NCBI GenBank assembly: GCA_026197075.1
Contig: JAPHQV010000009.1
Coordinates: 1 to 50,857 of the forward strand
DNA: 50,857 bases
Direction of reading: 5' to 3'
From: Gammaproteobacteria bacterium
GTDB taxonomy: Bacteria > Pseudomonadota > Gammaproteobacteria > DSM-19610
The notes below the pieces were generated by a model. The model saw only the letters and a list, made by a program, of their open reading frames with translations. It did not search any database and was not told where the DNA came from. Numbering within the stretch: position 1 is the first letter of the stretch; every line of letters starts with the position of its first letter. Below, one piece after another: positions 1 to 50,857 of the stretch. Position numbers and translations under genes: made by a program.

Positions 1-341
1 AGGCGGGCCGCCTCCAGGAGCGCGAGCTGGTACTCACTGTGCAGCACCACCTCGAAATCATGCCCCAGGACCGTCTCGAGTTCCGCCGCATTGGTGAAGC
101 CTTCGAGCAGGGTCACCGGTTTGCGAATACCGGCCTGGCGCAGGGCCAGCGCCTCCTCCAGCCGCGCCACGCCAAAGCCATCTGCCTCGTGCAGGGCCTC
201 GGCCACGGCCACCAGGCCATGGCCATAGCCATTAGCCTTGACCACCGCCATGACCTTGCTGTGGGGTGCCGAAACGCGTACCTGGTGGAGATTCTGTTGC
301 AGGGCCTGGAGATCGATGCGCGCCCGCACGGGGCGGGTCAT
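1..341 (-). CDS. alr: Alanine racemase, N-terminal part (gene runs off the window edge)
   Basis: PLP-dependent interconversion of L- and D-alanine for peptidoglycan. Only about 113 N-terminal residues are present and the 3' end lies beyond base 1. The translated start MTRPVRARIDLQALQQNL is the family N terminus. The VVKANGYGHG motif carries the PLP lysine at about residue 35. The start ATG (complement of 339-341) overlaps the dnaB stop in an ATGA junction, so alr is translationally coupled behind dnaB, as in many gammaproteobacteria. Identification is secure. Completeness cannot be judged. Confidence 0.93.
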   Translation of the reverse strand, partial: MTRPVRARIDLQALQQNLHQVRVSAPHSKVMAVVKANGYGHGLVAVAEALHEADGFGVARLEEALALRQAGIRKPVTLLEGFTNAAELETVLGHDFEVVLHSEYQLALLEAAR

Positions 342-1750
342 GGATACCCCTCGTCGCTGTAGATCTCGGGCACGAAGTTCTCGAAGCGGGTGTACTGGCC
401 GAGGAAGGTCAGGCGCACGGAACCGATGGGGCCGTTACGCTGCTTGCCGATGATGATCTCCGCCGTGCCCTTGTCCGGGCTGTCGGGGTTGTAGACCTCG
501 TCGCGATAGATGAACACGATGACGTCGGCATCCTGTTCGATGGCACCGGATTCACGCAGGTCGGACATCACCGGGCGCTTGTTGGGGCGCTGTTCGAGGC
601 CGCGATTGAGCTGCGACAGGGCAATCACCGGCACATGAAGTTCCTTGGCCAAAGCCTTGAGACCACGAGAGATTTCCGAGATCTCGTTGGTGCGGTTATC
701 CGACCCGCCACGCCCCGTCTGCATCAGCTGCAGGTAATCGACGACGATCAGGCCCAGGCCGTGCTCGCGCTTCAGGCGCCGCGCGCGGGCACGCAGCTCG
801 GTGGGGCTCAGGGCCGGGGTATCGTCGATGAACAGGGGGGCCTCGGCGAGAATACTCACCGCCGAGGTCAGCCGCGGCCAGTCATCGTCTTCCAGCTTGC
901 CGGTGCGCACCTTGTGCTGATCGATATGGCCCAGGGAGGACATGAGGCGCATGGCCAGCTGTTCCCCGGGCATTTCCATGCTGAACACCGCGGTGGGGAT
1001 CTTTTCGCGAATGGCCGCGTTCTCGGCAATGTTCATGGCGTAGGTGGTCTTGCCCATGGAAGGGCGGCCGGCCACGATGATCAAGTCCGAATTCTGCAGC
1101 CCGGCCGTCAATTCGTCGAAATCATTGAAGCCGGTGGGCACACCGGTGATGGGATTGTCCCGATGAAACAGCTCATCGATCTTGTCCACCGCCGCCGACA
1201 GCAGGTCCTTGATGCGCACGAAACCGTTGCGGCCGTGGCTGCCCTGCTCGGCGATCTGGAAGACCTGTTGCTCGGCATGATCCACCAGTTCCTTGGCGTC
1301 ACGACCCTCGGGGAAATAACCGGAGTTGGCGATATTGGTTCCCACGCCGATCAGCTGGCGCAGCACCGAATACTCGCGCACGATCTCGGCATAGGCACGG
1401 ATATTGGCGGCGCTGGGGGTGTTCTTGGCCAGGGTGCCGAGATAGGACAGGCCGCCGGCGGCATCCAGGGAATCCTGCTTGCCCAGCCATTCGGAAAGGG
1501 TGATGACATCGTAGGGGCTGCCCTGGTCCACCAGGGTACGGATGGCCTCGAAGATCAGCCGATGGTCGCGACGGTAGAAATCCTCTTCCGTGAGACGGTC
1601 GGCCACCTCGTCCCAGGCGCTGTTTTCCAGCATCAGCCCGCCCAGCACGGACTGTTCCGCCTGGATGGAATGGGGCGGTACTTTCAGCGATTCGGTATTG
1701 AGATCGAGTGCCGTGGCGGCCTGCAACGATTCCGGCATGAAGATTCCCAT
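338..1750 (-). CDS. dnaB: Replicative DNA helicase DnaB
   Basis: Hexameric 5'-3' helicase of the replication fork, 470 aa, normal length. The N-terminal primase-interacting domain (PHSIQAEQSVLGGLML, about 26-41) is followed by the RecA-like motor. The Walker A motif is GRPSMGKT (about 228-235), the Walker B/H3 region is IVVDYLQL (about 335-342), and SDLRESGAIEQDAD is present near 396-409. No intein interrupts the P-loop or the DxxQ region, a common insertion site in this family. MPESLQ, four codons in, is an alternative start at 1738. It lies downstream of rplI on the same strand, after a gap of about 140 bp, and its stop overlaps the alr start. Confidence 0.97.
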   Translation of the reverse strand: MGIFMPESLQAATALDLNTESLKVPPHSIQAEQSVLGGLMLENSAWDEVADRLTEEDFYRRDHRLIFEAIRTLVDQGSPYDVITLSEWLGKQDSLDAAGGLSYLGTLAKNTPSAANIRAYAEIVREYSVLRQLIGVGTNIANSGYFPEGRDAKELVDHAEQQVFQIAEQGSHGRNGFVRIKDLLSAAVDKIDELFHRDNPITGVPTGFNDFDELTAGLQNSDLIIVAGRPSMGKTTYAMNIAENAAIREKIPTAVFSMEMPGEQLAMRLMSSLGHIDQHKVRTGKLEDDDWPRLTSAVSILAEAPLFIDDTPALSPTELRARARRLKREHGLGLIVVDYLQLMQTGRGGSDNRTNEISEISRGLKALAKELHVPVIALSQLNRGLEQRPNKRPVMSDLRESGAIEQDADVIVFIYRDEVYNPDSPDKGTAEIIIGKQRNGPIGSVRLTFLGQYTRFENFVPEIYSDEGYP

Positions 1751-1892
1751 GGGTCCGGCGCGGAAGCGCCCTGGATCTGTTATGCCAAGAGGATACTACC
1801 AAGCCGAACCCTGGCAAAGCCCGCCCGGCGGATTGGGCGCCGGGCTTACATCCCTGTAGGCTTGACTGCCCGGTCAGGGCAGCGGAGAGGGC

Positions 1893-2339
1893 TTACTCGG
1901 CGACCACCACCACCTTGACGGTGGCATTGACATCGCTGTGCAGGTGAACATGAACCTCATATTCACCCACCGAGCGGAACACGCCTTCGGGCATGCGGAT
2001 CTCGCTGCGTTCCACGGCCACGCCGGTGTCGCTGATGGCATGGGCGATGTCGCTGGTACCCACGGAACCGAACAGCTTGCCTTCGTCCCCGGCCTTGGAG
2101 GCAATGGTGACGCTGACGCCATCGAGCTTTTCGCGGCGCGCCTCGGCGGCGGCCAGAACCTCGGCAGCAGCCTTTTCCAGCTCGGCACGGCGCTCCTCGA
2201 AGGCCTTGATATTCTCTTCCGTGGCCGCGGTGGCCCTACCGGAAGGAATCAGGAAATTGCGGCCATAGCCCGAACGCACCTTGACCTTGTCGCCCAGACC
2301 ACCCAGGTTCTCCACTTTCTTGAGCAGAATCACATCCAT
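1893..2339 (-). CDS. rplI: 50S ribosomal protein L9
   Basis: Large-subunit protein L9, about 148 aa, with the typical N-terminal domain ([17 protein letters not shown], then GYGRNFLIP), a long charged connecting helix (about 45-75) and a C-terminal domain ending VVVVAE. I chose the ATG at 2339 because it gives the family N terminus MxVILL and sits 8 nt after a GGGG ribosome-binding site. An ATG two codons upstream (2345) is the alternative. It is last in the rpsF-priB-rpsR-DUF2232-rplI cluster, as expected. Confidence 0.95.
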
Positions 2340-2408
2340 CGTCATTACCCCATTGCCCCGGCGCGGCCGGGTCTCACAATAGGTCGGGCAGGCCCGACCA
2401 GTTCATCA

Positions 2409-3329
2409 CTATGCGGCACCCGTCCCCGAAGCGTTTCTCCGGAACCGGAACCAGCCATCCAATACGCCCAACACCACCACCAGCACCACCGCCTGTGGCA
2501 GGAACAGCAGCAACACATAAAGCGCCACCAGCCAGATCTGCTTCAGGCCCAGACGCGCGGCCGTGGCATGCACTACCGCCAGCCCCACGAACAGGAAGGG
2601 CACCAGGGCCACCAGGCCGATCTGCAGCAGCAGGGCCCCGGCCTCCCCTGCCACGAAGCGGGCGCCGAGCAGGCATGCCACCGCCATGGCGCCCATCCAC
2701 CCCGGCAATGCCAGGGCGTGAAATTCCTGGCGGAATCCGCCCGGGTTGTAGAGCAGCGCCTGCCAACCGCGGGCCAGCGCCAGGCTCAGCAACAAACCCA
2801 GCAGCAGGGTGGCCGCCACGGCGCCGGTCATCAGGTTGGCGACCTGGTACACCAAGTCCTGCACCTGCTGCTGGCTCAATTCCGCCTGTTGCGCGGCCAG
2901 CTCGCCCAGGGGCTGCAGGATCTCGCGCCAGCGGGCCGCGAGGTCACCCACCAGCACATGGGCAAGCAACACCCCCATCAGGGCCATGGCCGTGGCCAGC
3001 TGCAGGGTCCAGGACAGGGACTGGCTACCGCGCAGTACCGTGGCCAGCACCCAGGCCGGGAGCCACAGGATCAGGGTGGCGATCACCACCGGCACCGGCT
3101 GGCCCAGGGCCAGCCAGGCGAACAGACCCGTGGCCAGCAGGGCGCCACCCATGACCCGGGCGCCTTCCGTGGGTCCCAGGCGCAGGGTGACCAGCATCAA
3201 TGCCCCGGCGCCCACATAGGCCAGCACCGCGGTGATGGGCGGCAACAACAGACTCAGTACCGAGCTGCTCGCCGCGACCAGCATGGCCTGGAGGCGCCCG
3301 GCCATTATGAAATTCGCAATCGCGCGCAT
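2409..3329 (-). CDS. DUF2232 family integral membrane protein
   Basis: Hydrophobic protein of 306 aa with about eight predicted membrane segments, for example near residues 14-50, 58-76, 80-98, 105-125, 165-185, 207-225, 231-252 and 264-290. A Gln-rich cytoplasmic stretch (AAQQAELSQQQVQ) lies near 145-157. Position between rpsR and rplI and overall composition match the DUF2232 (YybS-like) proteins found at this exact spot in many gammaproteobacteria. The biochemical function is not established. A link to ribosome or envelope biogenesis would be guesswork. Confidence 0.75.
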   Translation of the reverse strand: MRAIANFIMAGRLQAMLVAASSSVLSLLLPPITAVLAYVGAGALMLVTLRLGPTEGARVMGGALLATGLFAWLALGQPVPVVIATLILWLPAWVLATVLRGSQSLSWTLQLATAMALMGVLLAHVLVGDLAARWREILQPLGELAAQQAELSQQQVQDLVYQVANLMTGAVAATLLLGLLLSLALARGWQALLYNPGGFRQEFHALALPGWMGAMAVACLLGARFVAGEAGALLLQIGLVALVPFLFVGLAVVHATAARLGLKQIWLVALYVLLLFLPQAVVLVVVLGVLDGWFRFRRNASGTGAA

Positions 3330-3411
3330 GGTTTATCGATCTGCCCGGCCGGTCAGAACCGGACAGACCACCCATTCGCAGGCAGGGCCCAATGGTCCCG
3401 CCTGCTGATCC

Positions 3412-3636
3412 TCAATGGGAATCAGTGTACGGCAGCAGTGCCAGGAAACGTGCCCGCTTGATGGCGGTCGACAGCTGACGCTGGTACTTGGCCTTGGTGC
3501 CCGTGATACGGCTGGGCACAATCTTGCCGGTTTCGCTTACGTAGTTCTTGAGGGTCGCGATGTCCTTGTAGTCGATTTCCTTCACGCCTTCGGCGGTGAA
3601 GCGACAGAATTTACGGCGACGGAAAAAACGGGCCAT
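3412..3636 (-). CDS. rpsR: 30S ribosomal protein S18
   Basis: Small-subunit protein of 74 aa that binds S6 on the ribosome platform. The sequence begins [17 protein letters not shown] and contains [19 protein letters not shown] and the basic [13 protein letters not shown] stretch diagnostic of S18, with full family length. An AGGTGG ribosome-binding site precedes the ATG. It lies 32 bp after priB in the rpsF-priB-rpsR order, so it is expressed with its S6 partner. Confidence 0.97.
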
Positions 3637-3668
3637 GGTAATCCACCTCTATGTCGTGGTGTTGCAAT

Positions 3669-3977
3669 TCAATCCAAACAATCTATGTGCAGTGCGTGCA
3701 GTTCCAGTTCCGTTGCCGGATCCCGGTGACTGCGGCGCGCGAGAAACCCTGTGACGCGTACCCGGCTACCCTGATTCAGCCGCCGGATCGTATCCTGCAG
3801 TGAGTCGCCACCGGCGACCACCCGGATCCAGCACTGTACCGAACGCTCCCTGCCGACTTCCATCTGCCGGGACTGGTGCTCCAGTCCGAAACGGCTGATG
3901 GGAATGCCCGCGGGGCTGGTTCGGGTGGCCGGCTTGCGGGTGACGGTGCCGGTCATGACCAGCTGGTTGTCCATCAC
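3669..3977 (-). CDS. priB: Primosomal replication protein PriB (primosomal protein N)
   Basis: Small OB-fold single-stranded-DNA-binding protein of 102 aa that helps PriA reload DnaB at stalled forks. The sequence starts MMDNQLVMTGTVTRKP and has the SSB-like strands PISRFGLEHQSRQ, QCWIRVVAGG and GSRVRVTGFLARR, typical of PriB. Position between rpsF and rpsR is the canonical locus. Either of the two initial Met codons could start translation. The replicative helicase gene dnaB lies in the same cluster. Confidence 0.92.
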   Translation of the reverse strand: MMDNQLVMTGTVTRKPATRTSPAGIPISRFGLEHQSRQMEVGRERSVQCWIRVVAGGDSLQDTIRRLNQGSRVRVTGFLARRSHRDPATELELHALHIDCLD

Positions 3978-3995
3978 CGCGCGGCGCAGCCTGTG

Positions 3996-4400
3996 CTAGG
4001 CAGCATCCTCGTCGCTGTCATCCCGGTCCTGGTCGCGGTCGTTATCGGAGTCATCACGACTACCGCGCTCCTGGTCTTTCTCGTCCCGCTTGGCCAGGGG
4101 CGATACCTCGGTGTCCGCACTCTTGCGGTTGATCACCAGGTTGCGCAGCACGGCGTCATTGAAGCGGAAAGCGCTGGTCAATTCTTCCAGCGTCGGGGTG
4201 TCGCACTCGATGTTCATGAGTACGTAGTGGGCCTTGGCCACTTTCTGGATGGGATAGGCCAGCTGACGACGACCCCAGTCTTCGAGACGATGGATCTTGC
4301 CGCCGGACCCTTCGATGGTGGCGCGGTAGCGTTCCACCATGGCAGGCACCTGTTCACTCTGGTCCGGGTGGACCAGGAACACGATTTCGTAATGTCGCAT
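3996..4400 (-). CDS. rpsF: 30S ribosomal protein S6 with long acidic C-terminal tail
   Basis: S6 of the 30S platform, 134 aa. [19 protein letters not shown], the [11 protein letters not shown] motif (about 65-75) and YVLMNIECD are diagnostic. From about residue 103 the protein ends in a highly charged Asp/Arg/Ser-rich tail (repeats of D-R-D and D-D-S) of some 30 residues. The E. coli protein is post-translationally glutamylated at its acidic tail, but here the acidity is genetically encoded. It is the first gene of rpsF-priB-rpsR and is preceded by a structured leader (see 4422-4469). Confidence 0.97.
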
Positions 4401-4421
4401 TGTAGCTCCCTACGGGTAACA

Positions 4422-4469
4422 GCCACCGACCCGCGGCCGGTGGCAAGGAGATGGGCGGCGGAACCGCCC
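4422..4469 (-). promoter_or_regulatory. Two tandem leader hairpins upstream of rpsF (possible S6:S18 autoregulatory site or rlmB terminator)
   Basis: In transcript orientation the first hairpin has arms GGGCGG/CCGCCC (4464-4469 with 4453-4458, 5-nt loop). The second has arms GCCACCG/CGGTGGC (4438-4444 with 4422-4428) around a GC-rich loop. The second ends about 20 nt before the rpsF ATG. A CCG-containing hairpin in the rpsF leader that binds the S6:S18 complex is known in many bacteria. Neither hairpin is followed by a U-tract, which argues against simple termination. The match to the known motif was judged by eye only. Confidence 0.4.
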
Positions 4470-4504
4470 GAAGGCCGGCATTCTACGCAAGCGGGGGGCG
4501 AAAT

Positions 4505-5257
4505 TCAAATACTTGGCTGGATACGCTGGCGGCGGGCCTCGAACAGGGCGATGCCGGTGGCCACGGAGACGTTGAGGCTCTCCACCGTGCCGGCCATGGG
4601 GATGGCGAACAGGCCGTCGCAGTGCTCGCGGGTGAGGCGCCGCAGGCCCTTGCCCTCCCCGCCCAGGACCAGCCCCAGGGGGCCGGTCAGGCGGGTCTGG
4701 TAGAGGGTGTCTGCGGCCTCGCCGGCCGCGCCGTAAAGCCAGATACCGGCCTCGCGCAGGCCGCGCAGGGTGCGCGCCAGGTTGGTGACCGCCACCAGGG
4801 GCACGGTCTCCGCCGCCCCACAGGCCACCTTGCGTACCACCGGGGTGAGGCCCACGGACTTGTCGCGGGGGACGATGACCGCATGCACCCCGGCGGCATC
4901 GGCGCTGCGCAGGCAGGCGCCCAGGTTATGGGGATCCTGAACGCCGTCGAGGATGAGCAGGAAGGGCGGTTCCGCCAGGCCCGCCAGGAAATCCGGCAGG
5001 GCGGCTTCGCTCAGCACGGGCTGCGCCTCCACCTCGGCCAGTACGCCCTGGTGTTGCCCCTGGCCACCCAATTCGTCCAGTTCCCGGCGGGAACGCAGCG
5101 CGACGGGAATGCGCGCCGCCTCGGCCAGGCCGACCAGCTCCCGGAGCTTGTCATCCTGGCGACTGTCCAGCACCCAGAGCTGGCGGATCCGTCCCGGGGT
5201 GCGTTCCAGCAGGCTGCGCACCGCGTGCAGCCCGAATACCCGCTCCCCCGTATTCAC
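4505..5257 (-). CDS. rlmB: 23S rRNA (guanosine-2251-2'-O)-methyltransferase RlmB
   Basis: SPOUT-class methyltransferase of 250 aa that uses SAM to methylate G2251 in the peptidyl-transferase P loop. An N-terminal L30e-like RNA-binding domain (about 1-90; FGLHAVRSLLE) precedes the SpoU domain. Motif 1 is DGVQDPHNLGACLRSADAAG (about 104-123), motif 2 is LVLGGEGKGL (about 196-205) and motif 3 is IPMAGTVESLNVSVA (about 219-233), with the conserved N, R, E and S/N residues intact. It sits between rnr and rpsF in the conserved order. Confidence 0.95.
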   Translation of the reverse strand: MNTGERVFGLHAVRSLLERTPGRIRQLWVLDSRQDDKLRELVGLAEAARIPVALRSRRELDELGGQGQHQGVLAEVEAQPVLSEAALPDFLAGLAEPPFLLILDGVQDPHNLGACLRSADAAGVHAVIVPRDKSVGLTPVVRKVACGAAETVPLVAVTNLARTLRGLREAGIWLYGAAGEAADTLYQTRLTGPLGLVLGGEGKGLRRLTREHCDGLFAIPMAGTVESLNVSVATGIALFEARRQRIQPSI

Positions 5258-5267
5258 CGCCCTGAAC

Positions 5268-5939
5268 TCAGCGCGGCTCGTAGGCGCGCTGTTCCTGGCC
5301 TTCCACCACCGGCTTGATGAGGAGTTCCACGCGACGGTTCAGCTGGCGGCCGGCCTCGGTCGCGTTGCTGGCGCGGGGTTCACGCATGCCACGCCCTTCG
5401 GTGACCAGGCGCTGCCAATCGATGCCCTTGCGGGTGAAATAATTCACCACGCTTTCGGCGCGTTGTTCCGACAAGCGCTGGTTATAGGCTTCGGAACCGA
5501 CGTTGTCGGTGTGGCCGATGACATGCACGACAGTGCGGTCATAGCGGTGCAGCAAATCCGCCACCTTGTCCAGGGTGGGAATGAAGGCCGGCTTCAGGTC
5601 GGCCTTGCCGAAGTCGAAAGATACCTCGCTGGAAACGTCGATCTTGAGGCTTTCGTCCTGCATACGCTGGATTTCCAGGTCATTGCGCCGTTGCTCCTCC
5701 GCCAGGGCGGCCTCGAATTCGCGCTGCTGGTTGTCCATGTAGTTGCCCACACCGGCCCCGGCCAGGGCACCGGCGGCCGCGCCCCAGTAGCGGCCCCGGT
5801 CATCGTGAACCTGGTGCCCGAGGATGGCGCCGGCGACGGCGCCAATGGCGGCCCCGGTCTTGGCGCGGCGGTTGGGATCATCGGCGGCACAACCGGCAAT
5901 GGCCGCGGCAATGGCAATAATCAGTAGTTTTTTCATCAT
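5268..5939 (-). CDS. OmpA-family outer-membrane lipoprotein with glycine zipper (YiaD-like)
   Basis: Lipoprotein of 223 aa. The signal peptide ends in lipobox IAGC (Cys at about 17). A Gly/Ala-rich glycine-zipper segment (about 29-65) and a short charged coiled stretch lead to an OmpA C-terminal peptidoglycan-binding domain (about 105-215) with DFGKADL, VIGHTDNVGS, NQRLSEQRAESV and RQLNRRVEL. It is expected to tether the outer membrane to the wall. Two start Met codons are adjacent (5939, 5936). The 5' end overlaps the rnr stop by ATGA, so it is translationally coupled to rnr, an unusual partner for an envelope lipoprotein. Confidence 0.88.
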   Translation of the reverse strand: MMKKLLIIAIAAAIAGCAADDPNRRAKTGAAIGAVAGAILGHQVHDDRGRYWGAAAGALAGAGVGNYMDNQQREFEAALAEEQRRNDLEIQRMQDESLKIDVSSEVSFDFGKADLKPAFIPTLDKVADLLHRYDRTVVHVIGHTDNVGSEAYNQRLSEQRAESVVNYFTRKGIDWQRLVTEGRGMREPRASNATEAGRQLNRRVELLIKPVVEGQEQRAYEPR

Positions 5940-8314
5940 GCTGAAGTTTCCTTGGTTTTTCCCCGGCCACGACGTGGCCCGCGTCTGGAGGATTTTTTCT
6001 TGCCACGGGGTCGCGGTTCGGCGTCCCCGGCCTTTGTCGGTCTGCCGCCCTTTTCCTGCTTGCCGCCCTTTTCCTGCTCGGTCAGCATGAAGTCGATCTT
6101 ACGCTCATCGAGATCCACGCGCGCCACCTGCACCCGGATGGGGTCGCCCAGCCGGTACATCTTGTTGGTGCGCTCTCCCAGCAGGCGGTGATGGGCGGGG
6201 TCGAAGTGATAATAATCGTTCTTCAGCGAGGTGACATGGACCAGGCCCTCGACAAAGATATCCGATAATTCCACGAAAATCCCGAACGAGGTCACACTCG
6301 TGATCACGCCCGGGTATTCCTCGCCCACCTTGTCCAGCATGTATTCGCACTTGAGCCAGTCCACGGCATCGCGGGTGGCCTCGTCGGCACGCCGCTCGGT
6401 GGCGGAACAGTTCTCGCCCATGGACACCATGTCCTGGTGGGTGTAGGCGAAGCCCTTGGCCTTGGTGCCGGTGACGCGCTGCACGGCACGGGTCACCAGG
6501 TTCTTGTTTTTCTTGCCCTGCAGCACATGGCGGATGGCGCGGTGCACCAACAAGTCCGGGTAGCGGCGGATGGGCGAGGTGAAATGCAGGTACTCCTCGT
6601 GGGCCAGGCCGAAGTGGCCGACATTGTCCGGGCTGTAGCGCGCCTGGGACAGGGAACGCAGCATGACGGTCTGGATGAGGTGGGCGTCGGGCCGGTCGCC
6701 GATGGAGGACAGCAGCCGCGCATAGTCCTTGGCAGCGGGCTTCTCGCCCCCGCGCAGGGAGAGGCCAAGCTCGCCGAGGAATTCCCGCAGCGCGACGACC
6801 TTTTCCTGCTTCGGACCCTCGTGCACCCGGTACAGGGTGGGGATCTTGTTGCGACCGAGGAAGCGCGCCGTCGCCACGTTGGCGGCGATCATGCATTCCT
6901 CGATGATCTTGTGGGCGTCGTTGCGCTGCACCGGCACGATGCGATCGATCTTGCGTTCGGAACCGAACACGATACGGGTCTCGGTGGTCTCGAAATCGAT
7001 GGCACCGCGCTGCTCACGCACCTTGCGCAGCACATGATAGAGGCGGTACAGCTCCTCCAGGTGGGGCACCACGGCGGCGAACTGCTTGCGCGTGCCGGCA
7101 TGATTGTCCACCACCATGGCCGCCACCTGGTCGTAGGTGAGCCGGGCATGGGAGCGCATCAGCGCCTCGTGAAAGCTGGAGCGGGTGATCTTGCCTTCCT
7201 GGTTGATGTACATCTCGCACACCATGCACAGGCGGTCCACCTCCGGGTTCAGGGAGCACAGTCCGTTGGACAGGATCTCCGGCAGCATGGGAATGACGCG
7301 CTCGGGGAAATACACCGAGTTGCCGCGTACCAGGGCCTCCTTGTCCAGGGCCGATCCCGGTTTCACATAGTGAGATACGTCGGCGATGGCGACCAGCAGG
7401 CGCCAGCCCTTGGGCTTGCGCTCGCAGTACACGGCATCGTCGAAGTCACGGGAGTCCGCGCCGTCGATGGTGACCAGCGGGGTTTCACGCAGATCCAGCC
7501 GGTCGCGCTTGGCGGCCGCCGGCACCTTGTCGCTGAATTTCCTGATCTCCTCCTGTACGGCGTCCGGCCAGTGCAGCGGCAGTTCGTGGCTGCGGATGGC
7601 GACATCGATCTCCATGCCCGGTGCCATGTGATCGCCGATCACTTCGGTGATGCGGCCCACCGGCGGGCGGCGGCGACTCGGCTGTTCCACCAGCTGTACG
7701 GTGACGAACTGGCCCGGCTGGGCATCGTGGCGCCATTCGTCGGGGATGGACACCTCGATGGGCAGGCGCTTGTTGTCGGGGATCACCAGGCCGACACCCT
7801 GCTCGCGAGAGTAACGTCCCACCACCGTATGGGTGTTGCGCTCCAGCACCTCGACGATGGCGCCCTCGCGGCGGCCGCGGCGGTCCAGTCCCACCACCCG
7901 CGCCACGGCCCGGTCACCATGCAGCACCTCGCGCATGGTGCGACCGGACAGGAACAGGTCGTCACCGCCCTCGTCGGGCACCAGGAAACCGAAGCCGTCG
8001 GGATGGGCGATGATGCGACCGCGCACCATGTCCATCTTGTCCACCAGGCCGTAGCCCTCGCGACGGTTCTGGATCAGCTGGCCGTCGCGCTCCATGGCGT
8101 TGAGGCGCCGGCGCAGGGCCTCCAGCTGGTCCTCGTCCTCCAGGTCCAGGGCCTCGGCGATGGCGTCGCGGCGCATCAGCTTGCCGCGCTCGGCCAGCAG
8201 ATCCATGATGAATTCGCGGCTGGGAATGGGGTTGTCGTACTTGGCGGCCTCGCGCTCGGCCAGGGGATCCTGCTGCACGGCGGGGGATTTCTTGTTGTTG
8301 CGTTTACGTACCAT
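5936..8314 (-). CDS. rnr: Ribonuclease R
   Basis: Processive 3'-5' exoribonuclease of the RNB family, about 792 aa. An N-terminal winged-helix region (about 30-90) and cold-shock domains (FGFLVPDEGGDDLFL, about 108-122) lead to the RNB catalytic core with IDGADSRDFDDA (about 283-294, metal-binding aspartates). A C-terminal S1 domain (GVITSVTSFGIFVELSD) and a Lys/Arg-rich tail follow. I chose the ATG at 8314 (MVRKRNNKK) because the 20 further upstream in-frame residues are unlike the family and AAGAG sits just before this ATG. A TATACT -10-like box (8352-8357) lies upstream on this strand. Confidence 0.96.
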   Translation of the reverse strand: MVRKRNNKKSPAVQQDPLAEREAAKYDNPIPSREFIMDLLAERGKLMRRDAIAEALDLEDEDQLEALRRRLNAMERDGQLIQNRREGYGLVDKMDMVRGRIIAHPDGFGFLVPDEGGDDLFLSGRTMREVLHGDRAVARVVGLDRRGRREGAIVEVLERNTHTVVGRYSREQGVGLVIPDNKRLPIEVSIPDEWRHDAQPGQFVTVQLVEQPSRRRPPVGRITEVIGDHMAPGMEIDVAIRSHELPLHWPDAVQEEIRKFSDKVPAAAKRDRLDLRETPLVTIDGADSRDFDDAVYCERKPKGWRLLVAIADVSHYVKPGSALDKEALVRGNSVYFPERVIPMLPEILSNGLCSLNPEVDRLCMVCEMYINQEGKITRSSFHEALMRSHARLTYDQVAAMVVDNHAGTRKQFAAVVPHLEELYRLYHVLRKVREQRGAIDFETTETRIVFGSERKIDRIVPVQRNDAHKIIEECMIAANVATARFLGRNKIPTLYRVHEGPKQEKVVALREFLGELGLSLRGGEKPAAKDYARLLSSIGDRPDAHLIQTVMLRSLSQARYSPDNVGHFGLAHEEYLHFTSPIRRYPDLLVHRAIRHVLQGKKNKNLVTRAVQRVTGTKAKGFAYTHQDMVSMGENCSATERRADEATRDAVDWLKCEYMLDKVGEEYPGVITSVTSFGIFVELSDIFVEGLVHVTSLKNDYYHFDPAHHRLLGERTNKMYRLGDPIRVQVARVDLDERKIDFMLTEQEKGGKQEKGGRPTKAGDAEPRPRGKKKSSRRGPRRGRGKTKETSA

Positions 8315-8367
8315 GGTTGACTCTTGTGGCCCGTCCACCGGGCGGTTTGAATAGTATAGGCAGCGGA

Positions 8368-8396
8368 TTGACAAGCTCCAGCGCTGCGGGTAAAGT
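8368..8396 (+). promoter_or_regulatory. Sigma-70 promoter of tRNA-Leu
   Basis: The -35 box TTGACA (8368-8373), an exact 17-bp spacer and the -10 box TAAAGT (8391-8396) lie 40 bp before the mature tRNA. The GC-rich discriminator after the -10 box (TCGCGGC) is typical of stringently controlled stable-RNA promoters. Divergent to the rnr promoter. Confidence 0.75.
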
Positions 8397-8436
8397 TCGC
8401 GGCTTCCGGCGTAGGCGCAAGCCGACGGCGGGATAT

Positions 8437-8523
8437 GCCGAGGTGGTGAAATTGGTAGACACGCTAGCTTCAGGTGCTAGTTGGGGTAACCCAGTGGAGG
8501 TTCAAGTCCTCTCCTCGGCACCA
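8437..8523 (+). tRNA. tRNA-Leu (anticodon CAG), CCA encoded
   Basis: 87-nt class II tRNA. The acceptor stem GCCGAGG pairs with CCTCGGC, followed by discriminator A and a genomically encoded CCA. The D-arm region is GTGGTGAAATTGGTAGACAC, the anticodon stem CTAGC/GCTAG closes loop TTCAGGT (anticodon CAG), a variable arm follows, and GGTTCAAGTCC forms the T arm. The rnr/purA neighbourhood is the usual place for this tRNA in related gammaproteobacteria. Confidence 0.97.
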
Positions 8524-8527
8524 ATTC

Positions 8528-8560
8528 AAAAACGGGTGTGGATTCCACACCCGTTTTTTT
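8528..8560. terminator. Bidirectional intrinsic terminator between tRNA-Leu and purA
   Basis: The hairpin AACGGGTGTG/CACACCCGTT (10 bp, 5-nt loop; 8531-8555) is flanked by an A-run upstream and a T-run downstream (8554-8560). It can therefore end both the plus-strand tRNA transcript and the converging minus-strand purA transcript. Confidence 0.85.
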
Positions 8561-8582
8561 ATGCCTGCAATTCCCCGCGTCC

Positions 8583-10013
<1,431 letters not shown>

Positions 10014-10058
10014 TCACGGCGACCCACCGGCGGGCACAGGGCATTGTCGGCCCGAGCT

Positions 10059-11243
10059 TCATTCCACCAGGTCCGCCACCACCCACTGGCCATCCTGGCA
10101 ACGCAGCTCCCGATCGCAGCCCATGCTGCCCGCATCCCCCGCCTGCCCGGGCAGACCCCTCACCACCCGCTCGCCGGCGGCCCGCAGCCCGGCGATGCGT
10201 TCCCTCAAGGCGGCATCGCCGTCCGCCGGCGCGAAGATGCCGCCAGGTCGCGCCACGTCCGGACGCCGGCCCAGGGCCAGCAGGGTCTTCAGATCGGTAC
10301 TGAAACCGGTGGCCGGACGCGCCCGGCCGAACACCTCACCAATGTGATCATAACGACCACCGCGGGCGATCTCCTGGCCCTGGCCGGGCACGAAGGCGGC
10401 GAAGACCACTCCCGTGTGGAAGGTATAACCGCGCAATTCCGCCAAATCGAAGTGCAGCGGTGTGTCGGGCAGGTTTTCCCGGGCGGCATCCGCGATGGCG
10501 CAGAGGTTGTCCAGGGCCTGCCGGGTAGCCGCGCTCGCGCCGGCGAGCTGTGTGCGCGCCTCGATCAACACCTCGTGGCCACCATTGAGGGTGGCAAGCC
10601 GGCACAACCTCGCGCCCTGTTCCACGGGCAGGTCCGCGGTCAGCTCGCGCAGCTCCGGGATCGCCTTGCGTTGCAGGGCATCGAACAGGGTCGCTTCCCG
10701 ATCGGCATCCAGACCAGCCTCGGCGGCCAGGCCGCGAAAGATGCCCACATGTCCCAAATCCAGGTGTATGTCCTGCACGCCCGTGAGCCGCAGGGTCTCC
10801 AGCATCAACGCCAACACCTCCAGGTCGCTGGCCACGCTGGCGTTGCCGAACAGCTCGGCGCCCACTTGCATGGGACTGCGCGAACCGGCGAAGCCATCGG
10901 CGCGGGTGTGCAACACGGTACCCAGGTAACACAAGCGCACGGGTTCTTCCCGCTGCAGGCGGTGGGCGTCGATGCGGGCCACCTGCGGGGTCATATCGGC
11001 GCGCACCCCAAGGGTACGACCGGTCAGCTGGTCGGTGAGCTTGAAGGTCTGCAGATCGAGATCGTGCCCGGTACCCGTCAGCAGGGAATCCAGATATTCG
11101 ATGAAGGGAGGGATGACCAGTTCGTACCCCCAGCTGCGATAGCAGTCGAGCAGCTGCCGGCGCACTGTTTCCAGGGCCCAGGCCTCCGCGGGGAGGAGCT
11201 CACCGACACCTTCCGGCAATAACCAGCGATCACGTAATTTCAT
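10059..11243 (-). CDS. hisZ: ATP phosphoribosyltransferase regulatory subunit HisZ
   Basis: HisRS-like regulatory subunit (394 aa) that assembles with short-form HisG to make the active, histidine-inhibited first enzyme of histidine synthesis. The N terminus [14 protein letters not shown] and [16 protein letters not shown] resemble class II histidyl-tRNA synthetases. The protein lacks the C-terminal anticodon-binding domain, is about 390 aa, and sits in the hflC-purA interval where HisZ is commonly found. The catalytic partner HisG in this window (48508-49146) is the short 212-aa type, which supports the assignment. Confidence 0.9.
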
Positions 11244-11329
11244 CGTTTATTCACAAAGACCCGAAGCTTCCGGTCAGCACGGCGCTTGTCTGCCCAGGGA
11301 ACGGGGTATTCATCACGCGCAATGTCGGA

Positions 11330-11518
11330 TCAATTGCGCACCAGGTACAACAACAGCAAACCCGCCACCATGCTGACCAGGCCCGCGACCCGGATACTGC
11401 GATCATCCAGCTGTGCCAGCATCTCCACCATCTGACGCAGGGCCTGGGGCTTCCAGAACGGAATCAATCCCTCGATTACCAGCACCAGGGCCAGTGCGGC
11501 CAGCAGGTCATGCCACAT
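11330..11518 (-). CDS. DUF2065 family small membrane protein (YjeT-like)
   Basis: 62-aa protein with two membrane helices (about 5-23 and 44-61) joined by a short polar loop containing PFWKPQALRQMVEMLAQLDD. Length, sequence style and position next to hflC match DUF2065/YjeT. Function unknown. It follows a terminator-like hairpin after hflC, so it may be only partly cotranscribed with hflKC. Confidence 0.85.
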   Translation of the reverse strand: MWHDLLAALALVLVIEGLIPFWKPQALRQMVEMLAQLDDRSIRVAGLVSMVAGLLLLYLVRN

Positions 11519-11528
11519 GGTTCAAGCC

Positions 11529-11561
11529 AAAAAAAACCGGGCGGCGACCACGCCCGCCCGG
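11529..11561 (-). terminator. Intrinsic terminator downstream of hflC
   Basis: On the minus strand an 8-bp GC-rich stem CCGGGCGG-type (11554-11561 with 11537-11544, 9-nt loop) is followed by eight T residues (11536-11529). It begins 19 bp after the hflC stop and ends 11 bp before the DUF2065 start, so it may attenuate rather than abolish readthrough into the downstream gene. Confidence 0.75.
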
Positions 11562-11579
11562 ATTCGCCGCGGGTGACGC

Positions 11580-12452
11580 CTAGCGCCGGCCCTGCGCATT
11601 ACCGAAATATTCAAAGAACTCGGAATCCGGCTCCAGGACCAGCAGGTCATCCTGGCTCTGGAAGGTCTTCCGATAGGCACCCAGGCTGCGGTGCAGGCTG
11701 TAGAACTCGGCGTCCTGGCCGTAGGCGCGGGCATAGATGTCCGCCGCCCTGGCATCACCCTCACCGCGCAGGACCTCGGCATCACGATAGGCCTCGGCGA
11801 GCAGCACCTGGCGCTGGCGATCGGCGTCAGCCTTGATGCGTTCCGCCGCCTCGATCCCGCGGGAACGGAAATCCTTGGCCACGCGCTCGCGCTCGGCACG
11901 CATGCGCTGGTACACCGAGTCGCTGACCTCGGCCGGCAGGTCGATGCGCTTGATGCGCACGTCGATGATACTGATGCCGATGGTCTTGGCCTGTTCGTCG
12001 GCATTGGCCTTGAGCAGGTTCATGATCTGGACACGCTCACCCGACACCACTTCGTTGACGGTGCGGTTGCCGAACTCGCCACGCATGCCATCCTTGATGA
12101 TCTGGGTCAGACGTTGCTCGGCCTGGCGCTCGTCACCCTGCACGGCGGTATAGAACCGCGTCACATTGTCGATGCGCCACTTGATGTAGGAATCGACGAT
12201 CATGTTCTTCTTTTCCACGGTCAGGAACCGCTCGGGTTCCACGTCCAGGGAAAGAATGCGGGCATCGAACTTGCGCACATTGTTGATGATGGGGATCTTG
12301 AAGTGCAGGCCCGGCTCATAGTCGGCACGCACCACCTCACCGAGGCGGAACAGGACGGCCTTTTCCCACTCCTTGACGATGAAGACTGAGAAATACAGCA
12401 AAATCAGCGCCGCGACCAGGGCGATCAGCCCCATATTCCTGACGTTATTCAT
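11580..12452 (-). CDS. hflC: HflC, SPFH-domain modulator of FtsH
   Basis: Inner-membrane protein of 290 aa. One N-terminal helix (about 8-26) is followed by a periplasmic SPFH/band-7 domain (VKEWEKAVLFRLGEVVR onward) and a long helical region rich in Ala/Glu/Arg (about 190-245). With HflK it forms the large cage around the FtsH protease. Its start overlaps the hflK stop by one base (TGATG), typical of this tightly coupled pair. Confidence 0.95.
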   Translation of the reverse strand: MNNVRNMGLIALVAALILLYFSVFIVKEWEKAVLFRLGEVVRADYEPGLHFKIPIINNVRKFDARILSLDVEPERFLTVEKKNMIVDSYIKWRIDNVTRFYTAVQGDERQAEQRLTQIIKDGMRGEFGNRTVNEVVSGERVQIMNLLKANADEQAKTIGISIIDVRIKRIDLPAEVSDSVYQRMRAERERVAKDFRSRGIEAAERIKADADRQRQVLLAEAYRDAEVLRGEGDARAADIYARAYGQDAEFYSLHRSLGAYRKTFQSQDDLLVLEPDSEFFEYFGNAQGRR

Positions 12453-13636
12453 CAGCGTGTCTCCCGAATCTGCTGCGGCGGCCGGCTGTTCAGGGAGCCG
12501 GGCACCGACGAACCACCGCTGGAGGTATAACCCTCGCCAGAACGGGTGGTGATCTCCCCGGCGCCCTTGATCATACGATCCAGGGGCAGATACATGAGGC
12601 TGTTGCCATCCTTGACGTCCACCAGCACCTTGCTGGAGCTCTGCAACACGTTCTCCATGGTCTCCAGGTAGAGTCGCTTGCGGGTAACCTCCGGCGCACG
12701 CTTGTACTCGGCCAGCAGCTGGGTGAAGCGACTGGCCTCACCTTCCGCCCGCGCCACTTCGCTCTCCTTGTAGGCGTTGGCCTCCTCGAGCAGACGAGCG
12801 GCCTGGCCACGCGCACGGGGGATGATGTCATTGGAATAGGCTTCCGCCTCGTTCTTGAAGCGCTGCTCGTCCTCGCGTGCGCGGATGGCATCGGAGAAGG
12901 CACCCTGCACCTCTTCCGGCGGCTGCACATCCTGCATGGATACCTCGGACACCAGCAGGCCGGCCTGGTAGTCATCGAGCATCTGCTGCATGAGTGCGCG
13001 CACCTGCATGACCACGTCGCTGCGGCCCTCGGTCAGCACGAAGTCCATGCGGCTCTTGCCCACCACCTCGCGCAGGGCGCTTTCCGCGGCCTGCTGCAGG
13101 GTGGCGCGCGGGTCGCGCACATTGAACAGAAAGTCGCGCGGGTCGCTGACCTGGTACTGCACCGCCATCTGTACATTGACGATGTTCTCGTCGCGGGTCA
13201 GCATCAGGGCTTCCTTGGGTACCACCACGGAACGTCCGGCCGTGGTGCGATAGCCGATTTCCTCGAAGCGGCGCAGCGCCACATCCACCACTTCCACACT
13301 GTCCACCGGGTAGGGAATGTGCCAGTGGGGACCGGGGCCGGTGATGGCATGGAACTCGCCGAAGCGCAGCACCACGCCGCGCTTGCCCTCGTCGATGATG
13401 TAGATACCGGAGGCCAGCCAGACCAGCACACCGATGCCCAGCAGCAGGCCGATGCTGAGGAACCCGCCGCCACCGCCGCCCGTGGCGCTACCACCGCCCT
13501 TGCGGCCACCGCCGAACAGGCCACCCATTTTGGCTTGCAGCTTGCGGATCAGCTCATCGAGGTCCGGTGGCCCCTGATTGCCACCACCCTGACCCCAGGG
13601 ATCCTTATTGCCGCCACCCGGCTCGTTCCAGGCCAT
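12452..13636 (-). CDS. hflK: HflK, SPFH-domain modulator of FtsH
   Basis: 394-aa partner of HflC. The N terminus is a disordered Gly/Pro-rich cytoplasmic tail with runs of glycine (1-58), then one membrane helix (about 59-80), then the SPFH domain (YIIDEGKRGVVLRFGEF) and a long coiled region (about 250-330). The C-terminal tail is Ser/Gly/Pro-rich. Full length for the family, and directly upstream of hflC in the same operon. Confidence 0.95.
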   Translation of the reverse strand: MAWNEPGGGNKDPWGQGGGNQGPPDLDELIRKLQAKMGGLFGGGRKGGGSATGGGGGGFLSIGLLLGIGVLVWLASGIYIIDEGKRGVVLRFGEFHAITGPGPHWHIPYPVDSVEVVDVALRRFEEIGYRTTAGRSVVVPKEALMLTRDENIVNVQMAVQYQVSDPRDFLFNVRDPRATLQQAAESALREVVGKSRMDFVLTEGRSDVVMQVRALMQQMLDDYQAGLLVSEVSMQDVQPPEEVQGAFSDAIRAREDEQRFKNEAEAYSNDIIPRARGQAARLLEEANAYKESEVARAEGEASRFTQLLAEYKRAPEVTRKRLYLETMENVLQSSSKVLVDVKDGNSLMYLPLDRMIKGAGEITTRSGEGYTSSGGSSVPGSLNSRPPQQIRETR

Positions 13637-13768
13637 TACACATCTCCGTAGCGATTTCGCACGCGCGATTCATTTAATGACAGATACATAGGATTGATTA
13701 GAGGTTCCCGATAGAAAAAACATTAAGCGCGCCAAGGCCCGTGACCCGGCGCACGCAGGCCGACCATT

Positions 13769-15088
13769 CTAGGGAGCTTGACCGCCGGCCGCAACCAAGG
13801 CCGGAGGCTCGATGGGGGTAAAACGCAACTCCACCCCCTCTTTGCGAAACAGGCGTTCCAGCTCGCCCCGAGGTGCACGGACCTCGATGGACCACTCTCC
13901 CTGCTCATCCACGGACTCCTTGAGCACCTCGCCGAGGGTGTGCAGACGGGCCCGCAGGCGTCCCGCCGCCGGGGCCAACCGCAGCCAGCCGTGCAGCACC
14001 GACTCCTGGAACAATTCGGTGATGGCCTGCAACAGTAAATCCAGGCCGGCACCACTGGCCGCCGAGATCCACACCCGGGTGGGGCGGCCCTCGGCATCCC
14101 GCTGCAATTGCGGCGCCTCGCCACTCTGGTCGATCTTGTTGTAGACCAGCAGCTGGGGGATTTCCTCGGCCCCGATCTCCGCCAGTACCTCGTTCACCTG
14201 CTCGATGCGCGTCTGGCGCTCGGGGTCATGGGCATCCACCAGGTGCAGCAACAGCTGGGCCTGGCGGGTCTCCTCCAGGGTGGAACGGAAGGCCGCCACC
14301 AGGTCATGGGGCAGCTTGCGGATGAAGCCCACGGTATCCGCCAGCACCACCGGCCCCAGCCCCGGCAGCCGAATGCGCCGCAGGGTGGGGTCCAGGGTGG
14401 CGAACAACTGGTCCGCGACATAGACCTCGGCATCGCACAGGCGATTGAACAGGGTCGATTTGCCGGCATTGGTGTAGCCCACCAGGGACAGGGTGGGCAG
14501 CTCGGCGCGGCTGCGGGCGCGGCGGCCCTGTTCACGCTGGCGACGTACCTTCTCCAGGCGCTTGTGGATGGTCTTGATACGCTCCGCCAGCAGGCGGCGG
14601 TCCGTTTCCAGCTGGGTCTCCCCCGGGCCGCGCAGGCCGATCCCGCCCTTCTGGCGCTCCAGGTGGGTCCAGCCCCGCACCAGGCGGGTGGACAGGTGCT
14701 GGAGCTGGGCCAGCTCCACCTGCAACTTGCCTTCAAAGGAGCGCGCCCGCTGGGCAAAGATATCGAGGATCAGGCCGGTGCGATCCAGCACCCGGCAGGA
14801 GAACACCCGTTCCAGGTTGCGTTCCTGGCTGGGCGACAGGGTGTGGTTGAAGATCACCACGTCCGCTTCCTCCAGCATCGCGGCCTGGTGGATTTCCTCG
14901 GCCTTGCCGCTGCCCACGAACAGACGGGCATCGGGCCGGTGGCGACTGGCAGTGATGGTGGCGACCGGGGTGGCGCCGGCCGAGATCACCAGCTCCGTGA
15001 ATTCAAGCAGGTCGTCGGGGTCCGATTCACCGGGAAAGTCCACGTGAACCAGTACCGCCCGTTCACCGCTGCGTGGACGTTCGAACAA
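13769..15088 (-). CDS. hflX: Ribosome-associated GTPase HflX
   Basis: 439-aa GTPase that splits stalled or heat-damaged ribosomes. The N-terminal HflX-type nucleotide-binding domain (about 10-185) carries the glycine-rich GGIGLRGPGETQLETDRRL. The G domain follows: G1 GYTNAGKS (about 204-211), G3 DTVGF (about 251-255), G4 NKID (about 317-320). It lies between hfq and hflK in the classic order. The start ATG gives the familiar MFERP N terminus. Confidence 0.95.
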   Translation of the reverse strand: MFERPRSGERAVLVHVDFPGESDPDDLLEFTELVISAGATPVATITASRHRPDARLFVGSGKAEEIHQAAMLEEADVVIFNHTLSPSQERNLERVFSCRVLDRTGLILDIFAQRARSFEGKLQVELAQLQHLSTRLVRGWTHLERQKGGIGLRGPGETQLETDRRLLAERIKTIHKRLEKVRRQREQGRRARSRAELPTLSLVGYTNAGKSTLFNRLCDAEVYVADQLFATLDPTLRRIRLPGLGPVVLADTVGFIRKLPHDLVAAFRSTLEETRQAQLLLHLVDAHDPERQTRIEQVNEVLAEIGAEEIPQLLVYNKIDQSGEAPQLQRDAEGRPTRVWISAASGAGLDLLLQAITELFQESVLHGWLRLAPAAGRLRARLHTLGEVLKESVDEQGEWSIEVRAPRGELERLFRKEGVELRFTPIEPPALVAAGGQAP

Positions 15089-15215
15089 TCAGCTACTCCA
15101 GGATGAACAGGGAAAGGGATAGTCAGGATCGGCATGCCGCACGGCCGCAGCGGCCCGGGCATGGCCACTCGGGGCCCGGGGCGAGGACCCTGCATCCCCG
15201 CCCCGCACCGGCAAT

Positions 15216-15488
15216 TCAGACATTACCCGGTTCCGGGCCGCCGACACCAGCCTCGTGGTCATCGCCCGCTGCGGGGGCCAGGCGCACATTACGGGCGGGC
15301 ACCACGGTGGAAATGGCGTGTTTGTAGACCATTTGACTGACACTGTTCTTCAGCAACACGACGAACTGGTCGAAGGATTCGATCTGACCTTGCAACTTGA
15401 TTCCGTTCACCAGGTAAATCGACACTGGCACCCGCTCCTTGCGAAGCGCGTTCAAAAAGGGTTCTTGCAGTGATTGGCCACGGGCCAT
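15216..15488 (-). CDS. hfq: RNA chaperone Hfq
   Basis: Hexameric Sm-like chaperone that pairs small RNAs with mRNAs. 90 aa from the ATG at 15488, which gives the canonical [20 protein letters not shown] and is preceded by AGAAGGAGA. Sm1 (about 25-45, [10 protein letters not shown]) and Sm2 (YKHAIS, about 55-60) are intact, including the proximal-face residues Q8, F42, K56 and H57. The C-terminal tail is short and acidic/Gly-rich, unlike the long enteric tail. It follows miaA as usual. Confidence 0.97.
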
Positions 15489-15674
15489 TTCCGTTCTCCT
15501 TCTTCTAGTTACATGCACCAAGGTTCTTATCTCCCAAGAATCTTCTCATGCAAAAGTTATATAGTCGTTGTGCGCAGTCCGTTGCGTGCTCATTTTTCCC
15601 GGTGACACTACAGGGTAAAAAAATTGTAGCACAGTCAATCACTCCGAATACTGTGGCGAACCTCTCTTTCCCCT

Positions 15675-16646
15675 TCATTTTTCTGAGAAAGGAGCCTGCC
15701 CACCGGCTTGCCACCAATCCGCCAGACGGTCGGCCAGACCGGGGCTGGCAGGATCCAGCCAGACCAGATCCGTTTCACCGCGCAGCCAGGTCAACTGGCG
15801 CTTGGCATACTGGCGGGTGGCCGCGATGCCGCGCTCCACCATCTCCGCCTCGCTGCACTCGCCCGCCAGCCAGGACCAGACCTGGCGATAGCCCACCGCG
15901 CGCATGGAGGGCAGGCCCGGGTGCAGGTCGGGGCGGGCAAACAGTGCCCTGACCTCGTCCACCAGGCCCTGTTCCAGCATGGCCCGGTAACGCTCGGCGA
16001 TGCGCTGGTGCAGCACCCCGCGCTCCGGTGGTGCCAGCGCCAGGTTGACGAAGCGGTAAGGCGCCTCCGCCCCGCGCCCCTCCCGGAACCAGTCACTGAG
16101 AGGCCGTCCGGTGACACGGTAGACCTCCAGGGCACGGCCGATACGCTGCGGATCGTTGCGGTGGATGCGCCGTGCCGCCGCCGGATCCACCTGCGCCAGC
16201 TCCCGATGCAACACATCCCAGCCTTCCCGGGCGGCCTGTTCCTCCAGTTCGGCCCGGCAGTCCGGGTCCGCCTCCGGCAGTTCCGAGAGACCCTGCTGCA
16301 CGGCGCGGAAGTACAGGCTGGTACCTCCCACCAACAAAGGTAGACCGCCGCGGGACTGGATTTGTTCCATCAGCGTCAGGGCATCGTCACGAAAGCGCGC
16401 CGCCGAGTAGCGTTCGGAGGGGTCCAGGATATCGATCAGGTGATGGGGCGCCCGCTCCAGCACCTCGGGTCCGGGCTTGGCGGTGCCAATGTCCATGCCC
16501 CGGTAGATCATGGCCGAGTCCACGCTGATGATCTCGAAGGGCAGGCGTTGCACCAGTTCCACCGCCAGGCCGGTCTTGCCGGAGGCAGTGGGGCCCATGA
16601 GGCACAGGATCGGGGGATGGTCCTGGACGGCGGTCAGCTCAGTCAT
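15675..16646 (-). CDS. miaA: tRNA dimethylallyltransferase MiaA
   Basis: Transfers dimethylallyl from DMAPP to A37 of tRNAs reading UNN codons. 323 aa. The P-loop is GPTASGKT (about 18-25), followed by [16 protein letters not shown] (about 39-54), the HLIDILDP motif and the C-terminal [11 protein letters not shown] tRNA-contact motif. It lies 44 bp after mutL and 186 bp before hfq. The intergenic space before hfq is AT-rich compared with the window and includes a TACAAT hexamer on this strand, so hfq may have its own promoter. Confidence 0.96.
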
Positions 16647-16690
16647 GACGTCGAATCAATGGCAGGGGGTGGTTGGGCCGGAGTGTGTCT

Positions 16691-18463
16691 TCATCGCCCA
16701 CGCAGGAACAGCCGGTCCAGTTCCTCCAGGCCGATTCGCACCCAGGTGGGGCGGCCGTGGTTGCACTGGCCGCTGCGCTCGGTGCGCTCCATATCGCGCA
16801 GCAGGGCGTTCATCTCGGCAAGTTCGAGCTGGCGGTTGGCGCGCACCGAGCCATGGCAGGCCATGGTGGAGAGCACCTCGTTCATGGCCTCCTGCAGACG
16901 GGTAGAGCTGCCCTGGCCCTCCAGGTCCGCCAGCAGGTCACGTACCAGGGCCTCCGCATCCCCGCGGATGAGCAGGCTGGGCACCTGCCGTACCACCAGG
17001 GCCTCCGGACCCTGGCGATCCAGCTCGACACCGAGGGAGGCCAGTTCCTCGTGATGCTGCTCGGCCAGGTCGGCCTCGCGGCGACTCACGGCCAGGCTCA
17101 CCGGCACCAGCAGGGGCTGGGAGCGGATGCCCTGCCCGGCCTGGGCGGCCTTCAGTCGTTCATAGGTAATACGCTCGTGGGCGGCATGCATGTCCACCAG
17201 CACCAGCCCATCCTGGTTCTGCGCCAGGATGTAGATACCGTGCAGTTGCGCCAACGCATAGCCCAAAGGGGGCGGCGCACCGGGATCCTGCTCCGGCAAT
17301 GGCGCCGTACCACCCTGTGGCATCCTGCTGCCGTGCAGTCGATCATAGATCGCCAGTTCCTCGCGCACCTGCAGGGGCATGGGCTGCTGCGCCGACATGG
17401 ACGCGAAGGCCGCCGGGGCTGCTGTCGGCTGTCCGCCCGGCGGGAAATCGCTCACTACACCCGGCCGCACTCCGGCCAGCACCTGGTGCAGGGAGCGAAA
17501 CAGGAAATCATGCACCAGGCGGCTGTCGCGAAAACGCACCTCGTGTTTGGTGGGATGGGCATTCACATCCACCCCGGCCGGATCCAGGGACAGGTAGAGC
17601 ACGAAAGCAGGATGCCGGCCGTGATACAACACATCCTGGTAGGCCTGGCGTACCGCGTGGGCGATCAGCTTGTCGCGCACCATGCGGCCATTGACGAAGA
17701 AATACTGCAGGTCCGGCTGGCTGCGTGAGAAGGTCGGCAGACCGATCCAGCCCTCGATACGCAGGCCCGCGGCCTCGTGTTCCACGTGCAGCGCCTGTTC
17801 CATGAAGGGTTTGCCGCACAGCTCCGCCACGCGCCGCTCCTGCTCCTCGAGGCGTGCCGCGGCGGGCAGGTGCAGCACCGCCTTCTGGTTGCGGCGCAAC
17901 ACCAGTTCCACGGAGAAGCGGCTGAGCGCGATGCGCCGCACCACGTCCTCGAAGTGCCGGTACTCGGTGGTTTCCGTGCGCAGGAACTTGCGGCGCGCGG
18001 GGGTATTGAAGAACAGGTCGCGCACCTCGACGGTGGTGCCCACGGCATGGGCCACGGGTGCCGGTTCCGGGCACTGGTCACTGCCATCACCCTGCACCGA
18101 CCAGCCGGTGTCATCGGCGGCGGTGCGTGACTGCAGGGTGAGCCGGGACACGGAGGCGATGCTCGGCAACGCCTCGCCCCGGAAACCCAGACTGGCGATG
18201 CATTCCAGCTCTTCCAGGCTGGACAGCTTGCTGGTGGCGTGGCGCGACAGGGCCAGGGCCAGTTCCGCGCGGGGAATACCCATGCCGTCGTCGCGCACCC
18301 GGATCAGGCGTCGGCCGCCCTCCTCCACCTCGATCTCGACGCGGCGCGCACCGGCGTCCAGGCTGTTTTCCAGCAGTTCCTTGACCACGGAGGACGGGCG
18401 CTCCACCACCTCGCCCGCCGCGATCTGGTTGACGAGCTGGGGTGGCAGGGGGCGGATGGGCAT
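16691..18463 (-). CDS. mutL: DNA mismatch repair protein MutL (endonuclease-type)
   Basis: 590 aa from the ATG at 18463 ([20 protein letters not shown]), where family similarity begins. Upstream in-frame sequence is unlike MutL. The GHKL ATPase motifs are complete: [12 protein letters not shown] (about 28-39), DDGMGI (58-63), RHATSKL (74-80), GFRGEAL (93-99). The C-terminal domain carries [12 protein letters not shown] (about 424-435), fitting the DQHA-x2-E-x4-E metal site with Q changed to M, plus [10 protein letters not shown] and CNHGRP. These are the marks of MutL with nicking activity, as opposed to the MutH-dependent E. coli form. A promoter and hairpin region lies upstream. Confidence 0.95.
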
Positions 18464-18796
18464 GGGGTCACGGGATGCTGGGAAAGGGCCACCTATCATA
18501 CCCGATGCCCGGCGAGCCGCGGAACCGGCTGTCCGGGGCAGCCGCTCCGATCCTCCCATGTTCTTGACAATGGGAGGATTGACGGCTTTTATTAATGGCA
18601 CACAGGAACTCCTGTTCACGACCGGCGACCCATAACAGCCGGCGACCTTTCCGGGCACCCGGTGCCCACACCGACATAACAACTGCTTCAGAATAAACAA
18701 AGGTGACCCCCATGCCATTATTCCCGCGACCATCCTTGCGCCCGGATCCGGGCCCACGTCTGTTGACCATCAACCTGGCTTGTACGGAGGCCCGCC
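18464..18796. promoter_or_regulatory. 333-bp divergent intergenic region with hairpin and candidate promoter
   Basis: The only stretch of more than 300 bases without a gene. It contains a 9-bp perfect inverted repeat TCCTCCCAT/ATGGGAGGA (18551-18559 with 18570-18578). The 10-nt loop holds TTGACA (18564-18569), a consensus -35 for the plus strand. A 17-nt spacer leads to TTTTAT, and TATTAA lies 3 nt further on. It could drive the membrane-protein gene at 18797. The AGGCCCGCC and CGGAGG segments before that ATG include a plausible ribosome-binding site (GGAGG, about 6 nt upstream). No tRNA or small-RNA signature was seen. Confidence 0.4.
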
Positions 18797-20596
18797 ATGG
18801 CATTTGAATACGGTTCACAGGTCATCGAGGTCCGCAATCCCTTCCGACTGGAGGGCTGGGTTTACTGTCTGCGCGGTCTGGTCACCAGCACGCTGGGCCT
18901 ATACCTGCTGCTGTCGGTGAAGGACCAGGTCAGCATGGGGCAGGACACCCTGGGCTTGCTGCAGGCCGGCGGTGGATTGCTGCTGGTGGCCATCGGCCTC
19001 TACGCCCTGGGCATGGGACTGTTCAAGGTATTCCGGTTCTTCATCGGCCGCGGCGTCCCCGCCAATCTCGCCAGTACTACATCGGCTTCCGCGAGCATCG
19101 CCCCGGGCAGTGAGCAGAACTTCCGCCAGACCGGAATCTACAACCCCACCTCCCTGAGCGAAATGCTGCTGGGCCGCAAGAACCTGACCTTCGTGGAACC
19201 CCAGGGCTGGCTGGCGCGCATGCTGCACAGCCTGCTGTTCCCGCTGATCTTCCTGCCCTACCCCATGCGCGGCATCAGCCTCAAGCTGTTCCAGGCCTGC
19301 TGGTACTCCCTCATCATGCTCGGGCTGCTGGGGCTTGCCTTGTTTTCCGGGACCACGGGCCTGACCGAGGTCACCGGCACCCCGGTGGCCCAATACCTGG
19401 GCGCCATCACCCTGCTCGCCATGCTGGTCACCTGGGCCTTCATCTTCCAGCCGCGCAAGCGCGACCTGCACACACCGCAACTGCACAGCAGCACCAAGTC
19501 CTTCAGTGACAAACCCGTGGCCAATTTCGTCAAGATGGCGCTCTGGGTCGCGGTGCCGATCGCGGTCACCGCCCTGCTGCTGGAGATCCATCAACAAGGT
19601 GGTCTGCAACGCCTGCCGGTTTCCCCCTGGCCATGGCTCGCCGCCCTGGTGGTATCCCTGCTCCTGGCCCTGGCCTATGCCTTGTTGCTGGCCCACCGTC
19701 GCGCGCCCAGGGGCGCAGTGCCCACGGACGTGGCCGAATTCCGTGCCCATTGGCAGGAAAGCGTGCACCCCATGGACATCTTCCGCGCCATGGAAATGAC
19801 CCTGGCCAATCATCGCTACATGGAGATCCCCAACCGGGTCTACATCCTGCAGGAACCGGACCTGCAGCGTCAGGGCAGCGAGAACAAGGGTGAATTCAAG
19901 GGCGAAACGCTACAGGAGATCCAGCCGGAACCGCTGCCTGACCAGCATCGCGATCCCCTGGTGACACCGGGCATCCTGCTCGGCCAGTTGCTGTTGATGG
20001 GTTCCTCCCTGTGGTTGTTCCTGGCCCTGCTGGGCCTGGAACCCACGCCGGCGAACATCACCGCCTCCGTGCTCGGACCCCTGCTGTTGTGGCTGTTCGG
20101 ACGCGCCATCGCCTTCACCGCCAACATCTACCTGGCGGAGGTTCACTTCCAATCCCAGCTCATCGCTTTCCGCGCCAGCGGCACCTATACGGAATCGCGG
20201 CTCGCCACCGGCATGAGCATCTACGACTCCACCCGTTCCGAGAACACCATCGTCCGTTCCAGCATCACCCCATGGCTGATCGTGAGCCGTATCCACTCCA
20301 GCATCATCGCCGTCAGTGGCGCGATGAACCTGGAACAGCCGCGCTACGTGCTCACCATGGATCGCAACGAGCCGCTATGCGACGAACTGGTGAGGGACAT
20401 CCAGTGCTACCTGAAGGAGCGCCAGGTGATGGCCTCGGTACAGTCGGAATCGGACCTGCACGCCGCCTCCACCATCCACCAGATGAACGAGCGGACCCGC
20501 GCCAAGATGCCGGGGCAGGAGGCACATCCGCCCCTGTCGGAGGAAGTGCGCCGGGAACGGCTGGGACCCGGCACGGGAGAAGAACGGGAGGAATGA
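18797..20596 (+). CDS. Unrecognised polytopic membrane protein
   Basis: 599 aa; I do not recognise the family. Hydrophobic segments occur near residues 25-41, 54-80, 143-156, 166-186, 198-217, 247-264, 279-299, 393-413 and 422-445. They separate a polar loop (about 85-135), a cytoplasmic-looking loop (about 300-390, with HPMDIFRAMEMTLANHRYMEIPNR) and a C-terminal soluble domain of about 150 residues. That domain contains the hydrophobic stretch TPWLIVSRIHSSIIAVSG and ends in a charged tail. It is the only plus-strand gene in the mutL-amidase interval and has no cotranscribed partner, since the next gene converges. Codon use and GC look like the neighbours, so recent transfer is not evident. 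Confidence 0.8.
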   Translation: MAFEYGSQVIEVRNPFRLEGWVYCLRGLVTSTLGLYLLLSVKDQVSMGQDTLGLLQAGGGLLLVAIGLYALGMGLFKVFRFFIGRGVPANLASTTSASASIAPGSEQNFRQTGIYNPTSLSEMLLGRKNLTFVEPQGWLARMLHSLLFPLIFLPYPMRGISLKLFQACWYSLIMLGLLGLALFSGTTGLTEVTGTPVAQYLGAITLLAMLVTWAFIFQPRKRDLHTPQLHSSTKSFSDKPVANFVKMALWVAVPIAVTALLLEIHQQGGLQRLPVSPWPWLAALVVSLLLALAYALLLAHRRAPRGAVPTDVAEFRAHWQESVHPMDIFRAMEMTLANHRYMEIPNRVYILQEPDLQRQGSENKGEFKGETLQEIQPEPLPDQHRDPLVTPGILLGQLLLMGSSLWLFLALLGLEPTPANITASVLGPLLLWLFGRAIAFTANIYLAEVHFQSQLIAFRASGTYTESRLATGMSIYDSTRSENTIVRSSITPWLIVSRIHSSIIAVSGAMNLEQPRYVLTMDRNEPLCDELVRDIQCYLKERQVMASVQSESDLHAASTIHQMNERTRAKMPGQEAHPPLSEEVRRERLGPGTGEEREE

Positions 20597-20691
20597 GGCC
20601 GAACCCGGGGTTTGTCCTGCTGCCCGCGGGAATCACGCACGGCCAGGGTCTGATCATGCCCTCATGGCAAGGCGCATAGCGCCGCGTGACC

Positions 20692-22011
20692 TTAGCCGCC
20701 TTCGGGGATGGTCAGGGTGCGTCCCACCAGCAGGCGGTCGCTGTTCAGGCCATTGGTGGCGCGCAGACTGTCCACGTTGACGCCATAACGACGCGCGATA
20801 TGGCTGAGTGTGTCACCGGAACGCACAATGTGGCGGCGGTCACTACGCATGGCCATGAGGGTACCCGGCGGTGGGTGTTGAGTGAAATAGCTGCGAATGC
20901 CCGCCACCATGGCCCGCGCCAGCTGATCCTGGTGCCGGGCATCGCGCAGCTTGCGCTCCTCCTGGGGATTGGAGATGAAGGCCGTTTCCACCAGGATGGA
21001 GGGGATGTCCGGTGAGCGCAGCACGGCAAAAGCCGCGTGCTGCACCTCGGGCTTGTGCACCTTGCCCAGCTGCCTGAAATGTTTCAGCACCTCGGCGCCC
21101 ACCTCCATGCTGGCCTCGATGGTGGCCGTCTGGGACAGGTCCAACAGCACTTCCGTCAGCAAATCGTCCTTGTCGTCCAGCCGCACGCCGCCCACCAGGT
21201 CGGAGGCGTTTTCCCGTGCCGCGATCCAGCGCGCCATCTCCGAGGAGGCGCCACGGCGCGACAGCACATAGACCGAGGAACCATGCACCTTGGCATTGTG
21301 GAAGGCATCGGCGTGGATGGAGATGAACAGGTCCGCCTTGTGCTGGCGGGCCAGGTCGATACGCTTGCGCAAGCTGATGAAGTAATCACCATCGCGGATC
21401 AGCACGGCACGCATGCCGGGCTCGGCATTCACCTGATTGGCGAGTCGGCGTGCGATGGCCAGCACCACGTCTTTTTCCCGTGTCTTGCCCTTGCCGATGG
21501 CACCCGGATCCTCACCGCCATGGCCGGCGTCGATGGCGATCACCAGGTCGCGCAGACCCTCCGGCGCGGTCTTGACCGTACGCGGTGTAGCCGGCGTCGG
21601 CGCATTCCGGACGCCCGGTGTCGAGCCGGCGTGTGTCAGGTCGATGACCAGGCGATGCCCGTATTCATGATTGGGTTGCAGCACGAAGCTCTTCGGCCGC
21701 ACCGCCTGGCTGAGGTCCAGCACCACCCGCAGACCCTGTTCCCGCTTGCCGGTCCGCAGGCCGCGCACCAGGCCGGTCTCGATGGCGGCTTCCTGGAAAC
21801 CCGCGCCCAGGCGGGCATTGTCCAGGTCGATGACCAGCCGTTCAGGATCATGAAGAGTGAAGAGTTTGTGTGCGACACCGGCGCTGATATCGAACACCAC
21901 CCGGGTGCTGTCCGGGGCGGCCCACAGGCGCACGCCCTGGATTTCCACATTGGCAGTGACGCTGCCGGCGGCAGCCAACCACAGGGACAGAATGGCGATC
22001 AGGAAACGCAT
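20692..22011 (-). CDS. amiC: N-acetylmuramoyl-L-alanine amidase (AmiB/AmiC type) with AMIN and LysM domains
   Basis: Zinc amidase that cleaves the stem peptide from muramic acid during septum splitting. 439 aa from the ATG at 22011, which has a GGGGAGG ribosome-binding site and starts a signal peptide (to about residue 20). The AMIN domain (about 22-128) is followed by Amidase_3 with DAGHGG (H164), E179, SIHAD (H233) and VETAF (catalytic E342). A C-terminal LysM repeat (about 394-436, VRSGDTLSHIARRYGV) follows. It is the homologue normally found between tsaE and mutL, but both neighbours are displaced here. Confidence 0.92.
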   Translation of the reverse strand: MRFLIAILSLWLAAAGSVTANVEIQGVRLWAAPDSTRVVFDISAGVAHKLFTLHDPERLVIDLDNARLGAGFQEAAIETGLVRGLRTGKREQGLRVVLDLSQAVRPKSFVLQPNHEYGHRLVIDLTHAGSTPGVRNAPTPATPRTVKTAPEGLRDLVIAIDAGHGGEDPGAIGKGKTREKDVVLAIARRLANQVNAEPGMRAVLIRDGDYFISLRKRIDLARQHKADLFISIHADAFHNAKVHGSSVYVLSRRGASSEMARWIAARENASDLVGGVRLDDKDDLLTEVLLDLSQTATIEASMEVGAEVLKHFRQLGKVHKPEVQHAAFAVLRSPDIPSILVETAFISNPQEERKLRDARHQDQLARAMVAGIRSYFTQHPPPGTLMAMRSDRRHIVRSGDTLSHIARRYGVNVDSLRATNGLNSDRLLVGRTLTIPEGG

Positions 22012-22094
22012 GCCGTGCCTCCCCTTCAGGCGTCGGAAATCGGGCAAGTAAGGCTTATTGAGGCACAACCGAGGAGGAAATGCAAGAAATTGTC

Positions 22095-22127
22095 TTTAGG
22101 TTCACCGGGATACCGAATAAACCTAAA
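22095..22127. repeat. Short inverted repeat upstream of amiC
   Basis: TTTAGGTT (22095-22102) and AACCTAAA (22120-22127) form an 8-bp perfect dyad with a 17-nt spacer, about 85-115 bp before the amiC start and just past the stop of the DUF2189 gene. There is no T-run on either side that would make it a clear terminator. It may be an operator or a weak terminator. Confidence 0.3.
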
Positions 22128-22181
22128 AACCCGCATAGACTTACGCGCTAAGGGCAAGTGATATACGAAACAAGGAGGTAG

Positions 22182-22991
22182 CTAGCGCGCCTCCGCTGGC
22201 AGGTCCCGGTGCTGCGGCCAGGCCTCCGCCTGGATGGTGGCACGATAGCCGTGCCAGGTCGCATAGCCCAGCACCGGCAGGAGAACGGCCAGGGCCAGAA
22301 AGGCCGTCAGCGCGCTCGCCAGCAGCGCCAGTCCGATCAGCAGCGCCCATACCAGCAGCGGTCCCTTGTTGTGCAGGACTGCATGCACGCTGGTCAGCAC
22401 CGCGGTGACAGTGTCGGCCCTGCGGTCGAGCATCATGGGCAGGGAGAAGGCGCTGGCGCTGAACACCAAGGCAGTGAACAGGGCGCCGACCGCACAGCCG
22501 ATCGTCAGGAACAGCGCCAGGTCGGCGATATCGGGATCCGCTTCCATGGGAAAGAACACGTGCACCACGCTGGCGGCGCGCACCCAGAGCAGGAAGATCA
22601 CCAGCAGGATCATGGAGTACACCAGCTCGTTGCCGAGGTGGCGCCGGCCTTCCCGCAGGCAGTAGCCGATGCGCGGTTTCAAACCGCGCTGCAACTGGCA
22701 GCTGATGGAATACAGGCCGAGCGCCAGCACCGGCGCGATGAACACGAAGCCCGACACCAGGCCGAAGATGAGCACGTAGCCGCCCAGCCTCCAGGTCAGG
22801 AACGCCATGGCGTAACAGAGCGCGACCAGAACCCCGCCATAGAGGAGGCTCACGCCCGGCGCGCGCCTGAAATCCTGCCAGCCGAGCGCCAGCCATTGCA
22901 GCGGCGCGCCCGGCGTCAAGGTCCGGCAGGGGGCGACGAAGGGCAGGCCCTCCCCCGCTTCATCCTGATCCTGAATCTCGGAATGCGCCAT
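22182..22991 (-). CDS. DUF2189 family integral membrane protein
   Basis: 269 aa. A polar N terminus of about 45 residues, including a WLALGWQDFRRAPG motif just before the first helix, precedes about six membrane helices (about 47-66, 70-95, 121-143, 155-182, 210-230, 232-250). The W-x-x-x-GWxDF-x-x-x-P pattern and topology are those of the DUF2189 predicted membrane proteins common in alpha- and gammaproteobacteria. Role unknown. It lies 101 bp downstream of the Cu-ATPase gene on the same strand and could be cotranscribed with it. Confidence 0.75.
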   Translation of the reverse strand: MAHSEIQDQDEAGEGLPFVAPCRTLTPGAPLQWLALGWQDFRRAPGVSLLYGGVLVALCYAMAFLTWRLGGYVLIFGLVSGFVFIAPVLALGLYSISCQLQRGLKPRIGYCLREGRRHLGNELVYSMILLVIFLLWVRAASVVHVFFPMEADPDIADLALFLTIGCAVGALFTALVFSASAFSLPMMLDRRADTVTAVLTSVHAVLHNKGPLLVWALLIGLALLASALTAFLALAVLLPVLGYATWHGYRATIQAEAWPQHRDLPAEAR

Positions 22992-23092
22992 GGTCTCCTC
23001 CCCTGTTCACGCCAGCGGCCCTCGGGAAGGCCGGGAGGCATGAATTTGATTATTGTCGTGATGTACAACGTAGCCCAGACGGGCCGGGGGAT

Positions 23093-25573
23093 CTAGCCCG
23101 CCGGCACCCGGAAGCGCTTCAGACGCAGGGCGTTGGTGAGCACGCTGACGCTGGAAAAGGCCATGGCGAAGGCGGCGAATACCGGCGACAGCAGGATACC
23201 CAGGGAGGGATACAGTACTCCCGCCGCCACCGGCAGCAGGGTGGCGTTGTAGATGAAGGCCCAGAACAGGTTCTGCTTGATATTGCGCAGGGTGGCACGT
23301 GACAGGGCGATGGCATTGGGCACATTGCCCAGGTTGTCGGACATGAGCACCACGTCGGCACTCTCCATGGCCACATCGGTACCGGAGCCGATGGCGATGC
23401 CCACGTCCGCCTGGGCCAGGGCCGGGGCATCGTTGATGCCGTCGCCCACGAAGGCCACGCGGCGGTCGCCCTGCTGCAGCTCCTTGACCGCCGCCACCTT
23501 GCCGTCGGGCAGCACCTCGGCGATCACCTTTTCGATGCCCAGCTCACGGGCGATGGCCTCCGCGGTGCGGCGGTTGTCGCCGGTGATCATGGCCACCTCC
23601 AGCCCCTGTTCACGCAGGCGCGCCACCGCCGCGCGCGCCGACGGCTTCACGGGATCGGCCACGCCCAGCAGGGCCTGTGCCTGTCCGTCCACGGCCAGGT
23701 ACAAAGGCGTGCGGCCCGCGTCGCCCAGGGCACTGGCCTGCTCCGCGAAGCCGCTGATGTCGATGCCCTCGCCTTCCAGGTAGCGGTCCGCGCCGATCAG
23801 CACCCGCTTACCGTCCACGCTGCCGGAGGCCCCCAGGCCCGCCGCGGCGCGGAAGCCGTCCGCCCGCGGAATCGTCAGGCCGCGTTCCTGGGCGGCGCGC
23901 GCCACGGCCGCCGCGATGGGATGTTCCGAATGGGCCTCGAGCCCGGCGGCCAGGGCCAGCAGCACCTCTTCGGATGCCCCACCGGCGACCAGCAGATCCG
24001 TCAGCTCCGGGCGCCCGCGCGTCAGGGTACCGGTCTTGTCCAGGGCCACCACGCGGGTGTCGCGCAGGGCCTGCAGGGCATCGCCACCGCGGAACAGCAC
24101 GCCCAACTCGGCGCCCTTGCCGGTACCCACCATGATGGAGGTGGGCGTGGCCAGCCCCATGGCGCAGGGGCAGGCAATGATGAGCACCGCCACGGCGTTC
24201 ACCAGCGCCAGGGTCAGGGCCGGTGCGGGACCGAAGGCCAGCCACACCAGGAAGGTGAGCAGCGCGACGCCCATCACCACCGGCACGAAGTAGCGGGTCA
24301 CTTGGTCCACCAGGTGCTGGATGGGCAGCTTGGAGCCCTGCGCCGCCTCCACCATGCGGATGATCTGCGCCAGCGTCGTGTCGGCGCCCACCCGGGTGGC
24401 GCGCAGGGTGAGGCTGCCCTGTCCGTTGACCGTGCCGCCCACCACCTTCGCGCCGGCGGTCTTCTGCACCGGCACCGGCTCGCCGGTGATCATGGCCTCG
24501 TCCACCCAGGAATCCCCCTCGATCACCTCGCCGTCCACCGGCAGGCGCTCGCCGGGACGCACCAGCACGGTATCGCCAACCGCCACCTGGTCCACGTCCA
24601 GCTCGACGGTCGCGCCGTCGCGCAGCACGCGCGCCGTGCGCGGGCGCAGGCCCATGAGGGTGCGGATGGCCTCGGAGGTGGCGCCCTTGGCGCGCGCCTC
24701 CAGGAAGCGGCCAAGCAGGATGAGGGTTACGATCACCGTGGAGGCCTCGTAGTAGACATGCACCGTGTCCGCCGGCAGCAGGCCCGGCAGGAAGGTGGCC
24801 ACCACCGAGTAGCCGTAGGCGGCGGTGGTGCCGAGCATCACCAGGGAGTTCATGTCCGGCGCGCCGCGCAGCAGTGCCGGCCAGCCCTTCTGGTAGAAGC
24901 GCAGGCCGGGCCCGAACTGCACCAGGCTCGCCAGCACGAAGAACAGGTAATAGAGGTTCTGGGTGCCCAGGGTGCCGTGCACGGCGTGGTGGAAGGGCGG
25001 GATGAGATGGCCGCCCATGTCCAGCACGAAGATGGGCAGGGTGAAGACCGCCGCCAACAGCAGGCTGCGCTTCAGACTGCGCATTTCCGCGGCGCGTGCC
25101 GCGCGCTCCCGGTCGGCGCGGTCCAGGCCGGGTTCCGGCAGCGAGGCCTTGTAGCCGGCTGCCTGCACCGCGGCAATCAGCCCGCGGGCATCCACCAGGT
25201 CCGGCAGGTGGCGCACGCGGGCCGACTCGGTGGCCAGGTTCACCGAGGCCTCCAGCACCCCGGGCAGGGCTTCGAGCGCTTCTTCCACCCGGGACACGCA
25301 GGAGGCGCAACTCATCTCCTCCACCCGCAACTGGGTCACCTCCTCGGCGGTCTCGTAGCCGGCCGCCTGCACCGCGTCGACCACCGCCATCGGATCCGCC
25401 TCGCCCAGTTCCACGCTGGCGCGGCCGGTGGCGAGGTTCACGTTCACCCCGGCCACCCCGGGCACCTGGCGGATGGCATCCTCCACCCGCCCCACGCAGG
25501 AGGCGCAGCTCATGCCGCCCACACCCAGCTCCAGGTGGTCGAGGGGGGTCTTGGCGACGGCGAAGTTTTCCAT
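23093..25573 (-). CDS. copA: Copper(I)-exporting P-type ATPase with two heavy-metal-binding domains
   Basis: P1B-type ATPase, 826 aa. Two HMA domains carry MSCASC (about 21-26 and 87-92). The phosphatase motif TGEP (363-366), membrane metal site CPC (468-470), phosphorylation site DKTGT (512-516), nucleotide-site HP (551-552) and GDGINDAP follow. The downstream YN (FIYNATLLP) and MxxSS (AMAFSSVS) signatures specify Cu(I) or Ag(I) rather than Zn/Cd. It should export copper from the cytoplasm. A MerR/CueR-type promoter architecture lies upstream (25613-25643). No copper chaperone or cueR gene is next to it. Confidence 0.95.
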
Positions 25574-25612
25574 GATGGGTCCGGGTACGGTTCTTGGCAG
25601 GAGATAACAGAC

Positions 25613-25643
25613 TAGATAAAGCCTGCCGTGATGGGAAGCTTAA
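25613..25643 (-). promoter_or_regulatory. Candidate MerR/CueR-type promoter of copA
   Basis: In minus-strand orientation, -35 TTAAGC (25643-25638), a 19-bp spacer and -10 TATCTA (25618-25613). The long spacer is filled by an imperfect dyad AGCTTCCC-ATCAC-GGCAGGCT (25640-25620; 6 of 8 positions match). A lengthened 19-20 bp spacer containing the operator dyad is the hallmark of MerR-family metal sensors, and CueR sites contain CTTCC/GGAAG-like arms. Hexamer matches are modest. Confidence 0.45.
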
Positions 25644-25671
25644 GCGTTCATAGACTGGGGAATTGCAGTAC

Positions 25672-25732
25672 TCTCAAAGGGGACAGATTTATTTAACGTA
25701 TAATACTTCAAATAAATCTGTCCCCTTTGAGA
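25672..25732. repeat. Perfect 23-bp inverted repeat (GGGGACAGATTTATTT type, transposon-derived or REP-like)
   Basis: The left arm (25672-25694, containing AAAGGGGACAGATTTATTT) and right arm (25710-25732) are exact reverse complements separated by 15 nt. This GGGGACAGATTTATTT palindrome is familiar from many gammaproteobacterial genomes in association with REP-type (Y1) transposases, but no transposase is present here. It sits in the 182-bp gap between divergent copA and yjbQ, 24 bp before the yjbQ start. Confidence 0.8.
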
Positions 25733-25755
25733 ATGAAGCCGCGGAATCGAAAACC

Positions 25756-26184
25756 ATGACGTGGATACACACGCAACTCCAGCTGAAACCCCGCCCACGC
25801 GGTTTTCACCTGGTCACCGATGAAATACTGGCGCAATTGCCGGAGCTGAAGCCGCTCCGCGTCGGTCTGCTGCACCTGTTCATTCAGCACACCTCCGCTT
25901 CGCTGACCCTGAACGAAAACGCGGACCCCACCGTTCGCGAGGACTTCGAAGGGCACTTCAACCGCATGGTGCCGGAGAACCCGTCCAGGTACCGCCACAC
26001 GGACGAAGGCCCGGACGACATGCCCGCTCACATCAAATCCAGCCTCCTGGATTCCGCACTGAGCATCCCCATCCACAATGGCCGGCTGGCCTTGGGTACC
26101 TGGCAGGGGATCTACCTGTGCGAACATCGCAATGACGGTGGGAGCCGCCGGCTGATTGCCACCATTCACGGAGAGAAGACCTAG
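25756..26184 (+). CDS. yjbQ: YjbQ family protein (UPF0047, secondary thiamine-phosphate synthase-like)
   Basis: 142 aa from the ATG at 25756 ([20 protein letters not shown]), the family start. The further upstream in-frame reading passes through the inverted repeat and is not credible. Core motifs: [19 protein letters not shown] (about 43-61), [33 protein letters not shown] and [15 protein letters not shown]0047 proteins are small trimeric metal-site enzymes; E. coli YjbQ shows weak thiamine-phosphate synthase activity. The physiological role is unclear. Full length and intact. Confidence 0.9.
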
Positions 26185-26253
26185 GCGGCACTACCACGAT
26201 TGCATCCAATGGAAATGCTTGAGCTGTAATCACAGACCAGTAAGGAAGAAACG

Positions 26254-26475
26254 ATGCGACATTTCGTAAACGGGTTACTCGCGGCATTGGTGGCACTGAT
26301 GATAAGCGCCTGTTCACCGGATGAGCCGGCACAGGAACGGAACGGCGCCCTGCCAGAGGACAATGTCTTTTCCGATCAGGTCAAAACACTGCAGCGGGCC
26401 AAGGACGTGCAGCAGACCCTCGATGCAGGCGTCGCCAGACAGCGGGATGAAATCGAGCGGCAGGAGCGCCCCTGA
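26254..26475 (+). CDS. Small predicted lipoprotein, hypothetical
   Basis: 73 aa. A lipoprotein signal peptide (MRHFVNGLLAALVALMISAC, lipobox ISAC, Cys at 20) is followed by about 50 polar, Gln/Asp/Arg-rich residues with helical character (QVKTLQRAKDVQQTLDAGVA). AAGGAAG precedes the ATG. No family recognised. It precedes the BON lipoprotein on the same strand after 142 bp, so both may be envelope-stress genes. Confidence 0.65.
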   Translation: MRHFVNGLLAALVALMISACSPDEPAQERNGALPEDNVFSDQVKTLQRAKDVQQTLDAGVARQRDEIERQERP

Positions 26476-26573
26476 TCAGTAAAATCAATCCCCTTTGGTC
26501 TGTGACCATGGAATTGAGTATCGATCCTTCTGTGCGATGGCGTACAGATGCCGTGGCGGCGCGAGTGTAACGT

Positions 26574-26591
26574 TGTCTTCAGCTGAAGACA
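26574..26591. promoter_or_regulatory. 18-bp perfect palindrome upstream of the BON lipoprotein
   Basis: TGTCTTCAGCTGAAGACA is an uninterrupted perfect palindrome 27 bp before the ATG at 26618. Without a loop or T-run it is better read as a dimeric regulator site than as a terminator. No regulator has been identified. Confidence 0.45.
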
Positions 26592-26617
26592 GCTTTCCGC
26601 AACCACTGGAGCCCAAC

Positions 26618-26932
26618 ATGAATATCCGCACCACTCTCGCTGCCATCATCACTGGCTTCGCACTGCTGACTGCCACTGGCTGCGCAGTCGTGCGCGACCA
26701 GGAAACCGTCGGTGAATATATCGACGACGCAACCATCACGACCCAGGTCAAAGCCCGCATGCTCGACAATCCGAACGTCGCCGGCACCAGCATCAGCGTC
26801 GAGACGCTCAACGGCACGGTGATGCTGTCCGGTTTCGCCAAGAACGCCACCGAGAAGGCCACCGCCGAACAAATCGCGCGCGGCGTCAACGGCGTGAAGG
26901 CGGTCAAGAACGAGATCGCCGTTCGGCCCTGA
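26618..26932 (+). CDS. BON-domain lipoprotein (OsmY-like)
   Basis: 104 aa from the ATG at 26618 (MNIRTTLAAIITGFALLTATGC), where a lipoprotein signal peptide begins (Cys at about 22). A single BON domain follows (about 35-104: DDATITTQVKARMLDN, SVETLNGTVMLSGFAKN, GVKAVKNEI). BON proteins are envelope or phospholipid-associated and often induced by osmotic or sigma-E/sigma-S stress. The upstream 18-bp palindrome may control it. It is followed after 79 bp by a CsbD-like miniprotein gene. Confidence 0.85.
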   Translation: MNIRTTLAAIITGFALLTATGCAVVRDQETVGEYIDDATITTQVKARMLDNPNVAGTSISVETLNGTVMLSGFAKNATEKATAEQIARGVNGVKAVKNEIAVRP

Positions 26933-27011
26933 AGGCAGTCCGGCACTCGATCAAACCCCGGTTCGTGGGCTCACACCCATGCACCGGTCATCGAAATAAA
27001 AGAAGATGCAC

Positions 27012-27143
27012 ATGAACCGGGACCAGATCGCAGGCAAGATCCAGAAGCGCTATGGTGTGACCCGGGAAGAAGCCGAGAAGCAGATTGCCGACTGGGAGCG
27101 CAAGGCCAGCGACTCGTGGTTCTCCACGGGCAAGAAAAATTAG
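27012..27143 (+). CDS. CsbD-like stress miniprotein (43 aa)
   Basis: 43-aa reading frame starting MNRDQIAGKIQKRYGVTREE and ending with STGKKN. The MNxDQxAGK start and the helical GKIQKRYGVTREEAEKQIADWE stretch resemble CsbD-family small stress proteins and the C-terminal part of longer family members. An AGAAG ribosome-binding site lies 6-7 nt before the ATG. An in-frame ATG two codons earlier (27006) is possible. The tandem BON/CsbD arrangement is common in stress-response regions. Confidence 0.7.
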   Translation: MNRDQIAGKIQKRYGVTREEAEKQIADWERKASDSWFSTGKKN

Positions 27144-27204
27144 CCCCTTGCCTCTGCACGCTGCCACAACATTGCGCTGCGCTCGTTGGGCTGGCTAGCG
27201 CGCG

Positions 27205-27666
27205 CTATCCGCCCAGCCACCCATCCAGCACCTCCCGCCCCCGCGCCGTCTGCCCCACAGCCCTGACACGCCGCCCATCCCCGGCATACTCCAACTCCAG
27301 CAACAGGTCCGCCTCCGGCAACACGCCCCGCCCTCGCTCCGGCCATTCCACCAGGCAGAGATGACCCGGCGCGAAGATCTCGCGGATGCCGATCCATTCC
27401 AGTTCCTCCGGGTCGCCCAGGCGGTAGAGGTCCAGGTGATAGACGGCGCGGCCGGCGAGTTCGTAGGGTTCCACCAGGGTGTAGGTGGGGCTCTTCACGG
27501 CGCCCTGGTGACCGAGACCGCGCAGCAGGCCGCGCACCAGGGTGGTCTTGCCGGCACCGAGATCGCCGTGCAGGTAGATCCAGCCGCCTGCCGTGGCCGC
27601 GCGGCCCAGTGCCGCGCCCAGGGCCTCCATGGCGGCCTCGCCTTCAATGTAGCGCTCCACGCTCAT
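27205..27666 (-). CDS. tsaE: tRNA threonylcarbamoyladenosine biosynthesis ATPase TsaE
   Basis: 153-aa P-loop ATPase that works with TsaB and TsaD to make t6A37 in tRNAs. Walker A is GDLGAGKTT (about 34-42), then SPTYTLVEPYE (about 59-69) and HLDLYRLGDPEELEWIG. Length is typical. Its ATG overlaps the nnr stop by ATGA, the normal nnr-tsaE coupling. In most gammaproteobacteria the amidase gene follows directly, but here nearly 5 kb of other genes intervene. Confidence 0.95.
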   Translation of the reverse strand: MSVERYIEGEAAMEALGAALGRAATAGGWIYLHGDLGAGKTTLVRGLLRGLGHQGAVKSPTYTLVEPYELAGRAVYHLDLYRLGDPEELEWIGIREIFAPGHLCLVEWPERGRGVLPEADLLLELEYAGDGRRVRAVGQTARGREVLDGWLGG

Positions 27667-29159
27667 GCCCGGTTCAGCTCCGCGCGCAGCAGCGCCGGCA
27701 GGTCGCCGGCCAGCAGGCCGCGCTCGCCCTCGCGGGCACCGGCGTCACCGGCCGCGCCATGCAGCCAGACGCCGGCCTCGGCCGCTGCGGTTTCCTCCAG
27801 GCCCTGGGCGCGCAGGGCAGTGATGAGGCCGGTGAGCACATCGCCCATGCCGCCGCTGGCCATGCCCGGGTTACCGCGGTCACACACCGCCACCGCTGCC
27901 TTGCCGGTGGCGACGAGGCTGCCCGCGCCTTTCAACACCACTGTGCCGCCATAGCGTTCGGCGAGCGCACGCACGGCGGCGTAGCGGTCCGCCTCCACTT
28001 CCGTGACGGTGGTGCCGAGCAGGCGCGCCGCCTCGCCGGGATGCGGGGTGAGGATCCAGTTGCCGCGTGCCAGCGGCTCACGCGCCAGCAGGTTGAGCGC
28101 GTCGGCATCCACCACCAGGGGCAGATCGGTTTCCAGGGCGGCGGCCAGTAGGGCCTGTCCCCAGGCGTCCTGGCCCAGGCCCGGACCGATGGCCAGCACG
28201 TCGGCACGGGCCAGCAAGGGCGCCAGGTCGCGCGGCCCCGCCACGGCGTGGCTCATGAGTTCCGGACGGGTCATGGGCAGCCAGGCGGCATGGTCGGGGT
28301 GGGTGGCGAGGCTCACCAGGCCGGCGCCCGCGCGCAGCGCCACCTCCCCCGCCAGGCGTACGGCGCCGGGCATGCCGGGCGCGCCGCCGAGGATGAGCAC
28401 GTGGCCGTGCTCACCCTTGTGGCTGGCGCGGCGGCGCGGCCGCGCCAGGGGGCCGAGGGGCGGCGCGGTGAGCAGCCGTGCCGCGGCCGTTACCTGCTCA
28501 TAGACGGCGGCAGGCACCTCCAGGCCGGCCAACTGCACCTCGCCCACATGGTCGGCCGCCTGGCCTGTGTACAGGCCGGGCTTGCGCCCGATGAAGGTGA
28601 GCGTGACATCGGCACACACGGCCGCGCCCAGAACGGTGCCGCGATCGGCGTGCAGACCGGAAGGCAGGTCCAGGGCCAGGCAGGGGATGGCGCTGGCGTT
28701 CATGGCCTCGAGGGCCGCGCGCCAGTCGCCCTCCACCGGCCGTTCCAGGCCGGTGCCCAGCAGGGCGTCCACCAGCACATCGGCCTCCAGGGCCCGGCCC
28801 GGGACGAAGGGCTGCACTTCGATGCCGGTCGCCAGCAGCGCATCGAGGGCCGCGCGCGCCGCGCCGCCGATGCGGTCCGGATCACCCAGCTGCAACAGCT
28901 TCACCGCCAGGCCGGCCTCGTGTGCGAGGCGCGCCACCACGAAACCGTCGCCGCCGTTGTTGCCGGTGCCGCACAGCACCAGGATGCGGTAGGCCTGTGG
29001 CCAGCGTTGGCGCAGCAGGGCGAAGGCCGCCGCACCCGCGCGCTCCATGAGCAGGGCCTCGCTGATGCCCGGCAACGCGCCGGCCAGGTGGTCCAGATGG
29101 CGACATTGCGCCGCGCTGTACAGCCAGTAGTCGGGTTGGGATTCGGGGGTGTGCGCCAT
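27663..29159 (-). CDS. nnr: Bifunctional NAD(P)H-hydrate epimerase / ADP-dependent NAD(P)H-hydrate dehydratase
   Basis: Repairs hydrated NADH and NADPH. 498 aa from the ATG at 29159 (MAHTPESQPDYWLYSAAQ). The N-terminal epimerase domain (about 1-220) has CGTGNNGGDGFVVARLA and DALLGTGL. The C-terminal ribokinase-like dehydratase domain has GHVLILGGAPGMPGA, the HPGEAARLLG motif and NPGMASGGMGDVLTG with the catalytic Asp. Further upstream in-frame sequence lies on the antisense of queG and was excluded. The gene is divergent from queG with 66 bp between starts. Confidence 0.94.
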   Translation of the reverse strand: MAHTPESQPDYWLYSAAQCRHLDHLAGALPGISEALLMERAGAAAFALLRQRWPQAYRILVLCGTGNNGGDGFVVARLAHEAGLAVKLLQLGDPDRIGGAARAALDALLATGIEVQPFVPGRALEADVLVDALLGTGLERPVEGDWRAALEAMNASAIPCLALDLPSGLHADRGTVLGAAVCADVTLTFIGRKPGLYTGQAADHVGEVQLAGLEVPAAVYEQVTAAARLLTAPPLGPLARPRRRASHKGEHGHVLILGGAPGMPGAVRLAGEVALRAGAGLVSLATHPDHAAWLPMTRPELMSHAVAGPRDLAPLLARADVLAIGPGLGQDAWGQALLAAALETDLPLVVDADALNLLAREPLARGNWILTPHPGEAARLLGTTVTEVEADRYAAVRALAERYGGTVVLKGAGSLVATGKAAVAVCDRGNPGMASGGMGDVLTGLITALRAQGLEETAAAEAGVWLHGAAGDAGAREGERGLLAGDLPALLRAELNRA

Positions 29160-29225
29160 GGCTTCACTGGTGATCGGGCCGGGAGACTGGCAACATACCG
29201 TGAAGCCCTTCCCGAAATCCACTCC

Positions 29226-30305
29226 ATGTCCCAGCCCGCCACGCCCGACTACGCCACCCTGGCCCAGACCATCAAGCAATGGGGCCGTGAGCTGGGTTTC
29301 CAGCAGGTGGGCATCGCCGACACCGAGCTCGGCGAGCACGAACGCCACCTGCTGAACTGGCTGGACCAGGGCCGCCACGGCACCATGGACTACATGGCAC
29401 GCCATGGTGTGAAGCGCAGCCGGCCGGCGGAACTGGAACCGGGCACGCTCAGGGTGATCTCGGTGCGCCTGGACTACTGGCCGGAACGGGACGGGCGCGC
29501 CGACGCCGTGCTGCAGGACGCCACCCTCGCCTACCTCAGCCGTTACGCCCTGGGCCGCGACTACCATAAGCTGCTGCGCCAGCGCTTGCAGCAGCTGGCG
29601 ACGCGCATCGAGCGCGAGATCGGCCCCTTCGGCTACCGCGCCTTCACCGACAGCGCGCCGGTGCTGGAGAAGGCCCTGGCGGAAAAGGCCGGCCTGGGCT
29701 GGATCGGCAAGCACACCAACCTGCTGCACGACAAGACCGGCTCCTGGTTCTTCCTCGGCGAGCTGTACACCGATCTGCCGCTGCCGGTGGACGCACCGGG
29801 CACCAACCACTGCGGCACCTGCCATGCCTGCATCGACGCCTGCCCCACCGGCGCCATCGTCGCGCCCTATGAACTGGATGCGCGGCTGTGCATCTCCTAC
29901 CTCACCATCGAGTTGCGCGAATCCATTCCCGAAGAACTGCGGCCGCTGATCGGCAACCGGGTGTACGGCTGCGACGACTGCCAGCTGGTGTGCCCCTGGA
30001 ACCGCTTCGCACAGACCACGCAGGAAACCGGTTTCCACCCACGCCAGGGCCTGGAGGCCAGCGAACTGGTGGCGTTGTTCCGCTGGACCGAGGCGGAGTT
30101 CCTGGAGCGCCTGCAGGGCTCGGCCATCCGCCGCATCGGTTATGAATGCTGGCTGCGCAACCTGGCGGTGGGGCTGGGCAATGCACCCGCGAGCGCGGAA
30201 GTGGTCGCGGCGCTGGAGGAAAAGCGCGACCACCCCTCGGCGCTGGTGCGCGAGCATGTGGGCTGGGCGCTGGCGCGACAGGGGCAGCCCACAGGGCGAG
30301 CGTAG
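29226..30305 (+). CDS. queG: Epoxyqueuosine reductase QueG
   Basis: Cobalamin-dependent iron-sulphur enzyme that makes queuosine from epoxyqueuosine in tRNA. 359 aa from the ATG at 29226. The DUF1730 domain (about 50-135, with YALGRDYHK) is followed by two [4Fe-4S] motifs: CGTCHACIDACPTGAI (Cys 196, 199, 202, 206) and CDDCQLVCPW (Cys 249, 252, 256). A C-terminal HEAT-like helical region (NLAVGLGNAPAS) follows. Divergent from nnr, the conserved arrangement. Confidence 0.95.
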   Translation: MSQPATPDYATLAQTIKQWGRELGFQQVGIADTELGEHERHLLNWLDQGRHGTMDYMARHGVKRSRPAELEPGTLRVISVRLDYWPERDGRADAVLQDATLAYLSRYALGRDYHKLLRQRLQQLATRIEREIGPFGYRAFTDSAPVLEKALAEKAGLGWIGKHTNLLHDKTGSWFFLGELYTDLPLPVDAPGTNHCGTCHACIDACPTGAIVAPYELDARLCISYLTIELRESIPEELRPLIGNRVYGCDDCQLVCPWNRFAQTTQETGFHPRQGLEASELVALFRWTEAEFLERLQGSAIRRIGYECWLRNLAVGLGNAPASAEVVAALEEKRDHPSALVREHVGWALARQGQPTGRA

Positions 30306-30358
30306 CGAGTCATCCACCCTCCTGCGCCAGCCGGACGCCATCAAGGTAGAATCCCTCC

Positions 30359-30724
30359 ATGGCCAAGCAATTACTGAACCTGCGCAACGTGCCCGATGAC
30401 GAGGCCGACGAGGTGCGCGCTTTCCTCGACGAGCACCGCATCGAGTACTACGAGACCCCGCCCAACCGCTGGGGACTTACCATGGGTGCCATCTGGATCC
30501 GCCACGACGAGGACCATGCGCAGGCCAAGGCGCTGATGAAGGATTACCAGGCGCGTCGTGCCGCCAGCGCGCGCGCCGATTATACCGCGCGCAAACACGC
30601 CGGCGAGGTGGACACCTTCCTCGACGTGCTGCGCCGCGAGCCGGTGAAGGTGTTGCTGCAACTGGCGCTGGCGGCCGGGATCATCGCGTTGATGATGTGG
30701 CCGGTGTGGGTGCTGATGCACTAG
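30359..30724 (+). CDS. DUF6164-like small protein with C-terminal membrane helix
   Basis: 121 aa. A soluble N-terminal region (LLNLRNVPDDEADEVRAFLD, IEYYETPPNRWGLTMGAIWI) precedes a basic middle segment and one membrane helix (about 98-119). The pattern of a DUF2007-like small alpha/beta fold followed by one TM resembles the DUF6164 family of gammaproteobacterial proteins. Function unknown. It follows queG by 53 bp and may be cotranscribed. Confidence 0.65.
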   Translation: MAKQLLNLRNVPDDEADEVRAFLDEHRIEYYETPPNRWGLTMGAIWIRHDEDHAQAKALMKDYQARRAASARADYTARKHAGEVDTFLDVLRREPVKVLLQLALAAGIIALMMWPVWVLMH

Positions 30725-30811
30725 GTTGTGCCTGGCATTGTGCCATGCTAGGTAGAACTTGCGCGTGCCGCCAGGGTCTCATGGGGTACCGGTTTCCGTG
30801 GGAGCGCCACC

Positions 30812-31321
30812 ATGCCATTGCCCATGCGCACGAAATGGTTTCCAGGGCCGTTGCTGGCCCTGCTGGCCGCCACGTCCCCGGCCCTGGGCGGGGAAATCTA
30901 CCGCTGGGTGGATGAACAGGGTGTGACGAATTTCAGCGAGCTGCCCCCCGACGATCCAGGGCAGGCGGCCCGGGTGCTGCATCTGGAACCCCTCTCGACC
31001 GTACCGTCCGTGGATGTCAGCGCGCTGCTCGAAGTCGCGGAACGGCTCGAGGCCAGCCGGCTGGCGCGTGAGCAGGCAAGGGCCGCGCAGCGGCAGGCCA
31101 GCCGGGAGGCACGGCGCCAGGAACAGGAAACATCGCCCGCCATCACCGCCTACCCGTCACCGGTATTCTTGCACACCGGTTTGCGCACGCCGCGGCAGCT
31201 CCACCCGCATTTCAAACCCATCGAGAAACTCCCCCCACGCCGCCCGCATCGGCACGAGCCGGCGCACCCGGGACTGGTCCCGGCCGTGGCGAGTGGCCCC
31301 CCTGCTCGCCCGTCAAGATGA
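30812..31321 (+). CDS. DUF4124-domain secreted protein
   Basis: 169 aa. A signal peptide (about 1-26, ending near ALGG) is followed by the DUF4124 signature EIYRWVDEQGVTNFSELPPDD (about 27-47). An Ala/Arg-rich coiled segment (about 75-110) and a Pro/His/Arg-rich C terminus without clear fold follow. DUF4124 proteins are periplasmic and of unknown role. The gene converges with the TonB-dependent receptor, 7 bp between stops. Confidence 0.8.
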   Translation: MPLPMRTKWFPGPLLALLAATSPALGGEIYRWVDEQGVTNFSELPPDDPGQAARVLHLEPLSTVPSVDVSALLEVAERLEASRLAREQARAAQRQASREARRQEQETSPAITAYPSPVFLHTGLRTPRQLHPHFKPIEKLPPRRPHRHEPAHPGLVPAVASGPPARPSR

Positions 31322-31328
31322 TCCGGCA

Positions 31329-33425
31329 TCAGAATCGCACGCGCACACCTGCGTGAAAATTGCGTTCCGGGGCCGGTTCATAGTAACGGCCACCGGCGGC
31401 GTTGATGCGCAGGTTGCTGAAGTACTTCCGGTCGGCGAGGTTGTTCACCCCCACGAAGGTCTCGATGTCCATCGTGCCGCTGCTGCGGCGCACACCGGCG
31501 CGCAGGTTGAATACGGCATAGCCGGGCACCTCCACCTGGTTGGCGTTGTCGGCATGGACGCGGCTGTGCGCCAGTCCATCGAGCACCGCATAGGCTCCGT
31601 TCGGGCCACGCCAGGCCAGTTCGGCGAACAGGCTGTGGGTCGGCAGGCCGGGCAATGCCTTGCCGCGCAGGTCCGCACCCGAGGCGTCCACGAACTCGCG
31701 AAAGCGATACCGTCCCCAGGTATAGGCGCCACTCAGTGACCAGTGGCCGGACAGTTGGTATTCCAGTCCCGCTTCCAGGCCGTCGCGCCGCGTGCGCGCG
31801 GCATTGGCGAAGCGGTCGGGATCGGTGGCCACCTGCACGATCTCGTCGCGGGTGCGCACCTGGAACAGGGCGAGTTCGTAGCGGGCGCTTGCACCGAATA
31901 CGCCCTTGGCGCCCAGTTCCAGGTTCAATGCCTGTTGCGGATCCAGCGTGGGATCGAAGCCCTGCTCCGGCCGGGTTGGATCGTAGAACTCCGTGAAACT
32001 GGGGGTCTCGAAGGAAGAACCGATGCTGGCATAGAACCGATGCGCCGGTTGCGCCTGGAAACCAAGACCAAGGCTGTAGCTCATTTCATCGTAATCGCGG
32101 CGACCGGAGGCGGTGGCATCGGCTGTGAAGCGGTCGTCGATGCGAAAGTGCACGCGGTCGTAGCGTGCGCCCAAGGTCAGATCCGTGCGCGCACCGAAGG
32201 CCAGCTCTGCCTGGCCATACAGGCCCGTCTCGGTGGCGGTTTCCACCGCGTCCTGAATCTGCCCTGTCTGGTTACCCTCCGCATCCACCCGGTAGCGCTC
32301 ACGATCGTCACGCTGGCGGGCGCTTTCCAGGCCGAGGGTATAACGCAACGCACGCTGGCCGAGTCGGGTGTCTCCCCGGTAATCCAGACCGGCACCGTAG
32401 AAGTCACGCTCGAAGCCGATCAGGCTGGGGCCAGGAAAGGGCAGCTGCTGCCGGAAATCACGCCGGGTGAGGAACAGGCGCGCCGACAGCGCACCGGGCA
32501 GGCTGGCGGTGTCCCGGTAGGTGAGGCCCAGGCGTTGCTGCCGGACCGCCTGCCCGGCATCCAGGGCCAGGGCGTTGGGCGCAGCCTGGCGCCGGTCCGC
32601 CCGCACCTCGGCGAGCGTCAAGCCGCCGGGATCCTGTCCCAGCGGCTGGTCCAGTGCGGTCAGCACCGCGGTCAGGCTGCGGTGTTCATCCAGGTCGTGG
32701 CGCAGCTTGGCGTTGAGCATGTCCTTGCGGGTGCGGCTCTGTTCCCGGTAGCCCTCGTAGCCCAGCCGCCAGGCACTCAGCTGCGCGCCCCAATCATCAC
32801 GCACCCCGCCAGCGCGCACACCCAGACGCCAGAAACCCTCGCTGCCGGCACTGGCGCGCAACTCGCCATAGGGCACCTCGGGAGGCTCCAGGGTCTCGAC
32901 CTGCAGCACGCCGCCGGCCGCATTACCGTACAGCGCCGAAGCGGGACCGCGGATGACCGCCACCCGGGACACGGACTCCAGGTCGATGCCATCCACCTGG
33001 GACTGGCCATCGGGCAGGGTCTCGGGAAAGCCATCGACCAGCAGGCGTATGCCACGCACACCGAAGGGTGCGCGGGCACCGAAGCCACGGATGGACAGGC
33101 GCAGGTTCTGCGCGAAGTTGTAGCGATTGCGAAACAGCACACCGGGCACCCGGCTGAGGGACTCGTCGAGCTGCAAGCCCTGGCGCGCCTGCTGCAAATC
33201 GGTTTCGTCCACCCGCGTATAGGCGGCGGAGGCTTGCAGTGGATCCTCGGCCAGGCGCGGTGCGGTGATGAGGATGGTGAGCGGTTCGTTCCGCTCCGCA
33301 TGCGCCGGCGCCCCCGCCAGGGCCAGGCCGGCCAGCAGGACGGGATGACAGTGTGAGATGAGCGTTCGCACTGGCGTGAATGTACCACTCCCGACAAACA
33401 GATACAGCCCGACCTCACGCGTCAT
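31329..33425 (-). CDS. TonB-dependent outer-membrane receptor
   Basis: 698 aa. A signal peptide ends near APAHAE (about 44), then a possible TonB box (PLTILITA) and a plug domain with ETDLQQARQGLQLDESLSRVPGV, SIRGFGARAPFGVRGIRLLVDGFP and SVSRVAVIRGPASALYGNAAGGV. A 22-strand-type barrel follows, ending in VRVRF with a terminal Phe. A GTG about 18 codons in (33371) would give a shorter, more typical signal peptide. It imports a siderophore, cobalamin or similar ligand, but no transporter, regulator or biosynthesis gene adjoins it, so the substrate is open. Confidence 0.88.
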   Translation of the reverse strand: MTREVGLYLFVGSGTFTPVRTLISHCHPVLLAGLALAGAPAHAERNEPLTILITAPRLAEDPLQASAAYTRVDETDLQQARQGLQLDESLSRVPGVLFRNRYNFAQNLRLSIRGFGARAPFGVRGIRLLVDGFPETLPDGQSQVDGIDLESVSRVAVIRGPASALYGNAAGGVLQVETLEPPEVPYGELRASAGSEGFWRLGVRAGGVRDDWGAQLSAWRLGYEGYREQSRTRKDMLNAKLRHDLDEHRSLTAVLTALDQPLGQDPGGLTLAEVRADRRQAAPNALALDAGQAVRQQRLGLTYRDTASLPGALSARLFLTRRDFRQQLPFPGPSLIGFERDFYGAGLDYRGDTRLGQRALRYTLGLESARQRDDRERYRVDAEGNQTGQIQDAVETATETGLYGQAELAFGARTDLTLGARYDRVHFRIDDRFTADATASGRRDYDEMSYSLGLGFQAQPAHRFYASIGSSFETPSFTEFYDPTRPEQGFDPTLDPQQALNLELGAKGVFGASARYELALFQVRTRDEIVQVATDPDRFANAARTRRDGLEAGLEYQLSGHWSLSGAYTWGRYRFREFVDASGADLRGKALPGLPTHSLFAELAWRGPNGAYAVLDGLAHSRVHADNANQVEVPGYAVFNLRAGVRRSSGTMDIETFVGVNNLADRKYFSNLRINAAGGRYYEPAPERNFHAGVRVRF

Positions 33426-33580
33426 TCCGTAACCGCGGACCGTGCGGTTCCGTACAGACGGCCATTCCCACCAGGACTACTGTCCCCATACGTTCAGGCG
33501 CGGCTCCATGGCGCCTGGGTTACCGCTACAAACTTCAACATCAAGGGCATTGGCTTTACTGTCGGTGCAAGGAGATTCAA

Positions 33581-34129
33581 ATGAACAAACGGACGACTTT
33601 ACTTTGCGTGACACTTGGCCTGTTCCCCGTGGCAACTCTTGCTCAGTCCGGTTCCACCTCAAGCCTGGGGCCAGTGCAGGGTGAGCGTGAATTCACCCTG
33701 TCCGGCACCGGCAGCAGCGACAAGGATTTCGATTCGAGCAGCATTGGCGTGAGCGCTGATATCGGCTGGTATCGCAGCAGGGAACTACTGCTTGGCATCC
33801 GCCAAAGCGCAAATTTCGCGGATATCGAGGGCGAGGACATCACCAATGATTTCTGGAATGGATCGACGCGTGGTTATGTGAATTATCACTTCGGCCAGAC
33901 TGCGTGGAGGCCCTTCGTCGGCGCCAGCCTCGGGGCCGTGTATGGTGATGGTGTGAATGATTCCGGTTTTGCGGGACTGGAAGCCGGCCTCAAGTACTAC
34001 GTCCTGCCAAAGACCTTCATCATGGGTAGAGCCGAGTACCAATGGTTCTTTGACGACGGCGGTGATGTGGATGACCAGTTCGATAAAGGGGCCTGGGCCT
34101 ATACGCTCGGTCTTGGTTATAACTTCTGA
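33581..34129 (+). CDS. Small outer-membrane beta-barrel protein
   Basis: 182 aa from the ATG at 33581, preceded by AAGGAG with 6-nt spacing. Signal peptide MNKRTTLLCVTLGLFPVATLAQ, then alternating amphipathic strands with many Tyr/Phe/Trp/Gly (FTLSGTGSSDKDF, GVSADIGWY, GYVNYHFGQTAWRPFVGASLG, RAEYQWFFDD). It ends GLGYNF with a C-terminal Phe, as expected for an eight-stranded OmpX/OmpW-size barrel. I do not recognise a named family. Divergent from the TonB receptor. Confidence 0.75.
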   Translation: MNKRTTLLCVTLGLFPVATLAQSGSTSSLGPVQGEREFTLSGTGSSDKDFDSSSIGVSADIGWYRSRELLLGIRQSANFADIEGEDITNDFWNGSTRGYVNYHFGQTAWRPFVGASLGAVYGDGVNDSGFAGLEAGLKYYVLPKTFIMGRAEYQWFFDDGGDVDDQFDKGAWAYTLGLGYNF

Positions 34130-34150
34130 GCCTCGAACCCTCTGCCTGCA

Positions 34151-34999
34151 TTACTTGCCCTGCAGTTCCAGCGCCCGTTCGTAAAGCCGCTTTTTCGCCA
34201 CCCCGGTCAGTTTCGCTGCCAGGGCGGCGGACTGCTTTACGGACAGTTCTTCCAGCAGGGTCGTCAATACGCGTTCGGTCGCCGCATCGAGCGCGCCGCT
34301 GGCGCGCGTCGGCGCGCCTTCCACCAGCACCACGAATTCTCCCTTCTGCTGCTGAGCATCGGCACGCATCCATTCCAATAGCTCGGCAAGGGTGCCGCCG
34401 CGAATGGTCTCGTAGGTCTTGGTCAGCTCCCGGGCCACCACGGCACGGCGTACCTCCCCGAACACTTCCGCCATGCTCGCCAGGCTGTCCAGGATACGAT
34501 GGCTGGATTCGTAGAACACCAGGGTGCGGGATTCATCGACCAGCTCCCGCAGGCGATTCTCCCGCTGGCCCCCGCGTGCCGGCAGAAAGCCCTCGAACAC
34601 GAAGCGATCGGTGGGCAGGCCGGCCGCGGACAGGGCACAGATGGCGGCACTGCAGCCGGGCACGGGTACCACCCGGATACCGCGCTCACGGGCAGCGCGT
34701 ACCAGAGGGAAACCGGGATCGCTGATCAGCGGTGTACCGGCATCGGAGATCAGGGCGAGGGACAGGCCCTGCTCCAGCTCGGCGAGCAGGCCCTCCACCT
34801 TCTGGCGTTCGTTATGCTCGTGCAGGGAACCGAGCGGGGTGCGGATGCCGTAGTGGCCCAGCAGCCGCTGGCTGTGGCGGGTGTCCTCGGCGGCGATACG
34901 ATCCACCTTCGCCAGCACCTGCAGGGCACGCTGACTGATATCGTCGAGGTTGCCGATGGGGGTGGCAACGATGTAGAGCGTGCCGGTGGGCTGGGCCAT
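34151..34999 (-). CDS. rsmI: 16S rRNA (cytidine-1402-2'-O)-methyltransferase RsmI
   Basis: SAM-dependent tetrapyrrole-methylase-fold enzyme that 2'-O-methylates C1402 in the decoding centre. 282 aa from the ATG at 34999 (MAQPTGTLYIVATPIGNLDD, the family start). EDTRHSQRLLGHY (about 38-50), SDAGTPLISDPG and GCSAAICALSAAGLP are diagnostic. Divergent from lpoA with 125 bp between, the conserved rsmI/lpoA arrangement. Confidence 0.95.
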   Translation of the reverse strand: MAQPTGTLYIVATPIGNLDDISQRALQVLAKVDRIAAEDTRHSQRLLGHYGIRTPLGSLHEHNERQKVEGLLAELEQGLSLALISDAGTPLISDPGFPLVRAARERGIRVVPVPGCSAAICALSAAGLPTDRFVFEGFLPARGGQRENRLRELVDESRTLVFYESSHRILDSLASMAEVFGEVRRAVVARELTKTYETIRGGTLAELLEWMRADAQQQKGEFVVLVEGAPTRASGALDAATERVLTTLLEELSVKQSAALAAKLTGVAKKRLYERALELQGK

Positions 35000-35124
35000 G
35001 GCGCGGGATTCCGGGGAAATGAAGGGGCATGCTACCCAAATTCCTTTGCCGGCACACCCCGGACGGTGGCAGCCCCGTCCTATATACAGTAGAGTCTGGC
35101 CTGAATTTACCAACCCCCGACACC

Positions 35125-37095
35125 ATGCCAAAACCCTTTGCATTTCCCACCCGTCCCCTGTTGCTGGCCCTGCTCATCGGCCTGCTGACGGCCTGCGCCA
35201 CGCCGGTACCCAAACCCACCAGTGCCGAGGATCGCCTGGCCCAGGAAACCGCGCAGCTGGTACAGATGGGGCAATACCGGGCCGCCGCGGAGCGCTACCT
35301 GGCCGCCGCGGCCACGGCGGAACGACTCCAGGCCATTCGCTACCGCACCGAGGCGGCCGGCCTGCTGCTCCAGGCCGGCGATCCCGACGCCGCCGAGCGC
35401 CTGCTCGGAGACCTGGCCGCCAGTTCCCTGCCGGCAGCGGAACGGGTGTCCCTGGTGCTGGTACAGGCCCGTATCGCACTGGCCCGCCACCGCCCCGATA
35501 CCGCCCTGGCCCTGCTGCGGGAACTGGATGACCTCGAGGTGGAGAACACGCGGGTGGCGGATTTTCACCGCCTGCGGGCCGAGGCCTACCAGATGGCGGG
35601 CAATCGCCTGGAAAGCGCCCGGGAACGCGTCTGGCTGGACGGACTGCTGAGCGACCCGCAGGAACAGGAAGACAACCGCCAGGCCATCTGGGAATCCCTC
35701 TCGGGGCTGTCGGACACCCTGCTGCAACGCCTGCGCCCCGCCGCGCCCGATGTGCTGGGCGGCTGGATGGAACTGGTGGAACTCTCCCGCCTGCTGCGCC
35801 AGCCCGGGGTGGACGCGACCACCCGGCTGCAGAACTGGCAACGTCGCTACCCGCGCCACCCGGCCGAGGCACGCCTGGACCAGTGGTTGGCGGCCCCTGT
35901 CGCGGCGGAACTGGAGCGTGTTGCCTTGTTACTGCCCCTCAGCGGCCCCCTGGCGGGGCCGGCAGCCGCGGTGCGTGACGGGCTACTGGCTGCCCGCTTC
36001 CAGCAGGCCGCCCGCGGCGAACGCACGCCGGAGTTGCGCATCTACGATACCGGCACGGAACCTCAGGAGGCCTGGCAGCAATACCAGTTGGCCGTGGCCG
36101 AGGGTGCCAGCATGGTCATCGGTCCCCTGCACAAGGAATCGATACAGGCACTGGTGCAGTCCGGGCCGCTGACCGTGCCGGTGCTGGCCCTGAACCAGAT
36201 CGACGGTGACGGCCAGCCCGGTCTCTACCAGTTCGGGTTAGCGCCGGAAGACGAGGCCCGCCAGGTCGCGGAACGGGCACGCTGGGACGGCCACGAATCG
36301 GCGCTGGTGCTGATGCCGGAAGGCGCCTGGGCCGAACGGGTCTACGGGGCCTTCGCGGCGCGTTGGGAGGAGCTGGGTGGCAAGGTCCTGGAGGTGCAAC
36401 GCTTCGCACCCCAGCAGGTGGATTTCGGGGACACCATCCAGGCCCTGCTCAACCTGGACGACAGCCGCAACCGCCATCGCGCCCTCACCCGCCTGCTGGG
36501 CCGCAGCCTGGAATTCGAACCACGCCGGCGCCAGGATGCCGATTTCGTATTCCTGTTGGCGCAGGGCCGGGAGGCACGCCAGATCAAACCGCAACTGCGT
36601 TTCCACCGTGCCGCCACCCTGCCGGTCTACAGCATCTCCACGGTGTACGCAGGTGCCGCGGATGCGCAGCGGGACGCGGACCTGAACGGTATCCGTTTCT
36701 GCGACATCCCCTGGGTGCTGGCGCCACAGGACAGCCGCCCCGAGTTGCGCGAGCAACTGGATCGCCTGTGGCCTGTGGAAATGCAGCGCCACCCACGGCT
36801 ATTCGCCCTGGGCATCGATGCCTACGAACTGTTGCCCTACCTGCAACCCCAGGGCCTGCGTTATTTTGACGGCACCACCGGGACCCTGTCGCTGGATAGC
36901 CAACGGCATCTGTACCGTGAATTACGCTGGGCCGAGATCCACCGCGGCCGACCGCGCCTGCTGGAAGCCGCGCTGGAGGCCACCCCCGCCTGGGAGCGGG
37001 ATCCGGACATCCCCATGGAGGGGCCACGGGAGCCGGAACCGGTTCCCCGCGAGGAGATCAGGGATGAATCGCCAGCAACGGGGCCAGCAGGCTGA
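35125..37095 (+). CDS. lpoA: Outer-membrane lipoprotein activator of PBP1A (LpoA)
   Basis: 656-aa lipoprotein from the ATG at 35125. The signal peptide has lipobox LTAC (Cys at 24). The N-terminal TPR-like helical domain (about 30-260) precedes a periplasmic-binding-protein-like C domain (about 268-620; VALLLPLSGPLAGPAAAVRDG, GASMVIGPLHKESIQAL). It reaches through the wall to stimulate the synthase PBP1A. The C-terminal tail is Pro/Glu-rich. Its 3' end overlaps yraN by 32 bp. Confidence 0.92.
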   Translation: MPKPFAFPTRPLLLALLIGLLTACATPVPKPTSAEDRLAQETAQLVQMGQYRAAAERYLAAAATAERLQAIRYRTEAAGLLLQAGDPDAAERLLGDLAASSLPAAERVSLVLVQARIALARHRPDTALALLRELDDLEVENTRVADFHRLRAEAYQMAGNRLESARERVWLDGLLSDPQEQEDNRQAIWESLSGLSDTLLQRLRPAAPDVLGGWMELVELSRLLRQPGVDATTRLQNWQRRYPRHPAEARLDQWLAAPVAAELERVALLLPLSGPLAGPAAAVRDGLLAARFQQAARGERTPELRIYDTGTEPQEAWQQYQLAVAEGASMVIGPLHKESIQALVQSGPLTVPVLALNQIDGDGQPGLYQFGLAPEDEARQVAERARWDGHESALVLMPEGAWAERVYGAFAARWEELGGKVLEVQRFAPQQVDFGDTIQALLNLDDSRNRHRALTRLLGRSLEFEPRRRQDADFVFLLAQGREARQIKPQLRFHRAATLPVYSISTVYAGAADAQRDADLNGIRFCDIPWVLAPQDSRPELREQLDRLWPVEMQRHPRLFALGIDAYELLPYLQPQGLRYFDGTTGTLSLDSQRHLYRELRWAEIHRGRPRLLEAALEATPAWERDPDIPMEGPREPEPVPREEIRDESPATGPAG

Positions 37096-37414
37096 ACAGG
37101 CGGCCTGTCGCTACCTGGAAGGCCGGGGCCTGCGCCTGATCACCCGCAACTATCGCTGTCGTTGCGGTGAGATCGACCTCATCATGGACGATGGAGACAG
37201 TCTGGTGTTCGTTGAGGTACGATACCGCCGCCATGACCGCTATGGCAGCGCCGCCGAGACCGTGGATGCACGCAAGCGCGCCCGCATCATCCGTTGCGCG
37301 CAGCAGTACCTGCAAAGGCATCCCGCCGCGCGGGATCGACCTGCCCGCTTCGACGTCATTACGCTGGATGCCGGACGCGGCCTGCACTGGATAACCGATG
37401 CCTTTGGCCTCTGA
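37064..37414 (+). CDS. yraN: YraN family protein (UPF0102, endonuclease-like fold)
   Basis: 116 aa from the ATG at 37064, preceded by GAGGAG. The sequence shows RGQQAEQAACRYLEGRGLRLITRNYR and the nuclease-like core GEIDLIMDDGDSLVFVEVRYR (E, D, E-x-R), then ETVDARKRARI. UPF0102 proteins have a Holliday-resolvase-type fold but no settled role. The start is within the lpoA 3' end, implying coupling. Confidence 0.92.
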   Translation: MNRQQRGQQAEQAACRYLEGRGLRLITRNYRCRCGEIDLIMDDGDSLVFVEVRYRRHDRYGSAAETVDARKRARIIRCAQQYLQRHPAARDRPARFDVITLDAGRGLHWITDAFGL

Positions 37415-37487
37415 TGTGGCCAGGGAACCTGTCACACTGTCAAAGGTCGAAACCGGACCTCACCTGTCCCGAAAGGAGAATGAACCC

Positions 37488-38072
37488 ATGCATACCTGGC
37501 GCATAACCATCCTGGCCCTGCTCGCCCTCACCTATCTGAGTGGCTGCGCGCCCGTGATGGTTGGCGGTGCCGCCACCGGGGGCGCCATGGCCATCGACCG
37601 CCGCACCCCCGGTGCCTTCATCGACGACGAACGCATCGAATGGACCATCCGTAACGCCATCCGCCAGGACCAGGAGCTCTCCAGCCAGTCCAATGTCAGC
37701 GTGGTCAGCTACGACGGCGTGGTGCTGCTGGCAGGCGAGGCCCCCACCGAGTCCCTGCGCGCCCGTGCCGCCGAGCATGCGCGTAATGTGGAGAAGGTGC
37801 GCCGGGTGCATAACGAACTGGTCATCGCCGCACCCAGTTCCCTGATGACCCGCAGCAGCGACACGGCCATCACCACGCGGGTCAAGACCCGCATCCTGGG
37901 CATCCGCGGCCTGGAAGGCTTCGACGGTACCAAGGTCAAGGTGGTCACCGAGAACGGCACCGTTTTCCTGATGGGCAAGGTCCTCCGCAGGGAGGCCGAC
38001 GTGGTGACCGATACCGCCCGCCAGGTCAGCGGCGTGCAGCGCATCGTGCGACTGTTCGAATACCTGGACTGA
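37488..38072 (+). CDS. dolP: Dual-BON-domain outer-membrane lipoprotein (DolP/YraP-like)
   Basis: 194 aa from the ATG at 37488, with AAAGGAG upstream. The lipoprotein signal peptide has lipobox LSGC (Cys at 20). A Gly-rich linker (MVGGAATGGAMAIDRRTPG) is followed by two BON domains (about 45-115 and 122-190; VSVVSYDGVVLLAGEAP and VKVVTENGTVFLMGKV). DolP maintains outer-membrane integrity and is sigma-E dependent in E. coli. The phosphoheptose isomerase gene diaA, often between yraN and dolP, is missing here. Confidence 0.9.
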   Translation: MHTWRITILALLALTYLSGCAPVMVGGAATGGAMAIDRRTPGAFIDDERIEWTIRNAIRQDQELSSQSNVSVVSYDGVVLLAGEAPTESLRARAAEHARNVEKVRRVHNELVIAAPSSLMTRSSDTAITTRVKTRILGIRGLEGFDGTKVKVVTENGTVFLMGKVLRREADVVTDTARQVSGVQRIVRLFEYLD

Positions 38073-38095
38073 GCAGGCGTTCTGGCAAAACCCCT

Positions 38096-38177
38096 TTCAC
38101 CGCAAAGGCACAAAGGGCGCAAAGAGATCCATGGCTGCAAAGGGGATTCTTTGCGCCCTTTGCACCTTTGCGGTGAA
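38096..38177. repeat. 30-bp imperfect inverted repeat, TTCACCGC...GCGGTGAA family
   Basis: The left arm (38096-38125, starting TTCACCGCAAAGGCACAAAG) and right arm (38148-38177, ending CCTTTGCGGTGAA) match at 28 of 30 positions around a 22-nt spacer. The outer ends TTCACCGC/GCGGTGAA recur as a small palindrome at 49175-49196. Located between dolP and the FAD oxidase gene. It could act as a dolP terminator, though its length suggests a mobile REP/MITE-like unit. Confidence 0.75.
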
Positions 38178-38237
38178 TGATTGAATCGGCTTGTCCGCAT
38201 CCCTGCCTCGGGCTCCCTGGTCATATCCAAGGATTTG

Positions 38238-39671
38238 ATGAACATAAACTCCGATCCCTTGCTGTCGCGCCTGGCCGCCATTGTCGGGGCCGAGCAGCTG
38301 CTCACCGATGCGGCGGATCGCATGCCCTATGGCTATGACAACAGTCGCCTGCAGGCACTGCCACGGGCGGTGGTATTCGCCACCCGCCACGAACAGGTGG
38401 TGGACATCGTGCGCCTGTGCAATGCAGAAGGCATTCCCCTGGTCGCGCGCGGCCGTGGTACCGGCACCACCGGCGCCACCGTGCCCATGGATAATGCCCT
38501 GGTGCTGTCCCTGGAACGCATGGACCGCATCCTGGAAGTGGACCCGGCCAACCGCCTGATGGTGGCGGAGCCCGGCGTCACCAACCAGGCACTGCAGGAT
38601 GCCGCCGCCGCCCATGGTTTTTTCTGGCCACCGGATCCCACCAGTGCCGCCGTCTGCACCCTGGGCGGTAACCTGGCCTATAACTCCGCCGGTCCGCGCG
38701 CGGTGAAATACGGCACGCCACGCGAGAACACCCTGGGCCTGCGCGCCGTGACCGGTGCCGGCGAAGCCATCCGTACCGGCGTGCGCACCACCAAGGGCGT
38801 AGTGGGCTACGACCTGACCCGCCTGTTGATCGGCTCCGAGGGCACCCTGGCCGTCATCACCGAGGCCACCCTCAAGCTGACCCCCTTGCAACCGGCCAGG
38901 CGCACCCTGCGCGCCGTGTACCGCAGCATGAGCGGCGCCGCCGCCGCGGTATCGCGCATCATGGCCCAGCCCGTGGTGCCCTGTGCCCTGGAGTTCATCG
39001 ACGGCGCCGCCATCGAGATGGTGCGGCGCTATTCGAACGCCGACCTGCCGGAACAGGCCGGCGCCATGCTCATGATCGAGGTGGACGGCACCGCGGAGGC
39101 GATCGAGGCCGCGGCGGACGCCGTCAGCGCCGCCGCCCGGGGCGAGGACCTGGTGGAATTGAGCACGGCGCGCAGCCGCGAAGAAGTGGAAGCCCTGTGG
39201 GCCACGCGCAAGGCCCTGTCGCCGGCCCTGCGCAACATCGCGCCGAAGAAGATCAACGAGGACGTGGTGGTGCCGGTGTCGCGCATGGCCGAACTGATCG
39301 ACGGCCTGCAGGACCTGTCACGGCAGCACGGCATTCCCATCGTAAATTTCGGCCATGCCGGCAACGGCAACATCCATGTGAACCTGCTGGTGAATCCCGA
39401 TGACCCGGCGCAGATGCAGGCGGCGGAACCCTGCCTGGACCAGGTGTTCGACCTGGTGCTGGCCCTGGGCGGCACGTTGTCCGGCGAGCACGGCATCGGC
39501 CTGGTGAAGCGCGACTTCGTGGCACGCGAGATCGACGCCACGACCCTGCACCTGATGCGCGCCATCAAGGAGCAGTTCGATCCGAAGCACATCCTCAATC
39601 CCGGCAAGGGGTTTCCCGATGCAGGAGTGGCCTCTGGCCGCGAAAGCACCGGCACGAGCGGTTCGCTGTAG
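38238..39671 (+). CDS. FAD-linked oxidase, GlcD/D-lactate dehydrogenase-like
   Basis: 477 aa from the ATG at 38238 (AAGGA 5 nt upstream). The PCMH-type FAD-binding domain (about 40-215) has PLVARGRGTGTTGATVPMD and CTLGGNLAYNSAGPRAVKYG. The FAD-oxidase C domain (about 225-455) has FGHAGNGNIHVNLLVNP and GTLSGEHGIGLVKRDF, ending near LNPGKGFP. It oxidises a D-2-hydroxy acid such as glycolate or D-lactate. No GlcE/GlcF subunits adjoin it. The last 16 residues (about 462-477) come from a degenerate REP unit, and the TAG stop lies in the next REP. Confidence 0.88.
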   Translation: MNINSDPLLSRLAAIVGAEQLLTDAADRMPYGYDNSRLQALPRAVVFATRHEQVVDIVRLCNAEGIPLVARGRGTGTTGATVPMDNALVLSLERMDRILEVDPANRLMVAEPGVTNQALQDAAAAHGFFWPPDPTSAAVCTLGGNLAYNSAGPRAVKYGTPRENTLGLRAVTGAGEAIRTGVRTTKGVVGYDLTRLLIGSEGTLAVITEATLKLTPLQPARRTLRAVYRSMSGAAAAVSRIMAQPVVPCALEFIDGAAIEMVRRYSNADLPEQAGAMLMIEVDGTAEAIEAAADAVSAAARGEDLVELSTARSREEVEALWATRKALSPALRNIAPKKINEDVVVPVSRMAELIDGLQDLSRQHGIPIVNFGHAGNGNIHVNLLVNPDDPAQMQAAEPCLDQVFDLVLALGGTLSGEHGIGLVKRDFVAREIDATTLHLMRAIKEQFDPKHILNPGKGFPDAGVASGRESTGTSGSL

Positions 39672-39733
39672 GAGCGGCCTCTGGCCGCGAAAGGACTGGC
39701 ACAGGCGGTTCGCGGGCAGAGCCCGCTCCTACA
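39621..39733. repeat. REP-like palindrome A with an extra degenerate half unit
   Basis: A degenerate unit (GCAGGAGTGGCCTCTGGCCGCGAA-like, 39621-39644) lies inside the FAD oxidase gene. A full palindrome follows: TGTAGGAGCGG...GGCCGCGAA (39667-39691), a 17-nt spacer, and TTCGCGGGCAGAGCCCGCTCCTACA-type right arm (39709-39733). The right arm belongs to the GGGCAGAGCCC subtype and pairs with the left arm mainly at the outer ends. Confidence 0.85.
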
Positions 39734-39768
39734 GGGCCGTCATGCAATGCGGAGAGTCACATCGCGGA

Positions 39769-40149
39769 CTACTTCACCACCTTGAGGGAAGGACGCTTGG
39801 GCGGTTCGTCGTCCGGGCCCTCGGGCGGGCCGCCGTCCCCCTCTTCCTCCGCGAACACCATGCCACGGCCGTTTTCCCGGGCGTAGATGGCCAGCACGGC
39901 GGTAACGGGTACGGAGATGTAGGACGATACGCCGCCGAAACGGGCATTGAATTCCACCCGATCGTTACTCAGCACCAGCCCCTGTACCGCCTGCGGGCTG
40001 ATGTTCAATATGATCTTGCCATCCTGCACGCTCTGGCGCGGCACATCGACTCCTTCCTGGGTGGCATCCACCAGCAGGTAGGGGGTCATGTTATTGTCCA
40101 GCACCCATTCATGCAGTGCGCGGATCAGGTAGGGACGACTGGAGGTCAT
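39769..40149 (-). CDS. sspB: ClpXP protease specificity-enhancing factor SspB
   Basis: 126 aa. Adaptor that delivers ssrA-tagged proteins to ClpXP. The folded ssrA-binding domain (about 1-95: RPYLIRALHEWVLDNNMTPYLLVD, GKIILNISPQAV, VEFNARFGG) is joined by an acidic Pro/Gly-rich linker to a basic C-terminal ClpX-binding tail (RPSLKVVK). Family length, and 7 bp after sspA in the standard operon. Confidence 0.95.
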   Translation of the reverse strand: MTSSRPYLIRALHEWVLDNNMTPYLLVDATQEGVDVPRQSVQDGKIILNISPQAVQGLVLSNDRVEFNARFGGVSSYISVPVTAVLAIYARENGRGMVFAEEEGDGGPPEGPDDEPPKRPSLKVVK

Positions 40150-40156
40150 GCGGAAA

Positions 40157-40783
40157 CTAGGAACGCATTTCGCGCTCGGCGTCCGTCAGGCTGTCCTTGA
40201 AGGTTTCGCGGGAGAACATGCGCTTGGCATAGGCCTGCACGGCCTTGGCCTGGGGTGGCAGGTCCACCTTGTAGTGGGGCAGGCGCCAAAGTATGGGCAG
40301 AATACTCGCATCCACCAGGGAGAACTCGTCACTCAGGAAAAAAGGCTTGGCGGCAAATACCTCGTTGGTGGAGGCAAGGCTGTCACGCAGCATCTTGCGC
40401 GCCTTGGCCGCCGCCTTTTCGCCCTTGGTCTCGATCTCGTTGGCCAGGCTGTACCAGTCCTGCTCGATGCGATACAGGGCCAGGCGTGCCTTGGCACGCG
40501 AGACGGGGTCCACCGGCATCAGCGGCGGATGGGGGAAGCGTTCATCGAGGTATTCCATGATGACGCGCGTGTCGTACAGCACCAGTTCCCGGTCCACCAG
40601 GGTAGGCACGCTCTGGTAGGGATTCAGGTCGATAAGATCCTCGGGCTTGTTGGTGGGGTCGATATTGACGACTTCCACCGTGATGCCCTTCTCGGCAAGC
40701 ACCACCCGTGCGCGGTGACTTTGCGGGTCAACGGCATCGGAAAACAGGGTCATGACCGAACGTCGGTTGGCTATCAGGGCCAT
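40157..40783 (-). CDS. sspA: Stringent starvation protein A (SspA)
   Basis: 208-aa RNA-polymerase-associated protein with a glutathione-transferase fold but no GST activity. Thioredoxin-like N domain (about 10-90; MTLFSDAVDPQSHRARVVLAEKG, NPYQSVPTLVDRELVLYDTRVI) and helical C domain. PHPPLMPVDPVSRAK matches the conserved SspA Pro-His-Pro pocket that contacts sigma-70. Followed immediately by sspB, and downstream of petABC as in related bacteria. Confidence 0.94.
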   Translation of the reverse strand: MALIANRRSVMTLFSDAVDPQSHRARVVLAEKGITVEVVNIDPTNKPEDLIDLNPYQSVPTLVDRELVLYDTRVIMEYLDERFPHPPLMPVDPVSRAKARLALYRIEQDWYSLANEIETKGEKAAAKARKMLRDSLASTNEVFAAKPFFLSDEFSLVDASILPILWRLPHYKVDLPPQAKAVQAYAKRMFSRETFKDSLTDAEREMRS

Positions 40784-40872
40784 CGTGTATTCTCCCGCAC
40801 CACCTCGCCGCCCGGCATGCCGGACCCGAGGACTCGCGTTGCATTGGATGCAATCAGCCGTACCAAACGAAA

Positions 40873-40912
40873 CCGCCCCGCGGGCAATGCGCGCATTACC
40901 ACGACGGGGCGG
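40873..40912 (-). terminator. Candidate terminator after petC
   Basis: On the minus strand an 8-bp stem CCGCCCCG/CGGGGCGG (40912-40905 with 40880-40873) with a long loop is followed by TTTCGTTT. It lies 16 bp beyond the petC stop and before sspA. The long loop weakens the call. Confidence 0.45.
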
Positions 40913-40928
40913 GCTTTACGGTCGAACA

Positions 40929-41669
40929 TCAATGGATGTCCTTCCAGTATTCCTTCTTCATGAGATAGCTGACCACCAGCAGAACGACCAGGAACAACAG
41001 CACCCAAACGCCCAGACGCTTGCGCTCCAGCTGGGCGGGTTCGCCAATGTAGGCCATGAAGGCCACCAGGTCGCGCACCGAGCGATCGTACTCCGCTGGG
41101 GACAGTGAACCGGGCTTGACCATCTCATAGCCGGTGATAACGGTGTGTGGATTGCCGTCCTTGTCCACCGTGGTTTCGGTAGTGGCCTTCTTCATGCCTT
41201 CCAGTTCCCAGAGCACGTGGGGCATGCCCACGCTGGGAAACACTTCATTGTTCACACCGAACGGCCGGCTCTCGTCGATATAGAAGGTGCGCAGATAGGT
41301 ATAGAGCCAGTCCACACCACGGGAGCGCGCCACCAGGGTCAGGTCGGGTGGAGGTGCACCGAACCATCTCGTGGCGTCTTCACGACTCATGGCAATATTC
41401 ATCTGCTCGCCCACCTGGGCGCCGGTGAAGATCAGGTTCTCGGCGACCTGCTCCTCGGTCAGCCCCAGGTCGCGGGCCATGCGGTTGTAGCGCTGGTACT
41501 GCGCCGAGTGACAGCTCAGGCAGTAGTTCACGAACAACTTGGCGCCCCGTTGCAGGGATTCCTTGTTGTGCAGATTGATGTTGGCCTTGTCCAGGGGAAT
41601 GCTGGGGCCGGCCGCCATGGCCCAAGCGGGTACCAGGGCAATCAACAGGATCAGGATTGTCTTTCTCAT
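40929..41669 (-). CDS. petC: Ubiquinol-cytochrome c reductase cytochrome c1 subunit
   Basis: 246 aa from the ATG at 41669, which overlaps the petB stop by ATGA. Signal peptide (to about residue 19), haem-c motif CLSCH (about 50-54), a candidate axial-Met segment GMPHVL and one C-terminal membrane anchor (about 214-234) ending KKEYWKDIH. It passes electrons from the Rieske centre to soluble cytochrome c. Longer upstream in-frame reading is antisense-like overlap with petB and was rejected. Confidence 0.95.
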   Translation of the reverse strand: MRKTILILLIALVPAWAMAAGPSIPLDKANINLHNKESLQRGAKLFVNYCLSCHSAQYQRYNRMARDLGLTEEQVAENLIFTGAQVGEQMNIAMSREDATRWFGAPPPDLTLVARSRGVDWLYTYLRTFYIDESRPFGVNNEVFPSVGMPHVLWELEGMKKATTETTVDKDGNPHTVITGYEMVKPGSLSPAEYDRSVRDLVAFMAYIGEPAQLERKRLGVWVLLFLVVLLVVSYLMKKEYWKDIH

Positions 41670-42928
41670 TTGCTTGTCACCCTTTCCGGAACCGGCTTGG
41701 TCTTGTCCAACTTGGTGTAGATGGGCATGAGCAGGAAGAACAGGAAGTAGATCGTGGTGAAGATCTGCGCCAGGATGGTCTTGCCCGTGGTGGCCGGCTG
41801 GGTACCGAGCCAGCCCAGCACGATGAAGGCGACCACGAAGATGGCCACGGCCCACTTGAACAGCGGACCGCGGTAGCGGACCGATTTCACCTTGCTGCGA
41901 TCCAGCCAGGGCAGGAAGAAGAAGATCACAACCGAGGCACCCATCAGGATTACGCCGAGGAACTTGGCGCTCAGCGGGCCGATGTCGATGGTGACGGCGC
42001 GCAGGATGGCGTAGTAGGGCGTGAAGTACCATACCGGGGCGATATGGGGCGGGGTCTTGAGCGGATCCGCCGGCTCGAAATTCGGTGGCTCCAGGAAATA
42101 ACCCCCGCCTTCCGGCACGAAGAACACCACGATGGCGAAGAAGATCAGGAACACCACCACGCCCACCAGGTCCTTGACGCTGTAGTAGGGATGGAAGGGA
42201 ATACCATCGCGCGGGATGCCGTTCTCGTCCTTGTTCTTCTTGATTTCCACGCCGTCGGGGTTGTTGGAACCCACTTCGTGCAGGGCCAGGATATGCGCCA
42301 CCACCAGGCCGATCAGCACCAGCGGCACGGCAATGACGTGGAAGGCGAAGAAGCGGTTCAGGGTGGCGTCGGAAATCACGTAGTCGCCGCGAATCCACAG
42401 CGACAGGCCGTCACCGATGAACGGAATGGCCCCGAACAGCGACACGATCACCTGCGCACCCCAGTAGGACATCTGGCCCCAGGGCAGCAGGTAACCGAAG
42501 AAGGCCTCGGCCATCAGGCACAGGAAGATCAGCACACCGAAGATCCAGATCAGCTCACGGGGCTTTTTGTAGGAGCCGTAGATCAGGCCGCGGAACATGT
42601 GCAGGTACACCACCAGGAAGAAGGCGGAGGCTCCGGTGGAATGGATGTAGCGGATCAGCCAACCCCACTGTACATCGCGCATGATGTACTCGACGGAAGC
42701 GAAGGCACGCTCGGCATCCGGCTTGTAACTCATGGTGAGGAAGATGCCCGACACGATCTGGATGACCAGCACCAGCAGGGCGAGGGAGCCGAAGAAATAC
42801 CAGAAGTTGAAGTTCTTCGGGGCGTAGTACTTGGAGAGGTGGTCCTCCCACATGGCGCTCATGGGGAAACGGGCATCGATCCAGCCCAGCAGGCCACCTT
42901 GTATCTTTGCTCTGTCGCCGGCCATCAT
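41666..42928 (-). CDS. petB: Ubiquinol-cytochrome c reductase cytochrome b subunit
   Basis: 420 aa with eight membrane helices. The bis-His haem ligands are H96/H110 (HSTGASAFFLVVYLH) and H197/H212. The Qo-site ef loop reads APVWYFTPYYAILR (about 297-310), so the usual PEWY motif is PVWY here. The N terminus DARFPMSAMWEDHLSKYYAPKNFNFWY is typical. Either of the first two Met codons may start it. Overlaps petA and petC by 4 bp each. Confidence 0.97.
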   Translation of the reverse strand: MMAGDRAKIQGGLLGWIDARFPMSAMWEDHLSKYYAPKNFNFWYFFGSLALLVLVIQIVSGIFLTMSYKPDAERAFASVEYIMRDVQWGWLIRYIHSTGASAFFLVVYLHMFRGLIYGSYKKPRELIWIFGVLIFLCLMAEAFFGYLLPWGQMSYWGAQVIVSLFGAIPFIGDGLSLWIRGDYVISDATLNRFFAFHVIAVPLVLIGLVVAHILALHEVGSNNPDGVEIKKNKDENGIPRDGIPFHPYYSVKDLVGVVVFLIFFAIVVFFVPEGGGYFLEPPNFEPADPLKTPPHIAPVWYFTPYYAILRAVTIDIGPLSAKFLGVILMGASVVIFFFLPWLDRSKVKSVRYRGPLFKWAVAIFVVAFIVLGWLGTQPATTGKTILAQIFTTIYFLFFLLMPIYTKLDKTKPVPERVTSK

Positions 42929-43518
42929 GCAACTCCTTCGTCTTCACCGATCAGAATCACGGTGTTGCTCACATAACGATGCGGGGGCACGACCAGGTTC
43001 GTCGGCGCCGGAACTCCGCGGTACACGCGACCGGCCAGGTCGAAGGTCGAACCATGGCAGGGGCAGAAGAACCCGCCCTTCCAGTCGGGTCCGAGATCCG
43101 CCGGGGCGACCTCGGGCCGGAAGCTGGGGGAACAACCCAGGTGGGTGCAGATCCCCACCAGCACCAGGTACTCGGGCTTGATGGAACGCTGGGCATTCTT
43201 GGTGTAGTCCGGCTGCTCGGATTCATTGGATTCCGGATCGCGGAGCTTGTCGTTGAGCCCGGGCAGCGCTTCCACCATCGCCTGGGTGCGGTTCACCACC
43301 CACACGGGTTTGCCGCGCCACTGCACGCGGATCATCTGACCCGGCTCGAGCTTGCTGATATCGGCTTCCACGGGTGCCCCGGCCGCCTTGGCCTTGTCAC
43401 TGGGGAGCATGGAGGTTACGAAAGGAACCGCGACGAAAGCGGCACCGACGGCTCCCACCACGGTAGTGGCGGCGGTCAGGAACCGGCGTCGGCTGGGGTC
43501 TGCACCTTGGGTACTCAT
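42925..43518 (-). CDS. petA: Ubiquinol-cytochrome c reductase Rieske iron-sulphur subunit
   Basis: 197 aa. A Tat-type N terminus (SRRRFLTAATTVVGAVGAAF, about 9-28) serves as membrane anchor. The Rieske domain has CTHLGC (about 124-129) and CPCHGS (about 152-157), giving the 2Cys-2His ligands and the disulphide pair, plus the Pro loop GVPAPTNLVVPP. First gene of petABC. The 213-bp region upstream contains a TCAGAATATTCTGA palindrome. Confidence 0.97.
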   Translation of the reverse strand: MSTQGADPSRRRFLTAATTVVGAVGAAFVAVPFVTSMLPSDKAKAAGAPVEADISKLEPGQMIRVQWRGKPVWVVNRTQAMVEALPGLNDKLRDPESNESEQPDYTKNAQRSIKPEYLVLVGICTHLGCSPSFRPEVAPADLGPDWKGGFFCPCHGSTFDLAGRVYRGVPAPTNLVVPPHRYVSNTVILIGEDEGVA

Positions 43519-43600
43519 TCAGCGTTCTCCAAGAGGATGAGTAAAAAAATTCCTGCGGCTGATGGCTGCCAGCGGCAATGCGGCCTGGTGATTCGCAAAT

Positions 43601-43614
43601 TCAGAATATTCTGA
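43601..43614. promoter_or_regulatory. 14-bp palindrome upstream of petA
   Basis: TCAGAATATTCTGA is a perfect AT-rich palindrome 83 bp before the petA ATG, in the only non-coding space ahead of the bc1 operon. It could be an operator for redox control of petABC. No matching regulator consensus was recognised. Confidence 0.35.
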
Positions 43615-43731
43615 TTTTCGGCGCCGAAGCCCTATAAACGGCGTAGCTTCCTACAAGTGGGGTTTTAGGTCAAGCCATAATGCATTTATCGGATCATAAT
43701 CAATATGATGGGCACAATTCCGGGAACTCGC

Positions 43732-44490
43732 TCAAACGGGGTTGTCGACCTCGATGAAGCGGTGTTCCAGGCCGAAATGCCCCGCCAGGCAGGCCCCCAG
43801 CGCCTGCACGCCATAGCGTTCGGTGGCATGGTGGCCGGCGGCGAAATAATGGATGCCGCATTCCCGCGCCACGTGCACCGTGGGCTCGGAGATCTCGCCG
43901 CTGAGGAAGGCATCCACCCCCTGCGCAACCGCCTGTTCGATATACCCCTGGGCCGCGCCGGTGCACCAGGCCAGGCGCTCGATCCGCGCGCCGGATCCCG
44001 GGATGTGCTGTGGCCGACGGCCCAGGCGGCGTTCGATGTGGGCGCCGAAGGCTTCCGCCGTCATGGGGGATTCCGGGACACCGAGGAACAACAATTGCGG
44101 GCCGCCGGGCTCACCGGTCCGATCCTGCACGGTCAGGCCCAGGCGTTGCGCCAGCTGGGCGTTGTTGCCCACGGTGGCATGGGCATCGAGCGGCAGATGA
44201 TAGGCGAGCAGGCTGATATCGTGCTGCAACAGCAGGCGCAGCCGCCGCTGCTTCATGCCCGTGATGCGTGCATCCTCGCCTTTCCAGAAATAACCATGAT
44301 GCACCAGCAGGGCATCGGCGCCGGCTTCGATGGCCGCCTCGATCAGCGCCTGGCTGGCCGTCACGCCACTCACCAGTCGTCGTACCTCACCGCGTCCCTC
44401 CACCTGCAGGCCATTGGGGCAGTAGTCCCGGAAGCTGGCCGCATCCAGGTACTGGTCGCAATACTGCACGAGTTCCTTGAGTGAAGTCAT
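43732..44490 (-). CDS. Nif3-like dinuclear metal-centre protein (YbgI family)
   Basis: 252 aa from the ATG at 44490 (MTSLKELVQYCDQYLDAASF). Conserved metal ligands appear in LLVHHGYFWKG (H64, H65) and YHLPLDAH (D102, H104), with the C-terminal AAGHHATERYG completing the di-metal site. NIF3/YbgI proteins are toroidal hexamers sometimes linked to GTP-cyclohydrolase-type chemistry, but the role is unresolved. Divergent from the degS-like gene with 117 bp between. Confidence 0.92.
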   Translation of the reverse strand: MTSLKELVQYCDQYLDAASFRDYCPNGLQVEGRGEVRRLVSGVTASQALIEAAIEAGADALLVHHGYFWKGEDARITGMKQRRLRLLLQHDISLLAYHLPLDAHATVGNNAQLAQRLGLTVQDRTGEPGGPQLLFLGVPESPMTAEAFGAHIERRLGRRPQHIPGSGARIERLAWCTGAAQGYIEQAVAQGVDAFLSGEISEPTVHVARECGIHYFAAGHHATERYGVQALGACLAGHFGLEHRFIEVDNPV

Positions 44491-44607
44491 GCGCCGCAGT
44501 CTATTGGGTTTGCCGTCCGCACGCCAGGCGGATGGCAAGGTTAGACCAGACCCACCCCGGCGCAGTAGAATGGAAAACCTTCCTTCATCACCCAACCGGC
44601 ACCGTCC

Positions 44608-45786
<1,179 letters not shown>

Positions 45787-45814
45787 CGGGGCGGCATACC
45801 CGCCCTGCCCCCCC

Positions 45815-45882
45815 TGTAGGAGCGGCTTTAGCCGCGAATGGAGTACGCCCACCACCGCTTCGCGGCTAAAGCCGCTCCTACA
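45815..45882. repeat. REP-like palindrome B, perfect 24-bp arms
   Basis: The left arm TGTAGGAGCGGCTTTAGCCG plus CGAA (45815-45838) and right arm (45859-45882) are exact reverse complements around a 20-nt spacer. Each arm contains its own smaller hairpin (GCGGCTTTAGCCGC). It lies between convergent degS and hisC. The right end supplies the hisC TAG stop. Confidence 0.9.
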
Positions 45883-46960
45883 GCGCCGCGCGCAGCGCTC
45901 CCAGGAAAGCCTCGTTCTCCTCCGGCTTGCCCACCGTCACACGCAGGCAATCGGCCAGCACACCGCCGGCGCCAGACAGGTTCTTGATCAACACGCCCTG
46001 CTGCTTGAGCGCCTCGAACAATTCCTGGCCACGCCCGGTCGGCACTCGGAACAGAATGAAATTGGCATCGCTGGGAAAGACCTCCAGGCCCGGCAATGCC
46101 TCCAATGCGGCCAGCAGCGCGGTGCGATCGGTGCGGATCTTCCGTGCCTGCTCCTCCAGCACCTCCACATGGCGCAGGGCGAACTCGCCGCTGGCCTGGG
46201 TCAGCACGTTGATGTTGTAAGGCAGGCGCGTTTTGTCGATCTCTCCCAGCCAGCCGGGAACACCGATCAGCAGACCGAGGCGCAGGCCCGCCAGCCCCAT
46301 CTTGGAGACGGTGCGCAGCACCAGCAGATTGTCATAACGTCCCAGACGATCCAGGAAGGAGGCGTCGGTGAAGGGTGCATAGGCCTCGTCCACCACCACC
46401 AGGCCGGGGGCGATATCCAGGATCGTCTCGAGATCGGATGCACGGAACAGGTTGCCGGTCGGGTTGTTGGGATAGGCAAGAAAGATCACCGCCGGCTGGT
46501 GCGTTTCAATGGCCACCCGCATGGCATCCATGTCGAGCTGGAAATCGCCGTCCAGCGGCACCCCCACGTAGTCCATGCCCACCAGGGTGGCGATCATGCG
46601 GTACATGACAAAGCTGGGCTCAGGCGCCAGTACCACGCGGCCCGGCTGCGCCACGGCCAGTGCGATCATCTGGATCAACTCGTCGGAACCGTTGCCGAGC
46701 AAGATCTCCATGTCCGCCGGTACCTGCATGCAGGCGCGCAGACGCTCTCGGAGCTGGCGTGCGCCCGGATCGGGATAGCGGTTGAGGCTGACTTCCCGCA
46801 GGGTGTCCAGCCAGGCCTCGACCATCGCTTGTGGCCAGGTATAGGGATTTTCCATGGCGTCCAGCTTGATGCAGTCACCGGGATCCGGGACATGATAGGC
46901 CGATAATGCCCGAATCTCGGGGCGAATCCAGCGGTTGATCTTGTCGGTGGGTTTGCTCAT
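45878..46960 (-). CDS. hisC: Histidinol-phosphate aminotransferase HisC
   Basis: 360-aa fold-type I PLP aminotransferase converting imidazole-acetol phosphate to histidinol phosphate. LGNGSDELIQMI (about 88-99), YPNNPTGN (about 163-170), DEAYAPF (191-197) and the PLP lysine in VSKMGLAGLRLG (K220) are present. The C terminus reads ALRAAL and the stop TAG lies within the end of REP B (CTG TAG junction). Follows hisD in the hisG-hisD-hisC order with a REP in the 84-bp gap. Confidence 0.96.
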   Translation of the reverse strand: MSKPTDKINRWIRPEIRALSAYHVPDPGDCIKLDAMENPYTWPQAMVEAWLDTLREVSLNRYPDPGARQLRERLRACMQVPADMEILLGNGSDELIQMIALAVAQPGRVVLAPEPSFVMYRMIATLVGMDYVGVPLDGDFQLDMDAMRVAIETHQPAVIFLAYPNNPTGNLFRASDLETILDIAPGLVVVDEAYAPFTDASFLDRLGRYDNLLVLRTVSKMGLAGLRLGLLIGVPGWLGEIDKTRLPYNINVLTQASGEFALRHVEVLEEQARKIRTDRTALLAALEALPGLEVFPSDANFILFRVPTGRGQELFEALKQQGVLIKNLSGAGGVLADCLRVTVGKPEENEAFLGALRAAL

Positions 46961-46997
46961 GTCGTGAATATTGTACCGGGCATTGCATGACGATCCC

Positions 46998-47048
46998 TGT
47001 AGGAGCGGCCTTTGGCCGCGAATGTTCGCGGGCAGAGCCCGCTCCTAC
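46998..47048. repeat. REP-like palindrome C between hisD and hisC
   Basis: TGTAGGAGCGG...GGCCGCGAA (46998-47022) and TTCGCGGGCAGAGCCCGC...CCTAC (47025-47048) separated by only 2 nt, so the spacer is nearly lost. The right end contains the hisD stop codon (TAG, complement of 47045-47047). Right arm of the GGGCAGAGCCC subtype, as in copy A. Confidence 0.85.
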
Positions 47049-48349
47049 TTGTGTTTGATACGGTACTCCGCCGAACGCGCATGGGCGGTGAGACCCTCAC
47101 CGCGTGCCAGCGCCGAGGCGGTCTCGCCGAGATCCGAGGCACCATTCTCCGAGGCCATGATCAGGCTGGAGCGTTTCTGGAAGTCATACACCCCGAGCGG
47201 CGAGGAGAAGCGCGCCGTGCGCGAGGTGGGCAGCACGTGGTTCGGCCCGGCGCAGTAATCGCCCAGTGCCTCGGCGGTGTGACGGCCCATGAAGATGGCA
47301 CCGGCGTGGCGGATGCGTGACGCCAGGGCCTGGGGATCGGCTACTGACAATTCCAGGTGTTCCGGGGCGATGTAGTTGGACACCTGCACGGCCTCGTCCA
47401 GGTCGCGCACCTGGATCAGGGCGCCGCGACCGGAGAGCGAGGTCTCGATGACCTTGCGGCGTTCCATGGTGGGGAGCAGTTTCTCGATACTCTGCTGCAC
47501 CCGGTCGAGATAGGCGCCATCGGGACTGAGCAGGATGGCCTGCGCGTCCTCGTCGTGCTCGGCCTGGGAAAACAGGTCCATGGCAATCCAGTCGGGATCG
47601 GTGCCGCCGTCGCTGATCACCAGGATCTCCGAAGGGCCGGCGATCATGTCGATGCCCACGGCACCGAACACCATGCCCTTGGCGGTGGCCACGTAGATGT
47701 TGCCCGGCCCGGTGACCTTGTCCACCTGGGGGATGGTCTCGGTACCATAGGCCAGTGCCGCCACTGCCTGGGCGCCGCCGATGGCGAACACACGGTCCAC
47801 CCCGGCGATGGCCGCTGCCGCCAGCACCAGGTCGTTCACCACGCCGTCAGGCGTGGGCACCACCATGATCAGCTCCCCTACCCCGGCCACCTTGGCGGGC
47901 ACGGCGTTCATCAGCACCGAGGAGGGATAGGCGGCCTTGCCGCCGGGCACGTACAGGCCCACGCGATCGAGCGGCGTCACCTGCTGGCCCAGTACGGTAC
48001 CGTCAGCCTCGGTATAGGACCAGGACTCCATCTTCTGACGTTCGGCATAGAGGCGCACGCGCTCGGCGGCCCGCTCCAGGGCGGCACGGTGCTGTGGCGA
48101 GATACGCTCCAGCGCCTCCTGCAACCGTGCCAGGGGGATTTCCAGGTCGGCCATGCAATCGGCATGGGTGCGGTCGAAGCGATTGGTGTACTCCACCACG
48201 GCGGCGTCGCCGCGGGCACGCACATCGGCCAGGATGGCGCGCACGGTGCTTTCCACCTGCGCGTCGGACACCGCCTCCCAGGCCAGCAGCTGCTCGAGCC
48301 GGGCCTGGAAATCGGGATCGGTGCTGTTCAGTCGTGTGATGGCTACCAT
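47045..48349 (-). CDS. hisD: Histidinol dehydrogenase HisD
   Basis: 434-aa zinc enzyme carrying out the two NAD-dependent oxidations of histidinol to histidine. Typical segments: [68 protein letters not shown] and [13 protein letters not shown], with the catalytic Glu/His in IAPEHLE. Ends KHK with its stop inside REP C. Lies between hisG and hisC, with REP palindromes on both sides. Confidence 0.97.
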
Positions 48350-48401
48350 GTTTCTGATCCTTCAAGAATCGGGATTGGCGTTTCCGTCATGGGCACGCCC
48401 C

Positions 48402-48469
48402 TGTAGGAGCGGCCTCTGGCCGCGAAGGTTTTGCGGTAAACCCGTTCGCGGCCAGAGGCCGCTCCTGCA
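48402..48469. repeat. REP-like palindrome D between hisG and hisD
   Basis: Left arm 48402-48426 and right arm 48445-48469 (TGTAGGAGCGGCCTCTGGCC type) match at 24 of 25 positions around an 18-nt spacer. It occupies part of the 158-bp hisG-hisD gap, 38 bp past the hisG stop. Confidence 0.9.
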
Positions 48470-48507
48470 GTGTATTCGGCAGTGCCGTCGCTACTGGGTG
48501 CACACGC

Positions 48508-49146
48508 TCAATCGCTTCGACCAACTGCCTCCGCGATGCGGTCGATGAATTCCTTCACCCGCTCGTGCTTCATCTTCATGGAGGCCTTGTTCACCACCAG
48601 CCGCGAGCTGATGTCGGCGATGTGTTCCAGCGGTTCCAGGCCGTTGGCCTTGAGGGTATTACCCGTGTCCACCACGTCGACGATGCGGTCCGCCAGGCCC
48701 ACCAGGGGCGCCAGCTCCATGGAACCATACAGCTTGATGATCTCCACCTGGCGGCCACGCTCGGCGTAGTAACGGCGGGTGGTATGCACATACTTGGTGG
48801 CGATGCGCATGTGTTCCGGTTCCGCGGCGCCACCCACCGGCCCGGCCACCATCAACTTGCAGCGGGCGATATTCAGGTCCACGGGCTCGTACAGTCCCTC
48901 ACCGCCGTGCTCCATGAGCACATCCTTGCCGGCCACGCCGAGATCGGCGGCGCCGTACTGCACATAGGTGGGCACGTCGGAGGCACGGATGATCACCAGC
49001 TTCACATCGGCCTGGTTGGTGTCCAGGATCAGCTTGCGGCTGGTTTCCGGATCGTCAACGGGAACGATGCCCGCATGAGCCAGCAGCGGCAAGGTCTCCT
49101 TGAAGATACGGCCCTTTGACAGGGCGATGGTCAGCGTATTGCTCAT
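48508..49146 (-). CDS. hisG: ATP phosphoribosyltransferase catalytic subunit HisG (short form)
   Basis: Condenses ATP and PRPP, first step of histidine synthesis. 212 aa, so it lacks the C-terminal ACT-like regulatory domain of long HisG and needs HisZ (10059-11243) for activity and feedback. Motifs: [41 protein letters not shown] and the PRPP-binding [17 protein letters not shown]. Lies 57 bp after murA. Confidence 0.96.
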
Positions 49147-49174
49147 GGTGTATGGCCTGTCACTTTATCGATTG

Positions 49175-49196
49175 TTCACCGCGCCTTTGCGGTGAA
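49175..49196. repeat. Small palindrome TTCACCGC-GCCTTT-GCGGTGAA
   Basis: 8-bp perfect arms (49175-49182, 49189-49196) with a 6-nt loop, between the murA stop (49204) and the hisG start. The arms equal the outer ends of the larger repeat at 38096-38177, so it looks like an internally deleted copy. It may also act as a weak hairpin in the murA-hisG transcript. Confidence 0.6.
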
Positions 49197-49203
49197 CCCA
49201 TTC

Positions 49204-50466
<1,263 letters not shown>

Positions 50467-50474
50467 TCAGGCCG

Positions 50475-50732
50475 TCACTGTCCCAGGGGGGTCTGGCTGG
50501 CCCACTGCTCGGGCGTATAGGTGCGCAGGGACAGGGCATGCACCACGTTGTCCCGCATCAGGTTGCCCAGGGTGCCGTACACCAGCTGGTGCTGCTGTAC
50601 CATGTTCTTGCCCGCGAAGGCAGGGCTGATGACGATGGCGTCGAACTTGTCACCCTGGCCGCTGACAGTGGCCTGGCAATCGGGCACGCCGGCCTCGATC
50701 AATCGCTTGATTTCTTCTGCACTTATACTCAT
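50475..50732 (-). CDS. ibaG: BolA-family protein IbaG
   Basis: 85 aa. BolA fold with the conserved central region GDKFDAIVISPAFAGKNMVQQHQLVYGTLGNLM, including a His in QQHQLVY that can bind a shared [2Fe-2S] cluster with monothiol glutaredoxin. Located immediately before murA, the conserved ibaG-murA pair. The more distant mla genes, usually upstream, would lie beyond the window. Confidence 0.93.
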   Translation of the reverse strand: MSISAEEIKRLIEAGVPDCQATVSGQGDKFDAIVISPAFAGKNMVQQHQLVYGTLGNLMRDNVVHALSLRTYTPEQWASQTPLGQ

Positions 50733-50815
50733 AAGTCATTGTTCCATTGGAATGATTACCCCACCCGAGCGCCCGCGGGCAGGTCCGGCATGGACCGAAA
50801 CGGTGCATCATATAG

Positions 50816-50848
50816 AAAAACCACCCTCAGCGGGAGGCGCGCCGGTGG
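50816..50848 (-). terminator. Candidate terminator of an upstream gene beyond the window
   Basis: On the minus strand CCACC (50848-50844) pairs with GGTGG (50825-50821), with possible inner pairing, followed by TTTTTC. It lies 84 bp before the ibaG start. Bases 50733-50857 show no reading frame I can support. Confidence 0.35.
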
Positions 50849-50857
50849 CTCAGGCCG

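Follow-up and report, generated by a model that had tools for sequence, protein, structure and literature searches.

An inserted gene between mutL and an amidase gene encodes a member of an unnamed membrane protein family, possibly with a hairpin-split START-like domain

The window studied here (the whole 50,857-nt stretch of DNA, from a contig of a Gammaproteobacteria bacterium) contains a plus-strand open reading frame of 599 codons (18797–20596) that begins with ATG, is preceded at 6 nt by a Shine-Dalgarno-like GGAGG (18786–18790, plus strand), and encodes a 599-aa membrane protein, P0001. Its left neighbor is mutL on the minus strand (16691–18475), the query for the mutL/MutL searches described below, whose open reading frame spans 16691–18757 with a likely start at about 18475. 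Its right neighbor, also on the minus strand (20692–22068), is an open reading frame conservedly adjoining mutL that we take to be an N-acetylmuramoyl-L-alanine amidase gene with a LysM-like C-terminal part. The P0001 gene is therefore divergent from mutL and convergent with the amidase gene, and in both its extent and its orientation the original prediction, made from the sequence, holds. The leader of the gene carries a perfect 10-bp inverted repeat with a 10-bp loop (18550–18579), at which a scan found no terminator match, and the leader region gave no match to the sigma-70 promoter consensus. A 31-codon open reading frame (18712–18807), with a Shine-Dalgarno-like AAAGGTGA upstream, overlaps the start of the P0001 gene and might be a leader peptide or a chance occurrence. 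The P0001 frame itself is a genuine gene and not a chance reading frame, because relatives occur at 58 loci in other species, mostly near full length and with many invariant residues.

The DNA that carries this gene (18530–20620) is missing from G001, a genome of the same genus whose MutL and amidase are 95 and 98% identical, respectively, to those of the window genome. Local alignment to this empty site (L128) shows that the left homology stops at 18529 and the right homology restarts at about 20611–20621, so that the right edge of the insert is not sharp (20611–20620); G001 is only 80% complete, with the empty site itself covered. The gap between the amidase gene and mutL is 144 nt in G001, and the extra DNA in the window (~2.09 kb) comprises the P0001 gene with 267 bp of upstream and some 15–24 bp of downstream sequence, i.e., the gene and its 5' leader only. 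Searches for mutL in 24 genomes, including the window's own, found it in 22, and these agree with the earlier claim that an amidase gene directly adjoins mutL in related gammaproteobacteria. Specifically, the pair is intact in all 15 other genomes of the family from which mutL was fetched (spacing 47–147 nt; locus L116 lies at the edge of a contig and begins within the amidase gene) and in four of the five genomes of the class tested outside the family, with an overall spacing of 5–147 nt; the fifth, G022, gave no amidase match, and G027 was left out of the pair test. Of the 20 genomes of the order, that of the window was the only one with the inserted gene, and within its family the insert is confined to the window genome, i.e., the gene order is not universal in the lineage. 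The simplest reading of these comparisons is that the P0001 gene would have been gained recently in the window lineage as a one-gene insert splitting a conserved pair, because the same-genus genome retains an empty site and 15 of 15 other family genomes keep the pair. No transposase, integrase or direct repeat was seen at the insert ends, and foreign composition was not found (third-position GC of 0.85 for the P0001 gene vs. 0.80–0.91 for four neighbors). Dating the transfer from divergence was ruled out, as P0001 is 61–66% identical to its three nearest relatives and MutL is 64–65% identical between the genomes concerned.

The original prediction could attach no family to the protein and proposed it as a candidate undescribed protein. 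The first of these points stands: Pfam and PDB sequences returned no match for P0001, PHROGs returned nothing, the sole NCBIfam match fell far below the cut-off, and among the best 25 of 36 Pfam families matched by 59 members no convincing domain appeared (best E 0.0013, in one member only). We also found no paper title on such a protein, weak evidence given that a family without a name is hard to search for. As for the second, the absence of a curated family holds and the isolation does not, since the orphan status suggested by single-sequence searches was overturned by an alignment-based search. In a collection of 84,980 species genomes, a pattern-and-alignment search located the 58 relative loci, a lower bound because the search starts from short patterns, in Rheinheimera, Alteromonas, Paraglaciecola, Aliikangiella, and other genera. 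The resulting 59-row alignment, in which identity to P0001 ranges from 33 to 66% and most rows are near whole length, shows homology from end to end, with the shared motifs GRxVPxxL, GRKNxTFxEP, PNRxY, ExQP and GTYxES..TG....DSTxSEN..xS.TPW.

Sampling by taxon gave a similarly scattered picture. A 369-genome sample of the class held two true relatives besides the window's own (34–35% identical), which also fed into the pattern-and-alignment search, a phylum sample gave matches in 13 of 398 genomes (12 counted credible), and the families of G364 and G216 gave matches in 25 of 98 (24 counted credible) and one of three genomes, respectively. Relatives are thus spread patchily over Gammaproteobacteria, with remote forms elsewhere; phage records and viral contigs carried none. 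Matches in G044 (E 0.005) and G122 (E 0.0085) were judged to be chance, the proteins there looking unrelated on reading, and neither the weak partial matches in G403, G644, G823, and G487 nor a weak match in G868 to the zinc ribbon part only were counted as members. The closest relatives (L011, L023, and L012; 61–66% identical) include the two with which P0001 clusters at full support in the tree (L011 and L023). Oceanospirillaceae members are nested there within Alteromonadaceae groups, a placement that would be in line with horizontal transfer, although the tree is arbitrarily rooted and its long branches make error a concern. In G633 the family gene (L138:7031–8922) is divided into two open reading frames in different frames, with the break between the third strand and TM7, which could reflect a true split, a frameshift or a sequencing error; the gene after it is of the CsgG family. 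Taken together, the alignments place P0001 in a broad, unnamed, and widely scattered family of membrane proteins.

Remote forms extend this family further. Two members, of 595 aa in G687 and of 546 aa in G634, match the family profile along their length, and the profile is matched end to end (133.8 bits) by a protein of Acinetobacter plasmids (WP_038350045.1) that is about 24% identical to the core member L013 and was found in 62 of 72,556 plasmid records, all of them from Acinetobacter. This plasmid protein differs from the core family in its extra C-terminal zinc ribbon, and its annotation (“zinc ribbon domain-containing protein”) gives no function; in the G687 form the zinc ribbon end is weak (23.2 bits vs. 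a cut-off of 25). The plasmids are large (e.g., L166:9001–10806 in NZ_CP010351.1, with 61 further such records), and in the two records viewed the member lies near H-NS, DUF2726, and topoisomerase genes. The G687 member lies among zinc-ribbon genes (L136:4469–11421, three upstream neighbors) and is followed by a lipoprotein-like gene.

Gene neighborhoods offered little guide to function. No constant neighbor emerged from clustering the neighbors of 60 loci, the largest cluster being common to 14 of them, and the larger clusters reflected either gene order shared at genus level or common gene families (LysR-like and response-regulator genes, at distances that vary). The family gene is preceded by a hydrolase gene at 13 Rheinheimera-type loci and by a dehydratase-like gene at several Kangiella-type loci; these neighbor names (LysR-like, hydrolase, dehydratase-like) were assigned by reading the sequences, and the neighboring frames were picked by a greedy longest-ORF rule that may err in high-GC DNA. 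Operon logic failed, the adjacent genes changing from lineage to lineage, and P0001 probably acts alone or with housekeeping partners. The products of two genes that adjoin family genes (L137:7332–8108 and L007:11012–11887) lack a Pfam match, have hydrophobic segments close to the C-terminus, and are not detectably related to each other; P0006 and the L007 neighbor, alike by eye, likewise showed no detectable relation.

P0001 was expected to be a membrane protein with about nine hydrophobic segments; the membrane character stands, and family-averaged hydropathy and an AlphaFold2 model both predict eight helices rather than nine. TM1 and TM2 (residues 17–46 and 50–79; 18845–19033, plus strand as for all features that follow) lead into a conserved loop (residues 80–154; 19034–19258), after which come TM3–TM6 (residues 155–186, 196–216, 240–266, and 278–302; 19259–19702). 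The predicted large polar loop at about 300–390 was found at about 303–388, and the predicted soluble C domain of roughly 150 residues at 447–599, with TM7 and TM8 (residues 389–412 and 418–446; 19961–20134) forming a hairpin between them. By the positive-inside rule both ends of the protein and the loops at 80–154, 217–239, and 303–388 would be cytosolic. Conservation is high in the first 16 residues (0.80), the 80–154 loop (0.72, reaching 98% or more at 21 of its 75 positions), residues 338–346 (mean 0.97), residues 472–504 (0.81) and the turn at 505–516 (0.75); it is low in the helices (0.47–0.62) and in the loop 217–239 (only 0.50), and neither TM7 nor TM8 has a position at 98% conservation. 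Many of the invariant residues are polar.

The two soluble regions singled out for structure prediction in the original note (300–390 and 450–570) are modeled as one joint domain. In both the full AlphaFold2 model (mean pLDDT 80.6, pTM 0.77) and a model of residues 303–570 alone (mean pLDDT 82.0, pTM 0.66), the same two-piece domain appears, its first piece (residues 309–379; 19721–19933) consisting of a strand, a helix, and two strands, and its second (residues 448–546; 20138–20434) of three strands and a long helix, parted by the TM7–TM8 hairpin. The order is thus b-a-b-b-[TM7–TM8]-b-b-b-a, i.e., six strands with one helix between the first two. Foldseek gave no PDB match at E ≤ 0.001 for either the full or the 303–570 model. 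Long-hairpin matches to ssRNA phage maturation proteins (E down to 9e-5, TM-scores about 0.1) and to TraT (best E 1.3e-3, TM-score about 0.2) were rejected.

In a realignment of residues 303–570 with VIA-align 2, Flpp3 (Z 9.7, rmsd 2.9, 99 aligned) and Ara h 8 (Z 8.3, rmsd 4.0, 113 aligned) score highest, the other rows having Z 6.7–7.8, and 45 of the 50 rows span both pieces while skipping the hairpin, the remaining five matching the hairpin only. At least 36 of these 45 are helix-grip proteins by title, with PR-10, START, PYL, aromatase/cyclase, CoxG, and phospholipid trafficking complex among the titles, all of which we presume to belong to the helix-grip superfamily. A Z of 7–8 is, according to the tool itself, typical for models that lack a clear match, and since only the top 1000 Foldseek chains were realigned the absence of other folds is uninformative; nonetheless, although a single Z of about 7 is background, a list filled by one superfold would not be expected of noise. 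The amphipathic moment exceeded shuffles at 0.05 in just 1 of 10 segments, leaving a hydrophobic cavity without sequence support, and no Pfam family of the helix-grip superfamily appeared by name for P0001 or among the best 25 of 36 families for the 59 members.

The helix-grip fold is a curved antiparallel sheet around a long C-terminal helix, in the order strand-helix-helix-strands-helix, and Bet v 1 itself has seven strands and two helices. The predicted P0001 domain resembles START, Bet v 1, and SRPBCC proteins in its strand-helix-strands-helix order closed by a long C-terminal helix, and the VIA-align rows cover nearly whole Bet v 1-type chains at Z up to 9.7. It differs from them in lacking recognition by sequence, in lying within an eight-helix protein, in being interrupted by a hairpin, and in being modeled one strand and one helix short. 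The Lam/Ltc, GRAMD1, and STARD3 proteins are described as likewise having a membrane-attached helix-grip domain, and the StART-like domain of Lam2 (6cay) is in the P0001 fold list (Z 6.7); yet these StARkin proteins are eukaryotic and act at membrane contact sites, they show no sequence match to P0001, and their helix-grip domain is uninterrupted. A further comparison is AhfA (Cgp_0475), described as a bacterial helix-grip protein required for mycolic acid synthesis (PMC9671496). Like P0001, AhfA is bacterial, its helix-grip fold is predicted and a lipid role has been proposed for it, but it is a predicted cytoplasmic, actinobacterial protein with a DUF2505 domain (PMC9671496), and the likeness is one of predicted fold and proposed role, not of sequence.

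The comparisons above establish the gene, its family, and its insertion, and show that known domains and constant partners are lacking; topology and fold are predicted. From these predictions we infer a ligand, a mouth, and a function for P0001, and we tentatively favor, at somewhat less than even confidence, a self-contained inner-membrane protein with a START-like split domain, perhaps holding a lipid-like or hydrophobic ligand and encoded by a recent, horizontally moved one-gene insert. If the fold is right, TM6 would run into the first strand and TM7–TM8 would occupy a strand-strand turn. With the Bet v 1 strand order, the TM6 entry and the TM7–TM8 turn share one end of the sheet, so that the domain would be oriented upright on the membrane, its far end formed by the loops at 338–347, 360–365, and 471–483, which contain many of the invariant residues; the turn at 505–516, also conserved, would be at the membrane end. 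The conserved loops at 338–347, 360–369, and 471–483 may form a mouth or docking site, through which a lipid-like or other hydrophobic ligand could be taken from the inner leaflet into the START-like domain. That this amounts to a new architecture, i.e., a START-like lipid-binding cup in a polytopic bacterial membrane protein, split by a hairpin and thereby kept at the inner leaflet, partnerless, and spread between bacteria as a single gene, we regard as doubtful.

The strongest rival to a lipid role is one in protein docking, with the cytosolic domain a docking or sensing platform and P0001 a membrane-anchored scaffold or regulator whose polar loops bind protein or nucleotide rather than lipid. 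We consider this possible though not probable: the most conserved stretches are indeed polar and in loops, the remote members carry a terminal zinc ribbon (a common protein-binding module), and three neighboring genes in G687 also encode zinc ribbons, yet P0001 itself has no zinc ribbon and the core family has no constant neighbor to serve as partner. A transporter or channel of a family not yet described, with the soluble domain regulatory, would suit the eight membrane helices. We rate it as improbable; no transporter family was matched convincingly (Pfam, NCBIfam), no match to a characterized transporter or secretion component was found, and a transport path through the helices is disfavored because conservation sits in most of the soluble parts and the helices are the least conserved. 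Cargo of a mobile element with a defense or stress role appears equally unlikely, in that the one-gene insertion, the patchy distribution, and the occurrence of remote forms in 62 plasmid records of Acinetobacter would fit it, but PADLOC gave no match for P0001 and a single, not credible best match among nine members (E 0.014), phage records and viral contigs hold no relatives, and the insert ends lack a visible integrase, transposase, or direct repeat.

The START-like reading remains the one we prefer. Whatever its standing, these data describe a conserved, full-length membrane protein family of many culturable genera, for which the libraries searched offer neither a named domain nor a function, and the vacant site of a sister species makes this a clean case of a single gene inserted into the conserved mutL gene row. 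Should the split START-like domain prove true, P0001 and its relatives would represent something of a kind unmatched in the searches made: a bacterial, membrane-embedded lipid-handling device.
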